64,000 nt of DNA from positions 70,751 to 134,750 of the forward strand of contig JACCXN010000009.1 of assembly GCA_013696965.1 (NCBI GenBank), in the 5' to 3' direction. Below are positions 1 to 64,000 of this stretch, one piece after another. A program made the position numbers and the translations under genes. This DNA is from Bacteroidota bacterium (GTDB taxonomy: Bacteria; Bacteroidota; Bacteroidia; JACCXN01). Within the stretch, counting starts at the first letter, position 1. Every line of letters begins with the position of its first letter. Under the pieces are notes generated by a model. That model did no database searches and was not told the DNA's origin. It was given only the letters and a program-made list of their open reading frames with translations.

Positions 1-1
1 T

Positions 2-481
2 GCCCATCTTGCATTAGTTCAACTTGAACAAAAATTCAATGTAAATATTATTACCCAAAATATTGATGATTTACATGAAAGGGCTGGTTCAAAAAACGTT
101 TTGCATCTTCATGGAGAAATAAATAAAGCACGAAGTACAATAGATCCTTTGTTAATATATCCAATAATAGGACACGAAATTAAATCAGGAGAAATATGTG
201 AGAAGGGTTCTCAATTACGACCTCATATTGTTTGGTTTGGAGAGGAAGTGCCAGAAATGGAACAAGCTTTAAAATTTGTTAAAAAAGCCGATATTTTTAT
301 TGTTATTGGCACCTCTCTAAATGTTTTTCCCGCCGCTAGTTTAATATATAATACCAGGTCTTCGGCACAAACCTATCTTATTGATCCAAATGCAGGAAAT
401 TTCGACAAACTCCCCAAATTAAAAGTAATACGAGAAAATGCATGTAAAGGAGTATGTATTTTGGCTGATTTGCTGATGTGA
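2..481 (+). CDS. Sir2-family NAD-dependent protein deacylase, 5' truncated
   Basis: The reading frame is open from the window edge, so the N-terminal Rossmann glycine loop lies outside. The visible 159 residues hold the Sir2 signature TQNIDDLHERAG, then HLHGE with the catalytic His near visible residue 37, and near the C-terminus the VIGTSLNVFPA segment that contacts NAD. The family removes acyl groups from lysines, using NAD. The segment between HGE and RPHIVWFGEE has a single Cys, so the usual four-cysteine zinc site is absent. I infer a zinc-less CobB-like form. It ends 157 bases before the next gene, with no clear terminator. Family assignment is firm; the substrate is unknown. Confidence 0.93.
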   Translation, partial: AHLALVQLEQKFNVNIITQNIDDLHERAGSKNVLHLHGEINKARSTIDPLLIYPIIGHEIKSGEICEKGSQLRPHIVWFGEEVPEMEQALKFVKKADIFIVIGTSLNVFPAASLIYNTRSSAQTYLIDPNAGNFDKLPKLKVIRENACKGVCILADLLM

Positions 482-638
482 ATTTTACTTGTACGTTTTA
501 TTATGTTATATTTGAATTTCCAAAACTATTTTGATAAAATAGCAAGACACAAACAGGAATGAACAATTTAAAAACAATGCTATGGCATTCATTAGTTCCT
601 TAGAACAATAATTAAAAAAAACGAATAAATAAATCCAT

Positions 639-1319
639 ATGAAAAAAATTGCTGCTCTTTTAATTGGCATGCTTCCTTTTCTTCTTTTAGCTCAAAATTA
701 TACTGTATCACCTTCTAATTCTTTGGATATTGTTTTGAATATAGATGAATACAGTGGAAGACAAATATCTTTTGTAAACAATTTAAATAAAACAATCAAT
801 CTTGAGTGGCAATTAATCAGCAACAACTTAATAGCAGGATGGGATTATTCTCTATGCGATTATGGAACTTGCTATGCTGGAGTACCAAATTCAGGCGTAA
901 TGGATCCTATTGTTCCTGGGGATTCTGGCTTTGTCAAAATGAATATTACTCCATTAGATATCGAAGGTAGCGGAGTGCTTAAATTGATTGTTTTTGAAAC
1001 AGGAACTACAACTAATCCGGATACACTTGTTTTTAATTACAATACATTTTCAACCAATGGCATAACTGACGGACCTTCAGAATTTGCTACTATTTCTGTT
1101 TTTCCAAATCCTGTTTCTGAAATCATTTTTATTAAAAATATACCAAGTCCTTCAACAATAAATTTGATGGATGTAACAGGCAAAACAATTCAAAAAATAG
1201 TTTCCAATTCAACAATTGAAAACATAAAAGTTGATTATCTATCTGATGGTTTATATTTTATTTCTATTGAAAATTCAATAAGCCAGAAACAAATTCATAA
1301 AATAATAGTAGGTCATTAA
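639..1319 (+). CDS. Small secreted protein with T9SS type A sorting domain
   Basis: A 226-residue protein. Residues 1-18 are a signal peptide (MKKIAALLIGM..LLLAQ). Residues about 20-135 form a beta-rich domain with the motif SLCDYGTCYAG; residues about 150-226 are a type A C-terminal sorting domain (FPNPVSE, then GLYFISIEN, ending KIIVGH). Such domains direct export by the type IX system and anchoring at the cell surface. The body domain has the same cysteine pattern as the convergent gene at 1607-2305 (FCWGTACYPP), so the two look like distant paralogs. The function of the body is not recognised. It stands alone, upstream of an AT-rich gap with no obvious promoter match. Confidence 0.85.
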   Translation: MKKIAALLIGMLPFLLLAQNYTVSPSNSLDIVLNIDEYSGRQISFVNNLNKTINLEWQLISNNLIAGWDYSLCDYGTCYAGVPNSGVMDPIVPGDSGFVKMNITPLDIEGSGVLKLIVFETGTTTNPDTLVFNYNTFSTNGITDGPSEFATISVFPNPVSEIIFIKNIPSPSTINLMDVTGKTIQKIVSNSTIENIKVDYLSDGLYFISIENSISQKQIHKIIVGH

Positions 1320-1545
1320 TTCAGCCATTTTATAGAATTTACAAAAAACAGCTTAATGTTTTTTGGTTTTTCTCCGCCCAGAACATCCTGTTTTTTTACC
1401 CATATTATTGGCGCTGAAATGTATAGGAAAATCGAAATTCTATTTACAGAGTTTGCTCATCAATTGTATCCTGTAATCAAATGAGCTTCCCAATTTGTTT
1501 GAATCAGCAAGGATAGGATTATGCTAATGGAGGGCTTTATTATAC

Positions 1546-1580
1546 ATATGGCTGAAAAGGTTTTACCTATTCAGCCATAT
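1546..1580. repeat. 11-bp inverted repeat between convergent genes
   Basis: ATATGGCTGAA and its exact complement TTCAGCCATAT are separated by 13 bases that can pair further (AGG with CCT). It lies 26 bases beyond the stop of the minus-strand gene. Neither side has a strong T run, so it may be a weak terminator. The right arm is part of ATTCAGCCATATTA (1569-1582), nearly repeated as ATTCAGCCATTTTA at 1319-1332 over the stop of the plus-strand gene. Confidence 0.5.
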
Positions 1581-1606
1581 TAAAATTGATACGCTTAATA
1601 AAAATA

Positions 1607-2305
1607 CTATCTCACAACAAATTTCTTGGTTGCGCTATTTTCTCCTTCTGAGTTTAAAGAATAAAAATAAATCCCTGGAGACAATTTACTAACAGGAAAA
1701 ACAACAGAACCTTGCAAATCAACCAATTGAACACGGTTGATTTCCGCTCCAACTACATTGTAAAACAATAAATTGGCATCATGTGATGGATTCTTCATTT
1801 TATATTTAATTGCTATGAAATCACTCGTTGGATTTGGAAAAGCATTGGATAATGACAAAGAAGCTTCCTGTTCATTAATCCCCACTGACGTTGCAATAAA
1901 ATGAATAATAGTACAAACAGAATCTGCAGGATCATCATTATTAAAAAAACAATACTGAATTATACTCTCACCTTCATTTTCCAAAGGATTATAATCTGCC
2001 TTAAAAGTAGTATTTACGGCTCCAGCAGTAAAAAATTCCGGAGTGGGGGATTCATCTACAAATGGAGGGTAACAAGCAGTTCCCCAACAAAAATTGTTTT
2101 CAGAGCCCGTAACTTCAGATAATATTATTCGCTTTACTTTAACATTAATATTTGAAGCACTCTCATTTTTTACATCAAAAGAGGCATTAATATAGGCATC
2201 AGAAGAACCTGACACACTAGATGGTGGGTTAATCAATGAAATTGATTGTCCAAAAACGGATGAAAAATTTAATAGCATTAAGGCAAAAAGTATGTTTTTT
2301 ATCAT
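1607..2305 (-). CDS. Small secreted protein with T9SS type A sorting domain
   Basis: A 232-residue protein with a signal peptide (residues 1-19, ending VFGQS), an Ig-like beta domain with FCWGTACYPP near residues 72-81 and a later pair of Cys (QYCFF, SVCTI), and a type A sorting domain from about residue 155 (AFPNPTSDFIAIKY to KKFVVR). It should be exported by the T9SS encoded at 22.7-29.6 kb. The C-x3-G-x-C-Y or similar motif is shared with 639-1319, which faces it tail to tail. Function beyond secretion is unknown. A perfect 11-bp inverted repeat lies just after its stop. Confidence 0.85.
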   Translation of the reverse strand: MIKNILFALMLLNFSSVFGQSISLINPPSSVSGSSDAYINASFDVKNESASNINVKVKRIILSEVTGSENNFCWGTACYPPFVDESPTPEFFTAGAVNTTFKADYNPLENEGESIIQYCFFNNDDPADSVCTIIHFIATSVGINEQEASLSLSNAFPNPTSDFIAIKYKMKNPSHDANLLFYNVVGAEINRVQLVDLQGSVVFPVSKLSPGIYFYSLNSEGENSATKKFVVR

Positions 2306-2498
2306 CTTATTATTTTTAATTGTTTAATTAAACATTTATCAAAAATAAGCATTTCTAAATACCTTTCATAATTTAAATGTCTTTACAAGATTAATAGGAT
2401 TCATAGAATAAAAGAAATTATACGACTTTTTTTTTCATTAAATAAAGGATTGTTAACACTTTTGTATTACTTTTAAAAAAATTAAACAAAAAAAAAAT

Positions 2499-4394
2499 AT
2501 GAAAAAAACTTTACTCACCTTAACATTGCTGTTCTCAACAATTGCATTCTTAAGTAGTCAAAACATTTTAGTTGAAAATTTTGAATCTGGTGCTTTGCCA
2601 AGTGGCTGGACAAAAACTCAAAGCTCACCTTCTGTTGGCTGGGAATTTGGTACAGCAACTGTAGTATCTAGTCAATATTGGACAATTCCTGCACATACAA
2701 AAATTGCAGGATCCAATGATGATAAATACGATAATCAGGCTGCTACTGCAAATGTTGCCAATCTTGATTTTCTAATTACTCCATCAATGGATTTTTCAGG
2801 TTATGCTGCCATTTTTATGGAATTCGCTGCTTTTTTTGATGGTCAATATGGATCTACAGCTCATATTAAGGTAAGTACAAATAATGGTGCAACTTGGACC
2901 AACGTTAAAACTCTTACTGCAAATAGCGCCTGGCAAAATGTAACTGTTAATTTAACAGCTTTTAATTCAAATACCGATGTTAAAGTGGCTATTCATCATA
3001 ACGATAACAATGGCTGGGCAAGTGGATTTGCTGTTGATGATATTCGGATATTTGTTCCAAACAGCTTTGATATGGCTGGAGTAAAAATCAATTTAGATGA
3101 TCATGTTTTAAATATTGCTCAAACAATTGCTGGGAGTCTTAATAATGCGGGTTCGGTTTCGGTAACATCTTTGGATTTAAATTACAACATTAATAATGGT
3201 GCAGTGGTAACCCAAGCTCTTTCCTCACTTAGCATTGCTCCTTTGGCAAATTATAATTTTTCACATGGTACTCAATGGACTCCTTCATCTACAGGCAATC
3301 ATACAATAAAAGTATGGGCCTCAAATATTAACGGAAACGTAGATGGGTTCACAACAAATGACACTGTGATTAAGACAGTTTACGTTGCGAACAACCTTTC
3401 GCAAAGAAAAGTACTTTATGAGCAATTCACTTCAAATACCTGTGGCCCATGTGCATCTTCTGCTCCGGCAATTACTACTTTTCTAAACAACAACAATGTT
3501 AATTCTACAAATGGAAAAATTGTTGCCTTGAAAAATCACATGAATTATCCATCACCAGGTAACGATGCTTCATATACTACTGAAGCATCAACAAGACACA
3601 CTTATTATGGTGTTACAGGAATTCCACATGCAAATATCGGTGGAAGTGCTTATAGCGGACATCCAGGGAATACAGCTTCAACTCAGGTTATTGTTAATGC
3701 TGAATATGCCCGACCAGCAATTTTCAATATCGATATAAACGCTGAGTATACCGCTGATTCTGTTGTTACTGTTAGTGGCAATTACACCTCACATGTTGAT
3801 GTTGCAGGGAACTTAAAGCTTCATGTTGTTATTATTGAAGATCTTATTTTAAAATCACAAATGAATGGAACAGGTACTACTTCTCAAACAGAATTCAGGC
3901 AAGTTATGAGAAAAATGCTTCCAAATGCAGCTGGCACAACTGTTCCAACTCAAACAGAAGGGCAAAACACTCCCTTTACTTTAACTTACGATTTAAAAAA
4001 TGGTCCTAAAGTTTTTAACACTATGAATGGTTTAACTGTAGTTACTTTTATTCAGAATGTTACTACTAAGGAAGTTTACCAGGCTAATTCAGTTCGTGTT
4101 AACCTTTTTGTTGGAATAGAAGAAGCAAAATCAACTGTTTTCGGTGTTAATGTTTACCCAAATCCAGTTTCAAATAACGCTAACCTTGTATTCAATCTCA
4201 ATAGTGCTGAGAATACTCAGGTAATGGTTTACAATATGATAGGTGAACTTGTTTATTCAAATGAATTAGGTGTTTTAGGTCAGGGAAATCATTCTGTTGA
4301 AATAAATACAACCTCATTTAACTCTGGTTTATATTTTGTTAATTTAAAATCAGGTAATACTGTTACAACTAAAAAGATTTCAGTTTTACATTAA
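2499..4394 (+). CDS. T9SS cargo with choice-of-anchor-J-like and Omp28/thioredoxin-like domains
   Basis: A 631-residue secreted protein. Signal peptide 1-20; a beta-sandwich of choice-of-anchor J type at about 24-187 (ENFESGALPSGW, FAVDDIRIF); a CARDB-like linker at about 190-295; an Omp28-like thioredoxin-related domain from 304 (KVLYEQFTSNTCGPC, C315 and C318); and a type A sorting domain from about 550 (VYPNPVSNNANLVF to KKISVLH). The CxxC sits where Omp28-type proteins have it. It should be exported to the cell surface by the T9SS. It is followed by a strong terminator and so is transcribed apart from tlpA, although the next operon also encodes thiol proteins. An extracellular thiol-disulfide role is inference only. 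Confidence 0.85.
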   Translation: MKKTLLTLTLLFSTIAFLSSQNILVENFESGALPSGWTKTQSSPSVGWEFGTATVVSSQYWTIPAHTKIAGSNDDKYDNQAATANVANLDFLITPSMDFSGYAAIFMEFAAFFDGQYGSTAHIKVSTNNGATWTNVKTLTANSAWQNVTVNLTAFNSNTDVKVAIHHNDNNGWASGFAVDDIRIFVPNSFDMAGVKINLDDHVLNIAQTIAGSLNNAGSVSVTSLDLNYNINNGAVVTQALSSLSIAPLANYNFSHGTQWTPSSTGNHTIKVWASNINGNVDGFTTNDTVIKTVYVANNLSQRKVLYEQFTSNTCGPCASSAPAITTFLNNNNVNSTNGKIVALKNHMNYPSPGNDASYTTEASTRHTYYGVTGIPHANIGGSAYSGHPGNTASTQVIVNAEYARPAIFNIDINAEYTADSVVTVSGNYTSHVDVAGNLKLHVVIIEDLILKSQMNGTGTTSQTEFRQVMRKMLPNAAGTTVPTQTEGQNTPFTLTYDLKNGPKVFNTMNGLTVVTFIQNVTTKEVYQANSVRVNLFVGIEEAKSTVFGVNVYPNPVSNNANLVFNLNSAENTQVMVYNMIGELVYSNELGVLGQGNHSVEINTTSFNSGLYFVNLKSGNTVTTKKISVLH

Positions 4395-4468
4395 TTGAAA
4401 AAAACACTATGAGAAGTGCTTTGTAAAACTAAAATAAATAGCTTTGCATTAATTCTCTAAACAATCGA

Positions 4469-4509
4469 GAATCAGCGGAGGACAAGTCATCCGCTGATTC
4501 TTTTTTTTT
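4469..4509 (+). terminator. Rho-independent terminator
   Basis: A perfect 11-bp stem (GAATCAGCGGA with TCCGCTGATTC), a 10-base loop, and nine T directly after. It ends the transcript of the preceding T9SS cargo gene and separates it from the tlpA operon. Confidence 0.92.
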
Positions 4510-4524
4510 AAAAAACTTTAGTCC

Positions 4525-5046
4525 ATGAAATTTCTCAGTATAATTTTCGCATCCCTGCTTTTTGTCTTGAACCCCGTATTGGCCCAAGAATCTAAAGCCC
4601 GTAAAATCCCTGCTTCTGAACTCAAAACCCTAGATGGAAAAACATTTCACACTGAAAATTTTTCTAATAATGGAAAACCTATTTTCATTAGCTTTTGGGC
4701 AACATGGTGCAGCCCATGTAAAAAGGAACTTAACGCTATTGCCGAACGCTATGAGGAATGGCAGGAGCAAACAGGTGTAAAAGTAATTGCAATATCCATT
4801 GATGATGCAAGAAATACGAATAAAGTTGGGCCTTATGTTAATGGCAGAAATTGGGAATTTGAGGTTTACCTTGATACAAACCAGGATTTCAAAAGGGCAA
4901 TGAACGTTAACAATGTGCCCCATTCATTTCTTTTGAATGGAAATGGAGAAATTGTTTGGCAACATAATTCTTATTCTGACGGGGATGAAATTAAAATATA
5001 TGAATTAATTAAAAAGCTTGCTGCAGGAGAAAAAATTGAAGAATAA
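4525..5046 (+). CDS. TlpA-family thiol-disulfide oxidoreductase
   Basis: A 173-residue thioredoxin-fold protein with a signal peptide (1-20, ending VLAQ) and the active site FWATWCSPC (C62, C65). Also visible are the thioredoxin cis-Pro region (NNVPHSFLL) and VKVIAISIDDARN, typical of the TlpA/ResA group. It should act in the periplasm as a thiol reductase or oxidoreductase. Its stop overlaps the likely TTG start of the DUF6029 gene, so the two are translationally coupled, and an Omp28-like lipoprotein with its own CxxC follows. A dedicated disulfide relay for envelope proteins is a reasonable inference; the direction of electron flow cannot be told. Confidence 0.9.
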   Translation: MKFLSIIFASLLFVLNPVLAQESKARKIPASELKTLDGKTFHTENFSNNGKPIFISFWATWCSPCKKELNAIAERYEEWQEQTGVKVIAISIDDARNTNKVGPYVNGRNWEFEVYLDTNQDFKRAMNVNNVPHSFLLNGNGEIVWQHNSYSDGDEIKIYELIKKLAAGEKIEE

Positions 5047-6718
5047 AAATGCAATATTTATCCCATTGAAAAATTCTAATCTACTCTGTCTATCGACTTT
5101 TATTTTTTGTGCAATTTTTTGTTCATCTTCTGTTTTTTCACAGGATAAGGATGTAGGATCAATTCATGGAAACTTTCAAACGGATGTTCAATATTACAAT
5201 GTTGACACCGTAATTGGAGCCCCTATTGTTCCTGAAAAGTTATTAATGAATGGCTTTGCTAATATTATTTATACAAAAGGCAACTTCAATGCAGGCTTAA
5301 GATATGAAAGCTACATGAATGCTTTGCAAGGGTTTGATCCGGGATTCAAAGGGAACGGAATTCCTTTTCGTTACGCTTCTTATTCATTAGATGGATTGGA
5401 TGTAACGGTTGGAAATTTTTATGAACAGTTTGGAACTGGTCTAATACTGCGAACATATGAGGAACGCGGACTTGGATATGATAATGCATTTGACGGAATA
5501 AGAGTTAAATATTCTCCTCTTTCCGGAATCTATTTAAAAGGAATTATTGGAAGACAAAGGCTGTTTTTTGATTATGGGCCAGGCATTGTCCGGGGAATTG
5601 ATGGAGAAATTATGCTCAATGAATTAAGTGAGTATTTTTCTGAAATGAAAACAAGAATTACAGTAGGTGCAAGTTTCGTAAGTAAGTTTCAACGTGATCA
5701 AGACCCTATTTACAACCTCCCGGAAAATGTAGGTAGTTTTGGAGGCCGATTAAACATTTCAAGGGGTAAAATTAGCTTACTTAGTGAATATGCATATAAA
5801 ATCAATGATCCATCTGCTGTTAATCAATACATATACCGGCACGGAGAAGCTATGTTTTTATCTGCAAGTTATTCACAGAAAGGACTTGGAATTGTTATAG
5901 CAGCAAAAAGAATTGATAACATGAATTTTCGCTCTGATAGAAATGCTACTGCAAACAATTTAAACATAAATTTCCTGCCTGCTTTAACCAAACAACATGT
6001 TTATAACCTTGCAGCAACTCTTTATCCATATGCTACTCAATTTAATGGTGAAATGGGGATACAAGGTGATTTAATTTATACCATTAAAAAAGGAACTCTT
6101 CTTGGAGGAAAATATGGAACTGGGCTAAACATCAATTACTCTGCAGTAAATAATATCCATACTGTTCCACTTGATGATTTAAACGAGAAAAGAATAGGAT
6201 ACACATCTGATTTTTTCACTCCTGGAGATGAAGTCTTTTTCAGGGACTTCAATGTAGAGCTTACAAAAAAAATAAGCAAGCGAATCAAAATGAACCTTAT
6301 GTATGTAAATTTCGTTTATAATATGGAGGTTGTACAGGGTCTTGGTGGTAAAGGAACAGTATATGCTGATGTTGCCATTGCCGATATCTCTTTTAAGCTT
6401 TCAGATAAAAGCTCCATACGGACAGAATTGCAAAGTTTAACAACTAAACAGGACTTAGGGAATTGGGCAACAGGAATTTTGGAATATACTTATTCCCCAA
6501 GTTGGTTTGTTGCAGTTATGGATCAGTATAATTATGGAAATACAAATCCTGATCAACGTATACATTATGTTACAGGATCTGTTGGTTATACAAAAAAAGC
6601 AAATCGTTTTATGTTAACTTATGGAAGGCAAAGGGCAGGAATTTTCTGTATTGGTGGAGTGTGCCGAAATGTTCCAGCTTCCAACGGTTTAACCTTAACC
6701 ATTACTAGTAGTTTTTAA
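5036..6718 (+). CDS. DUF6029-type outer membrane beta-barrel protein
   Basis: About 560 residues. I place the start at TTG 5036, six bases after AGGAG (5025-5029); a longer TTG start at 5018 is possible, and no in-frame ATG precedes the signal peptide. The signal peptide ends near SSSVFSQ. The rest is rich in alternating beta strands, Gly and Tyr, ending in SNGLTLTITSSF with a terminal Phe, as expected of an outer membrane barrel. It resembles the Bacteroidota DUF6029 family, whose function is unknown. It overlaps tlpA by 11 bases and is followed after 17 bases by an Omp28-like lipoprotein, so it is the presumed outer membrane partner of a thiol-active operon. Confidence 0.8.
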   Translation: MKNKNAIFIPLKNSNLLCLSTFIFCAIFCSSSVFSQDKDVGSIHGNFQTDVQYYNVDTVIGAPIVPEKLLMNGFANIIYTKGNFNAGLRYESYMNALQGFDPGFKGNGIPFRYASYSLDGLDVTVGNFYEQFGTGLILRTYEERGLGYDNAFDGIRVKYSPLSGIYLKGIIGRQRLFFDYGPGIVRGIDGEIMLNELSEYFSEMKTRITVGASFVSKFQRDQDPIYNLPENVGSFGGRLNISRGKISLLSEYAYKINDPSAVNQYIYRHGEAMFLSASYSQKGLGIVIAAKRIDNMNFRSDRNATANNLNINFLPALTKQHVYNLAATLYPYATQFNGEMGIQGDLIYTIKKGTLLGGKYGTGLNINYSAVNNIHTVPLDDLNEKRIGYTSDFFTPGDEVFFRDFNVELTKKISKRIKMNLMYVNFVYNMEVVQGLGGKGTVYADVAIADISFKLSDKSSIRTELQSLTTKQDLGNWATGILEYTYSPSWFVAVMDQYNYGNTNPDQRIHYVTGSVGYTKKANRFMLTYGRQRAGIFCIGGVCRNVPASNGLTLTITSSF

Positions 6719-6735
6719 AATTCAACAAAATAATT

Positions 6736-7641
6736 ATGAGAAAATTCCTTAAAAATATTTTTTATTTTCTCCTTATCACCTCCTTTTGTGCTTGTGATTT
6801 TGTAGATCAGCCTTTTAGTGAGATTCAAACTGGAAACAATGACCCTGTTCCTCCTATAACAGACACCATTCCTCCTGTAATACAAGATACTGTTATTAGA
6901 AAAATTTTGATCGAAGATTTTACTGGGCATACTTGTGGTAATTGTCCTGCAGCAGCCAATACTGCAAAACAAATTCAAGATTTATATGGAAAAAAAGTAA
7001 TTGTTGTTGGAGTCCATTCCGGATATTTTGCAAAACTTTCTACCGTTGCAGGAACAAAATACAAAACTGATTTTCGTACCATAGCCGGAGAAGCATATAA
7101 TAACCTGTGGAAAAATGATGTTGCTGGAAACCCCAATGGCTTTGTAAACAGAAGTAAGATAATAAACAGCAATATAATAATTCAACCATCCGCATGGGGA
7201 CAAGCTGTTGAATTATTAAAAAATGCATTACCGGATTTTAAAATAGAACTAATTACTGTTTATGATGCTGGCACACGATCCCTTAAAACAATTGCAAAAA
7301 ATAAAGCTTTAAATAATCTTTCCAAAAAATACAATCTTGTGGTTTATCTTATTGAAGATAATGTACAAGATTGGCAAAAGGACTATTCATTCCCTTCCGG
7401 CCCGCAACAGGATGTAGAAAATTATATGCACCGACATGTTTTAAGAGACAATATTAACGGAACCTGGGGTGAAGAAATAGTTGCAACATCATTAGCTGCC
7501 GGAGATTCTGTTATAAAAACATATAACAATTATTTGATTAACCCTTCCTGGAAAGCAAATGATTGTTCAGTGGTAGCCTATATTTATGATGTGGATACAT
7601 ATGAAATAATGCAAGCCGAGGAAGTTCATATTATTCCTTAA
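6736..7641 (+). CDS. Omp28-related lipoprotein with CxxC thioredoxin-like domain
   Basis: A 301-residue protein with a lipoprotein signal (TSFCAC, lipidated Cys probably C20), a Pro-rich linker to about residue 53, and an Omp28-like domain starting KILIEDFTGHTCGNC (C67, C70). The same CxxC context occurs in the cargo protein at 2499-4394 (EQFTSNTCGPC). The family is known from Porphyromonas outer membrane antigen Omp28; its biochemical role is not established. It is the third gene of the tlpA operon, 17 bases after the DUF6029 gene. No terminator is evident in the 168 bases that follow. Confidence 0.88.
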   Translation: MRKFLKNIFYFLLITSFCACDFVDQPFSEIQTGNNDPVPPITDTIPPVIQDTVIRKILIEDFTGHTCGNCPAAANTAKQIQDLYGKKVIVVGVHSGYFAKLSTVAGTKYKTDFRTIAGEAYNNLWKNDVAGNPNGFVNRSKIINSNIIIQPSAWGQAVELLKNALPDFKIELITVYDAGTRSLKTIAKNKALNNLSKKYNLVVYLIEDNVQDWQKDYSFPSGPQQDVENYMHRHVLRDNINGTWGEEIVATSLAAGDSVIKTYNNYLINPSWKANDCSVVAYIYDVDTYEIMQAEEVHIIP

Positions 7642-7796
7642 TATTATTTTTTGAGATTAATCCAATTATTTTTTTTCGGAAAACAAAGTCATAAACAGTT
7701 TAAGCTTATCTAAAATAGCTTTTATAAATATCTTAATCACTCGCCTTTTCAGCTAAAAAACTATTTTTTATAAGGCTTACTCTTTATTATTTTCAG

Positions 7797-7804
7797 TATT
7801 TTTG
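7797..7804 (+). promoter_or_regulatory. Possible TAnnTTTG promoter element, leaderless gene
   Basis: TATTTTTG matches the Bacteroidota -7 consensus TAnnTTTG and ends five bases before the ATG at 7810. Transcription would then begin at about the A of the start codon. No clear -33 TTG is seen about 20 bases upstream, which lowers confidence. Confidence 0.35.
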
Positions 7805-7809
7805 CAGAT

Positions 7810-8451
7810 ATGATAAGGTTTTGGGGCTATTTATTATTGATTTTCATCATTTCACTTAATCCTTTTAATGGAATAGCCCAATCATTTAATGCAGGAATTA
7901 CAGCTGGTTTAAATACAGCTCGCGTTCTTGGGGGTGTAAATCATTCTGGATGGAGGCGATTTGGTATTATTGCCGGCCCATTTGTTGAATATGAACTAAA
8001 TGAATTATCAGGATTGAAAATGGAAATGCTTTTTTCACAAAAAGGAGAAAAAAAGCCCTATCGTCCAAATGTTGGAGATTATACATTTTATCAACTTCGG
8101 TTAAACTACATTGATATTCCAGTGTTTTATTATTATAAACATACTAAATTCATATTCGAAGCTGGTCCTTCATTTAATTACCTTATTGAATATTCTGAAG
8201 AAGATTTAAGCGGGCCTTTAACATTTGAAAGGCCTTTTAACACAATGGAATTTGCTGCTCTTTTTGGTGTTAATTATAAATTAACAGAAAATCTGGATAT
8301 GAACTGGAGGTACAGTAATTCACTTGTTCCTATAAGGGAACATTTAGGAGGTAGTGTTTACAGGTTAAACAGAGGTCAATACAATTCATTTTTTACATTC
8401 AAAGTTATTTATTGGTTTAATAAGGATCGAAAACATGCAAGTGGGGAATAA
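7810..8451 (+). CDS. Outer membrane beta-barrel protein, PorT-like
   Basis: A 213-residue protein with a signal peptide (1-23, ending GIAQ) followed by an eight-strand-type barrel pattern: NAGITAGLNTARVLGG, FVEYELNELSGLKMEMLFSQKG, YIDIPVFYYY, KFIFEAGPSFNYL, FAALFGVNYKL. The YIDIP and AGP elements are typical of the Bacteroidota PorT-like porin family. PorT of Porphyromonas is needed for T9SS function, but the family is broad and this protein need not share that role. Its last 17 bases overlap the start of ubiX, suggesting co-translation, though the functions seem unrelated. Confidence 0.8.
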   Translation: MIRFWGYLLLIFIISLNPFNGIAQSFNAGITAGLNTARVLGGVNHSGWRRFGIIAGPFVEYELNELSGLKMEMLFSQKGEKKPYRPNVGDYTFYQLRLNYIDIPVFYYYKHTKFIFEAGPSFNYLIEYSEEDLSGPLTFERPFNTMEFAALFGVNYKLTENLDMNWRYSNSLVPIREHLGGSVYRLNRGQYNSFFTFKVIYWFNKDRKHASGE

Positions 8452-9004
8452 AATAGTAGTTGCAATAACAGGTGCAAGCGGAGCAATATATGCCAAAGTA
8501 CTGCTTCAAAAACTTGCTGAACTTAAGGAACAAGTTTCTGAAGTGGCTGTAGTTATGTCTGACAATGCAAAAGATGTATGGTACTACGAATTAGATAACA
8601 GGAATTATGAAATCCTTCCATTTAAGGTATATAGTAAAAATGACTTTTTTGCTCCCTTTGCATCAGGTTCTGCAAATTTCAATACCATGATAATATGTCC
8701 ATGCTCAATGGGTACAATGGCAAGGATTGCTTCAGGCATTTCAAATGATCTTACCACCCGATCTGCTGATGTTATACTTAAAGAAAGGAGAAAACTTATT
8801 CTTGTTACTCGCGATACTCCCTTAAACCTTATTCATATCAATAATATGAAAACTATAACAGAGTCAGGTGGAATAATTTGCCCTGCGAGTCCATCCTTTT
8901 ACAGTAAGCCTGCATCTTTTGAGGCTCTTGCAGCAACTGTAACAGACAGGGTTCTCGAATTAGCCGGATTCTCATTAAACACTTTCCGTTGGGGGCAGCA
9001 CTAA
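8435..9004 (+). CDS. ubiX: UbiX-family flavin prenyltransferase
   Basis: A 189-residue flavoprotein of usual UbiX length. It joins a dimethylallyl group to FMN, making the prenyl-FMN cofactor used by UbiD-type decarboxylases. Seen: the N-terminal GASGAIYAK flavin and phosphate loop, CSMGTMARIASGISNDLTTR, and the C-terminal ERRKLILVTRDTPLN with ASPSFYSKP. The start ATG lies inside the end of the upstream barrel gene. No ubiD is seen in this window. In menaquinone-using bacteria it probably serves quinone synthesis. Confidence 0.93.
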   Translation: MQVGNKIVVAITGASGAIYAKVLLQKLAELKEQVSEVAVVMSDNAKDVWYYELDNRNYEILPFKVYSKNDFFAPFASGSANFNTMIICPCSMGTMARIASGISNDLTTRSADVILKERRKLILVTRDTPLNLIHINNMKTITESGGIICPASPSFYSKPASFEALAATVTDRVLELAGFSLNTFRWGQH

Positions 9005-9186
9005 TTCTGCTTTCACAAATTTTGTTTAAATTTAAATTTTAATCCTGTAAATTCTATTTATTGTTTTTTCAATAAAAAAAATTACAAACATTTGTTAATA
9101 TCTTTTACAGAGATACTTGTAACCCATTTGTTATTTTCACGATTAATAATTACCTTAGAATGTTTAATTTCAAAATCATATAACCT

Positions 9187-9372
9187 ATGTTTGAATTATG
9201 TAAAGTAATCTTACAAAAAGTAAGTTTTGACAAATTGTTATTCAAAAAAGAATTGGTAAAAGCTACACGTTGGTTGAAAAAAGAAGAATTGCTTTTATTA
9301 AAAGTATGGTGCCTGGCAACCTTCTCTCAATACCAGGATTTAACCTCTGAGGTATTTGATTCACTTCAATAA
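9187..9372 (+). CDS. Small conserved-looking protein, 61 residues
   Basis: A short helical, Lys/Leu-rich protein (KELVKATRWLKKEELLLLKVWCL) with no signal peptide or membrane segment, followed by acidic residues. Its own terminator follows 20 bases after the stop, and a 180-base gap precedes it, so it looks like a stand-alone transcription unit. The pattern recalls a short family seen in other Bacteroidota genomes, but I cannot name a function. It could be a small regulator or a binding protein. Confidence 0.6.
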   Translation: MFELCKVILQKVSFDKLLFKKELVKATRWLKKEELLLLKVWCLATFSQYQDLTSEVFDSLQ

Positions 9373-9392
9373 ACTAAAACTATTCTATTATC

Positions 9393-9430
9393 AAAAAACA
9401 AAACCTCGATTAACCGGGGTTTTGTTTTTT
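9393..9430. terminator. Bidirectional terminator
   Basis: A stem of about 16 pairs (AAAAAACAAAACCTCG against CGGGGTTTTGTTTTTT, one G-U pair) with loop ATTAAC. A-run and T-run flank it, so it works from both sides, for the 61-residue gene and for queG. The last codons and stop of queG (9410 onward) lie inside the hairpin. Confidence 0.88.
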
Positions 9431-10354
9431 AATAAAATCAACATTTCTTTTTATTCCATTAAATTTTGCCCTTTTTAATGGAGAGTCTTTAAAAACTTCA
9501 TTAAAAATTTCTTCTGACATATCTCTCCAATCATTCCCAGACATTTTCAACAATCCATTTATAGGATCAAATAAAGGCTCATCGTGAGGTTTAGAAAATC
9601 TGTTCCAGGGGCAAACATCCTGGCATATATCACAGCCAAACATCCAATTGTTAAATTGGCCCTTCATTGTTTCAGGAATCTTATCTTTTAATTCAATCGT
9701 GAAATAGGAAATGCAACGGCTTCCATCCACAACATAAGGTTCAACTATTGCTTGTGTAGGACAGGCATCAATACATTTGGTGCAAGTACCACAATAATCT
9801 TTCACTGGCCCATCATATTCAAGCTCAATATCCAATATTAATTCTGCAATAAAAAAGAAAGAACCGAATTGCTTATTAATAAGGTTAGAATTTTTTCCAA
9901 CCCATCCAAGCCCGCTTTTTTTTGCCCATGCCTTGTCCATTACAGGTGCTGAATCTACAAAAGCCCGTCCACTAACCTCTCCAATGGTTTCTCTTATAAA
10001 TGCTAATAATTCCTTGAGTTTTGCTTTAATTACATCATGGTAATCCTTGCCATAAGCGTATTTTGAAACTTTTGGCGCTTGTTGATCTATGTTTTCTTCT
10101 TTAGGAAAATAATTCAAGAGTAAAGAAACTACTGATTTAGCATCATCAACCAACAAAACAGGATTAAGTCTTTTATCAAAATGATTTTCCATGTAAGACA
10201 TGGTTCCCTGCATGTTTTTATTTAGCCACTTTTCCAATCTTGGTGCTTCTTCCTCTAAAAAACCAGCTTTTGAAACACCACAGAACATAAAGCCAAGCCG
10301 TTTTGCCTCGGCCTTAATTAATTGTGAATTATGGTAGCGCTGTTGCTCAATCAT
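9410..10354 (-). CDS. queG: Epoxyqueuosine reductase QueG
   Basis: A 314-residue cobalamin and iron-sulfur enzyme for the last step of queuosine tRNA modification (epoxyqueuosine to queuosine). I choose the ATG at 10354; a TTG five codons upstream is possible. Seen: [22 protein letters not shown], the conserved region with the general acid Asp, and two 4Fe-4S motifs, [12 protein letters not shown] and [13 protein letters not shown]. The C-terminus is shorter than in versions with HEAT-like repeats. The terminator hairpin overlaps its stop. Upstream is a short GGGACAA tandem repeat. Confidence 0.95.
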
Positions 10355-10362
10355 GTAATAAA

Positions 10363-10377
10363 GGGACAAGGGACAAG
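10363..10377. repeat. Two-copy GGGACAA tandem repeat
   Basis: GGGACAA occurs twice head to tail followed by G, just upstream of the queG start. It is too short to be more than a note. Confidence 0.5.
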
Positions 10378-10592
10378 AAATACATTTTAATTAAATTATC
10401 CATTAACTGACTTTAATTTTCTAATTGCTAAGCAAATATTTAACAATTCTTTTTAAATTTTATTTGCATATCAGATGAATGATGTATTTATAGGGCCTGA
10501 AAGAGAAAATACACTTGATTAATACTCGAAATGAATTTTTAAAGGTAAGGAATGAAAAAAATCAAATAGTAATAAAAGCAATGAAAAACAAA

Positions 10593-11627
10593 CTATTCAT
10601 TACTAAACAAAGTTCCTTGATCAGCTCTAGGAACCCGGCCAAGGTGCCTGTACGCTTTTTCTGTAGCTTCCCTTCCTCTTGCCGTTCTTACAAGGTAACC
10701 TTCCATTATCAGGTAAGGTTCATAAACTTCCTCAATAGTATCTCCTGGCTCACCTACAGCAGTTGAAATAGTTGTAATTCCTACCGGGCCTCCTTTGAAT
10801 TTATCAATTATGGTTGATAGTATTTTATTGTCCATTTCATCAAGCCCATATTTATCTACATTAAGCGCGGAAAGAGCAATATGGGTAATTGCAATATCAA
10901 TTTTTCCTGTGCCCCTAATTTGGGCAAAATCCCTAACCCTTCTAAGTAAAGCATTGGCAATTCGAGGAGTTCCCCTGCTTCTACCAGCAATTTCTAATGC
11001 AGCATTATCGGCAATTTCAATATTCAAGATACTACAGGAGCGCTTTAGAATGGTTGATAAGGTTGCAGTATCATAATATTGCAATCTGAAATTTATTCCA
11101 AAACGGGCTCTTAATGGAGCTGTTAATAATCCCGAACGTGTAGTTGCTCCTACCAGGGTAAAAGGATTAAGTTGCAATTGAATGGAACGTGCATTTGGTC
11201 CGCTATCAATCATAATATCAATTTTAAAATCCTCCATTGCAGAATAAAGATACTCTTCAATTACATGGCTCAGGCGATGAATTTCATCAATGAAAAGAAC
11301 ATCTCCGGTTTCAAGATTCGTAAGTAAGCCGGCAAGGTCTCCAGGCTTATCAAGTACAGGGCCAGAAGTTATTTTAATGCCAACCCCCAAGTCGTTAGCT
11401 ATAATGTTAGCCAGTGTGGTTTTTCCAAGCCCAGGAGGGCCATGCAGTAAAACATGATCTAAAGCTTCGCCCCTTAATTTAGCCGCATCAACAAAAACTT
11501 TAAGTGTTTCTACTATTTTCGATTGCCCTGTAAAATCATTAAAATGATCAGGCCGCAATACCCTTTCAATCTCTTTCTCAGAGGATGATAAATTATCGGA
11601 TGTGGGATCAAGATTAATGTTATTCAT
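10593..11627 (-). CDS. ruvB: Holliday junction branch-migration ATPase RuvB
   Basis: A 344-residue AAA+ protein of typical RuvB length. It drives branch migration with RuvA during recombination repair. Seen: [11 protein letters not shown] at 26-35, Walker A GPPGLGKT (63-70), Walker [11 protein letters not shown], sensor 1 GATTR, the arginine finger in RARFGI, and the C-terminal winged helix ending in [13 protein letters not shown] and HLG. A TAACTTTG element lies 21 bases upstream of the start. The neighbouring beta-barrel gene upstream on the same strand is functionally unrelated. Confidence 0.97.
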
Positions 11628-11648
11628 TAGGGGGAGTAATTATAATTA

Positions 11649-11656
11649 CAAAGTTA
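11649..11656 (-). promoter_or_regulatory. Possible -7 element of ruvB
   Basis: On the minus strand this reads TAACTTTG, a match to TAnnTTTG, 21 bases before the ruvB ATG. No -33 TTG at the right distance is seen. Confidence 0.35.
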
Positions 11657-11672
11657 CTAAAAAACAGCCAAT

Positions 11673-12329
11673 TTACTTACGCTTTTGATCATTTTTAGGC
11701 CAAATGCTTTTCACAATTGTTCCTAAAAAAACTTTCATTTTCAAAACGTAAATAGGTGAATTGAAATTCTCATTGATGCTATTGTTATTTAATAATAAGA
11801 TTCTGTACCCAAGACCAACACCAATACCAAACCAAGGCATAATTTTATATTGTGTAGTCATGGCTGGTTCATAAAGAATAATTGGCCGGTAGTTTTCTCT
11901 AATATTCCTTCCATTAACTTTGTATTCATACCAGGTATTACCAAAACCCAATTGAAGAGGAATAGTGTGCTCCCATTTTTTATTGCGGTGAAAAACATAT
12001 TCAAAATACGGAGAAACAAAAACGAACTTTAAATTTGCATAAATCTTCTGATTATTTTGAAATTCATCAACTATTACTTTTTCTTTAGAAATAGTAGAAA
12101 CAAGTTGGTTATAACCAATTCCTAATTTGACTGTTTCATTGTATTCATATCCTATTTTTACCCCAAATATTTTTGCTCTTTGAGTGGTAATAAATGAATT
12201 CCTTGAATCCAATTTGAATTCAATTCGAGGTTTGTATTTAAAACTTACGGCAATTGTATCGAATAACTGAGCAAAACCAGGTGAGAAAACAAAGGATAAT
12301 ACAATTAAAATAATTATCCGTAGATGCAT
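11673..12329 (-). CDS. Outer membrane beta-barrel-like protein of unknown function
   Basis: A 218-residue protein with a signal peptide (1-20, ending SPGFAQ) and repeated amphipathic strands (IFGVKIGYEYNETVKLGIGYNQL, FVFVSPYFEYVF, IPLQLGFGNTWYEY, WFGIGVGLGYRILL). This fits a small outer membrane barrel. No named family is recognised. It lies 71 bases downstream of the histidine kinase gene on the same strand and may be co-transcribed with it, so it could be a target or accessory of that signalling pair. That link is only positional. Confidence 0.7.
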   Translation of the reverse strand: MHLRIIILIVLSFVFSPGFAQLFDTIAVSFKYKPRIEFKLDSRNSFITTQRAKIFGVKIGYEYNETVKLGIGYNQLVSTISKEKVIVDEFQNNQKIYANLKFVFVSPYFEYVFHRNKKWEHTIPLQLGFGNTWYEYKVNGRNIRENYRPIILYEPAMTTQYKIMPWFGIGVGLGYRILLLNNNSINENFNSPIYVLKMKVFLGTIVKSIWPKNDQKRK

Positions 12330-12400
12330 GAGAATTAAGTGATATTAATGAAACGTCACAAAAATAAGGAAAATTAGAATATAAGTTCCAAATCGGTCTT

Positions 12401-13453
12401 TCACTTTATCTTCTTTAATGTAAAAGAAAAAGTTGAACCTACACCTTCTGTGCTTCTTACGTTAATAGTCTGATCATGGGCCTCAATTATATGCTTTACA
12501 ATAGCAAGTCCTAAACCAGAACCTCCTGATTCCCTGGACCGGCTTTTATCAACCCGATAGAACCTTTCAAATAAATGAGCAAGATGGTGAGCAGGAATTC
12601 CTATTCCATTGTCAGCTACCTCAATCAATATGTTTTCCTCCATGTCATAAAAGCGAATTTCCGTAAGTCCCTCTTTTTTTCCATAACGTATGGAATTTAG
12701 CATCAAATTGGTTAAAACTTGTCTTATACGGTCCTTATCTGCTTTTACCAAAACCGGTTTTTCGTTATCCTTTTTTATTTTAAAAACCACTCCTTTTTGT
12801 TTCGCATTCATCTGTAATGCATCTACAACATCTTTAGAAAGATCCACAATATCAAATTTAATAAAATCCATGACCAGTTGGCCTGTTTCAAGTTTTGTTA
12901 CAGTATCAAGATCCTCAACAATATTAATCATTCTCTCCACGCTCCTTTCGGCCCTGATCAAATAATTCCGGTTAATAGTTTCATCTTCCAATCCTCCTTC
13001 CAGCAGCGTTAATACATATCCTTGAATATTAAACAAGGGTGTTTTTAATTCATGAGAAACATTTCCAATAAAATCCTTTCTGTATTGCTCCTGACTTTTG
13101 AGATCCTCAATTTCTTTATTGCTGCTTTGTGTCCAATTCACAACATCCCTGCTAACCTGATTTAATATATCAGTATCCAAATCAAAGGAATCAGGAAAAT
13201 TGGCTCCGTTTATTTTCATACTGTGAATTGTTTTGTAAATGACCTTGATTTTTCGATAAATGAATCGTTCAATAACATATAATGAAACATAAAAACACAG
13301 GGCAAAAAGCAATAATCCACCAACTAATCCAGGAATAATTAGTTTGCTTCCCCTAAAATCCAATATATATATAAATGAAAGAAAGATTAAAAAAACAAGC
13401 AGACAAATAACTGCAATAAGAGAAGCAATTTTTTTGGGGGTTAATGATTTCAA
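12401..13453 (-). CDS. PhoR-like sensor histidine kinase
   Basis: A 350-residue membrane sensor kinase. Two membrane segments (about 9-30 and 38-62) with almost no periplasmic domain, a short cytoplasmic linker with a weak coiled coil, HisKA with the phospho-acceptor in SHELKTP (His134), and a HATPase domain with N box (NLMLNSIRYG), G1 (DNGIGIP), F box (FERFYRVD) and G2 (GGSGLGLAI). It phosphorylates the response regulator encoded 76 bases upstream. The tiny periplasmic loop suggests sensing at or within the membrane or through a partner. PhoR is the closest named type; the signal is not known. Confidence 0.9.
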   Translation of the reverse strand: MKSLTPKKIASLIAVICLLVFLIFLSFIYILDFRGSKLIIPGLVGGLLLFALCFYVSLYVIERFIYRKIKVIYKTIHSMKINGANFPDSFDLDTDILNQVSRDVVNWTQSSNKEIEDLKSQEQYRKDFIGNVSHELKTPLFNIQGYVLTLLEGGLEDETINRNYLIRAERSVERMINIVEDLDTVTKLETGQLVMDFIKFDIVDLSKDVVDALQMNAKQKGVVFKIKKDNEKPVLVKADKDRIRQVLTNLMLNSIRYGKKEGLTEIRFYDMEENILIEVADNGIGIPAHHLAHLFERFYRVDKSRSRESGGSGLGLAIVKHIIEAHDQTINVRSTEGVGSTFSFTLKKIK

Positions 13454-13529
13454 AAGTATAGCTAAAAAATATTAATTTGAACAATATCAATAATACAAAC
13501 AAAACTACTTGTTTTACGCAAATAGTAAA

Positions 13530-14222
13530 TTAACGGAATTCAAACTTATAGCCCACTCCTTTTATTGTTTTTATATAGTCTTCACCTAATTTTTCTCTTA
13601 GTTTTCGAATATGAACATCAATTGTTCGATCTCCCACCACAACTTCCTCACCCCAAACTCTGTCTAAAATAACTTCCCTTGTAAACACATTGCCTGGTTT
13701 TGATGCAAGTAACGAAAGCAGTTCAAACTCTTTCTTAGGTAAATTAATTTGAACATTGTTTTTATAAATAACGTATTTTTCACGGTCTATAACTATTCCC
13801 CCTAAGTCTTGAAGGGAAGTTCCAGATTCATTTGAAACACCCGTAGATCTTCGAAGCAATGCCTTTACCCTGCTAACTAATACACGTGGTTTTATAGGCT
13901 TTGCAATATAATCATCTGCTCCTGCTTCAAATCCTGCAATTTGAGTATAGTCTTCATTTCTTGCAGTTAAAAAAGCAATTAAACTATCCTTAAATTTGGG
14001 ATTCTCCCTGATTTGTATACACGTTTCAACACCATCCATTCCAGGCATCATTACATCTAAAATAAACAAAGATGGAATTATTTTTTCTGCCAATTCAATG
14101 GCTTCTTTTCCATTGGTTGAAGTATATACTTCAAATCCTTCCTTTTCCAGATTATACTTAATAAACTCTAAAATATCAGGTTCATCATCTACCAGTAAAA
14201 TTCTAATTTTTTTTTCAGCCAT
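13530..14222 (-). CDS. OmpR/PhoB-family response regulator
   Basis: A 230-residue two-domain regulator. The receiver domain (1-120) has the acidic pocket VDDE (11-14), phospho-acceptor D56 in FILDVMMPGMDG and conserved Lys in YIAKPIKP. The winged-helix DNA-binding domain (about 130-228) contains LPKKEFELLSLLASKPGNVFTRE and VVGDRTIDVHIRKLREKLG, ending KGVGYKFEF. It is the first gene of the minus-strand group and pairs with the adjacent PhoR-like kinase. A TAATTTTG element lies about 45 bases upstream. The regulon is unknown. Confidence 0.93.
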   Translation of the reverse strand: MAEKKIRILLVDDEPDILEFIKYNLEKEGFEVYTSTNGKEAIELAEKIIPSLFILDVMMPGMDGVETCIQIRENPKFKDSLIAFLTARNEDYTQIAGFEAGADDYIAKPIKPRVLVSRVKALLRRSTGVSNESGTSLQDLGGIVIDREKYVIYKNNVQINLPKKEFELLSLLASKPGNVFTREVILDRVWGEEVVVGDRTIDVHIRKLREKLGEDYIKTIKGVGYKFEFR

Positions 14223-14545
14223 CTTAATCTCTCAAGTTTTAAAAATAACGTTTTAAACCTTCGTTTCAAAATTAATAAATCCTTCATCTTGTAATGTTAT
14301 GAAAACATTAAGGTTTAATGTAAATAGCAAATAAAACAACCTTTTATTTATAAATTCCATTTTGCAGCTATCTCAAAAAACAGGTTTTTTAATTGGAAAA
14401 AATATTCGGAAAATTGTTTTCGAACCAATTACGAACAACATTCAAAACCATTTCAATACTTACAAAATGCAGTTGAAGTCAAAAAAAAAATTCATTTGTT
14501 TCTTTTCTTCAATAAAATCAATAAATTTGAAAAAAAACAAACTTT
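14223..14545. other. Divergent intergenic region with promoters on both strands
   Basis: 323 bases without a gene between the response regulator and the T9SS cargo gene. On the minus strand CAAAATTA (14267-14274) reads TAATTTTG, a likely -7 element for the two-component operon. On the plus strand TTTG-N23-TAAATTTG precedes the cargo gene. The rest is AT-rich, and I see no structured RNA. Confidence 0.5.
14495..14529 (+). promoter_or_regulatory. Bacteroidota-type promoter
   Basis: TTTG (14495-14498), 23 bases, then TAAATTTG (14522-14529), 16 bases before the ATG at 14546. This fits TTTG/TAnnTTTG, with a spacer at the long end of the usual range. Confidence 0.5.
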
Positions 14546-15475
14546 ATGAAAAGAAAAATACTTTTATTAGCAATTCTATCTGCTGGATTTTATGTTAAAT
14601 CAACAGCTCAAACCGGAGTAATTCCAAACGGGGGTTTAAATACCTGGACAAATTTCTTTTTCACCTATGATGAACCTAATGGTTGGGCAACTTCCAATCA
14701 ATATAAAGCGCTTGACATTTCAAATCCTGTTACAGTTTTTAAAACCACGGATAAATTTGAAGGAGGATTTGCCGCTAAAATAGAAACAAAACCAATGAAT
14801 ACTGCTCCCGCTGAGCAATTTGACACCCTTGGCTATCTGATTTGTGGAAGCGTTGATTTTTCAACGGCAGAAATAAAAGGTTTTCCTTATAGCGAGCGTC
14901 CCGATCGATTGGAATTTTATTATAAATATGCTCCTGTTTCTGAAGATGAAGGAGGGGTTTATGTTTCTTTAACCAAATGGGACAACACTACAGGAACAAG
15001 AATTACTGTGGCAGAGGGCGGAGCAGCCTTTACGGATAATGTTTCTCCTTACATCCTTAATGAAGCAATATTAGGATACAACACTGATGATGTTCCTGAT
15101 AGCGCCTCTATTATTTTCCTTTCAAGCAATTTTCTATTTGGCACTCCACAAGTTGGTTCAGTGTTATTTGTTGATAATGTTTCTTTCCAGGGACAAGCTA
15201 CAGTTACTGGAATAAAAAATGCTCCAATAGAACAGATCCAGCAGCCTGTTGCTTATCCAAATCCCTCTTCAACAGAAATAAATTTTAGAGCATCCAAAAA
15301 TGCAACCAGGATTACTACTGCACATTTTGGAGGCAGTACCCAGGCAACCATTCATTTAGTAAATGGACAGGGCAAATTAGATACTTCTAATTTACCTGCA
15401 GGGATTTATTTTTACCAAATATTCATGGAGGATGAGCCAACGCCATTTCTTGGGAAATTTGTTGTTGTAAGATAA
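14546..15475 (+). CDS. Secreted protein with C-terminal T9SS-like sorting domain
   Basis: A 309-residue protein. Signal peptide 1-21 (FYVKSTAQ), a beta-sandwich body starting VIPNGGLNTW with a carbohydrate-binding-like fold pattern (RPDRLEFYYKYAP, VLFVDNVSFQG) similar to PCMD-type domains, and a C-terminal sorting-like tail from about 232 (AYPNPSSTEINF, LPAGIYFYQIF, GKFVVVR). The tail contains an unusual insert (TTAHFGGSTQATIHL), so it is a divergent type A domain. It should be T9SS cargo. Ligand unknown. A promoter precedes it and a 10-bp inverted repeat follows. Confidence 0.8.
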   Translation: MKRKILLLAILSAGFYVKSTAQTGVIPNGGLNTWTNFFFTYDEPNGWATSNQYKALDISNPVTVFKTTDKFEGGFAAKIETKPMNTAPAEQFDTLGYLICGSVDFSTAEIKGFPYSERPDRLEFYYKYAPVSEDEGGVYVSLTKWDNTTGTRITVAEGGAAFTDNVSPYILNEAILGYNTDDVPDSASIIFLSSNFLFGTPQVGSVLFVDNVSFQGQATVTGIKNAPIEQIQQPVAYPNPSSTEINFRASKNATRITTAHFGGSTQATIHLVNGQGKLDTSNLPAGIYFYQIFMEDEPTPFLGKFVVVR

Positions 15476-15540
15476 CATTGCAAGTATGCTACAACCTTTA
15501 AAAGCATCCTAATCGAAGAAAATAAAAAACAGCAATTCCT

Positions 15541-15588
15541 GAATTTTTATACTACCAACCGTATCCCAATATGGTTGGTAGTTAATTC
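15541..15588. repeat. Extended inverted repeat after the T9SS cargo gene
   Basis: ACTACCAACC (15551-15560) pairs exactly with GGTTGGTAGT (15573-15582). Inner pairs leave a CCCA loop, and outer GAATT/AATTC extends the stem after a short unpaired stretch. No T run follows on the plus strand. It could be a factor-assisted terminator or an mRNA 3' stabiliser. Confidence 0.55.
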
Positions 15589-15697
15589 GAAAAAATAAAA
15601 ATTCATTTGATTGGGTTATTATTATTGATGTAAAATCAAGCATTAAAATTGGGATTTTGTTTTGAATGGTCTGATTTTTCACCTTACAAATAATCGT

Positions 15698-15705
15698 TAT
15701 ATTTG
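15698..15705 (+). promoter_or_regulatory. Possible -7 element
   Basis: TATATTTG matches TAnnTTTG and ends 22 bases before the ATG at 15728. The -33 region is not clear. Confidence 0.4.
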
Positions 15706-15727
15706 TGTTCATAAAATCAAAAGTCAT

Positions 15728-16168
15728 ATGAAAAAAACTACATTAATTATCACTTTGTTTTTTTGCAGTTTTGCATTTCATTCAAAAGCATCCACCAGTA
15801 TGTTTGAACTTGATTATGATCTTGTCAGTTCAGAATTAGCTGATCTTTCCGAACTTGAAAATTACCTTTCTATAAATGGAATAGTTTCTTTGGGTGAATT
15901 ATCACTTACTGATAACATAATATTAAAGAAGCTAAATATTTCAAAAGAACTTTCAATGGTATCCCCTAATAACCTTCTCTTTAGAATTGAGGATATGGAA
16001 TGGGGATCTTTCTTTTGGGGATTCTGTTGCTGGCCTATTGGTGTTTTCACCGTCCTTTTGAATGATGACAAAGATAGCAATCACAAAATTTCCTACTTAA
16101 TAGGATTAGGCACTGCTTTCATTGCTTATTCACCTACATTCTTTTTCCGTCCACAAGGATGGAGGTAA
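15728..16168 (+). CDS. Secreted or membrane hypothetical protein, 146 residues
   Basis: The start at 15728 is chosen because the signal peptide MKKTTLIITLFFCSFAF begins there and a TATATTTG element precedes it. A short acidic region follows, then a hydrophobic segment (WGSFFWGFCCWPIGVFTVLL), the linker NDDKDSNHKISY and a second hydrophobic segment (LIGLGTAFIAYSP), so the C-terminal half probably spans the membrane twice. No family is recognised. It stands alone between a promoter and a terminator. The WGFCCWPIG core recalls small Bacteroidota membrane proteins of unknown function. Confidence 0.7.
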   Translation: MKKTTLIITLFFCSFAFHSKASTSMFELDYDLVSSELADLSELENYLSINGIVSLGELSLTDNIILKKLNISKELSMVSPNNLLFRIEDMEWGSFFWGFCCWPIGVFTVLLNDDKDSNHKISYLIGLGTAFIAYSPTFFFRPQGWR

Positions 16169-16194
16169 TAAAAATTACAAATCTTTTTAGTTAT

Positions 16195-16225
16195 GGGCCG
16201 GCATTTTATTGCCGGCTCTTTTTTT
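16195..16225 (+). terminator. Rho-independent terminator
   Basis: GCCGGC (16197-16202), an 8-base loop, GCCGGC (16211-16216), then a T-rich run. It ends the preceding gene. It also argues that the LolA-like gene starts at ATG 16250, not at the upstream ATG in the hairpin arm. Confidence 0.88.
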
Positions 16226-16249
16226 AATTTTGTCACTAAAGCCAATTCA

Positions 16250-16936
16250 ATGCTTAATACAAGGCATCTTTTAATAATTCTTGGTCTTACACTTTTACAC
16301 TTTACCCAGGCATTTTCTCAGCAGTTTTACCGGATTAAAGCAGATTTTAGTATTAAGGAAAACAAACCGGATGGACAATCCCAATTAATTATGGGCCAGG
16401 TTTATTACGACAAGATTTATAAAAAAATAATTTACGATATAACCTTTCCTGAAAAAGGTGTACTAATTGTAACTGATACAGTGATATACAGGATTGAGAA
16501 CAATAAAGTAATAAGTAAAACTCCAACTGGCAATTTAAATGACTTTTCTGTTTTTCACCTATCCTTAAATGGCGATTTAATCAATTTTGGCCTTAACAAT
16601 TCACCTTACACAATAGGAACCATTGAAAAAAAAGAAAATTTAGTGATTTCCACCTGGATTCCACCTAAAAAATATGCTCATTTATTAGGAAAAACAATAA
16701 TTTCACAAAAAGACAAACGCCTTTTTGGGCTGGTCTTTTTCACGCCAACCGAAGAAATAATAGGCAAGCAATTTTTCAGAAAATACATTAATACAAATGG
16801 ACTGGAATTCCCATCAGAATTGGTACAGGTAACCTATTTTGACAATAAAGAATTTTACAAGATTACCACTTTTAAAAACATTATAATTGATGAATTCAAA
16901 AATGAAAATTTATATAACTATAATCTTCCTGATTAG
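16250..16936 (+). CDS. LolA-like periplasmic protein
   Basis: About 228 residues from ATG 16250, where a signal peptide begins (MLNTRHLLIILGL to AFSQ). The mature part has the curved beta-sheet pattern of LolA/LolB-type proteins: RIKADFSIKE, GQVYYDKIYKKIIYDITFPEKGVLIVTDTVIYRIEN, then late strands. In LolA the domain binds lipoprotein acyl chains. The fold assignment is from pattern, not a firm motif, so the substrate is open. The gene overlaps the start of the yidD homolog by 35 bases, and two TPR proteins follow without gaps, so all four are probably one envelope operon. Confidence 0.65.
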   Translation: MLNTRHLLIILGLTLLHFTQAFSQQFYRIKADFSIKENKPDGQSQLIMGQVYYDKIYKKIIYDITFPEKGVLIVTDTVIYRIENNKVISKTPTGNLNDFSVFHLSLNGDLINFGLNNSPYTIGTIEKKENLVISTWIPPKKYAHLLGKTIISQKDKRLFGLVFFTPTEEIIGKQFFRKYINTNGLEFPSELVQVTYFDNKEFYKITTFKNIIIDEFKNENLYNYNLPD

Positions 16937-17294
16937 TTTTGTCATTCCTTCAATGGTAATGGCACAGTCTACTTTTGAAATCTCAAAAATGAGAGAAGTA
17001 TTGCATCCGCACACCAACAATATTGAATACAGCAGCGCCAAGAACAATACAAATGAAGTAGAGTACATTTTTTCAGGGCTTTTTCTTTTTTACAAAGCTT
17101 TTATTTCTTCCCAGGACGGGCAGTCATGTTCTTTTACCCCTTCGTGTTCTGAATTTGGAATGCAGGCTGTAAAAAAACAAGGACCTATATTAGGTGTTAT
17201 AAATACAATTGATCGTCTTACAAGGTGCAATGGCTTGAGTCCTGAAAAATATAACAGAGATGATAAATCAAAACTCTTACACGACCCTTTATAA
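16902..17294 (+). CDS. YidD-like protein with a signal peptide
   Basis: The ATG at 16902 begins a signal peptide (MKIYITIIFLISFVIPSMVMAQ), though earlier starts at 16887 (TTG) and 16890 (ATG) are in frame. After about 35 residues with low complexity comes a YidD core: FLFYKAFIS, CSFTPSCSEFG, then RLTRCNG. Classic YidD is a short protein encoded near rnpA and yidC that helps membrane protein insertion from the cytoplasmic side. Here the core follows a cleavable signal, so it should lie in the periplasm or at the membrane surface. It overlaps the LolA-like gene and ends on the start codon of the TPR gene. Family firm, role unknown. Confidence 0.85.
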   Translation: MKIYITIIFLISFVIPSMVMAQSTFEISKMREVLHPHTNNIEYSSAKNNTNEVEYIFSGLFLFYKAFISSQDGQSCSFTPSCSEFGMQAVKKQGPILGVINTIDRLTRCNGLSPEKYNRDDKSKLLHDPL

Positions 17295-18112
17295 TGTTTC
17301 TAAGAATTGTCTTTATTTGTATCCTTCTCTTATCAAACATAAGGGTAAAATCTCAGGATTTATTTAACCTGGAAAATTCCACCCAGTTTGCTGATTTTTT
17401 AAAGAGAACCAGGCAATTTGAGCATGCAGCCAGGGAATATGAACGAATTGCCTTTCTTGATGTTCAGAACAATGATATAAGGCTTTCGCTTATCCAAGTG
17501 TATTTTCTTTCCGCAGACTATGCAGAGGCCTTAAAAAAAGCCTCGAAAATATATCAATTCAATCAAAACCTTCCTCGCCTTTTTGCAATGGAATATTCGC
17601 GTTTAATGTTACTTAATGATTCCATTGCCCAATTAAATTCTTTTGTAACAAACAACCCTAATTTACAAATTGAAGATAATAGAAAAATAATAATGTATTC
17701 TTATATGCTAAATGAAAATTGGCAGCAGGCTGAAAAGATCCTAAAACAAATGCCAGAGGAATATTCCGAACACTCACTTGTGATAAAACAGGCTTTAAAT
17801 CAAAAATACAAAAGCCCTTTGCTTGCCACAGGAATGTCTGCAATTATTCCTGGGGCAGGAAAAATATATACAAGAGATTGGAAAGACGGGTTATTTAGTT
17901 TCCTGGCTGTAGGATCATTGGCTTTTCAATCCTACAGAGGATTTTCAAAATATGGTACACAAGCCGGCTCGGGATGGATTTATGGGGGAATTGGAACAGT
18001 GTTTTATGCAGGAAACATTTACGGAACTCACAAAGCTGCAAAAAGGTATAATTCAAAATTAAAAGAAAGTGTTAAGGCAAAAACAAGGCATCTGCTTATT
18101 ACTGGTTTTTAA
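17294..18112 (+). CDS. TPR protein with C-terminal IPGxGxxY membrane domain (first copy)
   Basis: 272 residues. Signal peptide (ending RVKSQ), helical TPR-like repeats over about 30-175 (FLKRTRQFEHAAREYERIAFLD, YFLSADYAEALKKASKIYQFN), then a hydrophobic domain with AIIPGAGKIYTRDWKDGLFSFL and a second segment (GWIYGGIGTVFYAGNIYG). The IPGxGxxY-x2-D-x-K-x-G motif recurs in the next gene and resembles TM2/DUF5683-type membrane domains. Its ATG overlaps the yidD-like stop by one base. Paralogous to the next gene. A scaffold role in the envelope is inferred from TPRs and context. Confidence 0.75.
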   Translation: MFLRIVFICILLLSNIRVKSQDLFNLENSTQFADFLKRTRQFEHAAREYERIAFLDVQNNDIRLSLIQVYFLSADYAEALKKASKIYQFNQNLPRLFAMEYSRLMLLNDSIAQLNSFVTNNPNLQIEDNRKIIMYSYMLNENWQQAEKILKQMPEEYSEHSLVIKQALNQKYKSPLLATGMSAIIPGAGKIYTRDWKDGLFSFLAVGSLAFQSYRGFSKYGTQAGSGWIYGGIGTVFYAGNIYGTHKAAKRYNSKLKESVKAKTRHLLITGF

Positions 18113-18923
18113 AATTGCTTTTGTTTTAAATTTATCCGCTCAGGATATTGAACAAACTCTTGCGCTTGCAAACCAGCAATACGAAAAAGCTCAGTATACT
18201 CAAGCAATAAGTTATTATCAAAGAATACTATTTTTTGATAAAAAAAACTACAATTCACAAATCCACCATCGACTTGCAAATTGTTTTTTCAATACAGGAA
18301 ATTACGAGAAGGCTGCCGAAAGCTACGATATTGCTTGGTATTCCGAGGAAAACGACAGCATAAAAACCGAATTGGTTTTTAAGAAAACATCAAGCCTGCT
18401 GCTTCAAAATAAATTTCAATTTGCGCTAATTGAAATATTAAACCTTAAGGATGATCTATCCATAGATTTTCAAAAACGAAAGGAATTTTATTCGGGAATA
18501 ATCTATTTTGGATTGGAAGATTTTGTACGTTCTGAATCTCATTTCAAATTAGTTTTTTCAGAAAAAGTTTTTGTTAACGAACTTGAAAAACTATTTAAAA
18601 AGAATCAAAAAATTGAAAAATTAAATCCTAAAACCGCGCGAATATTAAGCATGGTAATTCCGGGTTTAGGGCAATTTTATTCAGGAGATATAAAAAACGG
18701 AATTAATTCTTTGTTATTAACCGGATTATTCGCCTATTTATATGTAAATACCGCTATAAATTTTAGTTTTCTGGAAGGTTACTTAATTGTTTTCCCTTGG
18801 TTTCATAGATACTATACTGGCGGATATAAAAGAGCTGGTATAAATACTGAAAAAATAAAATCAAACAAACGTGCTGTAATTTATCAGGAAATTATTACCC
18901 TTATTGAAAAATCAAATAGTTAA
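18069..18923 (+). CDS. TPR protein with C-terminal IPGxGxxY membrane domain (second copy)
   Basis: About 284 residues. The GTG start at 18069 lies inside the previous gene (44-base overlap) after an AAAGAAA-type purine run; the signal peptide follows (LLLVFKIAFVLNLSAQ). TPRs at about 30-110 (ALANQQYEKAQYTQAISYYQRILFFD, HHRLANCFFNTGNYEKAAESYDIAWY), then MVIPGLGQFYSGDIKNGINSLLL and further hydrophobic helices. It has the same layout as the preceding protein, so the pair arose by duplication. It probably works with the YidD-like and LolA-like proteins; the function is not established. Confidence 0.75.
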   Translation: MLRQKQGICLLLVFKIAFVLNLSAQDIEQTLALANQQYEKAQYTQAISYYQRILFFDKKNYNSQIHHRLANCFFNTGNYEKAAESYDIAWYSEENDSIKTELVFKKTSSLLLQNKFQFALIEILNLKDDLSIDFQKRKEFYSGIIYFGLEDFVRSESHFKLVFSEKVFVNELEKLFKKNQKIEKLNPKTARILSMVIPGLGQFYSGDIKNGINSLLLTGLFAYLYVNTAINFSFLEGYLIVFPWFHRYYTGGYKRAGINTEKIKSNKRAVIYQEIITLIEKSNS

Positions 18924-19081
18924 TGCATTTTTGTTTTTAGAAAATCATAGGATTATTTATACTTTGTGCAGAGAATATTTAAAAACGTTCAATATTATTT
19001 GTCATACAAGAATAAAACTCAATGTGAAAATGCTTGACAATAGAAAAACAATAATAAATAAAATCTTAACAAACTCAAGTC

Positions 19082-19951
19082 ATGAAAAACATTTCCAAAT
19101 TTTCTGCTATATTTATTGTAGTAGTTATTCTGGTGTCCTTTTCTTTTAAAAACAAAAAGGACACTTATAAAATATACGATTCAAAAGGAAAGGAAGTATC
19201 TTATTCTGATGTTTTACTTGCCTCCCAAAAAGCTGAAATAATATTGTTTGGGGAGCTTCATAACAACCCTGTTATTCATTGGATGCAGCTTGAATTGACA
19301 AAAGATTTATATCAGAAAAAACCAAATTTAATAATGGGGGCTGAAATGCTTGAAGCGGATAATCAAATATTACTTAATGAATATCTGACAGGAAAAATAA
19401 CCGAAAAAAATTTCAAGGCTGAAGCTAAATTATGGACAAATCACAATACAGATTATCAGCCATTAGTGAATTTTGCAAAAGAAAATAAATTGTCTTTTAT
19501 AGCCACAAATGTTCCAAGACGATATGCCAGTATGGTATACAGTAAAGGAATTGACGAACTTCAAAGTTTAAGCAATGATGCAAAACAATGGATTGCCCCT
19601 CTACCAATGAAGTATGATTCCACATTAAAGGGTTACAGTGAAATCATTAAGGCTGCCGGTGGCCATGGTGGTGAGAATTTGCCTAAATCTCAAGCATTAA
19701 AAGATGCTACCATGTCCCATTTTATTTTAAAAAACTACAAGCCTGCATATACATTTATTCATTACCATGGATCATACCATTCAAATAATTTCGAAGGTAT
19801 TTATTGGTATTTAAAACAAGAAAAAACTAAACTTAACATTTTAACAATTGCTTCTGTTGAACAACTAAACATTGATTCACTTTCCCAAGAATATTTAAAT
19901 ATGGCTGATTATATTTTTGTAATCCCGGAAAACATGACAAAAACGCATTGA
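19082..19951 (+). CDS. ChaN-family protein (haem-binding type)
   Basis: A 289-residue protein with an N-terminal hydrophobic segment (residues 7-21) that is a signal or anchor, with no lipobox Cys. The body has the ChaN/DUF399 pattern: ILFGELHNNPVIHWMQ, LIMGAEMLEADNQILLNEYLTGKI, FIATNVPRRYAS, and FIHYHGSYHSNNFEGIYWYL near residues 220-240. ChaN of Campylobacter binds haem and is linked to iron uptake. The function here is inferred from family. It overlaps the tag gene at its stop, but no functional link is evident. Confidence 0.85.
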   Translation: MKNISKFSAIFIVVVILVSFSFKNKKDTYKIYDSKGKEVSYSDVLLASQKAEIILFGELHNNPVIHWMQLELTKDLYQKKPNLIMGAEMLEADNQILLNEYLTGKITEKNFKAEAKLWTNHNTDYQPLVNFAKENKLSFIATNVPRRYASMVYSKGIDELQSLSNDAKQWIAPLPMKYDSTLKGYSEIIKAAGGHGGENLPKSQALKDATMSHFILKNYKPAYTFIHYHGSYHSNNFEGIYWYLKQEKTKLNILTIASVEQLNIDSLSQEYLNMADYIFVIPENMTKTH

Positions 19952-20505
19952 AAACGATTTGCCCCTGGGTTTCTGACAACCAATTGTATATTGATTATCA
20001 TGATAATGAATGGGGAATACCTGTTCATGATGATAGAAAATTATTTGAACTGCTCTTGCTTGAAACTTTTCAGGCAGGCCTTAATTGGCTTACAGTTTTA
20101 AAAAAAAGAGAAAATTTCAGGAAGGCTTTTGATAATTTCTATCCTGAAATAATTGCTAAATACGATCAGCAAAAAATTCAGGGTTTAATGACAAATGAGG
20201 GCATTATACGCAACAGATTAAAAATAATGGCTGCAATATCGAATGCTGATTCCTTCTTAAAAATTGTAAAAGAATATGGCAGCTTTGATAAATTTATCTG
20301 GAAATTCACAAGCCATAAAACGATTACAAATCAATGGAAAAACATAAATGAAATTCCTTCAAAAACAAAAGAATCAGACGAAATGAGCAAGGAATTGAAA
20401 AAGCATGGGTTTAAATTTGTAGGCTCTACAATTTGCTATGCATTCATGCAAGCTACGGGAATTGTAAATGATCATACCATGGACTGCTGGAGGCACAATA
20501 AATAA
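19948..20505 (+). CDS. tag: DNA-3-methyladenine glycosylase I
   Basis: A 185-residue enzyme that excises 3-methyladenine from alkylated DNA. The start TTG overlaps the stop of the ChaN-like gene. Seen: CPWVSDNQLYIDYHDNEWG, with the zinc ligands Cys5 and His18, the active-site region LLLETFQAGLNWLTVLKKRENFRKAF with the conserved Glu, and the C-terminal zinc motif DHTMDCWRH. Length is normal for Tag. No terminator hairpin is apparent in the 112 bases before the convergent ABC-F gene. Confidence 0.95.
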   Translation: MKTICPWVSDNQLYIDYHDNEWGIPVHDDRKLFELLLLETFQAGLNWLTVLKKRENFRKAFDNFYPEIIAKYDQQKIQGLMTNEGIIRNRLKIMAAISNADSFLKIVKEYGSFDKFIWKFTSHKTITNQWKNINEIPSKTKESDEMSKELKKHGFKFVGSTICYAFMQATGIVNDHTMDCWRHNK

Positions 20506-20617
20506 TCGTGTTTACTCTGTTAGATGATACACAAACTCCTTGAATAATTTAGGATTAAACCAGGCCGAATAGTGAAAGATTAAGGTTTGCATTAGAAGCT
20601 AAAATTTAATTCCCAAA

Positions 20618-22573
20618 TTATTTCTGAATCCCTTCTAATTCTGTTTGTAGTTTTTCCCACAAATTCAGTTCTTCTTCAAGTTGTTTTTTCAATTTTTCAT
20701 ACTCAGTAAAAAAAACTTTATCATTCATCATTAGCTTGTATTGCTCAGAATCCTGTAATTTTTCATCATTCAAAGCAATTTCCTTTTCCAGTCTTTCTAT
20801 TTCCCTTTCTGATTTGCCAATCTGGTTGCTTAAACGCTTATTTTCCTTTTCTAATAGTTTTTTATCCTCGTTGGATAAATCAGAGGATTTTGGTTTTTCA
20901 ATTTTAACTTCAGAAATTTTTTCCTGTTGATTTTTCTTTTCAACCTGTTCAAGCTCGTGCAAAGTACTCAATTTTCTTGTTGCAAGATATTCATAAACAT
21001 CACCATAATGCTCACTAATATTTCCTCCGGCAAATTCAAAAACCTTATTGGTTAAGCCTTGCAAAAAATCCCTGTCGTGAGAAACTACAATTAATGTTCC
21101 GTCATATTTCATCAGTGCATTCTTCAGGACGTCTTTAGATCGCATGTCAAGGTGATTAGTGGGCTCATCTAACACCAGCAGATTTACTGGTTCAAGAAGA
21201 AGTTTACACATTGCCAATCTTGATTTTTCACCACCTGATAAAACTTTCACTTTCTTATCAACCGTATCTCCACTAAACAAAAATGATCCCAAAAGGCTAC
21301 GTGCCTTTTTAAGCATATCGCCTCTTGCTGCATCTTCAATGGTTTGCAACACTGTTTTATTACCATCTAAGGATTCAGCTTGATTTTGGGCAAAATATCC
21401 TATTTCAACATTATGTCCAAGTTCCAGTTTACCTTCATTTTTTTCCAGTCCAGCAATTAACTTGCTTAAAGTAGATTTCCCCTGTCCGTTTTTTCCTACA
21501 AATGCAACACGTTCACCTCTTTCAATATCAAAATCAACTTTGTTTAATACTACATGATTATCGTATTGCTTCTTTAGGTTTTCGGCCAGCACCACAACTT
21601 TTCCTGAACGAGGAGAGGGTGGAAAATAAAAATTTATGGTTTGTAAATCTTCCTCATCAACCTCAATACGATCTATTTTATTCAAATGCTTTATTTTTGA
21701 TTGCACTTGTATAGCTTTAGAAGCTTTTGATCTAAACCTGTCGATAAATTTTTCAGTTTCCTCAATTTGCTTTTGCTGATTTTTAAACGCAGATAATTGT
21801 TGTTCCCTTCTCTCGGTTCTTAATTCGATATATTTACTGTAAGATGCTTTATAATCATTTATTTTCCCCAGGGAAATTTCTATTGTCCGGGTGGTAACAT
21901 TATCAAGAAATGCTCTATCATGAGATACAAGAACAACAGCTCCGCGATAGGTAAGCAGGAATTCTTCAAGCCACTGAATGGATTCGATATCAAGGTGGTT
22001 TGTAGGTTCATCAAGCAATAAAACATCTGAATTTTGAAGAAGTATTTTAGCAAGCTCAATTCTCATTCTCCACCCACCACTAAATTCATCCGTTAAACGG
22101 TTGAAATCATCCTTACTAAAACCTAATCCAAGAAGAATTTTTTCAATATCTGCCTCCATGGAATATCCGCCTATCATTGAAAATCTTTCATTGGCTTCAT
22201 TTAGCTTATTAATGATATCATAATATCCCTCCGACTCATAATCAATTCTTGAAGTGAGTTGTTCATTGTAATATTCCAGATCCCTCTGAAGCTTTTTTGC
22301 CTCAACAAAAGCACTTGATGTTTCCTCAAAAACAGTCTTGCCATTATTGTGTTCCATTTCCTGTGGAAGGTATCCTATTGTTCCACCTGAGGGGATAGCT
22401 ACATTTCCCTTTTCAGGCTCAATTTGTTTGGCAAGAATTTTTAATAGTGTTGATTTGCCTGCACCGTTTTTCCCGGTAAGTCCTATCCTGTCCTTGGTGT
22501 TTACAATAAAAGATACATTGTCAAAAAGACTGGTGCCGGTAAAATGTATGGAAAGTTGGTTAACTGATATCAT
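20618..22573 (-). CDS. ABC-F family ATPase (translation factor type)
   Basis: A 651-residue soluble protein with two ABC domains and no membrane segment. The first domain has Walker A GKNGAGKS (34-41), signature FSGGWRMRIELAK and DEPTNHLD. The second has VGKNGQGKS, LSGGEKSRLAMCK and DEPTNHLD. A charged inter-domain linker (about 240-300) and a C-terminal coiled coil (about 545-650) match the Uup/YkpA-like subgroups. ABC-F proteins act at the ribosome E site in translation control or antibiotic protection. It lies 109 bases after gldN2 on the same strand with no terminator between. Confidence 0.92.
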   Translation of the reverse strand: MISVNQLSIHFTGTSLFDNVSFIVNTKDRIGLTGKNGAGKSTLLKILAKQIEPEKGNVAIPSGGTIGYLPQEMEHNNGKTVFEETSSAFVEAKKLQRDLEYYNEQLTSRIDYESEGYYDIINKLNEANERFSMIGGYSMEADIEKILLGLGFSKDDFNRLTDEFSGGWRMRIELAKILLQNSDVLLLDEPTNHLDIESIQWLEEFLLTYRGAVVLVSHDRAFLDNVTTRTIEISLGKINDYKASYSKYIELRTERREQQLSAFKNQQKQIEETEKFIDRFRSKASKAIQVQSKIKHLNKIDRIEVDEEDLQTINFYFPPSPRSGKVVVLAENLKKQYDNHVVLNKVDFDIERGERVAFVGKNGQGKSTLSKLIAGLEKNEGKLELGHNVEIGYFAQNQAESLDGNKTVLQTIEDAARGDMLKKARSLLGSFLFSGDTVDKKVKVLSGGEKSRLAMCKLLLEPVNLLVLDEPTNHLDMRSKDVLKNALMKYDGTLIVVSHDRDFLQGLTNKVFEFAGGNISEHYGDVYEYLATRKLSTLHELEQVEKKNQQEKISEVKIEKPKSSDLSNEDKKLLEKENKRLSNQIGKSEREIERLEKEIALNDEKLQDSEQYKLMMNDKVFFTEYEKLKKQLEEELNLWEKLQTELEGIQK

Positions 22574-22682
22574 CTATATAATTGAAAATTCTGCAAAAGT
22601 ACAAAATAAGAACTATCTACAGAGGATCATAGTATATATTAGTGAAAAAGGAAGCAAAAATTCTGACAAATAGGCTATAAAT

Positions 22683-23531
22683 CTAATAATGCCATAGATC
22701 CTGCTCAAAATTAAAAATATCTTCCTTTATTTTTTCAGCCTCAAGTATAGCATCAAGGCCTGTTGAATAATCTTCAACAGCCCGGTCATACACATTTGAT
22801 TCTTTTACTACATAACTATTAAACATCCTTTTCCAGAAAATATCATCGTAAGTTATTCTTTGCGCATCATTATTACGGTTATATGTTTCGGCATTAATAA
22901 AAATATCCCTGCAGTTTGGAAAATACAACCAGAATGGTATTGTTTTTCCTCTTTCAAATCCCTCATCATCTTTAGTAATTACAATAGGTGCTATACCAAC
23001 TATTCTAACATCCATAACAGACCGTTGCTTATCAAAAAACCAGTCTTCTTTAAGTTGGTATTGAATAACATCCCTTGATTCAATTTTGATAGTATCAGTA
23101 ATTTCAAAAAATTCACCCGGATTATTCGGATCCTCTACTTGTTTTATTGTAATTTTTTGAAGAGCTTCAAGTGCTTGATCCTTTGTTAACTGTGTTCTAA
23201 AATCATCATTTGCAGGATCAAAAGCATATAAGTCTCCATTTTCAATACCTGCAACAATAACATCAAAAAGAGATTTCCTACCATTTGAGGGTTCATTTGG
23301 AAAGTATAAGGGATGATTCAATTTTTCTCGAAGATCAATCCTTCTCCATATCCTTTTTGACCACATTACATCTGCCTCGCGTAAACTAGTATAAGAAATA
23401 GGTTCTCTTTCTTTGTTATTCAGTTTTTCATATATACCATCCTCAATCACTTTCATTGTTTGATCTTGTGCATATGAAAAAGTAGTAATAAATACAACAG
23501 CAATAACTAAGATGGGCTTTACAATATTCAT
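22683..23531 (-). CDS. GldN/PorN paralog (second copy)
   Basis: 282 residues with a signal peptide (ending TTFSYAQ) and a complete GldN domain. It shares long identical stretches with the next copy: YTSLREADVMWS.RIWR.IDLREK, EDPNNPG, ESRDVIQY, KEDWFFD.QRSV.DVRI.GIAPI, FWLYFPNCR, YDRA/D and GLDA.LEAEKIK. GldN forms the periplasmic ring with GldK around the T9SS motor. A terminator (23711-23747) separates it from the gldKLMN operon, so it probably has its own promoter in the 23532-23710 gap. Whether it replaces GldN under some condition is unknown. Confidence 0.92.
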   Translation of the reverse strand: MNIVKPILVIAVVFITTFSYAQDQTMKVIEDGIYEKLNNKEREPISYTSLREADVMWSKRIWRRIDLREKLNHPLYFPNEPSNGRKSLFDVIVAGIENGDLYAFDPANDDFRTQLTKDQALEALQKITIKQVEDPNNPGEFFEITDTIKIESRDVIQYQLKEDWFFDKQRSVMDVRIVGIAPIVITKDDEGFERGKTIPFWLYFPNCRDIFINAETYNRNNDAQRITYDDIFWKRMFNSYVVKESNVYDRAVEDYSTGLDAILEAEKIKEDIFNFEQDLWHY

Positions 23532-23710
23532 AACCAGTAGTATTAAAGTTTATATTAACAATGCAACGTTTTCAAAAGTGGTTTATTTTAAACTTGTTGG
23601 CCTCATAGGAACCATAGTGCATTTTTAATCTAAAAAGGCTTAATGTATTTAATACAAGGAAGGTGGTATAAATATTTATAAGAGAGAGAGGCAGGGAAAT
23701 AAACAAATAA

Positions 23711-23747
23711 AAAAAGGGACTCAATCTAAACGACAGAGCCCCTTTTT
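23711..23747 (-). terminator. Terminator of the gldKLMN operon
   Basis: On the minus strand AAAAAGGGGCTC pairs with GAGTCCCTTTTT over a 13-base loop with one mismatch, followed by more T. It lies 19 bases after the gldN stop and before the second gldN copy. Confidence 0.85.
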
Positions 23748-23765
23748 ATAAATCTAGTTAAGCTT

Positions 23766-24599
23766 TTAATAATGCCACATATCCATTTCCATTGTAAAAA
23801 TATCGTTTTTAATTTTTTCGGCCTCAAGCAATGCATCAAGTCCTGTATTATAAGAAGCGATGTCTCTGTCATAAACATTTGTTTGTTTAGTAATATAACT
23901 ACCAAACATTCTTTTCCAGAAAATATCTTCGTAAGTTCTACGCTCTGCATCATTGGTGCGGTTGAAGGTTTCTGCATTAGCAAACACTTCTCTGCAATTT
24001 GGGAAATACAACCAAAAAAGCATAGTTTTTCCCCTTTCAGCACCATCCGCATCACGAGTAATAATAATAGGTGCTATCCCAATAATTCTAACATCCAGAA
24101 CAGAACGTTGCCTATCAAAAAACCAATCTTCTTTAATTAAATATTGAATAACATCCCTTGATTCCACATTATTGGTATCAATAACTTCGAAATACATTCC
24201 TGGATTATTTGGATCCTCCGCTTGCTTGGTAACAATTTTCGACATTGTTTCAAGAGCTTGGGCCTTGGTGAGTTGAACCCTAAAATCATCTTGAGTATTA
24301 TCGAATGCCAACAGTGAGCCTTCATTTACTCCCTTTTTAATAACATCAAAAAGCGACATTCTGCCATTAACAGGCTCATTAGGATAATAAAGAGGGTGAT
24401 TGATTTTTTCTCTTAAATCAATTGTTCTCCAAATCCTATGGCTCCACATTACATCAGCCTCTCGTAAACTTGTATAAGGAATTGGGTTACGGGTAGGAGT
24501 ATGTTCCTTTACGTAAAGTCCATCCAAAACCTGAGCTTCAAGCAAAGATGGTATAGCTGCAAATACAGTTACTGCTAATAATAATCTGGCAAATTTCAT
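23766..24599 (-). CDS. gldN: GldN/PorN, T9SS periplasmic ring component
   Basis: 277 residues with a signal peptide (about 1-22, ending SLLEAQ) and the GldN domain: NPIPYTSLREADVMWSHRIW, NHPLYYPNEPVNGR, EDWFFDRQRSVLDVRI, FWLYFPNCREVF and a C-terminal EMDMWHY. In Porphyromonas PorN binds PorK to form the ring below the outer membrane. It is the last gene of the porP-gldK-L-M-N group, 23 bases after gldM, and ends at a terminator. Confidence 0.96.
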   Translation of the reverse strand: MKFARLLLAVTVFAAIPSLLEAQVLDGLYVKEHTPTRNPIPYTSLREADVMWSHRIWRTIDLREKINHPLYYPNEPVNGRMSLFDVIKKGVNEGSLLAFDNTQDDFRVQLTKAQALETMSKIVTKQAEDPNNPGMYFEVIDTNNVESRDVIQYLIKEDWFFDRQRSVLDVRIIGIAPIIITRDADGAERGKTMLFWLYFPNCREVFANAETFNRTNDAERRTYEDIFWKRMFGSYITKQTNVYDRDIASYNTGLDALLEAEKIKNDIFTMEMDMWHY

Positions 24600-24622
24600 A
24601 TAGCGCCCTCCAATGGTTTAAA

Positions 24623-26224
24623 TTACATTACTTTTAAGTTAATTGGGCTTAAGGTCCTAATGGTACCATCTTCACCTTTAACTTTAATATTTTCAATATA
24701 CACCTTCGCACCTGGTTTAACACTTTTCAACAGAGATTTTTGTTCCTCTGTAATCATATTGCTTTTTGAGGTTTTATTCTGTTCAAAACCACCAATTGTT
24801 GCAGTAATATCAAATTCAAGTACTTTAAATTTAAGGTCAAAATCAAAATTTTCAAGATCGGCAATCACACCAAGTGCTGTTGTTAAATCACTTCTTGAAA
24901 TATTAGCTGCACCTTTTTTACCAGCAAACATAGCAACTGGATCCGGTACCCTTTTAACCCTAAATTCAGCACTTCCCATAGAAGTAGTAGCTGAACCAAT
25001 TTTTGCAGAAACATTTACTGTGGCTTTAACTCCACTTTGTACTCTTGCGATGTATTTTCCTCTAGAACCAGAAAGTGTACCTCCAGCTAATGTTGGAACT
25101 ATGTTCTCGGCAGCTATTCCCGAAACAGAGATATCTAGAGGGTTATCAACTCCAATATACAGCACGTTCATTTTAGTAGGAGAAACAACAACACCGCCTT
25201 TAGCAACCATATATTCAGTTTTAAAAGGGTAAGGTTTAACAGTACCGTCAGGAGCTTTAATATTTATAATACCTCTTACAGTCTGAGGTCCTTCAGCTAC
25301 ACTTTTCCTGCTGAACTTACCTATACCATTATTTACATTAACTGCAGATGGATCACCTTTAAACTGATATGAAACCGTATCTAATTCACCTACTAAAACT
25401 TCAGGATTTTGAGTACTGCTGTACGCAGCAACAAAAATATCTGCTTTAAAGGAATCACCTAATATTACGTAATTTGATTGGGGGATAACTTTGGCAACAA
25501 CCACATCAAATTTAAAATCCCCAGCATCTACTTCACTAAAAAGTGCTTTTACTATATCGGATTCAGCATTTCTTATATCTGTTTGAAGTTTAGATAAAAT
25601 GGTAACAGTAGCTGCTAATGGAGTGTGATCAAAGTTTAAAACCTCCCAGCCAACATTAACTCCATTTTGATTGGCACCTTCTAAAACAAGTCCAATATTC
25701 ATGTTTGACCTATATTTCTCATCAATAAGCTCTAACATTTTTCCTCTGAATGACTCGATTTTGAGTTTTAACTCATTGGCGCTAAATTCATCTGTTCTTG
25801 GAGATGCTGGTTCACTTCCAATTAAAATATTGGTAGGAGTACCATAATCATCTTTTGCCTCTACTTTGGTAAGACTCAAAGAATCATCAGGAATAGATGG
25901 ATCAATTTTATCAGTTGCCCTAATTAATTTAAACTTAATTTGGTCAATATGATCAATTAATTCCTTTGATAATTTTTTTGCCTCATTTGCCTTATCCCAA
26001 TATTTCTTAACCTTATCCTTATTTTCAGCATATGCTTTATCAAAGGCACTGTATGCTACATCGTTTTTACTTCCAAATGTAATATTTGTAGCTTCCAAGC
26101 TGTCATTGATCATAACAAAGGCATTTAAAATGTCTTTGGATATATTCATTGCCAGAAGTGCCGTCAACACAAGGTACATCATTCCGATCATCTTCTGCCG
26201 TGGTGGTAATTTGCCGCCTCCCAT
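24623..26224 (-). CDS. gldM: GldM/PorM, T9SS motor stator component
   Basis: 533 residues. A short cytoplasmic start (GGGKLPPRQKMIGMMYLVLTALLAMNIS) carries the single transmembrane helix (about 13-27) and the K-M-I motif typical of GldM. A long periplasmic part follows with a helical N-terminal domain, then beta domains near 220-530. GldL and GldM form the inner membrane rotary motor that uses proton flow. Length fits the family. It is 23 bases upstream of gldN and 67 bases after gldL. Confidence 0.96.
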   Translation of the reverse strand: MGGGKLPPRQKMIGMMYLVLTALLAMNISKDILNAFVMINDSLEATNITFGSKNDVAYSAFDKAYAENKDKVKKYWDKANEAKKLSKELIDHIDQIKFKLIRATDKIDPSIPDDSLSLTKVEAKDDYGTPTNILIGSEPASPRTDEFSANELKLKIESFRGKMLELIDEKYRSNMNIGLVLEGANQNGVNVGWEVLNFDHTPLAATVTILSKLQTDIRNAESDIVKALFSEVDAGDFKFDVVVAKVIPQSNYVILGDSFKADIFVAAYSSTQNPEVLVGELDTVSYQFKGDPSAVNVNNGIGKFSRKSVAEGPQTVRGIINIKAPDGTVKPYPFKTEYMVAKGGVVVSPTKMNVLYIGVDNPLDISVSGIAAENIVPTLAGGTLSGSRGKYIARVQSGVKATVNVSAKIGSATTSMGSAEFRVKRVPDPVAMFAGKKGAANISRSDLTTALGVIADLENFDFDLKFKVLEFDITATIGGFEQNKTSKSNMITEEQKSLLKSVKPGAKVYIENIKVKGEDGTIRTLSPINLKVM

Positions 26225-26291
26225 TATTTAAAAATTATTATAGAGTTAAAATATTAAGATTAATTATGATTCTGTTTGGAATTTGAATGGA

Positions 26292-27104
26292 TTATGCTCT
26301 AACATTCATTGCATTAAGCATATTGCCATAAACTGTATTTAAGGCACCCAGATTTTTAGCTAAATCAGCTATATTTTCTTTATACTTCTGGGTATCCTCA
26401 AGAGAATCATTTAGATTTTGCATAAGTTGTCCAATTCCATCATACATTTTATTGGTAACCTGCAATTGATCGTTAGAACTTTGGTATTGTAATTCATAAA
26501 CAGAATTCAAAGCAGCAAGATTTTTGGAAACCTTTGCAAGTTGTTCACTGTAATTAGCTCCATTTTCAGAAGATACTGAAAGAGAAGACAATGACTCGGA
26601 TGCTTTTATATAAGACTCATCAAGTTGTTTCATTGAACCTGAAGCAGATTTAATGTTACTAACAAATTCGGTAGTTGCAGCTGATGCATCAGTAATGTTA
26701 TTCAGTTTAGATGTTTGATCGCTTAATGCTCTCAAGCCGGTTCCAAGACTAGCCAATAACTCTGGTTCTATTTTGGCTTCCTCAAGCATTTTATCAAGTT
26801 GTTCAGTAATGGTTCCTGTTTCTTCCTCTTCTACTGCAAATTCATCATGCCCACCATGTCCATGTTCTCCTCTTAATTCAGGATATACAAGACTCCAATC
26901 TGGATCTTCGTGAATAGGTTCAAAAGCGGAGAAAAAGAAAATAACAGCTTCAATACTCAATCCTGCTACAAGCATAGGGCCTGCAAATGGCCAATGCTGA
27001 ATTTTAAACATCGCACCTACGATTACAATAGCAGCTCCCCAGCCATATAAGTAACCCATGAATTTTTTACCGCCTTTTGATTGAAGTGATGAAATGAATC
27101 CCAT
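26292..27104 (-). CDS. gldL: GldL/PorL, T9SS motor component
   Basis: 270 residues. Two transmembrane helices (about 12-32 and 37-60: FMGYLYGWGAAIVIVGAMFKI and GPMLVAGLSIEAVIFFFSAFEPIHEDPDW), with the buried Glu of the second helix that is thought to take part in proton flow (EAVIFFF). A cytoplasmic C-terminal coiled-coil region follows. It pairs with GldM as the energised motor. Gene order gldK-gldL-gldM-gldN is the standard one. Confidence 0.96.
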   Translation of the reverse strand: MGFISSLQSKGGKKFMGYLYGWGAAIVIVGAMFKIQHWPFAGPMLVAGLSIEAVIFFFSAFEPIHEDPDWSLVYPELRGEHGHGGHDEFAVEEEETGTITEQLDKMLEEAKIEPELLASLGTGLRALSDQTSKLNNITDASAATTEFVSNIKSASGSMKQLDESYIKASESLSSLSVSSENGANYSEQLAKVSKNLAALNSVYELQYQSSNDQLQVTNKMYDGIGQLMQNLNDSLEDTQKYKENIADLAKNLGALNTVYGNMLNAMNVRA

Positions 27105-27182
27105 AATGTGTTTTTTTTTAAATTGGTATTAATAAATGTTAGAATTAAACTCGATTTTTTTTGTGAACTATTTTTATGCTAG

Positions 27183-28475
27183 TTATAAATCATCCCCTTT
27201 AGCCCTGCCTAAATAAGTCATTACAGATCTAAAGCCAATATAACATTTTGCGGTATCTTGATATTCATAAGTACGGGTTCCATTTTGCAGGTAATATCCA
27301 ATATCTTTCCAGGAACCACCTCTAATAACTTTTCTTTTCAAGGTTTCAGCATCGGTATCTTTTGCATCATATTGATAATCCATGTTAAGGTCATGAGCAA
27401 AATTATATGCGGATTCATCAAAAGCATTGTTTGTCCATTCAGATACATTTCCTGACATACAAAACAAACCGTAATCATTTGGAGAGTATGAAGTTACCTT
27501 TACAGTATGAAATCCTCCATCATCAACATAATTACCTCTTAAAGGCTTGAAATTCCCAAGGAAGCAACCACGGCTGTTTCTAATATAAGGGCCGCCCCAA
27601 GGATATGGAGAAAGATCCAAACCACCTCTTGATGCATACTCCCACTCCGATTCTGTTGGCAATCTAAAATCCTGAACAAATGTGCTTCCAATAGAAGCCA
27701 AATAGCTATTGAACAATTGTGTTCTCCATATACAAAATGCGCGTGCTTGTTTCCAATTCACACCAACTACAGGATATTCATCAAAAGCAGGATGCCAAAA
27801 ATACATATTAGTCATTGGCTCATTAAAAGAATAAGTAAAATCATGAATCCAGGCAAGGGTATCAGGATAAACATTAATTATATCCTTTTTAATGAATACA
27901 GATCTGTCGGTTTTGCCTTGTTCACGATTTTCTCGCTTTGCTGCTTCACGCAAATCAATCCAATAATACTCAAAATCAAGTTTTCTGGTATCAATTTCTT
28001 TACGTCTGTAAAAACGCTCATTTTCCGGGTAAAACATATCAATGGTTGCTTCTCTAACTTCAGGTTTATCCCAACGCAATTTAGCATCCCAGTTAATATT
28101 TGGAGGGTCTATATCTTCTCCGTATTCATCAGTGGTAATTAAATATGTAGCTTCATCCTCCTCACCCATTAGCCTTCTTGCAATGGAATCTCTAACCCAA
28201 TACACGAATTGTCTGTATTCGTTATTTGTAATTTCTGTTTCATCCATATAAAATGCTTGAATAGAAACAGTTTTAGATTGTGCAGTTTGAGCATAAGGCA
28301 TATCCTGATCACTAGGGCCCATGTTATAACTTCCCATTGGAATATAAACCATTCCAAACGGATCGGGTTGAAACCAATCTTCACGACCCTGTACTCCGAC
28401 CAATTGGCCTTGATTAGGGTTACCGCATCCTGCGATAAGAGCAGCGCCAAATATAATTATGAGAATTTTTTTCAT
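27183..28475 (-). CDS. gldK: GldK/PorK, T9SS ring lipoprotein
   Basis: 430 residues with a lipoprotein signal (LIAGCGNP, C17) and a formylglycine-generating-enzyme-like fold: GMVYIPMGSYNMG, FYMDETEITNNEYRQFVYW, RLPTESEWEYASRGG, SGNVSEWTNNAF and VIRGGSWKD. The catalytic cysteines of true sulfatase activators are not conserved here, as in other GldK proteins, so the fold is structural. It is anchored in the outer membrane and forms a ring with GldN. It is preceded by an AGGGAAAG purine run and by porP/sprF. Confidence 0.95.
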   Translation of the reverse strand: MKKILIIIFGAALIAGCGNPNQGQLVGVQGREDWFQPDPFGMVYIPMGSYNMGPSDQDMPYAQTAQSKTVSIQAFYMDETEITNNEYRQFVYWVRDSIARRLMGEEDEATYLITTDEYGEDIDPPNINWDAKLRWDKPEVREATIDMFYPENERFYRRKEIDTRKLDFEYYWIDLREAAKRENREQGKTDRSVFIKKDIINVYPDTLAWIHDFTYSFNEPMTNMYFWHPAFDEYPVVGVNWKQARAFCIWRTQLFNSYLASIGSTFVQDFRLPTESEWEYASRGGLDLSPYPWGGPYIRNSRGCFLGNFKPLRGNYVDDGGFHTVKVTSYSPNDYGLFCMSGNVSEWTNNAFDESAYNFAHDLNMDYQYDAKDTDAETLKRKVIRGGSWKDIGYYLQNGTRTYEYQDTAKCYIGFRSVMTYLGRAKGDDL

Positions 28476-28609
28476 CTTTCCCTAGTTTAAGAATAAGTTC
28501 TCCATAAATCTTTCTTAGAAACAAAATCACCATACAATTAGTATGATGATTTATTACAAGTGAGATTTTTAACGGAGTATATTGTTTTTTGTTACAAAAA
28601 AATTAAAAT

Positions 28610-29572
28610 TTATAAAAATCTAACGTTCCGGTGTTTTGAAACTTTAGGTCTGTCAGGTATTATAAAGCAATAACCAAGCATAATTTCATGTGTATTAACT
28701 CTTTTATTGTTTTCGCCTGACCTAGCCATACCTGAAGTTGTGAAATCATATGCATATCCTATTTTCACCCCACTTTGATGCTGAAATCCCAGCAATACAA
28801 CAACAGCATCTTTCATACGATATGACAACCCCGCCCAAACCATTTTATTGTATAAAACATTCACATTTAAGTCTAATTGTGTGCTGGAAGCATCTGTTTT
28901 AATAAAAACAGATGGTTTAATATCTAATTCGTCAGTTAATCTTGCAGAATATCCTGCCATTATATAATAATGTCTTGCGAAGTCAAAATTTAAAGAATAA
29001 TTATTAGGGGCTGATCCTCCGATGGCATCTGCAGTAGATGCAGGAAGTCTTGTTGAAGATAGTCCTACATATAATTGTTCGCCAATGTTATAATACAATC
29101 CAAATGAAGCATCAAGTACCATATCACTTACACTTTCATTAGGAATAGATGAATCCTGAGTATAATCATCTATTGCTCTCCAGCTACCTTTAATTGCGTG
29201 AGATATAAAACCTACATTGGCTCCTATTCCCAAAATACCATTACCAAGTGCAAGTCTGTATGCATAGCCAAAATTCACAATACTGGTATTAAAAAACCCA
29301 ATTTTATCTTGCATTACATTTAATCCAACCCCTCCACGAAGCATTTTAACTGGGGCATCCACACTAAGAAGAAAGGTTTTTGGAGCTCCATCCCCAAAGC
29401 CTGCCCACTGTTGTCTTCCCAGTAGAGTTGCACAAATGGCATTACTACTGCCCGCATAACCAGGATTAATTGCAAGTTTGTTAAACATGTTTTGACTGAA
29501 TTGGGCATCTTGTTGAGAATAGCCAATTGCCGTTGAAAATAGAAGTGACAAAGAGATAATTATTTTCTTCAT
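28610..29572 (-). CDS. PorP/SprF-family T9SS outer membrane protein
   Basis: 320 residues with a signal peptide (ending TAIGYSQ) and the family pattern from residue 21: QDAQFSQNMFNKLAINPGYAGSS, RQQWAGF, GGVGLNVMQDKIG, then a 14-strand-type barrel ending in HEIMLGYCFIIP. PorP/SprF proteins bind PorK/GldK or the SprB-type cargo at the outer membrane. Position directly upstream of gldK is the conserved PorP arrangement. The final residues (PKVSKHRNVRFL) are basic and end in Phe-Leu. Confidence 0.92.
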   Translation of the reverse strand: MKKIIISLSLLFSTAIGYSQQDAQFSQNMFNKLAINPGYAGSSNAICATLLGRQQWAGFGDGAPKTFLLSVDAPVKMLRGGVGLNVMQDKIGFFNTSIVNFGYAYRLALGNGILGIGANVGFISHAIKGSWRAIDDYTQDSSIPNESVSDMVLDASFGLYYNIGEQLYVGLSSTRLPASTADAIGGSAPNNYSLNFDFARHYYIMAGYSARLTDELDIKPSVFIKTDASSTQLDLNVNVLYNKMVWAGLSYRMKDAVVVLLGFQHQSGVKIGYAYDFTTSGMARSGENNKRVNTHEIMLGYCFIIPDRPKVSKHRNVRFL

Positions 29573-29714
29573 ATATTATATTTATCTTGTTTTAATGATT
29601 TTATAGGCACTCCTACACCCTACTATACACAAATAAGGTTGCTAAAATAGATATAATAAATTTCTAAAAAAAATTTTTTTAATAATTAATTGTTAATAAC
29701 ATCTAAAAAGTTGG

Positions 29715-30878
29715 CTAACTTAGTTTCAAATAGGTGGTCCACCATCTATCTGGCATTTCATCATTACAGGCAACTTGATAGTCTTTATAGGAACATGGAA
29801 CTAAATGATGCCTACTGTATTTAACTTTTTTATTTACAGGAAAAGGCACATCCATCCACCATCGATCACTTTTATTGCTTTTATAAAAAATAATTTCGTG
29901 TTTATTGTCCTTTATTGCAACCCTGTATTTTAAATAATCTGATTTTTCACCGATTGGAAAATCCTTTTTCCGGTTACAGTATCCATCAATAAAATACCAA
30001 ATCATTTGTGAGACTAAATGTGCAGTTTGGTTGTTAATATCGTTTAATGGATTGATCTCATAAAAACCAATTGAAGTAAGTTTGTCGCTCATTCCGGCAT
30101 ACCTGGAAATCTGGCAAGCCTCCTCTCCATAAAAACCATTAGGTGTAGATGATTTACATCCTGGAGCATCTGAATATCTAACTGAAGAAATATCAAAACT
30201 TAATATATCTGCATTCCTTATTACCGGTTCAACTTCCTCAAAGTTATCTCTTACCTGTCCAAGTCTATGTGCATCGAAATTCAGTTTGGCCATTAATTCA
30301 AGCAGATTTTGATCCACCAAATAGGATTGGTAACCTACATTGCTGTAATTAAACAAATAATTTGGTTCATGAAGAATAATCTGACTTAAATAGGACCTGG
30401 AGTTCAAATCGCCTTCAACAGGACCCAGATCAAATGAAGAATCAATAGTGACAATGTTTACTGTCTGTTCAAGATTTTCATATGCCAGGTAATTGGCATA
30501 GGTAAGATCTTGTCCCCCACCTATGATTAGTGGCATTATATTGTTTTTTATTAAAAATGAAATAGCACTTGATAGGGCATAATAAGTATCTTCTACAGTA
30601 TGTCCAGCACTTATATTTCCAAGATCAATAATACTTGCAAGATGATTTGCACCTGGATAAAGCTTGTAAAGGCTATTTCTAACTGCATCCGGAGCCTGGG
30701 AACAACCTAGGTTATCAATTGATCGCCTGTCTTCATTTACCCCAATTATTGCAATTTTACAACCAGAAACATCAGGAAAATCAAGTCCATTGTTAAAAAG
30801 GGTTAAAGAACCGATAGTTCCAGGTGAAAAGTTGATGTTTTGGAGCTTTATTGGCTCAAAAAATATTGAAATATCCAT
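29715..30878 (-). CDS. Arginase/formimidoylglutamase-family protein lacking metal ligands
   Basis: 387 residues with the ureohydrolase fold, but all three metal-binding motifs are altered. GGGHE of HutG-type enzymes reads GGGQD here (Q123), DAHFD reads DSSFD (S148), and the final DxD reads DIS (S231). Thus two His and one Asp ligand of the binuclear manganese site are missing, and I predict no hydrolase activity. What it binds is unknown. It sits 13 bases after topA on the same strand and 142 bases before porP/sprF. This topA-arginase-T9SS context looks conserved in Bacteroidota, as far as I recall. Confidence 0.85.
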   Translation of the reverse strand: MDISIFFEPIKLQNINFSPGTIGSLTLFNNGLDFPDVSGCKIAIIGVNEDRRSIDNLGCSQAPDAVRNSLYKLYPGANHLASIIDLGNISAGHTVEDTYYALSSAISFLIKNNIMPLIIGGGQDLTYANYLAYENLEQTVNIVTIDSSFDLGPVEGDLNSRSYLSQIILHEPNYLFNYSNVGYQSYLVDQNLLELMAKLNFDAHRLGQVRDNFEEVEPVIRNADILSFDISSVRYSDAPGCKSSTPNGFYGEEACQISRYAGMSDKLTSIGFYEINPLNDINNQTAHLVSQMIWYFIDGYCNRKKDFPIGEKSDYLKYRVAIKDNKHEIIFYKSNKSDRWWMDVPFPVNKKVKYSRHHLVPCSYKDYQVACNDEMPDRWWTTYLKLS

Positions 30879-30891
30879 TTGTTCAATTCAA

Positions 30892-33270
30892 TCATTTTAT
30901 TTTTGCCACCGAAGCCTTGGCTTTTGGTTTTGCTTTAACAGGAACTTTTGTTTTTGCTGCTGCTTTTGCCTTTCCTTTAAACTTAGGAGCTGGTGCCTCT
31001 GCTGCTATTTTTAAACACTCTTCCAATGTAAGTGAAGTTGGCTCTTTTTCTTTAGGAATTTTAAAGTTGTTTTTTCCAATGGATATATATGGGCCCCATC
31101 GTCCATTTAAAATCTGAACTTCTTTATTTGCATCAAAGGTTTTAATAACTTTTTCTTTGTCTGCTTTTCTTTTCGCTTCAATTAATTCAATTGCTCTATC
31201 CTGTTCGATAGAATAAGGATCATCTTCTTTTTTTAAAGAATAAAAAGCACTTTTATGTTTAATATATGGCCCAAATCTGCCAATACTAACAGTCATCTCG
31301 TTATCTTCAAATTGCCCTATTTGCCTTGGCAGCTTAAACAATTCAAGAGCATCTTCAAGTGAAATTTGTTCCAATCTCTGATTAGGTCTTAGACCTGCAT
31401 ACTTTGGTTTTTCTTCTCCCTCTATGGATTCTCCCAATTGCACAATAGGCCCAAATCTTCCAATCCTTGCATAAACAGGCTTGCCACTTACCGGATCGAT
31501 TCCTAATTTTCTTTCTCCTGAAGCTCTCTCTGATGTTTCCAGTGTGACTTCCACTGCTTTATGGAAGTTTTTATAAAAGGAGTCAATCATTTTATTCCAT
31601 TCGATTTGTCCTTCCGCTATTTCATCAAATTCCTTTTCAACTTTGGCTGTAAAATTATAATCCAAAATGTTTTTAAAATGCTCAACAAGAAAATCCGTTA
31701 CCACCATACCAATATCAGTAGGAAATAATTTATTTTTCTCAGCTCCGGTAATTTCAGTTAATGTTTCCTTTTTAATATTATTGCTTGATAAAGTAAGGGA
31801 GCGATATGACCTTTCCACTCCTTCTCTTTCTTCTTTAATAACATAACCTCTTTTTTGAACAGTAGAAATTGTGGGAGCATAGGTTGATGGACGTCCTATT
31901 CCTAATTCCTCTAGTTTTTTTACAAGACTAGCTTCAGTATATCTAGCAGGGTGATGAGTAAACCTTTGAATTGCAGTAATTTGCTTTAAATTCAGCTTCT
32001 CACCAGTTTTTAAAGGAGGCAACATTCCACTTTGTGCTTCCTCTTCCTCTTCATCAGTTGATTCAAAATACACTTTTAAAAACCCATCGAATTTCAGCAC
32101 TTCCCCCTCCGCAATAAGTTTTTCCTGGTTGGTTGAAATATTTATTGTTGCAGTAGTTTTTTCAAGTTGAGCATCACTCATTTGGGAAGAAATAGTTCTT
32201 TTCCAAATCATTTCATACAATCTTTGTTCAGATGAATCACCTTTAACAGAATGGTTATTCATATAAGTTGGACGGATTGCCTCATGAGCCTCTTGTGCTC
32301 CTTTTGCTTTAGTTTTATACTGTCTTATCTGAACATATTCTTTGCCATATGAACTAATGATTTCCTCTTTGGCTGCCGAAATTGCAGTATCCGATAAATT
32401 CACAGAATCGGTTCTCATATAGGTAATTTTACCCGATTCATATAATTTCTGTGCAACCACCATTGTTTGGGCGACAGAAAATCCCAGTTTACGACTGGCT
32501 TCCTGTTGAAGTGTTGATGTTGTAAATGGAGCAGATGGTGATTTTTTCGCAGGCCGTGTTTCAAGTTTCTCAATAATAAAATCAGCATTTACACATTCTT
32601 TCAAAAACTCTTCTGCTAATTGTTCGGTTGAAAAGCGTTTTGGATGTTCGGCCTTAAGAACAGAATGTCCTCCAACTTCAAAATTTGCTGTTACTTTAAA
32701 GGCAGAAGTGGATTTAAAATCCATTATGGCTCTTTCTCTTTCCACAATAAGTCGCACTGCAACAGATTGAACACGTCCTGCTGAAAGAGAAGGCTTAACT
32801 TTTTTCCATAAAACTGGTGAAATTTCAAAACCAACCAATCTATCCAGGATTCTTCTTGCTTGTTGGGCATCAACAAGATTTTTATCAATATTTCTTGGTT
32901 GTTCAATTGCCCTCAATATTGCTGGTTTTGTAATTTCGTGAAACACTATCCTTTTCGTTTTAGAATCACTTAGTTTCAGCGTTTCAAACAAATGCCATGA
33001 AATGGCTTCCCCCTCACGGTCCTCATCCGTTGCTAGCCAAACCATTTCTGCACCTTTTGCGAGTTTTTTCAATTCTGCAATTACGTCCTTTTTGTCGGGC
33101 ATAACCTCATATTGTGGCTCGAAATTGTTTTCAACATCTATCGCTAATCCTTTCTTTGCTAAATCTCTAACATGTCCGTATGATGATTTAACTTGAAAAT
33201 CTTTCCCAAGGAATCCTTCAATAGTTTTAGCTTTAGCAGGGGACTCTACAATTACCAGATTTTTTGCCAT
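30892..33270 (-). CDS. topA: DNA topoisomerase I
   Basis: 792 residues. It relaxes negative supercoils by single-strand passage. Toprim domain 1-120 with VESPAKAKTIEGFLG and TDEDREGEAI; catalytic Tyr284 in ITYMRTDSVNLS; TopoI C-repeat units such as GRFGPIVQLGES and GRFGPYIKHKSAFYS after residue 600. The zinc fingers of the Escherichia enzyme are absent. The last 40 residues are basic and Ala/Lys-rich (KAKAAAKTKVPVKAKPKAK), a likely DNA-binding tail. It is the upstream gene of a pair with the arginase-family gene. Confidence 0.97.
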   Translation of the reverse strand: MAKNLVIVESPAKAKTIEGFLGKDFQVKSSYGHVRDLAKKGLAIDVENNFEPQYEVMPDKKDVIAELKKLAKGAEMVWLATDEDREGEAISWHLFETLKLSDSKTKRIVFHEITKPAILRAIEQPRNIDKNLVDAQQARRILDRLVGFEISPVLWKKVKPSLSAGRVQSVAVRLIVERERAIMDFKSTSAFKVTANFEVGGHSVLKAEHPKRFSTEQLAEEFLKECVNADFIIEKLETRPAKKSPSAPFTTSTLQQEASRKLGFSVAQTMVVAQKLYESGKITYMRTDSVNLSDTAISAAKEEIISSYGKEYVQIRQYKTKAKGAQEAHEAIRPTYMNNHSVKGDSSEQRLYEMIWKRTISSQMSDAQLEKTTATINISTNQEKLIAEGEVLKFDGFLKVYFESTDEEEEEAQSGMLPPLKTGEKLNLKQITAIQRFTHHPARYTEASLVKKLEELGIGRPSTYAPTISTVQKRGYVIKEEREGVERSYRSLTLSSNNIKKETLTEITGAEKNKLFPTDIGMVVTDFLVEHFKNILDYNFTAKVEKEFDEIAEGQIEWNKMIDSFYKNFHKAVEVTLETSERASGERKLGIDPVSGKPVYARIGRFGPIVQLGESIEGEEKPKYAGLRPNQRLEQISLEDALELFKLPRQIGQFEDNEMTVSIGRFGPYIKHKSAFYSLKKEDDPYSIEQDRAIELIEAKRKADKEKVIKTFDANKEVQILNGRWGPYISIGKNNFKIPKEKEPTSLTLEECLKIAAEAPAPKFKGKAKAAAKTKVPVKAKPKAKASVAKIK

Positions 33271-33461
33271 ATAGTATTATATTTATTATCAATCAACACT
33301 TTTCCTGTTTTGAAATTAACCGCAAAGTAAAGGAAAAGTAAAAGTTATTTCCAAATAATAATTTTATTTTAACCATTGAAAGTGCTGAAATTTGCATTAA
33401 CAATAGCACAGAGGGGAATAAAAACGTTTTCAATATATGTCATTTTGTCACCATCTTTTTT

Positions 33462-33469
33462 TAACTTTG
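33462..33469 (+). promoter_or_regulatory. Possible -7 element of miaB
   Basis: TAACTTTG matches TAnnTTTG. A TTTG lies at 33444-33447 (spacer 14, shorter than usual). The ATG is 34 bases downstream. Confidence 0.35.
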
Positions 33470-33503
33470 CCACTCTTTTATCTAAATTAGTAAATATTTT
33501 CAA

Positions 33504-34913
33504 ATGATTTTGCCAGATAATAAAATAATTGACGAAAAGAAACAAGGGGAAGTTCTAAGCATCGCATCCTCAGTGAAACAAGGAGGGAAAAAATTTTACC
33601 TTGAAAGTTATGGTTGTGCAATGAATTTTTCAGATAGTGAAATTGTAGCTTCAATATTAATACAGCAAGGATTTTCAACAACCAATATTGCAGATGAATC
33701 AGATGTTATATTTATAAATACTTGCGCAATAAGGGATAATGCCGAATTAAAGATTCGTAACCGTTTAAGGCAATTCAATGCTTTAAAAAAACAAAGGCCT
33801 TCTTTAATAATCGGAGTATTAGGTTGTATGGCTGAGCGCATTAAATCAAAATTGCTGGAAGAAGAAAAGCTTGTAGATATTGTGGTTGGCCCGGATGCAT
33901 ATCGTGATTTACCAAACCTTATTGAAACTGTGGAGACTGGACAAAAAGCTGTAAATGTACTTTTGTCAAGAGAGGAAACATATGCAGATATAAGCCCTGT
34001 AAGATTAGGAAGCAATGGAATTTCAGCATATATATCAATAATGCGGGGATGCGACAACATGTGTTCCTTTTGTGTAGTACCTTTTACTCGTGGCCGAGAG
34101 AGAAGCAGGGATGCTTTTTCTATTGTAAATGAGGCGATGGATTTAGTTAGTAAAGGTTATAAGGAAGTTACTCTTTTAGGTCAGAATGTGGATTCCTACA
34201 AATGGAAGAATGAAGTAAATGAAAAAACAATAAATTTTAGTGCCTTACTAGAAATGGTTGCAATGGTAAGTCCGGAATTAAGGGTTCGGTTTTCAACTTC
34301 TCACCCAAAAGATATGGGAGATGATGTATTGGAGGTTATTTCAAAGTATGAAAACATTTGTAAACATATTCATTTACCTGTACAATCAGGCAATACTGAA
34401 TTGCTTGAAAAAATGAACAGAGGATATAGTCGAGAATGGTACATGGAAAGAATTCATTCTATAAGAAAAATTATACCTAATTGTGCTATTACCACTGACA
34501 TTATTACAGGATTTAGTTCAGAAACCCAGGATCAGCATAGAGATACTTTATCTCTCATGGAATATGTAAAATACGAATTTGCATATATGTATAAATATTC
34601 TGAGCGACCAAATACACTGGCAGAAAGAAAATTCAAAGATGATGTTCCTGAAGCTTTAAAAGCAGAAAGATTAAATGGGATAATAGAATTGCAGCATGCC
34701 CACTCTTTAGAAAGAAACGAATTAAACATTGGCAAAATTTTTAAAGTTCTTGTGGATGGTGAGTCCAAAAGATCAAAAAGCGATTTTTCAGGCAGGACAA
34801 GCCAAAACAGCACAGTTATTTTTCCAAGAAAGAATTACGCACCAGGTGATTATGTAATGGTAAAAGTAACAAGTTGTACCTCGGGTACATTAATTGGACA
34901 AATTGATGAGTAA
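33504..34913 (+). CDS. miaB: tRNA-2-methylthio-N6-dimethylallyladenosine synthase MiaB
   Basis: 469 residues. It adds a methylthio group to i6A37 of tRNA by radical SAM chemistry. The N-terminal UPF0004 domain supplies an iron-sulfur cluster (C38, C74, C108); the radical SAM motif GCDNMCSFC (C183, C187, C190) follows; a C-terminal TRAM domain spans about 400-467. [10 protein letters not shown] and HLPVQSGN are typical MiaB sequences. First gene of a plus-strand run of seven to groEL. The order is typical in Bacteroidota, as far as I recall. Confidence 0.97.
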
Positions 34914-34930
34914 TTTAAACTGGTACTAAA

Positions 34931-36169
34931 ATGACTATTCAACAGGTTAAGCAACGATTTGGAATAATAGGAGATAGTCCTTTATTAAATAGGGCAATTG
35001 ATATAGCCATGCAGGTAGCTCCCACAGATCTATCAGTACTTATAACAGGTGAGAGCGGAACAGGGAAGGAAGCAATGCCTCAAATCATTCATCAATTAAG
35101 TACAAGAAAACACGGGCCTTATATTGCGGTTAATTGTGGGGCCATACCAGAGGGAACAATAGATTCAGAACTTTTTGGTCATGAAAAAGGTTCTTTCACA
35201 GGTGCACATGAGGCAAGAAAAGGGTATTTTGAGGTTGCAAATGGTGGTACTATCTTTATGGATGAAGTAGCTGAACTACCGCTTCAAACTCAGGCAAGAT
35301 TTTTAAGAGTGCTTGAATCAGGGGAATTTATACGAGTAGGCTCTTCAAAGGTATTAAAAACCAACGTAAGGATAGTTGCAGCCACGAATGTTAAAATTCC
35401 TGATGCAATTCAAAAGGGTAAATTTCGTGAAGATCTTTATTACAGGTTAAATACAGTACCCATAATTGTTCCTGCTCTTAAAGAAAGGAAAGAGGATATT
35501 CACTTGCTTTTTAGAAAATTCGCAACAGATTTTGCAGATAAATATAAAATGCCTCCCATTAAACTGGATAATAAGGCAAAGGAAATTCTAATTAATTATC
35601 CCTGGCCTGGAAATATTAGGCAATTAAAAAACGTTACTGAACAAGTTTCAATAATTGAAAAGACAAGAGAAATCAATGCTGAACAACTCTTAATATACTT
35701 GCCGCAAGATACTATCAGTAAGCTTCCTGCCCTTTATAAGGGGGAAGGATCAGCTTCAGAATTTTCTGAACGTGACATATTATATAAAGTACTTTTTGAT
35801 ATGCGAAGGGATATTACTGATTTGAAAAATTTAGTCTTTGAAATTATTCAGCGCGATGGTATAACAAAGGAATTACGAGAGAGTCATGCAGGAATAATAA
35901 ATAAGTTGTCTTCTGAACAACATGGTGAACCTTCTGAAGAACCCTCAATTCATTACCCTGTTTACAATCATGATGCCAGGCAAGTTGAAGAAGAAGAAAA
36001 TGAACATGAAGTTGTGGAAGAAGAATCTTTATCACTGGAGGAAACTGAAATCGGACTAATAAAAAAGGCTCTTATAAAAAATAAAGGAAAAAGAAAAAAT
36101 GCAGCCAAGGAACTTGGAATATCGGAGAGGACCTTATACAGGAAAATTAAAGAATACGGAATAATTTAA
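34931..36169 (+). CDS. Sigma-54-dependent transcriptional activator
   Basis: 412 residues with no N-terminal sensory domain. The AAA+ domain begins almost at once: GESGTGKE (40-47), HEKGSFTGAHEARKGYFE (the sigma-54 contact loop reads GSFTGA instead of the common GAFTGA), GGTIFMDEVAELP, RLNTVPI. A linker with acidic runs (EEEENEHEVVEEE) and a Fis-type HTH (ALIKNKGKRKNAAKELGISERTLYRKIKEYGII) end the protein. It activates sigma-54 promoters. Without a receiver it may be controlled by expression or a partner. It is 17 bases after miaB and 11 bases before lptE, so it may regulate envelope or chaperone genes nearby. Confidence 0.92.
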   Translation: MTIQQVKQRFGIIGDSPLLNRAIDIAMQVAPTDLSVLITGESGTGKEAMPQIIHQLSTRKHGPYIAVNCGAIPEGTIDSELFGHEKGSFTGAHEARKGYFEVANGGTIFMDEVAELPLQTQARFLRVLESGEFIRVGSSKVLKTNVRIVAATNVKIPDAIQKGKFREDLYYRLNTVPIIVPALKERKEDIHLLFRKFATDFADKYKMPPIKLDNKAKEILINYPWPGNIRQLKNVTEQVSIIEKTREINAEQLLIYLPQDTISKLPALYKGEGSASEFSERDILYKVLFDMRRDITDLKNLVFEIIQRDGITKELRESHAGIINKLSSEQHGEPSEEPSIHYPVYNHDARQVEEEENEHEVVEEESLSLEETEIGLIKKALIKNKGKRKNAAKELGISERTLYRKIKEYGII

Positions 36170-36180
36170 ATTATAAAGCT

Positions 36181-36696
36181 TTGGTTAACAATTCTCTCAA
36201 AATAATTTTTGTGATTTTATTAGGATTTGTGGTTTCCTGTAAAATGAATTATTCATTTACTGGAGCATCTATTGCCCCTGATGTAAAAACCGTTTCAATT
36301 CAATACTTTCCGAATTATGCCCCCTTGGCTCAACCCTTATTAAGCCAGGAATTTACAGAGTCGTTACGGAATATTTTTTTAAGTCAGACGAACCTTAATT
36401 TAGTGGAAAAAAACGGTCATTTGCATTTTGAGGGAGCAATAACCGGATATAGCACCACACCTGTTGCCATTCAAGGCGGTGAAATTTCTCAGGCAGCTTA
36501 TAACAGGTTAACTATAACAGTAAATGTAAAATTCATCAATACAAAAGATGAAAATCAAAACTTTGAAACCTCCTTTAACCGATTCACAGATTATGATGCC
36601 AGCAGAAATTTATCAGATGTGGAAATGGTGCTAATTAAAGAGATTAATGATCAATTGGTTCAGGATATATTTAATAAGGCTGTAAGTAACTGGTAG
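36181..36696 (+). CDS. lptE: LptE-family LPS-assembly lipoprotein
   Basis: 171 residues with a TTG start at 36181. Lipoprotein signal with Cys at about residue 20 (GFVVSCKMNY). The mature part (YSFTGASIAPDVKTVSIQYFPN, LRNIFLSQTNLNLVEKNGHLHFEGAITGYSTTP) is the alpha/beta pattern of LptE, the plug of the LptD pore that places LPS in the outer membrane. The start codon is weak, so this gene is probably coupled to the upstream activator gene. The family is well supported by sequence and by position ahead of secG-groESL. Confidence 0.88.
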   Translation: MVNNSLKIIFVILLGFVVSCKMNYSFTGASIAPDVKTVSIQYFPNYAPLAQPLLSQEFTESLRNIFLSQTNLNLVEKNGHLHFEGAITGYSTTPVAIQGGEISQAAYNRLTITVNVKFINTKDENQNFETSFNRFTDYDASRNLSDVEMVLIKEINDQLVQDIFNKAVSNW

Positions 36697-37959
36697 ATGA
36701 AAAAGGAACAATTTTTAAGTTTCATGCAAAACCCTGAGCAATTAGACCAAAAGTCGTCTAAAAAGCTTGAAACAGTTTTGGAGGAATTTCCTTATTGCCA
36801 AACTGCCCAGGTTTTGTATTTAAAGGCGCTTCACAATGAAAAAAACATTCAATACCATAATAGACTTAAATTAACCTCAGCATATTCTGCAGATAGAAGA
36901 GTTTTGTATAAATTCATTATGCAAGCCGAATTAAAGGCTAAAATTGAAAAGGTTGAAAAGGATTTGAAACAAGCGGAGGAAACCCAAATCAGGAAAAGCC
37001 CTGCACTGGAATTAACCAAGCCAAATCAGATTAATGCAATTGTTGAGATTAAACTACCTGAAATTACACAATATGAGAAGAAAGAGGAGACAAAAATATC
37101 TGAGGGAAAAATTGAAATAAAACAGGAAAATGAAGCAACTTTCCCTAACCTAAAACCAGAAACAAAAGAATTAAAAACAATAAATTCCGATGAAATAAAA
37201 AATAATGGAACCAAGGAAGAAAAGGCGAACTCAATCCCAATAACTCTTGAACAACAAAGTCCAAAAGAAAAGAGTGAAGACCAAATAACTCCAAAAGAAA
37301 CTCCAGTTAAAACTGTTAATAATCAACCAAATGAAAAAAAGCTGGATATAGAAATAAAAGTTGAACCTTGTTTAAACTTTGAAGCTGATCCTAATAAAGC
37401 AAACATTTCTTCGGTAAATGAATTTTTAATTTCTGATGATTCAAATACTCATTTAGCATCGGCAGGCGAAGAAGAAAATGAATTAACAGAACTGGAAACA
37501 GAAGTATTAAAGGAAGCAATTTTCGCTTCAATTGAACTTGATTTGTCTAAAATTCCTGAAATTGAAAACTCAAAGCAGGCAGAACCAATTAAAAAAGATT
37601 CTTTATCCCCAAAAGAAGAAAAACATACATTTAATCAATGGTTGAAAGTACTTAGTGAAAAGAAAGAAAGTAATAGCAATGCCAGTAAACAACCATCCCC
37701 AGGCTTTGATTTAATTGATAAATTTATTCAGGAGGAGCCTAAAATAAAACCAAAGAAAACAGCGTTCTTTTCACCAGTTAATATGGCACGAATGAGTGTG
37801 GTTGAGAATGACGGTTTTGTTACAGAAACTTTAGCAAAGGTTTATGCAAAACAAGGCAATAATAACAAGGCAATTAAGGTTTATGAAAATTTAATTTTGA
37901 AATATCCGGAAAAATCAGCTTACTTTGCAGCCCTAATTAAGGAAATAAAAGAAAAATAA
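36697..37959 (+). CDS. TPR protein with long charged middle region
   Basis: 420 residues, starting at the base after the lptE stop. The first 90 residues are helical (MKKEQFLSFMQNPEQLDQKSSKKLETVLEEFPYCQTAQVLYLKALHNE), the middle (95-320) is rich in Lys, Glu and Pro and probably disordered, and the end has a TPR-like unit (ETLAKVYAKQGNNNKAIKVYENLILKYPEKSAYFAALIKEIKE). It has no signal peptide, so it is cytoplasmic. Function is unknown. Its conserved position between lptE and secG in related genomes, if confirmed, would suggest a role in export or envelope assembly. Confidence 0.78.
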   Translation: MKKEQFLSFMQNPEQLDQKSSKKLETVLEEFPYCQTAQVLYLKALHNEKNIQYHNRLKLTSAYSADRRVLYKFIMQAELKAKIEKVEKDLKQAEETQIRKSPALELTKPNQINAIVEIKLPEITQYEKKEETKISEGKIEIKQENEATFPNLKPETKELKTINSDEIKNNGTKEEKANSIPITLEQQSPKEKSEDQITPKETPVKTVNNQPNEKKLDIEIKVEPCLNFEADPNKANISSVNEFLISDDSNTHLASAGEEENELTELETEVLKEAIFASIELDLSKIPEIENSKQAEPIKKDSLSPKEEKHTFNQWLKVLSEKKESNSNASKQPSPGFDLIDKFIQEEPKIKPKKTAFFSPVNMARMSVVENDGFVTETLAKVYAKQGNNNKAIKVYENLILKYPEKSAYFAALIKEIKEK

Positions 37960-37978
37960 CACTAAAACACATAATCAA

Positions 37979-38299
37979 ATGAGTATTTTAATATCGGTAT
38001 TGTTGGTCATAGTATGCATTCTTCTTGTGCTAGTTGTATTAGTGCAAAATCCAAAAGGAGGAGGTTTATCTTCGTCTTTTTCTTCATCCACTCAAATTAT
38101 GGGAGTAAGAAAAACTGCAGATTTCCTTGAGAAAGCAACATGGAGTTTAGCTATTGCCCTAGTTGCATTAAGCTTGTTTAGTGCTGTTATTGACAAGTCA
38201 TCGGATAGAACCATACAAGGTTCTGAAATTGAACAACAAATAGAAACAGCGCCAGCACCTAGCCAGCCTGAAATGCCATCTATGCCTGAAGAGCAATAA
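37979..38299 (+). CDS. secG: Preprotein translocase subunit SecG
   Basis: 106 residues with two transmembrane helices (1-20 and about 55-75) joined by VQNPKGGGLSSSFSSSTQIMGVRKTADFLEKATW, the SecG hallmark. SecG aids protein export through SecYEG in the inner membrane. The C-terminus (QQIETAPAPSQPEMPSMPEEQ) is a Pro-rich tail. It is 19 bases after the TPR gene and ends at a terminator. Confidence 0.94.
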   Translation: MSILISVLLVIVCILLVLVVLVQNPKGGGLSSSFSSSTQIMGVRKTADFLEKATWSLAIALVALSLFSAVIDKSSDRTIQGSEIEQQIETAPAPSQPEMPSMPEEQ

Positions 38300-38357
38300 A
38301 AAAAATACATTTATAACAAAAGGATTAAGCTTCTTTTGTAGAATAATTCACAGGAAT

Positions 38358-38400
38358 AAAAATGTCAGCTTGTCATAAACTTGCTGACATTTTTATTTTT
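38358..38400 (+). terminator. Rho-independent terminator after secG
   Basis: AAAAATGTCAGC (38358-38369) pairs exactly with GCTGACATTTTT (38383-38394), a 13-base loop, and T-rich sequence follows. It separates the secG run from groES. Confidence 0.9.
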
Positions 38401-38514
38401 ACCTGTTAAAATGTCTTGAAAATTCTCGACCAATAATTTAAAATGTTCTTGGCATAAAATATGACAAGAGAGTTTTGTAAAAAAATATTGTTTAACACTA
38501 AAATAAAATTCGAA

Positions 38515-38793
38515 ATGTCAGACGTAAAAATCAAACCATTGGCAGACAGAGTACTTGTAGAAGTAGCACCTGCCGAAGAAAAAACAGCAAGTGGAATTAT
38601 TATTCCTGATACTGCAAAAGAAAAACCGCAAAAAGGCAAAGTAGTTGCTGTTGGTGGAGGCAAAAAAGACGAACCTCTTACTGTAAAAGTAGGTGATGAG
38701 ATACTTTACGGAAAATATGCAGGAACTGAAGTAAATGTAGAAGGCAAGGAATATTTGATCATGCGTGAATCAGATATTTTTGCAATAGTTTAA
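38515..38793 (+). CDS. groES: Co-chaperonin GroES
   Basis: 92 residues from the ATG at 38515 ([16 protein letters not shown]). An upstream in-frame ATG at 38461 would add 18 residues not found in the family. GroES caps GroEL and aids folding. Seen: [25 protein letters not shown] (mobile loop region) and [15 protein letters not shown] see no CIRCE repeat or HrcA operator between the terminator and the start. Followed by groEL after 28 bases. Confidence 0.97.
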
Positions 38794-38818
38794 TTAATTT
38801 AACAATCTAAAATTATAA

Positions 38819-40453
<1,635 letters not shown>

Positions 40454-40476
40454 TATTTCCACTAAAACATTCTTTT

Positions 40477-40515
40477 AAAAAACACCCTTTTAGGTATTCT
40501 AAAAGGGTGTTTTTT
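40477..40515 (+). terminator. Rho-independent terminator after groEL
   Basis: A perfect 17-bp stem (40477-40493 with 40499-40515), loop GTATT, ending in a T run. Very strong. Confidence 0.95.
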
Positions 40516-40633
40516 ATTTAAATCAATTCGCTCTATTTTTCTTTTAGGGCCTTTTTAGCGGATTATTTAATGAAAACTGTCTATTTTAATGAGAGTTCCG
40601 GAAACAAACTAAAGGGTTTCATTGGCTAGAATA

Positions 40634-40654
40634 GAATTTTTATAATAAAAATTC
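40634..40654. repeat. Perfect AT-rich palindrome upstream of the peptide-binding gene
   Basis: Ten bases each side of a central A are exact complements (GAATTTTTAT and ATAAAAATTC). It is about 75 bases before the promoter -33 element, in reach of a dimeric regulator. Confidence 0.45.
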
Positions 40655-40728
40655 GCTTACTCGCCTAAATTTTATTTTTTTTTTACCTTTTTCGAATTGC
40701 CAAAATAAATTTTTAGTTCCAAGTAGTC

Positions 40729-40757
40729 TTTGATATTGCAGGAATTACCTATATTTG
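40729..40757 (+). promoter_or_regulatory. Bacteroidota-type promoter
   Basis: TTTG (40729-40732), 17 bases, TATATTTG (40750-40757), a close match to TTTG/TAnnTTTG. The transcript start would be near 40764, giving a leader of about 66 bases. Confidence 0.65.
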
Positions 40758-40829
40758 CATAATACTATGTTTTAAAATTAAATTAAGACAAAAATCCTCA
40801 TTAGGAAACTAACATAATTTAAATTAACA

Positions 40830-42572
40830 ATGAAAACAAGATTAATTGCACTCATTACCCTGGTTTGTATTCTTGGAGCATGTAATGGCGATAAAAAAAC
40901 AGGCAAAACCAATAAAGTTGCTCAAGGCGATGTATTTTATGGAGGAGTATTCAGAATAAATGAAGTAGAAGACTTCAGGAATCTTTTTCCATTAAACGTT
41001 ACCGAAGTAACCTCACATAGAATAACAAACCAAATATATGAGGGATTAGTAAAGCTTTCTCAAAAGGACCTTTCAATACTTCCAAGTCTTGCAGAGAGGT
41101 GGGAAATAAATGAGGATGCAACGTCCTTTACATTTTATTTGCGCAAAGGGGTTAAATACCATGATGATCCTGCTTTTGAAAATGGCATAGGGAGAGAGGT
41201 TACAGCAAAAGATTTCAAGTATTGCTTTAACTTATTGTGTACTGATTTTGGTGAGAATCAAGGTTTTTGGGTATTTAAGGATCGTGTAATAGGCGCCACA
41301 GAATATTATAATTCAACAACAGCTAAAGCACCATTAAAAGATGGTGTAGAAGGTGTTAAGGTAATTGATGATTACACTTTACAAATAGATTTAAAATATC
41401 CTTTTTCAGGATTTTTAAATATTTTATCCACACCCTTTACATGGGCATTCCCGCAGGAAGTTTTCGAAAAATATGGTGTTGAAATGCGCTCACATGCTGT
41501 AGGAACTGGAGCATTTATGGTTAAAAACATCAAAGAAGGCCAGGCTATTGTTCTTGAAAGGAACCCTGATTATTGGGATATAGATGAATTTGGCAATCAA
41601 TTGCCTTATCTTGATGCTCTAAAATTCACTTTTCTTAAAGAAAAGAAATCTGAACTACTTGAATTTAAAAAGGGTAATTTGGAAATGGTGTATCGCCTTC
41701 CTCTTGAAATGATTAAAGATGTAACCTCAGAACTTGAAAATGCAAAAGAAGGAAACATATCTTTTGAATTGCAAAACATTGCCGCTCAAAGCACTTTTTA
41801 TTATGGATTCCAGAATCAGGGCAAAATATTTGACAATAAAAATCTTCGCCTTGCTTTTAATTATGCTATCGATAGAGAGTCAATTGTAAATTACACTTTA
41901 CAGGGTGAAGGAGTACCGGGAAATTATGGTATTGTTCCACCTGCTTATAAAAGCTATGAATCTTCAAAATTAGTGGGTTATACTTTTGATCCTGAAAAAG
42001 CAAGAAAATATATGGCTGCAGCAGGATATCCAAATGGAAAAGGTTTTCCAAAAATAACCCTACAAATAAACAGTGGTGGCGGTGATAGGAATGTTCAAAC
42101 TGCAGAAGTAATTCAAAAAATGCTTAATGCAAATTTAAATATTGAAGTGAAAATTGATGTTATGCCATTTGCACAACATTTGGATGCACTTGAGACAGGA
42201 AAAGCGGACTTCTGGAGAACTGCCTGGATTGCTGATTATCCAGATCCTGAAAACTTTCTAAATTTATTGTACGGAGGGCATATTCCAAATACTATGGCTG
42301 AAAAATCATACATTAATTCTGTAAGGTATGTAAGTCCTGTTTTTGATTCTCTTTTTAAGGCAGGGTTAAGGGAAGTTGATCTGAAAAAAAGAAATGAACT
42401 GTATTTAATGGCTGAGCAGGTTGCTATTGATGATGCTGCCATTATGCCTATTTTTTATGACGAAAATACTAGGCTTATTCAGGTATATGTAAAAAATTTC
42501 CCTATAAACTCAATGGAGCTTCGTGACTTTTCAAAAGTTTATATTGATCCGAATTTAATGGAAAAGAAATAA
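40830..42572 (+). CDS. Peptide ABC transporter substrate-binding lipoprotein
   Basis: 580 residues with a lipoprotein signal (VCILGACNG, C18) and a SBP_bac_5 domain: GGVFRINEVEDFRNLFPLNVTEVTSHRITNQIYEGLVKL, SLAERWEINEDATSFTFYLRKGVKYHDDPAF, and FNYAIDRESIVNYTLQGEG. It binds oligopeptides or other solutes in the periplasm. No permease or ATPase genes are adjacent, so it is an orphan binding protein in this window. It has its own promoter and a strong bidirectional terminator. Confidence 0.88.
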   Translation: MKTRLIALITLVCILGACNGDKKTGKTNKVAQGDVFYGGVFRINEVEDFRNLFPLNVTEVTSHRITNQIYEGLVKLSQKDLSILPSLAERWEINEDATSFTFYLRKGVKYHDDPAFENGIGREVTAKDFKYCFNLLCTDFGENQGFWVFKDRVIGATEYYNSTTAKAPLKDGVEGVKVIDDYTLQIDLKYPFSGFLNILSTPFTWAFPQEVFEKYGVEMRSHAVGTGAFMVKNIKEGQAIVLERNPDYWDIDEFGNQLPYLDALKFTFLKEKKSELLEFKKGNLEMVYRLPLEMIKDVTSELENAKEGNISFELQNIAAQSTFYYGFQNQGKIFDNKNLRLAFNYAIDRESIVNYTLQGEGVPGNYGIVPPAYKSYESSKLVGYTFDPEKARKYMAAAGYPNGKGFPKITLQINSGGGDRNVQTAEVIQKMLNANLNIEVKIDVMPFAQHLDALETGKADFWRTAWIADYPDPENFLNLLYGGHIPNTMAEKSYINSVRYVSPVFDSLFKAGLREVDLKKRNELYLMAEQVAIDDAAIMPIFYDENTRLIQVYVKNFPINSMELRDFSKVYIDPNLMEKK

Positions 42573-42586
42573 AACCATTGTGATAT

Positions 42587-42631
42587 TTTCCAATAAAAAA
42601 AGCGGCTATTGGCCGCTTTTTTTATTGGAAA
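42587..42631. terminator. Bidirectional terminator between convergent genes
   Basis: A stem of about 20 pairs: TTCCAAT with ATTGGAA, seven A with seven T, and GCGGC with GCCGC, loop TATTG. A-rich and T-rich sides make it work in both directions. It serves the peptide-binding gene and the cyanophycin synthetase gene. Confidence 0.95.
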
Positions 42632-42638
42632 AATCATC

Positions 42639-45260
42639 CTACAATTCATACTCCCCTACCAATTCTTTTTCCTGTAACTGTTTCAATGTTTGAATGCTAT
42701 CATCAATTGATTCGGTAAAAACAGTAATCAATTGTTTTTTTCTGGCATTTTCAACTGCATATTTAATGGCTTCCGATTCACTTGAAATAATTCGAACAGG
42801 CACCTTCTTTTTAGATTTTCTGATTCCTTCTAACAATAAATCATGGATTTCTTTTTCTTGCCTCCCTCTTAAATTTTTATCACTTCGGATAATGATTTCG
42901 TCAAATATGTGGGCTGTTTTTTCACCGATACTAATTATTTGAGCATCTGGTCGATCACCAGGTGCAGCGATAATACCTGTTTTGAAAACTCCGGTGTAAT
43001 TATTTACAAATTTTCCAATGGCATCAATTCCAGCTGGATTATGGGCATAATCAACAAGCACTTCAAACTCATTAAATTTAAAAAAATTCATTCTTCCCGG
43101 TGTTTTATCTGGAGAGGGATAAAATGACATCAAAGCATTTTTAATTATATCGGTATCAAATCCGCTTACATATCCGAACAGAACAACCGGAAGGGTATTT
43201 TGAACCATAAATTCTGCTTTTCCCCCAAAAGTAGCCGGAATATCATTAACCTCTTCAATTTGCATTTTTAAATCGCCATTATAAACCACTATAACACCAT
43301 TTTCAACAACAGCAGCCACTCCATTTTTACTGACATGGTCTTTTATCCTCTTGCTTTCGGGATCCATACTGAATAAAGCAACTTTGCAATTCAAATTCTC
43401 AGCCATTTCAAAGACCAAATCATCATCCGCATTTAACACAGCATAACCAGTTGAAACCACAGTACGGGCAACAACCGCCTTTACCTGCGCTAGATCTTCA
43501 AGTGTTTCGATATCATCCACTCCTAAATGATCTTCAGTAATATTGGTAACAACTCCTACATCGCAGTTATTAAATGCAAGACCTGAACGAAGAATTCCCC
43601 CTCTTGCACATTCAAGTACAGCGAACTCGACATTGGGGTCGGTTAATATTAATTGAGAGCTTGCAGGGCCAGAACAATCACCTTTGGAAATAATCACATC
43701 ATTTATATAAATGCCTTCTGTTGTAGTATATCCTACATTATAACCTGCAACTTTAACCAAATGTGCAATCATTCGTGTTACTGTTGTTTTGCCATTGGTA
43801 CCAGTAATTGCTGCGATAGGAATTTTAAATTGCTTTTCACTTGGAAACATCATATCCATAATTGCACCAACAACATTTCTTGATTTCCCCATTGAAGGCA
43901 TTAAATGCATTTTTATTCCCGGAGAAGCATTCACTTCAAGTATTGCTGTATTGTTTTGGTAAAAAGGAACTGACAAATCAGGGGAAATTAAATCTATACC
44001 GCATATATCCAACCCAACAATCCTTGCGATTCTCTCTGCCAAAAACCTGTTATGAGGATGAATTTCATCAGTTACATCGTAAGGAACAGCTCCCGCACTA
44101 ACATTTGCAATTTCCTTCACATAAACTATTTCTCCTCGTTTTAATACCGATTGAAGTGTCAGTCCTTTCTTTTTTAAAATATTCATTGTAACCTCATCAA
44201 TCTGAATTGGAGTAAGAACGTTTCCTTCATTAACTGCTCTGGCCGGATCACTGTTTACATCACTTATTAACTCCTTAATAGTTGATAGCCCATCTCCAGT
44301 TATAGAAGCTGCAATTCGTTTTGTAGCGGCAGAGAACTTATAATTAATTACAAGTAATCTGTAATCAAAACCCTTAATAAATTTTTCAACAATAATATCC
44401 TGAGCCACCTCCTTAGCAATGTGATAAGCATCAATAACCTGATTTTTTGTATTCAGGTTAAGGCTAATTCCTTTGCCATGATTTCCATCAAGAGGTTTAA
44501 CAACTATAGGAAATCCAACTTTATTTATTGCATAATCAACTTCATCCTCAAATTCAATGATAACACCAAAAGAAACAGGAATTTTTGCTTTCTCCAGTAC
44601 CATTTTGGTCAGATCTTTATCTCCCGTAACATCTACTCCCATGAAACTAGTTGAACTGGTGAGCACTCCATTTATTTTTTTCTGATTTACTCCATATCCA
44701 AAAACTGTTTCCCTTGAATAAAAACCTTTTGTATAAGGGATTCCTCTTATATCTGCTTCCTTTAAAATAGCTTCAGTACTCATACTGGGAGCATATTTTC
44801 TCTTGAGTGCTTTTAAAAATTTAATTTCCTTATTGATGTCAAATTCCTCATCATTTATTACAGCAGAGCAAATATCAACAGCAGATAAAACGGCTTCTAT
44901 TCCAACATTTTCAACTGTATAAGCCACAACAATATTAAATACATTTTTCTTTGAAGTGGTATATACTCTTCCGTAATCACTAGGCAGACCAACCAATCGT
45001 TGCAATTCCCGTGCAAGGTATTCCACAACATTAGGAATAGTGGTACCCGATTTTAAGGATCTTAAGAAATCGTTTTCAAACTCAAAATCTTTTTCATTGG
45101 CTTTTGAAACAAGAATTTTGGCCATTTTTCTTTCGAAATCCTTTATTTTGTTTGTGTGGCTATGAATGGTTTCTAAATCGAGTTTAGATACAATGAGATT
45201 TTCATTAGAAATTGACCAGTAATTAGGCCCCCTCATAACTTTTGTAGATATAACTTTCAT
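42639..45260 (-). CDS. cphA: Cyanophycin synthetase
   Basis: 873 residues, full CphA length. It builds cyanophycin (a poly-aspartate backbone with arginine side chains) from Asp, Arg and ATP. An N-terminal domain (1-160), an ATP-grasp domain (about 210-480; KPLDGNHGKGISLNL, EVNASPGIKMHL) and a Mur-ligase-like domain with TGTNGKTT (486-493), ECARGGILRSGL, NITEDHLGVDD and DYAHNPAG. No cyanophycinase or isoaspartyl dipeptidase gene lies nearby. A nitrogen-reserve role is inferred from the family. Confidence 0.94.
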   Translation of the reverse strand: MKVISTKVMRGPNYWSISNENLIVSKLDLETIHSHTNKIKDFERKMAKILVSKANEKDFEFENDFLRSLKSGTTIPNVVEYLARELQRLVGLPSDYGRVYTTSKKNVFNIVVAYTVENVGIEAVLSAVDICSAVINDEEFDINKEIKFLKALKRKYAPSMSTEAILKEADIRGIPYTKGFYSRETVFGYGVNQKKINGVLTSSTSFMGVDVTGDKDLTKMVLEKAKIPVSFGVIIEFEDEVDYAINKVGFPIVVKPLDGNHGKGISLNLNTKNQVIDAYHIAKEVAQDIIVEKFIKGFDYRLLVINYKFSAATKRIAASITGDGLSTIKELISDVNSDPARAVNEGNVLTPIQIDEVTMNILKKKGLTLQSVLKRGEIVYVKEIANVSAGAVPYDVTDEIHPHNRFLAERIARIVGLDICGIDLISPDLSVPFYQNNTAILEVNASPGIKMHLMPSMGKSRNVVGAIMDMMFPSEKQFKIPIAAITGTNGKTTVTRMIAHLVKVAGYNVGYTTTEGIYINDVIISKGDCSGPASSQLILTDPNVEFAVLECARGGILRSGLAFNNCDVGVVTNITEDHLGVDDIETLEDLAQVKAVVARTVVSTGYAVLNADDDLVFEMAENLNCKVALFSMDPESKRIKDHVSKNGVAAVVENGVIVVYNGDLKMQIEEVNDIPATFGGKAEFMVQNTLPVVLFGYVSGFDTDIIKNALMSFYPSPDKTPGRMNFFKFNEFEVLVDYAHNPAGIDAIGKFVNNYTGVFKTGIIAAPGDRPDAQIISIGEKTAHIFDEIIIRSDKNLRGRQEKEIHDLLLEGIRKSKKKVPVRIISSESEAIKYAVENARKKQLITVFTESIDDSIQTLKQLQEKELVGEYEL

Positions 45261-45298
45261 TTATTTATAATTGGTTGAATAAACATTCTTGTTAAAAA

Positions 45299-45547
45299 TC
45301 ATTTCTTGTATTTGCCGTATCCCTGGGGCCCTTGCTCTCCCTTATCAATCTTATTATTAAACCCATGAGCTCCCTGGGCATCACTTTCACCATCCTCCTG
45401 TTCAAAGTATTTTGTTTTTTTTGCTTTTTTTTTACTATCGGTTCCAGCTCTATCGGGTGGAATTTTCGATTTTGCTTTTTTACCTTTATCTGGAGTCTGG
45501 AGTGCTATGTCTCTTTCCTTATCCTCATTTTCCTTTTTATTTTTCAT
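45299..45547 (-). CDS. Small lysine-rich hydrophilic protein, 82 residues
   Basis: A highly charged protein without hydrophobic segments (MKNKKENEDKERDIALQTPD, then Lys- and Ala-rich stretches, ending GPQGYGKYKK). The composition and the lack of structure suggest a disordered, stress-type or nucleic-acid-binding protein. The plus-strand ORF overlapping it looks like a shadow: its translation is mostly Phe and Leu. It is upstream of cphA on the same strand, 38 bases away, and faces the repeat cluster. The function is unknown and the reality of the gene is fair. Confidence 0.55.
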   Translation of the reverse strand: MKNKKENEDKERDIALQTPDKGKKAKSKIPPDRAGTDSKKKAKKTKYFEQEDGESDAQGAHGFNNKIDKGEQGPQGYGKYKK

Positions 45548-46005
45548 TATTTCCCTGGTTTCCTTGTTAAATTATTCTAGAAATAGATTTTAGATTAGCT
45601 CCAACAAATCTTATAAAAGATCTTTACTTCAAAATTTTAAGCCATTCTTACTGCTGTATTGCAACAATTTCACTATTAACAATAACCAGCTGATTAAAAG
45701 GCCATTAAAATTAATGTTGTAGTTTAAAATATGCTTAAAAATCGGCACTTATAATTCAAACGGGGAATTATTTTCACGCATTTGGGGCAAAAATGTGTAG
45801 AAATTGGGGCAATGAAAATAATTCCCCCATTTGTGGAATTATTTTCCTAAAAAACAATTCCATTTTAATTAATTCATTTTTCATTTCCTTGTCAGGGCAT
45901 TAATACGAAAGGAAATATTTTCAAAAAGAAAAAAACAAAAAGATGGCAGGGATTTTTATAAAAAGAGCAATAAATAAATTATTAATCTTAAAATAAAGCG
46001 CTATT
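45548..46005. other. 458-base divergent region with a repeat cluster
   Basis: Between the divergent Lys-rich and YciE/F-like genes. It holds the 15-bp inverted repeat and related motifs at 45762-45847. No tRNA or other ORF is apparent. A purine-rich stretch (AAAGGAAA, GGCAGGG) and poly-A tracts precede the ferritin-like gene. Confidence 0.6.
45762..45847. repeat. Inverted/direct repeat cluster (GGAATTATTTTC, TTGGGGCAA)
   Basis: GGGGAATTATTTTCA (45762-45776) and its exact complement (45813-45827) flank 36 bases holding two copies of TTGGGGCAA (45782-45790, 45804-45812). A third GGAATTATTTTC follows at 45835-45846. The spacing and the two repeat kinds suggest either regulator binding sites or one end of an insertion element (IS21-type elements have multiple terminal repeats). 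No transposase gene is present in this window. Confidence 0.75.
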
Positions 46006-46536
46006 ATGAAAAAAATGAAAACTTTACAGGATCTGTTTGTAGAACAGTTAAGAGACATGTATTATGCTGAAAAACAATTGCTAAAGGCTATTCCAAAAAT
46101 GGTTAAAAAAGCAAGTTCTGAAACTTTAAAAAGCGCTCTTGAAAACCATCTTCAGGAAACAGAAAACCAAGTAGAAAGGCTTGATCAAGTTTTCGAAAAA
46201 TTAGAAATGACAGCAAGGGGAAAAACTTGTCCTGCAATGGATGGAATTATTGAAGAGGCAAAAGAATTAATGAACGAAGATGCAGAACCAACTGTTATGG
46301 ATGCTGGAATAATTGCTGCTACGCAAAAAGTTGAACATTATGAAATAGCCACTTATGGCACACTAAGAACTTTTGCTGACACTTTAGGTTATACTAATAT
46401 TTCAAAGCTTTTGCAAGCAACATTGGATGAAGAATTAGCAACGGACAAAAAGCTGACGAAAATTGCCCAAACAATTAATGTAGAAGCAATGGAGCCTGCA
46501 TCAAGCACAGGAACAGGAACGGGAAAAAAACATTAA
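46006..46536 (+). CDS. YciE/YciF-like ferritin-like protein (DUF892)
   Basis: 176 residues; the start could also be ATG 46015. The pattern TLQDLFVEQLRDMYYAEKQLLKAIPKMVKKASS with ETENQVERLDQVFEKL and VEHYEIATYGTLRTFAD gives the Glu and His residues of a di-iron four-helix bundle. Members of the family respond to stress. A Gly/Thr-rich tail ends in KKH. The cluster of repeats lies about 160 bases upstream, and a bidirectional terminator follows. Confidence 0.88.
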   Translation: MKKMKTLQDLFVEQLRDMYYAEKQLLKAIPKMVKKASSETLKSALENHLQETENQVERLDQVFEKLEMTARGKTCPAMDGIIEEAKELMNEDAEPTVMDAGIIAATQKVEHYEIATYGTLRTFADTLGYTNISKLLQATLDEELATDKKLTKIAQTINVEAMEPASSTGTGTGKKH

Positions 46537-46549
46537 ATAAAAATTAAAG

Positions 46550-46589
46550 AATCAAAAGGGCGGTAGTAGTACTTTAAGCCCTTTTGATT
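46550..46589. terminator. Bidirectional terminator
   Basis: AATCAAAAGGGC (46550-46561) pairs with GCCCTTTTGATT (46578-46589) across a 16-base loop. It lies between convergent genes. Confidence 0.8.
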
Positions 46590-46593
46590 TGTT

Positions 46594-47334
46594 TTATGCA
46601 GTTTCACTTATATGTTTAATCAACATTCGTTTAGCAATAGGAAGAAACGTTTCATTTAATGGAATTTCCAAATCAGTTTCCATGGCATATGTAGCGGGAT
46701 TTAGCAAATCCCTTTTCTTGCGTATTAAATCAGATTTAATAAATTCAAAAGTAGTACTGAAATTTCTTTTATAGGTTTCAATGAAGATTGTATGAAGTCC
46801 TCTGTATTTATCTTCAGATGCTTCAAAAATAGTTGTTCTGTATTCATAAACATAGGTTTTTTTATTGATCCCATTATTAAGTAACATATACCCGTAATCG
46901 GCATTTAAGGGCACAACACCAATGGAAGAAATGGTGGTATTGTTTTCAATAAGGTCAAATATTTTTTTTCCCTCATTTAAATAATATTCGAATTTTGGGA
47001 TGGAGAAATTGATAATTTGTTCCAGTTCTTCGAATAAATCAGAGTCTTTAATTATTTTTTCATATTCCATATCAAAAGATTCAAGGTCTATTTTTTGAAG
47101 CTTACTTGGAAATGCGTCTGATATTAATTTTTTATTTTCTTTAACTGACATTATATTTTTGTAATGATCGATAATTTCCGAAAAACAAGGATAAAGCAGG
47201 TTTTGTTCGAAGCTGTTACTTACATCGCTCAAATAAGCCAGCAAAACATATTTTTTGTATTCAAAATCTATGTGCTTTTCTGTAAGCCAGTTTTTGCTAA
47301 GTTGTTTCATTGGAGCGGGTGTTGGTGTTTTCAT
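46594..47334 (-). CDS. Hypothetical protein, 246 residues
   Basis: No signal peptide or membrane segment; the first eight residues (MKTPTPAP) may be extra, since a second Met follows. The sequence is mixed alpha/beta with a helical N-terminal half (KYVLLAYLSDVSNSFEQNLLYP, LESFDMEYEKIIKDSDLFEELEQI) and a later beta part (ISSIGVVPLNADYGYMLLNNG, KTYVYEYRTTIFE). No known family is recognised. It is isolated: convergent to the ferritin-like gene and divergent to the OmpA-like gene. Confidence 0.7.
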   Translation of the reverse strand: MKTPTPAPMKQLSKNWLTEKHIDFEYKKYVLLAYLSDVSNSFEQNLLYPCFSEIIDHYKNIMSVKENKKLISDAFPSKLQKIDLESFDMEYEKIIKDSDLFEELEQIINFSIPKFEYYLNEGKKIFDLIENNTTISSIGVVPLNADYGYMLLNNGINKKTYVYEYRTTIFEASEDKYRGLHTIFIETYKRNFSTTFEFIKSDLIRKKRDLLNPATYAMETDLEIPLNETFLPIAKRMLIKHISETA

Positions 47335-47412
47335 AAAACGGTATTTTTCCTTAGAGGTTTCAATTTTAATACCATAATTTTAGTTTCAAGTGCCAATAAA
47401 ATCAAATAATGT

Positions 47413-47420
47413 TATCTTTG
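47413..47420 (+). promoter_or_regulatory. Possible -7 element of the OmpA-like gene
   Basis: TATCTTTG matches TAnnTTTG, with TTTC at 47394-47397 in the -33 area. The ATG is 40 bases downstream. Confidence 0.45.
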
Positions 47421-47460
47421 AAGCGTTAATAAAAAATATTATAAAAACAGAACTTTCAAA

Positions 47461-48462
47461 ATGAAAAAACATTTTCTTCCCGCCTTACTTATTGCTTCAC
47501 TCCTTTTTTCTTGTGTTCCGGCCCGCAAATTTGAAGAAACAAAAAACAAATACACAAAATGTGAAGAGGAAGCCAATCAAATGAAATTATCAAATATTGA
47601 ATTTGAAACTCAGCTTACAGAAAATAAAGCCTTAATGAGGGAACTAACTAAGAAAGTAGACAATTTGGAACGTGATACTGTAAATGGAGGAAATTCCTAT
47701 CGCCAACTTACCAGGAATTACGATAAGTTAGGAGAAACCTATGAATTATTGCTTCAAAAAAACAAAGAACTCTTATCGGGAAGTGCCGCTGAAACAACAA
47801 AACTTACAGGCCAATTGCAACTTACACAAACCCAACTTCAGCAAAAAGAAGATGCATTGAAAATAATGGAGCGTGAGTTGGAACTAAAGAAAAGCAACCT
47901 GGAGGAATTAAACAAAGAATTAACAAAGCGCGAGGCCAAGGTTAATGAACTTGAGGCCATATTGAAGAAAAAGGATGAGGCTGTAAATGAACTTAAAAGG
48001 AAAGTTTCTGCCGCTTTGCTTGGTTTTGAAGGACAAGGCTTAACAGTTGAGCAGAAAAACGGAAAAGTATATGTATCACTTGATGAGCAATTGTTATTTA
48101 CATCAGGAAGCACAAAAGTTGAGGCAAAAGGTGTAGAACCTTTAAAAAAACTTGCCAAAGTACTTGAACAAAATGAGGATATAAACGTTTTAATTGAAGG
48201 CCATACTGATGATGTTCCAATGTCTGGTTCGGGTGCAATAAAAGACAATTGGGATTTGAGTGTAATACGAGCTACTTCAATATTAAAAATCATTCTAACA
48301 AACAGCAAGGTTGACCCATCACGATTAACTGCGGCTGGAAGAGGAGAACATATGCCAATTGATTCTTCCAAAACTGCAGAAGCAAGAAAGAAAAACCGTA
48401 GGAGTGAAATAATACTTACTCCGAAACTTGATGCTCTTTTCCAATTGTTGGAAAACAATTAA
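47461..48462 (+). CDS. OmpA-family lipoprotein with coiled coil
   Basis: 333 residues. Lipoprotein signal (SLLFSCVPAR, C18), a long coiled coil from about 30 to 190 (heptad runs such as NKELTKREAKVNELEAILKK), and an OmpA peptidoglycan-binding domain from about 200 (VLIEGHTDDVPM, NWDLSVIRATSILKIIL, RLTAAGRGEHMPI, RRSEIIL). It should tie the outer membrane to peptidoglycan. A TATCTTTG element precedes it. Confidence 0.92.
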   Translation: MKKHFLPALLIASLLFSCVPARKFEETKNKYTKCEEEANQMKLSNIEFETQLTENKALMRELTKKVDNLERDTVNGGNSYRQLTRNYDKLGETYELLLQKNKELLSGSAAETTKLTGQLQLTQTQLQQKEDALKIMERELELKKSNLEELNKELTKREAKVNELEAILKKKDEAVNELKRKVSAALLGFEGQGLTVEQKNGKVYVSLDEQLLFTSGSTKVEAKGVEPLKKLAKVLEQNEDINVLIEGHTDDVPMSGSGAIKDNWDLSVIRATSILKIILTNSKVDPSRLTAAGRGEHMPIDSSKTAEARKKNRRSEIILTPKLDALFQLLENN

Positions 48463-48528
48463 GAAGTAAAATACTTATATTGGCTCTTGAAACCTTTTCT
48501 TAAATAAATTCCTTAAAATTAAAAAATC

Positions 48529-49104
48529 ATGAAAACATTATTTGTTCGAATACCGGTATTAATTTTATTTTTATTTGTAAGTATTTCCATAGCTCAAAAA
48601 AACAAGCAAGCCCTGCCTGTTGCTCCACAAATGCCTGTGAACGAGGAAAGCAAATTAATTTCCTATTCAGCAGTTGTGGAATTGAAAGCAGCTCCTGATG
48701 AATTGTATAAAAGAGGAATTAATTTTTTCAGCTCCAATTACAAAAACACGGCAGATGTGTTAAAAAAACAGGATGAAGCAAATGGTGAGATTGAAGGGGT
48801 TGCACGTTTTAAAATTCGCAACCCTGCCGATAAAGATGGTGTTGAATCTGAAGCAGGAATGGTTTCCTATTCTATAAATTTGAAATTAAAGGATGGCAAG
48901 TATAAATACGAGTTTACTAAAATAAACTGGAAACAGACCTCTTATTATGGAATTGAAAAATGGATGGATAAAAGTTCTCCTAGTTACAAATCTAATTATG
49001 ATTATTATTTAATTCAGGTTGATGAACAAATCAAAAAACTAGTTGAAGAATTAACAAAAGCAATGCAAAAGCCTTCAGTACAGTCTAAAAAAGCTGATTG
49101 GTAA
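48529..49104 (+). CDS. DUF4468-type secreted protein
   Basis: 191 residues with a signal peptide (ending SIAQ) and a domain like DUF4468, which has a TBP-like fold (SYSAVVELKAAPDELYKRGINFFSS, IEGVARFKIRN, VSYSINLKLKDGKYKYEFTKINW). The function of the domain is unknown. It follows the OmpA-like gene by 66 bases and may share its transcript. Convergent with the amidohydrolase gene. Confidence 0.8.
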   Translation: MKTLFVRIPVLILFLFVSISIAQKNKQALPVAPQMPVNEESKLISYSAVVELKAAPDELYKRGINFFSSNYKNTADVLKKQDEANGEIEGVARFKIRNPADKDGVESEAGMVSYSINLKLKDGKYKYEFTKINWKQTSYYGIEKWMDKSSPSYKSNYDYYLIQVDEQIKKLVEELTKAMQKPSVQSKKADW

Positions 49105-49129
49105 AAAATCAATTGATCTGGTTAAAGGG

Positions 49130-50326
49130 CTAGATTAATTTTTTCACAGAAGACTTATCAGTCAAAGAAAAATTTTCCAAATCCGGGTTTTGAATTAAGT
49201 TCAATCCCGGATTTTTTCCTTTTTCAAGTGAGCCCAAAGTTTTAAAACCTAAAAAATCAGCACCGTTTAAAGTAGCCCATTTTATCATTTCATCTAAAGG
49301 TATCTCTGGGAAACTCTTTGAAATGGTTTTTATCTCATTCAATATAGACAATGAACCATTTGAGGCAAGACTATCGGTTCCAAGAGTTAATCTTAGCCCT
49401 GCTTTAATAAATTTATCTATTGGGGGCAATTTGCCTTCTATATACATATTGGCTCCAGGGCATAAGCACCACCAGACCATTTTGCTGTAATTGTTAACCC
49501 ATTTCAAATCTTGCTCTGCTGTAAAAGTATTGTGCACCAATAGTATTTTATTGCAAACCGGAAGCTGAACAAGTACGGTAGGAAGAGAATTAAATCCAGA
49601 GGGTTTCCATTGGCTAAAATCCAGTGAAAACATTTCCAGCATTTCCCTTATTTTTCCCTTACCTGTTAAAAACAATAGATTTTCATCCTCAGATTCCTGG
49701 TTATGCATGGACAACAATCCGTTTTCCAAATAACAGCTATCCCCTATTTTCTTAAATAACTTCTCAGAAACTGAATAGGGTGCATGTGGTACAATAGAGG
49801 CACATGCATTAAATTTATTATTTCCCAGTTGATAATACTCCTGTTTTAACGAATGTGCCTGCTTAAAAATAAGATCTGCTTTTTCAGAATCAAATCCAAA
49901 TACTTCTATAAATGTATGATAAAGGATGCTGCTGTTTGATTTTAATTTAAAGGAATGGTTGGAGTTGGAGACATCACCTACTGCCACAATTCCTTCCCTT
50001 ATCATTTCTTCTTCTGCAGTTTTTATGGCAAGCTGAATAAAATCATCAGCTTGATTTCTTTTTTGTTGAAGTTCCCGAACAAAAGCAGGAAGCCCTAAAG
50101 ATGGTGTAATCTTGTTTTTAAGATGAGATAATTCAAGATGGCAATGTGTATTAATAAAGCCAGGACATATTATTCCCTCATGCTTTTCAACTCCCTCAAT
50201 GGAATAACCTTTAGCTTGAGGGGATATCACATCTAAAATAGTCCCGTCATCGTGAATTATTACAACTCCATTTTCAATTGGAGAGGAAGAAACAGGCAGA
50301 ATATAATTGGCTGAGAACTTACGCAT
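49130..50326 (-). CDS. Amidohydrolase-family protein (TRZ/ATZ type)
   Basis: 398 residues of a metal-dependent deaminase or hydrolase. Motifs: PGFINTHCHLELSHLKN (the HxH metal site), VPHAPYS, SMHNQESEDE in the H-x-x-E position, and LGTDSLASNG with the catalytic Asp. It recalls aminofutalosine or chlorohydrolase-type enzymes, but no menaquinone-pathway genes are next to it, so the substrate is open. It is divergent from rlmN. Confidence 0.82.
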   Translation of the reverse strand: MRKFSANYILPVSSSPIENGVVIIHDDGTILDVISPQAKGYSIEGVEKHEGIICPGFINTHCHLELSHLKNKITPSLGLPAFVRELQQKRNQADDFIQLAIKTAEEEMIREGIVAVGDVSNSNHSFKLKSNSSILYHTFIEVFGFDSEKADLIFKQAHSLKQEYYQLGNNKFNACASIVPHAPYSVSEKLFKKIGDSCYLENGLLSMHNQESEDENLLFLTGKGKIREMLEMFSLDFSQWKPSGFNSLPTVLVQLPVCNKILLVHNTFTAEQDLKWVNNYSKMVWWCLCPGANMYIEGKLPPIDKFIKAGLRLTLGTDSLASNGSLSILNEIKTISKSFPEIPLDEMIKWATLNGADFLGFKTLGSLEKGKNPGLNLIQNPDLENFSLTDKSSVKKLI

Positions 50327-50392
50327 TCATTAATATTATCTACAATAGACAAAGATAATCACTGTTATGATGATATGTACCGTGCAAATTTA

Positions 50393-50400
50393 TAATTTTG
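50393..50400 (+). promoter_or_regulatory. Possible -7 element of rlmN, leaderless transcript
   Basis: TAATTTTG matches TAnnTTTG and ends six bases before the ATG at 50407, so the transcript would start at or very near the start codon. No clear -33 TTG is seen. Confidence 0.4.
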
Positions 50401-50406
50401 TATTTA

Positions 50407-51465
50407 ATGATACCCACAAAAACAACAGATATAAGAGCTTTGACTCTGGAAATGCTTGAGGTTTTTTTTATTTCTAATGAAGAAAAAAAATTTCGTGCAA
50501 AACAGGTATATGAATGGCTTTGGAAAAAATCAGCCAGAAGTTTTGATGAAATGACTAACCTTTCAAAGGAAATCAGGGAGCTTCTTAAAGCTAATTTTGT
50601 AATTCAGGCTGTTAATGTTGATGAACAACAAAAAAGCAAGGATGGTACAATTAAGAATGCATTCAAATTATTTGATGGAAATGTGGTGGAGGGAGTATTA
50701 ATTCCTACAAAAAACAGAATGACCGCTTGTATTTCATCCCAGGTAGGATGTAGTTTGACTTGTAAATTCTGTGCAACGGGCAGACTTGATAGATTAAGAA
50801 ATCTTAATGCTGATGAAATATATGATCAGGTAGTTTTAATACGAAATCAAGCTGAGGAAAATTACAATTTGCCCCTTACCAATATTGTTTATATGGGAAT
50901 GGGGGAACCCTTGCTAAATTACAGGAATGTACTTGAATCAGTAGAGAAAATCACTTCTCCTGAGGGTTTGAATATATCGGCACAACGCATTACTATTTCA
51001 ACAGCTGGTATAGCTAAAATGATTAAAAAATTAGGTGATGATCAGGTTAAATTTAATCTTGCACTTTCCCTTCATGCTGCAAATGATGAAAAGCGTAGCA
51101 AAATTATGCCTATAAATGAGCAAAATTCTATTGATGCACTTGCTGAAGCCCTCAAATATTTTTATGAAAAAACCAATACTCGTGTTACTTATGAGTATAT
51201 AATTTTTAAGGATTTTAATGATACTTTACAAGATGCCAGGGAACTTGCAGCGTTTTGTAAACACATTCCCTGTAAAGTGAATATTATTGAGTACAATAGT
51301 ATTGATGATGGAGAATTTCAACAGACAACTGACTCCAGGTTGAAATCATTTGTTGAGTACCTTGAAAAACACAGGGTAATTGTAAATGTTCGCAGAAGCC
51401 GCGGAAAGGATATAGATGCGGCATGTGGCCAACTGGCCAATAAAAACACTGCCGTTAAAAAGTAA
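50407..51465 (+). CDS. rlmN: 23S rRNA (adenine2503-C2)-methyltransferase RlmN
   Basis: 352 residues from ATG 50407 (a TTG at 50398 is in frame but lies in the promoter element). A radical SAM enzyme that methylates A2503 of 23S rRNA and A37 of some tRNAs. Seen: RAKQVYEWLWKK, SQVGCSLTCKFCATG (C115, C119, C122), YMGMGEPLLNY, and the C-terminal catalytic Cys in DIDAACGQLA. Length is normal. Confidence 0.97.
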   Translation: MIPTKTTDIRALTLEMLEVFFISNEEKKFRAKQVYEWLWKKSARSFDEMTNLSKEIRELLKANFVIQAVNVDEQQKSKDGTIKNAFKLFDGNVVEGVLIPTKNRMTACISSQVGCSLTCKFCATGRLDRLRNLNADEIYDQVVLIRNQAEENYNLPLTNIVYMGMGEPLLNYRNVLESVEKITSPEGLNISAQRITISTAGIAKMIKKLGDDQVKFNLALSLHAANDEKRSKIMPINEQNSIDALAEALKYFYEKTNTRVTYEYIIFKDFNDTLQDARELAAFCKHIPCKVNIIEYNSIDDGEFQQTTDSRLKSFVEYLEKHRVIVNVRRSRGKDIDAACGQLANKNTAVKK

Positions 51466-51603
51466 TTGTTTAATATTATCTCAATAATATAATTTCGATA
51501 GCTTTATTAAAAATAAGAAGTACATAATTACGTTTAAAAATTGCATTAAAAAGCTTGCTATTAGTGCTTTTTAATGCGGACGAAATTAAAACTCTCATTT
51601 CAA

Positions 51604-53277
51604 ATGAAAACTACCCTCCTTCCTATTGTTCTTTTTTTAATTTGTTTTGGGGCATTTTCTCAAGATGTTAAAGTAAAATGGGGACAAGATTACAAAATCC
51701 CAAAAAAATCATTTATAAAAAAAATAATTGGGGAGGATGAAAAAGGTTTTTATTTGCTTCGAAACCAAGGACAAACAAGGTCAAAAGAAGGGGAATTGTT
51801 TTTAGAAAGGTATTCCAACGATAATGTAAGCTTGCAAAGTTCGAACATGATTCTTGTTCCTAAAATTAAGGGTGAAAGTGTAAAATACGAGCAGCTTTTT
51901 TACATCAATGAAAAGCTCTTATTATTTACTTCTTTTTATGATAAGGAAGCTGGAACAAATACAGTTTATGCCCAATATTTAGATGAGATTGGTAGAGGAG
52001 TATCTGAATTAATCCGAATTAATGAAATACATACCCTTCAAAAAAAGAATACAGGAAGTTTTGAGATTGTACTTTCTGAAGATAATTCAAAGATTCTTGT
52101 TTGTAGCAATGAGCCTTTTGAGAATTATGCCAATGAAAAAATAGCGTATACTGTTTTAGATGTTGATTTAAATAAAATTTGGTCAACAGAACTGGAAATG
52201 CCCTATTCAGGAAGGGAGTTAAGTATTACAAATCATATAGTTGATAATTTTGGAAATGCTCATATGCTTGCCAAGGTTAACATGAAACCCGAGAAAGCCG
52301 AAAAAAAGCAGGCAGATTATTTTTACACTATTCTTTCCTATTTTTATTCAGATGATATTGTAAAAGAGTATGAGGTAAGTATTAAGGATAAATCCGTTTC
52401 AGATATAGCATTCAAATTGAGTGGTTCGGGAGAATTAGTGGCAGCAGGCTTTTACTCAAATACAACAAAGGGCCAATCTAATTCCAATACTAATTTCGGT
52501 TTTTCCAGTGTATCCTACCAGGAGCAAAAGAGCCTGATTGCCGGTTCCTTTTATTTAAAAATTGACCTTTCAACCCAAAAAGTAACCGCAAGGGGCATAA
52601 AAGAGTTTGACAGAAGTTTTTTGGGAGAATTTATGAATGAGCGGAGCATTGATAAGGGCAAAGAACTTTTCAGTTACCTTATTGATCATTTTGTAATAAG
52701 AGAAGATGGTGGAGCTATTTTGGCGGGAGAACAGTATTATTCTACCATGGTATGTAATTATGATCCCAGAACAGGGATTCGCAATTGCAATTACCATTAT
52801 TATTTCAATGATATTGTAATTGTGAATATAAATCCTGACGGATCCATTGCCTGGACAAGGAAAATTCCCAAAAAACAACATTCCATAAATGATCATGGTT
52901 TTTACTCCTCCTATATATTTGCTTACGACAATTCAACAATTTCTATTGTTTTTAATGATCATATAAGAAACATAGTACCTGAGAAAGGGAAAAACATAAA
53001 GTACATGAATAATCCAAGAAAGGCTGTTGTAGCACTTGTTACTGTTGATGAATCTGGGAAAGTAAAAAAATCCCCGTTGTTTGCTGCAAGGGATCAAAAA
53101 GTTATTGTAAGGCCTAAAGTGTTTTCTCAAGTAAAAATTGATCAGGCAATTATTTATGGCCAAAAGAAAAACACCTATAAAATGGGTAAAATGACCTTTT
53201 TGTCATCCAAAAATGCAAATGAAGAAAAAAAGCAGAGCGGATACCTGGAAAATCGAAATTCAGAGGATGGTGATTGA
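51604..53277 (+). CDS. Secreted hypothetical protein, about 557 residues
   Basis: The start at 51604 is chosen because the signal peptide (MKTTLLPIVLFLICFGAFSQ) begins there; an ATG at 51574 would add ten residues. The rest is beta-rich with regular strand patterns and few cysteines, and ends with a charged tail (KKQSGYLENRNSEDGD). I recognise no named domain or sorting domain; a propeller-like or periplasmic fold is possible. It is followed by the polyprenyl synthetase gene after 56 bases. Confidence 0.75.
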   Translation: MKTTLLPIVLFLICFGAFSQDVKVKWGQDYKIPKKSFIKKIIGEDEKGFYLLRNQGQTRSKEGELFLERYSNDNVSLQSSNMILVPKIKGESVKYEQLFYINEKLLLFTSFYDKEAGTNTVYAQYLDEIGRGVSELIRINEIHTLQKKNTGSFEIVLSEDNSKILVCSNEPFENYANEKIAYTVLDVDLNKIWSTELEMPYSGRELSITNHIVDNFGNAHMLAKVNMKPEKAEKKQADYFYTILSYFYSDDIVKEYEVSIKDKSVSDIAFKLSGSGELVAAGFYSNTTKGQSNSNTNFGFSSVSYQEQKSLIAGSFYLKIDLSTQKVTARGIKEFDRSFLGEFMNERSIDKGKELFSYLIDHFVIREDGGAILAGEQYYSTMVCNYDPRTGIRNCNYHYYFNDIVIVNINPDGSIAWTRKIPKKQHSINDHGFYSSYIFAYDNSTISIVFNDHIRNIVPEKGKNIKYMNNPRKAVVALVTVDESGKVKKSPLFAARDQKVIVRPKVFSQVKIDQAIIYGQKKNTYKMGKMTFLSSKNANEEKKQSGYLENRNSEDGD

Positions 53278-53333
53278 CATAATTAAGTTAATTTTGCAAG
53301 GAAATTAAAAAACAGAATCTGCCTACTCATTTC

Positions 53334-54308
53334 ATGCTGAATTTAAAAGAAATAAAAGCTCCCATTGCAAGCGAAATGTCTGAATTTGAAATAAAATTCA
53401 AAGACTCAATGAAAAGCTCAGTTCCTTTGCTGGATAAAATTACCCATTACATAGTAAAGCGCAAAGGCAAACAAATGAGACCTATGTTTGTTTTTTTATC
53501 GGCAAAGCTTTGTGGGGGAATTAATGATTCATCTTTCAGGGCAGCCTCTTTGATTGAATTATTGCACACTGCTACTCTTGTTCATGATGATGTTGTGGAT
53601 GATGCCAATATGCGAAGGGGTTTTTTCTCAATAAATGCCTTATGGAAAAACAAGATTGCAGTTTTAGTGGGAGATTTCCTTTTGTCTAAAGGCTTGTTGT
53701 TATCCGTTGACAACAACGACTTCAGACTTTTAGGGATTGTAGCTAATGCAGTGAGGGAAATGAGCGAAGGCGAACTTTTGCAAATAGAAAAAGCAAGGAA
53801 ATTGGATATTCAAGAGCCTGTTTATTTTGAGATAATACGGCAAAAAACAGCTTCTCTTATTGCATCATGTTGCGCCTGTGGTGCTGCCTCTGCCGGTGCT
53901 GATGAAAAAACGATAAAGCTAATGAATGATTTTGGTGAAAATACCGGAATAGCTTTTCAAATAAAAGATGATCTCTTTGACTATGGAAATGGTGAGAATA
54001 CCGGAAAACCATCTGGCATTGACATTAAAGAGAAAAAAATGACACTCCCCTTGATTTTTGCCTTAAGCAAGGCTTCCTCTGAAGACAAAAAAAGGATAAT
54101 CAATATTATTAAAAATCACAATGAGGATCCAATTCGGGTTGCCGAAGTGATTAATTACGTTTTAAAGAGCGGAGGAATTGAATATGCACGTGAAAAAATG
54201 AACGAGTACAAAGCAAAAGCATTGCAGCTGCTAAACGAAATGAATGACTGCCAGGCAAGAACTTCCCTTGAACAACTCGTACGGTATACAACTGAACGTG
54301 ACAGATAA
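53334..54308 (+). CDS. Polyprenyl diphosphate synthase
   Basis: 324 residues. It lengthens isoprenoid chains for the menaquinone tail. Both Asp-rich motifs are present: VHDDVVDDANMRRG (D85, D86, D89) and FQIKDDLFDY; KGKQMRPMFVFLSAKL is the N-terminal phosphate-binding region. The residues before the first motif are large enough to allow long products, so an octaprenyl-type enzyme is likely. The MORN lipoprotein gene follows after 8 bases. Confidence 0.93.
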   Translation: MLNLKEIKAPIASEMSEFEIKFKDSMKSSVPLLDKITHYIVKRKGKQMRPMFVFLSAKLCGGINDSSFRAASLIELLHTATLVHDDVVDDANMRRGFFSINALWKNKIAVLVGDFLLSKGLLLSVDNNDFRLLGIVANAVREMSEGELLQIEKARKLDIQEPVYFEIIRQKTASLIASCCACGAASAGADEKTIKLMNDFGENTGIAFQIKDDLFDYGNGENTGKPSGIDIKEKKMTLPLIFALSKASSEDKKRIINIIKNHNEDPIRVAEVINYVLKSGGIEYAREKMNEYKAKALQLLNEMNDCQARTSLEQLVRYTTERDR

Positions 54309-54316
54309 TTAAAAAG

Positions 54317-54733
54317 ATGAAAAAACTGCTCATTTTACTTATTCCTTTTTTATTGGTCTTTTTTTCATGCAATCAATCGCAAATTGCTGAAGAAAGAAAT
54401 GAAACACCACTTGAAACTTCTCCTGAATTAAAAACAGAGGTTATTAAATCAGGTGAGATGGCATTGCATAAAACATTTTATAAAAACGGACAGCTTAGAA
54501 TACAGGGAAATATGCTCAATGGAAAAAGAGAAGGCAAATGGGTTTCTTTTTATGAAGATGGAATGCCCTGGAGTGAGACTTGGTTTGATAAAGGAAGAAA
54601 ACATGGGAGCACCACTACATGGAATTCTGACGGAAAAAAGTATTATGAAGGCCATTTTGAAAACAATAAGGAATCAGGAAAATGGACTTATTGGGATGAA
54701 AACGGTAGTGTAATTAAAGAGGTTGAATATTAG
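54317..54733 (+). CDS. MORN-repeat lipoprotein
   Basis: 138 residues. Lipoprotein signal (LLVFFSCNQS, C18) and three to four YwqK-type MORN repeats (ALHKTFYKNGQLRIQGNMLNG, KREGKWVSFYEDG, RKHGSTTTWNSDGKKYYEGHF, ESGKWTYWDENG). Such repeats occur in surface and antitoxin-like proteins; function here is unknown. It is coupled to the polyprenyl synthase gene and ends before a short terminator. Confidence 0.85.
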   Translation: MKKLLILLIPFLLVFFSCNQSQIAEERNETPLETSPELKTEVIKSGEMALHKTFYKNGQLRIQGNMLNGKREGKWVSFYEDGMPWSETWFDKGRKHGSTTTWNSDGKKYYEGHFENNKESGKWTYWDENGSVIKEVEY

Positions 54734-54786
54734 GATCTTCCCTCTTTTTCAGGTTTTTGTGGTAATTGATTTCTTTAAAAACATTT

Positions 54787-54810
54787 AGAGCGTTGCGGGC
54801 TCTTTTTTTT
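54787..54810 (+). terminator. Short rho-independent terminator
   Basis: AGAGC, loop GTTGCGG, GCTCT, then seven T. It ends the synthase-MORN transcript just ahead of the convergent exonuclease gene. Confidence 0.75.
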
Positions 54811-54814
54811 ATGA

Positions 54815-55582
54815 TCAAAAATCCATTTCCACCATTACCGGACAATGATCAGAGTGAATAGCATCAGGTAAAATATAAGAACTTTTAAGTTTATCTTTTA
54901 AATTTTCAGTTACCAAATGGTAATCAATGCGCCATCCCAAATTTTTGACTCTGGCATTTGCTCTATAACTCCACCAGGTGTATTGATGAGCATCTGTATT
55001 AAAATGCCTAAAGGAATCCAAAAAACCAGAATTGATAAATCCATCAAACCAAGCTCTTTCTTCAGGAAGAAAGCCAGAAGTTTTTGCATTGCTTTTTGGA
55101 TTATGTATATCAATATGTTTATGGCAAATATTGTAATCTCCGCAAATAATTAATTTAGGCCTGGTAATCTTTAGCTTTTCAATGTATTCAGAAAAATCTT
55201 CAAGCCATTCCATTTTAAAAGCTTGTCTTAAATCACCACTTGATCCTGAAGGCATATAAACACTCAATACAGAAACATCGCCAAAGTCAGTCCTTAAAAC
55301 CCTTCCTTCGCAATCGTATTTGTCAATTCCACATCCAATTTCCACATGTGAAGGTTGTATTTTGCTCAGTATTGCAACGCCACTATACCCTTTTTTAATA
55401 GCAGGATTCCAAAAGCAATGATAGCCTAATTTTATAAAAGGTTCCAAATCAAATTGTGATGGACTTGCTTTTATTTCTTGCAGGCATACAATATCCGGGT
55501 TAACTGATTTTAACCAATCAAGCCATCCTTTGTTAATTGCGGCTCTTATTCCGTTTACATTGTAAGATATTATTTTAGGCAT
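54815..55582 (-). CDS. xth: Exodeoxyribonuclease III
   Basis: 255 residues from the ATG at 55582; an upstream in-frame start would add 13 residues with no family match. An AP endonuclease and 3'-5' exonuclease of base-excision repair. Seen: KIISYNVNGIRAAINKGW, LQEIK, GDYNICHKHIDIHNPK, and SDHCPVMVEMDF with the catalytic Asp-His. Length is normal. Confidence 0.96.
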   Translation of the reverse strand: MPKIISYNVNGIRAAINKGWLDWLKSVNPDIVCLQEIKASPSQFDLEPFIKLGYHCFWNPAIKKGYSGVAILSKIQPSHVEIGCGIDKYDCEGRVLRTDFGDVSVLSVYMPSGSSGDLRQAFKMEWLEDFSEYIEKLKITRPKLIICGDYNICHKHIDIHNPKSNAKTSGFLPEERAWFDGFINSGFLDSFRHFNTDAHQYTWWSYRANARVKNLGWRIDYHLVTENLKDKLKSSYILPDAIHSDHCPVMVEMDF

Positions 55583-55908
55583 TTTAGCGTTGTCTTGTAA
55601 ATTAATCAGAAACAGCTGCAAATATACTTAAAATGACAAATATTGAACCGGGCAGCTTTTATTCTTTATTTCAGTATAATGGGTTTATCCCTGGTTTTTT
55701 ATACTTTCACTTTAAAAAAAACGATAAATTTCAATGGTTATTCATTGTGAAGGTAAATTTCATTAAATTCTTCTCTTTTTATATAGAAAAATCATTTTGG
55801 CAGTGTGTTTTTGATATTAATAAATGCAAGGTGAAACAAAAAGAATTGTAAGCTTTTAGCATCGCTTTTCTTTCAATATAGAATTTATTAAAGAATGTAT
55901 TTCAATTA
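55583..55908. other. 326-base divergent region
   Basis: It holds the TATATTTG element of the exonuclease gene. A 72-codon plus-strand ORF (55633-55851) is present but has a random, Phe-rich composition, and I do not call it. No RNA structure is seen. Confidence 0.5.
55619..55626 (-). promoter_or_regulatory. Possible -7 element of the exonuclease gene
   Basis: On the minus strand it reads TATATTTG, a match to TAnnTTTG, 36 bases before the ATG at 55582. The -33 element is not clear. Confidence 0.45.
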
Positions 55909-58900
55909 TTGAAACCATACAGGAAAATACTCGTTTTGCTGTGCATTTTAAATGCCGGAATTGGTGGTTATGCCCAAACAGGGAATAACCTTCGGGAAAA
56001 GCATTTAATTCCTTCAATTACGGATACTATTAAACTGGATTCCCTTTCCATAATTTCCGGTTCAGAAATAATTTATCTTTCTGATGGCACTATTGCCGAT
56101 TCCCTTTTTTATGGGATCGATTATTTTTCCGCTTCACTCTATTTTAAGCAAGAATATTCGGATACCATTAAACTACTCTATAGGGTTTTTCCTTATGATT
56201 TTAAAAAAACTTTTCAAAACAAAGATTTTGGAAAACTTGAACCCGATGAAACAGGAGCCATAAATCCATTTTCCTACATCTATGATGAGCATAACAATGA
56301 AAATGATATTTTTAAACTTGAAGGCTTAAACAAAAACGGAAGTATTTCAAGAGGAGTAACAATGGGAAATAATCAGGATCTTGCTGTTAATTCAAACATG
56401 AATTTGCAATTATCGGGTAAAATTAATGAAGAGGTAAGTATACTGGCTGCAATTACGGATAATAATATTCCAATTCAACCTGATGGAAACACCCAGCAAT
56501 TGCAGGATTTCGACCAGGTTTACATACAGGTTTTTAATGAACGTACGAAATTAACTGCAGGAGATTTCCAACTTATCCGTCCCCCTGGTTATTTTATGAA
56601 TTATTATAAAAGGGCACAGGGAGGACATTTTTCAACTTCTGTGGATACAGGAAAAGAAAAAAAAGGAATTTATAAAATTTCTGCAGCAGCAGCTGTTTCC
56701 AGGGGAAAGTTTGCACGCAATCAAATAACCGGAATAGAAGGAATTCAAGGTCCATACCGTTTAAAAGGCAATGAAAACGAAACATTCATTATCGCCCTCT
56801 CTGGAACTGAAAATGTTTTTATAGATGGCCAACTTCTCAAACGTGGACAGGAGTACGATTACATTATTGATTACAATACAGCTGAAATAACTTTTACAGC
56901 CAATAAACTGATTACAAAAGACAAAAGAATTGTAGTGGAATTCCAGTATTCTGACCGTAATTATGCCCGTTCATTGTTTTTTGTGGGAAACGAATTTGAA
57001 ACTGACCGCTTAAAAGCAAGATTAAATATTTATTCTGAGCAGGATGCTAAAAACCAGCCTCTAATGCAGGAACTTGACCCTCAGAAACAACAATTAATGG
57101 CAAGCATTGGGGATAGTATTCATAAGGCCCTTTATACAAATGTAGACAGTGTAGGCTTTACACCTGATCAGATTTTATATCAATTGAAAGACAGCCTTGT
57201 GCAGGGTGCTTTTTTTGATTCGGTATTTGTATATTCCACCAATCCAGAAAATGCATTTTATCGTCTGGGATTCTCTATTGTAGGGCAAGGCATGGGGAAT
57301 TATGTGCAAAAAAGCAGCACTGCAAATGGTAAAGTATTTGAATGGATAGCCCCTGTAAACGGCATAAGGCAAGGTTCCTATGAACCAATAACAATTCTTG
57401 TGACTCCAAAAAAAACCCAGATGATTACTTTTGGAGGGGAATATAAAATTACAAAAAACACATTGGGAAATTTTGAAATTGCAGTGAGCAATAATGACAT
57501 AAATACTTTTTCCTCTTATGATACACAAGACAACACGGATCTAGCTTTTCGTGTTGGTATAATAAACAATAAACCATTAAATCCTTTATCGGAAAAAGGC
57601 TGGACTTTATCCACCCTTGCAAATTATGAACAGGTGAATGCTAATTTTACCCGTATAGAACGTTTTAGACCTGTTGAATTTGAAAGAGACTGGAATATAT
57701 TGAATCAGTCTTTTAATGAATCACAACATATTTCAACCGCAGGAGTAGGCCTTGGCAAAAAAAATGTTGGTAGCTTTAACTACCAATTAAGTTCATTTAA
57801 TACAAAAAGTGAATATACTGCCCTTAAAAATATTTTAAATGCTGATTTCACCCACAGGAATTATGCTTTTAACCTTGCGGGAAGTTACCTGATGACTGAA
57901 GGATTTAAAAGCAGTTCAGAATTTTTCAGGCATAGAGCAAGTATTGAAAAAAGGATGAAATACATTACAGTGGGTCTTTGGGAAGATTATGAAAGCAACC
58001 TGATTAAACCCATTGAGGCTGAAACATTGCTAGTTTCCAGTTACCAGTATTTTGAATGGGAGACTTTTATTTCCAATGCTGACACAGCAGTTAATAAATA
58101 TACCCTTCGGTATAGGCAAAGAATAGATCAAGTGCCTTTTGAAAATACTCTTAATCGTTCAACATTTGGCGAGAGCATTACCTTTGATTTTGGGTTAAAT
58201 AAAAATCCGAATTCTACTTTAAGGGGAAGTTCAACTTACAGGAAACTTTCCATTACCAATGAAAATCTTACTACTGCTAAACCTGAAGAAACAGTACTTG
58301 GAAGACTTGAATATTCATTAAGGTTATTGAAAGGAAGCATTACATCCACTACATTTTATGAGGTAGGATCAGGGCTTGAGGTGAAAAAAGAATTTTCATT
58401 TATTGAAGTACCTGCCGGACAAGGTGTTTATGCATATATAGGTGATTTAAATTACAATGGAGTTAAGGATTTAGATGAATTTGAAATGGCCCCGCTTCCG
58501 GATTTAGCCCGATATATTAAGATTTTTACACCAACCAATGAATTTGTAAGAGTTTATAGCAATCAATTCAATGAAGTACTTAATGTTAATCCTGCATCAA
58601 TATGGAACAATAAAAAAGGCTTAAGAAAGCAGGCAGCAAAATTTTCCAATCAAACTGCATATCGTATCGATCGAAGAACAGGAACCGATAATGCTATTTC
58701 ATCATTTAATCCTTTTTTCAATGAAGTTCAGGATACCATGCTCATTACTTTGAATTCTTCGGTAAGAAACACTGTTTTTTTCAACCGAACTGATCCAAAA
58801 TTCGGTATTGAATACAATTGGCAGGATAACAGAAATAAAAATATATTGGTTAATGGTTTTGATTCCCGCACCAATATTTTTAACAGCTTGCGTTCCAGGT

Positions 58901-59397
58901 GGAACATAACCAGGATTTATGCCTTAAATATGGCAGCTACAAAGGGAACAAAAACAAGCAGATCGGAATTTCTCAGCAACCGTAATTTTGTAATTAATTA
59001 CATAGAAATGGAACCCAGGTTTGTTTTTCAGCCAAATACAAATTTAAGGATAAGTATTATTTACAAATACATGGAAAAGAAAAACTTACCTGATTTGGGA
59101 GGAGAACGGGCAATTACGCACAACATGGGATCTGAAATCAAATACAGTGTATTGACCAAAGGAAATTTGCTTGTAAATGCGAATTATATTATAAATGAAT
59201 TTAATGCCTCTGATAATACTTTGTTGTCCTTTGAAATGCTTGAAGGACTTCAAATAGGGCAAAATGTCACCTGGAGTATTTCTTACCAAAGGAATTTATC
59301 AGTCAATATGCAATTAAGCCTTACTTATACTGGAAGAACTTCCGAGGCTATCCGCACTATTCACACCGGTGGGGTTCAGGTAAGAGCATTTTTCTAG
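55909..59397 (+). CDS. Large outer-membrane/surface beta protein, unknown
   Basis: About 1163 residues with a TTG start (55909); no in-frame ATG is upstream. Signal peptide ends near GIGGYAQ. The N-terminal third has NNQDLAVNSNMNLQLSGKI, then LAAITDNNIPIQPDGN with QQLQDFDQVYIQVF. A beta-sandwich segment has DYNTAEITFTANKLI, and an EF-hand-like loop DLNYNGVKDLDEFE is followed by long amphipathic barrel strands ending TGGVQVRAFF. The C-terminal Phe-Phe fits an outer membrane barrel. It resembles other large Bacteroidota outer membrane proteins of unknown function; SprA is the nearest idea, but similarity is only local. It faces a T9SS type B cargo gene downstream. Confidence 0.72.
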   Translation: MKPYRKILVLLCILNAGIGGYAQTGNNLREKHLIPSITDTIKLDSLSIISGSEIIYLSDGTIADSLFYGIDYFSASLYFKQEYSDTIKLLYRVFPYDFKKTFQNKDFGKLEPDETGAINPFSYIYDEHNNENDIFKLEGLNKNGSISRGVTMGNNQDLAVNSNMNLQLSGKINEEVSILAAITDNNIPIQPDGNTQQLQDFDQVYIQVFNERTKLTAGDFQLIRPPGYFMNYYKRAQGGHFSTSVDTGKEKKGIYKISAAAAVSRGKFARNQITGIEGIQGPYRLKGNENETFIIALSGTENVFIDGQLLKRGQEYDYIIDYNTAEITFTANKLITKDKRIVVEFQYSDRNYARSLFFVGNEFETDRLKARLNIYSEQDAKNQPLMQELDPQKQQLMASIGDSIHKALYTNVDSVGFTPDQILYQLKDSLVQGAFFDSVFVYSTNPENAFYRLGFSIVGQGMGNYVQKSSTANGKVFEWIAPVNGIRQGSYEPITILVTPKKTQMITFGGEYKITKNTLGNFEIAVSNNDINTFSSYDTQDNTDLAFRVGIINNKPLNPLSEKGWTLSTLANYEQVNANFTRIERFRPVEFERDWNILNQSFNESQHISTAGVGLGKKNVGSFNYQLSSFNTKSEYTALKNILNADFTHRNYAFNLAGSYLMTEGFKSSSEFFRHRASIEKRMKYITVGLWEDYESNLIKPIEAETLLVSSYQYFEWETFISNADTAVNKYTLRYRQRIDQVPFENTLNRSTFGESITFDFGLNKNPNSTLRGSSTYRKLSITNENLTTAKPEETVLGRLEYSLRLLKGSITSTTFYEVGSGLEVKKEFSFIEVPAGQGVYAYIGDLNYNGVKDLDEFEMAPLPDLARYIKIFTPTNEFVRVYSNQFNEVLNVNPASIWNNKKGLRKQAAKFSNQTAYRIDRRTGTDNAISSFNPFFNEVQDTMLITLNSSVRNTVFFNRTDPKFGIEYNWQDNRNKNILVNGFDSRTNIFNSLRSRWNITRIYALNMAATKGTKTSRSEFLSNRNFVINYIEMEPRFVFQPNTNLRISIIYKYMEKKNLPDLGGERAITHNMGSEIKYSVLTKGNLLVNANYIINEFNASDNTLLSFEMLEGLQIGQNVTWSISYQRNLSVNMQLSLTYTGRTSEAIRTIHTGGVQVRAFF

Positions 59398-59809
59398 AAG
59401 GTTTAGAAATAAACTTCTGATCAGGTTTTTATTCTTTTTGATTTCATTAATCATTTTTGCTTTGGAGGTTTGGTTAAATGTTATTTATTAACCCTACAAG
59501 TATTGTATTTACTTGGTTTCAATTTAAAAACATTTAACCTTTTCATTAAAGGTACTTAACGAAAAACACTTTTGAAATCATTATTTAAATCTTTAACCGC
59601 AACAATTTTTATCAGATAAAATTTAATGCAATTAAATTTCTTTTTAAACCCCACAAGAATTCAATAAAACACACGTTGTAACCCTTGTTACACAACGAAC
59701 ACAACGCTACAAGCCTTGATTATTTTAAATAAACAAGGATGCTCTTTAAGCGTAAGAGTTTAATAAAAGCAGTTTCTGGTTCTCTTTAATTATAATTAAA
59801 AAATTTCAA
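59398..59809. other. 412-base leader region with three small hairpins
   Basis: No gene is seen. Possible hairpins: TGTAAC-CCTT-GTTACA at 59677-59692, CCTTG...CAAGG at 59714-59738 with an inner TTATTT/AAATAA pair, and CTCTT-N7-AAGAG at 59742-59758. These lie upstream of the T9SS type B cargo gene and could form its untranslated leader. No clear TAnnTTTG element was found. Confidence 0.4.
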
Positions 59810-62374
59810 ATGAGATTAAAGATTGTTCATTTAACTTTAATGGCCTGTGTATTTGCAATTCCTGTTTATAGTCAAAAAGGAAAAGACGGAAACAAAACAA
59901 TTAACACTCCCAATACAATAGTGAATGAATTTACCACGCTAAATTCAAATGCCAATGCAGGTAGTAATAACCTTGTTGTTGGCGATGTATTACTAAATTC
60001 AAATGGTTTATTTTCTGGCCCTTTGGGATATGGGGATTTGTTGATGATAATTCAAATGCAGGGGGCAACCCTTAAAGGAAATGTAAATGATAGCACCTGG
60101 GGCTCAATAATTTCTTACAATAATTCGGGCTTATTTGAATTTGTGCAAGTTAACAGCATAATCAATAACAGTACAATCAATTTATCCTGTCCCTTACAAA
60201 ATAGTTATTCTTCAAATGGAAAAGTTCAGGTAATAAGGGTTCCAAGGTTTTCATCCTTAACACTAAATAATGGTGGAGAATTAACCACACCAACATGGAA
60301 TGGAGCAACCGGAGGAGTAATGAGTGTGGAGGTTAACGGGCCAACGGCAATTAATTCCGGGGCAAGTATAAATGTAATGGGTCGAGGCTTCAGAGGTGGT
60401 GGTATAAACAATACTTCTTCAATACCTGGCCTAGGTGTATATTCCTCTTTTGATGCTAAGGATGGAGGAGAAAAGGGAGAAAGTATTGGAGGATATCAAA
60501 CAGATTACAATTTAATTGGAGGATATTTTTCCCGTGGTGCTCCAGCTAATGCGGGAGGTGGAGGAAATGCACACAATTCAGGAGGTGGTGGAGGTTCAAA
60601 TGCCGGTATTCTTGTTGATTATACAGGTAATGGCAACCCTGATATTTCTAATCCAAATTGGATAAATGCATGGAACCTGGAATATCCCGGTTTTTCCAAT
60701 ACAACATCTACTGGTGGTGGCAAAGGCGGGTATACCTATGCTTTAAAGGATGAAGACGCAATTTATACCGGGCCAGGTGAAGTTACCTGGGAAGGAGACA
60801 ATAGAAAAAATACAGGTGGAAAAGGAGGAAGACCTTTGGATTATTCCACTGGAAGATTATTTCTAGGAGGGGGAGGAGGTTCGGGTGATGCAAACGATGG
60901 ATGCTCTGGTGCTGCAGGGGCTGGAGGGGGATTAATTTACATGCTTTGCTATGGAACGGTATCTGGAACTGGACAGATAAATGCAAATGGATCCAATGGG
61001 GCGAATACATTTGGCCTCGGAAAAGATGCTGCTAGCGGAGCAGGAGGCGGTGGAACTGTAATTTTAAATGCATCAGGTGCAATCAATGGGATTTCAATTG
61101 TTGCCAATGGTGGGAATGGAGGAAATCAAGTGTATAACAATCCCAACAATCCTTTTGAGTCGGAAGGACCTGGAGGAGGTGGTGGCGGAGGATATATTGC
61201 CATTTCAAATGGGAATATTTCACGTATTGCAAAAGGAGGAAAAAATGGAACAACAAATGCTGCCGGTGTTTCTGAGTTTATACCAAACGGAGCAACAAGC
61301 GGGGGAAATGGTTTTGACAATGAAAAGATAATTAATTATAATTACACGATACTCCCTATTAACGATACTGTATGTTCAGGAAATAGTGCTCTTCTTTTTG
61401 CAAAACTACAGGGATCGTATCCTTCCGGTACAACAATTTTTTGGTTTGATGCTCCTGTTAATGGACAATTGATTGGCACAGGAAATTCTTTTTCAACCCC
61501 TGTTTTAACTCAAACCACAACCTATTATTTAAGTACCTGTCCGGGTTTAGAAAAGGCCACAGTAACCGCTGTGGTAATTCCTGCTCCTGTTGCCAATTTT
61601 AAATTACAGGATGTTTGCTTAAATGATCCTGTTTATTTTACTGATTTATCAACTTCTACAGGCGAATCCATTGTTTTTCAGGAATGGGATTTTGGAGATG
61701 GATCAAGACTTAACCACAGTAAAAATCCTGTATACACATATAAATCTGCAGGAACTTTCAACGTTACTTTAAATGTTAAAACAAGCAGGGGTTGCAGCAG
61801 TTCTTTTTCCCGATTAGTAACAGTTCATCCTTCTCCTGTTGCAGACTTTGCTGCAATACCATTAAAGGCAAGCATATTTGATCCTGTTGTTACCTTTACC
61901 AATAAATCAACTGATGCTACATCTTGGATTTGGAACTTTGGAGATGGCTCATCTTTAGAAAATGTATTGCATCCAAAACATCGATTTCCAAGTAATGGCC
62001 CAGGAAATTATCTTGTGCAATTGTTTGTTTCTACTGATTATGGTTGCACTGATACAGTTGAAAAATTAATTGAAATAATTCCTGAATTCACCTTTTATGC
62101 TCCAAATACTTTCACCCCTGATAACGATGGAATAAATGATAATTTTTTTGGCACTGGAATAGGAATAGTGGATTACGAGATGTGGATATTTGATAGATGG
62201 GGAATGCAGGTATTTTATACCAACGACAGGGAAATTACCTGGGATGGAAGGGTGCAAAATGGAAAGACAAACAATGAAATTGCCCAACAAGATGTGTATG
62301 TATGGATGGTAAAGTTAAGGGATGTATTTGGAAAAATGCATGAATACAAGGGGCACGTAACTTTGTTAAAGTAG
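59810..62374 (+). CDS. T9SS type B cargo with Gly-rich region and PKD domains
   Basis: 854 residues. Signal peptide 1-21 (ending VYSQKG). Residues about 30-480 form a Gly-rich beta-helix-like region with many GGGGG and GNGGN stretches. An Ig-like domain with CSGNSALLFAKL follows, then two PKD domains (FQEWDFGDGSRLNHSKNPVYTY and SWIWNFGDGSSLENVLHPKH). It ends in a gliding-motility-associated type B sorting domain: PNTFTPDNDGINDNF, EMWIFDRWGMQVF, TWDGRVQNG, VYVWMVKLRD, HVTLLK. It should be exported and surface-attached by the T9SS. Adhesin-like role inferred. Confidence 0.9.
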   Translation: MRLKIVHLTLMACVFAIPVYSQKGKDGNKTINTPNTIVNEFTTLNSNANAGSNNLVVGDVLLNSNGLFSGPLGYGDLLMIIQMQGATLKGNVNDSTWGSIISYNNSGLFEFVQVNSIINNSTINLSCPLQNSYSSNGKVQVIRVPRFSSLTLNNGGELTTPTWNGATGGVMSVEVNGPTAINSGASINVMGRGFRGGGINNTSSIPGLGVYSSFDAKDGGEKGESIGGYQTDYNLIGGYFSRGAPANAGGGGNAHNSGGGGGSNAGILVDYTGNGNPDISNPNWINAWNLEYPGFSNTTSTGGGKGGYTYALKDEDAIYTGPGEVTWEGDNRKNTGGKGGRPLDYSTGRLFLGGGGGSGDANDGCSGAAGAGGGLIYMLCYGTVSGTGQINANGSNGANTFGLGKDAASGAGGGGTVILNASGAINGISIVANGGNGGNQVYNNPNNPFESEGPGGGGGGGYIAISNGNISRIAKGGKNGTTNAAGVSEFIPNGATSGGNGFDNEKIINYNYTILPINDTVCSGNSALLFAKLQGSYPSGTTIFWFDAPVNGQLIGTGNSFSTPVLTQTTTYYLSTCPGLEKATVTAVVIPAPVANFKLQDVCLNDPVYFTDLSTSTGESIVFQEWDFGDGSRLNHSKNPVYTYKSAGTFNVTLNVKTSRGCSSSFSRLVTVHPSPVADFAAIPLKASIFDPVVTFTNKSTDATSWIWNFGDGSSLENVLHPKHRFPSNGPGNYLVQLFVSTDYGCTDTVEKLIEIIPEFTFYAPNTFTPDNDGINDNFFGTGIGIVDYEMWIFDRWGMQVFYTNDREITWDGRVQNGKTNNEIAQQDVYVWMVKLRDVFGKMHEYKGHVTLLK

Positions 62375-62481
62375 GATAATTGAATTGTTTGGGCACAATT
62401 AATTTACGCGCTTATTAGGGAAACTTCCAATACTTAAAAACATCAATTATAAGCGAATGATCAACTAAATGAAGGTTTTTT

Positions 62482-63192
62482 TTATTTGCAGTGGTGGTCA
62501 TATTGCACTGAAGCCTTAGAATTACCCAGTTCAACAGATTTCTTATAATCCTCACAAGCCCCTGATTTATCCTCTAGCGCAATTTTAGAAAGGGCGCGAT
62601 TAAAATATGCAGGTTCATATTCCTTGTTCATTCCAATTACCCTGGTGAAAATCTGAATTGCTTCAGGAAATTGTCTTTGTTGGTATTTCACTGAACCCAA
62701 AGAAAAAACAGCGTCAATAAAATCTGGCTTACTTTCTAAAGATTTATTAAAAAAAACATTTGCAGCAGGATAATTTTTTTGGCTGTATCGCACAAGTCCC
62801 ATATTATAATAGGCTTTCCAGCTACCTGGATCGTGTTGCAATGCTAGCCTAAAATCCTTAACGGCATGCTCTCCTTTACCAAGGGCTTTTTTAGCCAAAC
62901 CCCTATTGATGTATGTGTTTGGATTCTTCTCATTGCATTTTGCCGCTAAATTGAAATCTTTTATAGCCCCCTTATAATCATGCAGGTTATACTTACACAA
63001 ACCCCTGTTATAATAGGCGAGTTCAAACTTTTTATCCTCCTTAATGGCATTGGAGAAGCTTATTATGGAATTATGGTAATTTTTCTGATAATAAAGTTCT
63101 AAACCTTTATCAAATTGTTCTCGGGAGGAATTCTGGGCAATAAGGGCAACTGCAATAAAACAAAACAGCGCAGTAACAATGGACTTTTTCAT
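62482..63192 (-). CDS. Secreted TPR protein
   Basis: 236 residues with a signal peptide (ending VALIAQNSS) and about six TPR units in tandem (FDKGLELYYQKNYHNSIISFSNAIK, AYYNRGLCKYNLHDYKGAIKDFN, TYINRGLAKKALGKGEHAVKDF, AYYNMGLVRYSQKNYPAANVFF, AVFSLGSVKYQQRQFPEAIQIF). It should lie in the periplasm as a scaffold. No partner is evident in the neighbourhood; the next gene on the strand is 178 bases away. Confidence 0.85.
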   Translation of the reverse strand: MKKSIVTALFCFIAVALIAQNSSREQFDKGLELYYQKNYHNSIISFSNAIKEDKKFELAYYNRGLCKYNLHDYKGAIKDFNLAAKCNEKNPNTYINRGLAKKALGKGEHAVKDFRLALQHDPGSWKAYYNMGLVRYSQKNYPAANVFFNKSLESKPDFIDAVFSLGSVKYQQRQFPEAIQIFTRVIGMNKEYEPAYFNRALSKIALEDKSGACEDYKKSVELGNSKASVQYDHHCK

Positions 63193-63370
63193 TTTAATTT
63201 ACGTGTTTTTCTATCAAAAAGTAAATATAAACTATTCAAAATAATGAATCAAGAATTCGATGAATAAAGTTAACATTATCACCTCAAATTATTGTTTGAA
63301 AGAGAAGTTTGAATTCAATTATTTAGCCAAAAAGAAGCTTAGCTGAAAAAACGAAAAAATATAAATTAAT

Positions 63371-64000
63371 TTATTTAAGCTCGAAATTAACCGATCCTAT
63401 CTTTGCTTTGTCAGCATAAATATCAGCTACATATAAGCCACTTGGAAGAATTTCCGTCTCCTTAACTGTGAAATAAGCACAACCAGTAATAACTTCATTT
63501 TGGTATTCCACATTTCTTTTTGCGCTATATAAGCCTCTAATGCCATCAAAGGAGAACATATAATTATCATCAGCACCTTCTGCCAGAACTTTTCCTTCAG
63601 GAGACAAAATTCTTACAAAAACCTCACGAGTACCTTTTTCTGCTATTTTATTTTCTCCAAGAGTAAAGCATACTTTAATTTTTTCGGCTTTTTTGGCGCG
63701 GTTAGTCTCCGATTCTTTTCCGCTTGATTTGTAGGTAACCGCAGTACCCACTGCACTAATAGCTGAAAGGATAGAGGCATTTTCCACCCGTTGCACCAAA
63801 TTTGTTTTCTCTTTATTTAATTCTTCGAATTTGGTTTGCTGTAGGCTTATTTTGGCATAAGCTTGAACATTTTCAGTCTTCAAATTCTGATTTAAAGTAT
63901 TCAATGAATCAATTGTAACAACGTAATTATGCATGATTTTGCGAAGAGTTTCTGTTTCCTTTTTATACTTATGCATCATGGCAGTATTGCCCTTGTTTTT
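63371..64000 (-). CDS. Coiled-coil protein, 5' truncated by window edge
   Basis: The frame stays open to the window edge beyond the first Met at 63979, so the N-terminus is missing. The visible part of about 209 residues starts with a helical coiled coil (KKETETLRKIMHNYVVTIDSLNTLNQNL, with EELNKEKTNLVQRVENAS), then a beta domain (KIKVCFTLGENKIAEKGTREVFVRIL, SGLYVADIYADKAKIGSVNFEL) like a small Ig-like or C2-like fold. It recalls a family of Bacteroidota coiled-coil proteins with a similar end; function unknown. Confidence 0.75.
   Translation of the reverse strand, partial: KNKGNTAMMHKYKKETETLRKIMHNYVVTIDSLNTLNQNLKTENVQAYAKISLQQTKFEELNKEKTNLVQRVENASILSAISAVGTAVTYKSSGKESETNRAKKAEKIKVCFTLGENKIAEKGTREVFVRILSPEGKVLAEGADDNYMFSFDGIRGLYSAKRNVEYQNEVITGCAYFTVKETEILPSGLYVADIYADKAKIGSVNFELK

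Follow-up and report, generated by a model that had tools for sequence, protein, structure and literature searches.

An exported YidD with LolA-fold and TPR partners in Bacteroidota: a recurrent gene cassette that tracks small hairpin proteins and may serve them from the periplasmic side

YidD is nearly universal among bacteria and poorly understood; in its ordinary form it is a factor inside the cell that aids the placement of proteins into membranes. TM2 (PF05154) and DUF5683 (PF18935) are membrane domains for which, to our knowledge, no function is established in general. Members of the LolA superfamily (PF03548, PF17131) include LolA3 of P. gingivalis (9tp6), and a LolA paralogue may be dedicated to one locus, as in the flexirubin operon of Flavobacterium johnsoniae, which holds a LolA2-LolB2 pair with flexirubin as its proposed cargo (PMC11885536). 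The locus described here likewise has its own LolA-fold protein; it differs from the flexirubin locus, for which neither YidD nor a TPR protein is mentioned (PMC11885536). Its parts are known folds, and the system they compose is filed under no known one: in the open literature searched, subscription papers lying outside it, we found no description of an exported YidD or of this gene set.

The locus lies in a 64,000-nucleotide stretch of contig JACCXN010000009.1 from a Bacteroidota bacterium, hereafter the window. A sequence-only reading of it had proposed an operon of four genes, LolA-like, YidD and two paralogous TPR proteins. All four are in place, and since each overlaps the next on the sequence itself, by 35, 1 and 44 nt in turn, they form one transcription unit; but the set was incomplete, a fifth gene (UP5) having been missed. 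The features are as follows.

15728..16168, + strand: UP5, a small exported protein with signal peptide, acidic helix and two-helix hydrophobic hairpin; proposed cassette client
16195..16225, + strand: intrinsic terminator between UP5 and the cassette; stem at 16195-16218, 9 bp with 7 G-C pairs, followed by T7
16250..16936, + strand: LolA-fold exported protein (P0001), 228 aa, so assigned from PF17131 in relatives and an AlphaFold2 model
16902..17294, + strand: exported YidD, 130 aa; signal peptide at about residues 1-21, Gln22 at +1, core residues 56-118 (17067-17255)
17294..18112, + strand: TPR1 (P0003), with signal peptide, TPR-like repeats and C-terminal membrane domain
17846..17890, + strand: TPR1 motif IPGAGKIYTRDWKDG, from the sequence and an alignment of relatives
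18069..18923, + strand: TPR2 (P0004), a paralogue of TPR1; the GTG start at 18069 is uncertain
18657..18701, + strand: TPR2 motif IPGLGQFYSGDIKNG, from the sequence and an alignment of relatives

The product of the gene 3' of the cassette (19082-19951) belongs to the ChaN/Tiki-type haem-binding family (PF04187, 189 bits); this gene was not seen among those common to other cassette loci.

The YidD core of the window protein stands above both curated cut-offs, with 64.4 bits against PF01809 (cut-off 27), matched over residues 56-118 behind the signal peptide, and 59 bits against TIGR00278 (cut-off 40), and it shares with ordinary YidD the conserved C-x5-C and the same C-terminal layout. It departs from ordinary YidD in having a signal peptide for export, with Gln at +1, in its partners, which are TPR proteins and a LolA-fold protein, in its position, as neither rnpA nor yidC adjoins the exported gene in the window or at other cassette loci, and in its ancestry. 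In a tree of YidD cores, built without the degenerate row L203, a single branch (SH-aLRT 98) separates 83 exported from 24 canonical sequences. The same genome keeps an ordinary yidD too, about 75 codons long and adjoining rnpA, so that the exported copy is an extra. Across an alignment of 49 exported YidDs the residue directly after the signal peptide is Gln in every one, and Q22, C76 and C82 are invariant, while those of the flavour C described below have no third Cys. A Gln at this place is what the signal peptidase I substrates of Bacteroidetes lead one to expect: about 71% of them expose a Gln that becomes pyroglutamate (PMC5837995, PMC10653852). Moreover, one genome (G111, locus L030) encodes a 400-aa fusion in which a signal peptide is followed by YidD, a TPR region and the IPG membrane domain. 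With a single signal peptide in front of both, the YidD and TPR regions of this protein come to lie on one side of the membrane, the periplasmic one, an arrangement that argues for joint action of the two. Together with the uniform Gln, the fusion bears out the earlier proposal that YidD has been moved across the inner membrane, although the phrase "outer face of the membrane" then used is apt for the periplasmic side and in no other sense. The exported YidDs of flavours B and C, and the fusion, also pass TIGR00278, and since this NCBI equivalog model labels all exported flavours plain YidD, the system has been hidden. Sequence search of the PDB returned no solved YidD structure, and a search for plasmid carriage gave no match covering most of an exported YidD, those listed being partial and resembling ordinary YidD. 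The exported protein could have lost its insertion function. At L226:4654-6301, the gene that lies 5' of the YidD-TPR1 fusion gene and overlaps it encodes a small protein, probably a lipoprotein, whose short hydrophobic segment is rich in Gly (GWFWGNIICGGLVGGAIDLITG); this is perhaps the hairpin partner in the fusion lineage.

The LolA-fold protein of the window, P0001, itself matches nothing in Pfam, PF03548 (LolA) included, nor TIGR00547, but 16 of 40 relatives match PF17131 LolA_like (best 1.1e-6); PF03548 was matched by one of the 40, at an E-value of 0.057 only. Its AlphaFold2 model (pLDDT 95), a LolA-like beta fold of the half-barrel kind, places LolA-superfamily structures first in a comparison with the PDB, among them 3buu (E 3.8e-11) and P. 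gingivalis LolA3 (9tp6, TM 0.60). On the relatives and the predicted model, then, the earlier LolA-like label is well chosen and P0001 is an exported LolA-fold protein, with lipoprotein carriage a putative activity; it nonetheless differs from the solved LolAs, with about 10% identity to them, and in its fixed partnership with an exported YidD. Two separate PF03548 LolA proteins are encoded elsewhere in the same genome. A weak LolA match in genome G051 (L204), where there is no cassette, was treated as an unrelated LolA-like protein.

The two TPR proteins do share the membrane motif IPGxGxxY-x2-D-x-K-x-G that had been claimed for them, in TPR1 and in TPR2 alike, and its P, G and G do not vary among 24 aligned relatives. 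TPR1 has weak TPR matches, with a DUF5683/TM2-like domain seen in its relatives, and TPR2 matches TPR_2 (6.7e-8) and, below the gathering score (19.5 bits against 26.7), DUF5683 (1.1e-3). Among the TPR relatives, at E<=0.01, DUF5683 is found in 10 of 24 and TM2 in 4 of 24, and both TPR proteins probably end in a DUF5683/TM2-like hairpin.

A profile search with the LolA-like family across 395 genomes of the class found 63 places in 57 genomes. Inspection of 62 of these (G710:C16 being left out) revealed an exported YidD adjoining the LolA-like gene at 61 and, in addition, at least one TPR-IPG protein at 60, the one locus that had no YidD being a weak match (E 5e-7). The conserved neighbourhood on which the sequence-only reading had staked its proposal is thus real: dozens of families have the block, synteny is kept within them, and the arrangement in the window is not chance. 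An envelope role is likely. In its plain form the earlier reading takes the block, with YidD outside, for an envelope-assembly module of general use that serves lipoproteins and outer-membrane proteins alike, and it shares this anatomy and this conserved neighbourhood. No more than 57 of the 395 class genomes have the cassette, however, which argues that it is dispensable for general assembly, and it tracks specific small proteins instead, which leaves this reading the least probable of the explanations weighed here.

Three flavours of the cassette can be distinguished: A, that of the window; B; and C, an exported YidD-TPR1-TPR2 block devoid of a LolA-like gene, at 18 loci (L089-L106) in the same phylum outside the class. 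Flavours A and B each have their own family of small hairpin proteins, and this partnership is well supported. UP5, detected with profile A2, occurs in 35 of 35 flavour-A genomes and in 3 of 360 others (Fisher P 5e-47, kinship ignored), the three matches outside flavour A being weak (E 1e-10 to 2e-6). It heads most flavour-A loci, and a Chitinophagales MAG (L003) likewise has it 5' of the cassette. Six of the 35 flavour-A genomes (G412, G426, G480, G581, G677, G710) have it elsewhere than beside the cassette, so that the link is not mere gene order. The flavour-A genomes span 15 families, and in families of mixed state (f1, f60, f66 and f100, for example) the listed genomes that have no flavour A have no UP5 either, an agreement that lessens the worry over phylogeny-uncorrected tests. 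For flavour B the counterpart is a long exported TM2-domain family, present in 25 of 26 flavour-B genomes and in 0 of 369 others (Fisher P 1e-38, kinship ignored) as defined at E<1e-23, a threshold chosen after the scores had been seen. Because the TM2 profile draws on flavour-B neighbourhoods, its scores are biased, and the 20 flavour-B genomes outside its seed were therefore counted separately: the family is present in 19 of them. The UP5 profile was built mostly from flavour-A neighbourhoods. PF05154 is matched by 8 of 10 flavour-B small proteins (best 1.3e-12); they differ from other TM2 proteins in that TM2 comes after a signal peptide and in the strict co-occurrence of the long family with flavour-B cassettes. 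General TM2 proteins, common everywhere at weaker scores, were not counted in this family. Genes of the family adjoin most flavour-B cassettes, in up to three copies. Nine genomes outside the class have an exported YidD (eight of flavour C, one fusion), and in these we found no LolA-like protein of the cassette family and, two weak TM2 matches apart, no small hairpin protein. Flavour C, having neither the LolA-like protein nor the TM2 family, indicates that carrier and hairpin proteins go together. The earlier statement that no function is established for this set continues to hold, but the set has proved larger, with hairpin proteins that track flavours A and B almost without exception.

Common descent of UP5 and the TM2 family is not claimed: a first profile match (93%) came largely from signal peptides, and once these are removed, all that the two have in common is a weak motif of 14 residues (hhalign probability 10%, P 0.003), from which a common recognition element cannot be demonstrated.

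So close an association could mean that UP5 and the TM2 proteins are fixed subunits of a single five-protein envelope complex, such as a channel, anchor or sensor, in which YidD would be a structural subunit on the periplasmic side. The near-perfect co-occurrence speaks for this, as do the usual adjacency of UP5 genes to the block and the TM2/DUF5683-like hairpins that the TPR proteins themselves probably carry. Subunits of fixed stoichiometry would not, on the other hand, be expected to vary in copy number from 1 to 4 and to be sometimes unlinked, as UP5 and TM2 proteins are. Nor would they readily be parted from the cassette by a terminator. The one in the gap between UP5 and the LolA-like gene of the window folds at -18.5 kcal/mol, and among 27 linked loci there are 10, the window included, with a terminator of <= -13 kcal/mol at this place; it is therefore probable that UP5 and the cassette are expressed differently, a disposition that fits an abundant client and a scarce machine. 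We consider the fixed complex unlikely, though UP5 could be a functional co-component instead of a client.

The form of the small proteins bears on two further explanations. Alignment and an AlphaFold2 model of modest confidence (pLDDT 79; helices at 29-49, 91-109 and 116-139) give UP5 a short charged loop between the two helices of its hairpin, and comparison of the model with the PDB produced no fold match. The hydrophobic hairpins of the small proteins are rich in Gly, Trp and Cys and come in multiple diverged copies. With their small size and signal peptides, these traits would suit exported membrane-active peptides of bacteriocin or toxin type, which the cassette exports, stores or neutralises. 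Against such a role, PADLOC defence models matched neither the cassette nor the small proteins, no dedicated exporter or immunity gene was seen at cassette loci, and the block is kept across many families with the in-family synteny noted above, unlike bacteriocin loci; we regard it as very improbable. Hardly more probable is a specialised lipoprotein or lipid route, in which the LolA-like protein would transport acylated cargo and dock at the membrane on YidD and the TPR proteins, the hairpin proteins being incidental partners. It draws on the LolA fold and on the use by Bacteroidota of several LolA paralogues, one pair of them inside the flexirubin operon (PMC11885536). But UP5 and the TM2 small proteins have no lipobox Cys after the signal peptide, the genome already has its two other PF03548 LolA genes, and it is with hairpin proteins that the cassette co-occurs.

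Two residue patterns were observed alongside. In a simple pattern test, Gln at +1 was found in 90% of exported YidDs, 72% of TPR proteins and 55% of LolA-like proteins, and in 10-22% of the small proteins against a background of 15%, so that the rule is mostly followed by the machine parts and not by the proposed clients (UP5, alignment A2; TM2, A3). UP5 and TM2 proteins often have Cys in or near the hairpin, and exported YidDs have the invariant C-x5-C (alignments A2/A3 and A4); client and YidD could conceivably be joined through thiols.

The reading we tentatively prefer, at somewhat less than an even chance, is that the cassette is a chaperone or insertion device working from the periplasmic side and dedicated to small exported hairpin proteins. 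The exported YidD and one or two inner-membrane TPR proteins would form a small membrane complex facing the periplasm, with the soluble LolA-fold protein as carrier. Its clients would be proteins in which a signal peptide is followed by a short acidic stretch and a hydrophobic hairpin of two helices, namely UP5 in flavour A and the TM2 proteins in flavour B. After export by Sec, the LolA-like protein would shield the hydrophobic hairpin, and the YidD/TPR complex, acting from the periplasm, would then help the hairpin to insert or assemble. In this scheme we infer the physical interaction, the direction of transfer, the target membrane and the insertion activity. The existence of flavour C, which has neither carrier nor known hairpin family, counts against it, as do the weakness of the motif common to UP5 and the TM2 family, the modest confidence of the UP5 model and the chance that UP5 is a co-component or that the exported YidD no longer inserts proteins. 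A bolder version, with two parallel flavours of a periplasm-side insertion system, each with its own clients and perhaps delivering alpha-helical hairpins to the outer membrane, is rather doubtful. If the preferred reading is true, it would extend the LolA fold from carrying lipoproteins to hydrophobic polypeptides and would suggest that the assembly of membrane proteins may also start from the periplasm. The strict partnership with hairpin proteins provides a defined candidate client, and with it the function of YidD becomes testable outside its usual Sec/YidC setting.

Some loci depart from the common layouts. At L112, L113, L122 and L126, cassettes of flavours A and B are no more than a few kb apart, and in most cases genes for hairpin proteins adjoin them or stand between them. 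L203 (G531) holds a highly diverged pair of exported YidD and LolA-like genes at which no TPR gene was detected, and an exported TM2 protein is encoded on another contig (L221). Lastly, an exported repeat protein of about 310 aa (cluster C11; about 15 copies, for example L108:8870-9802 and L116:8713-9645) lies beside flavour A and B cassettes, sometimes directly 3' of TPR2, as an occasional sixth component.
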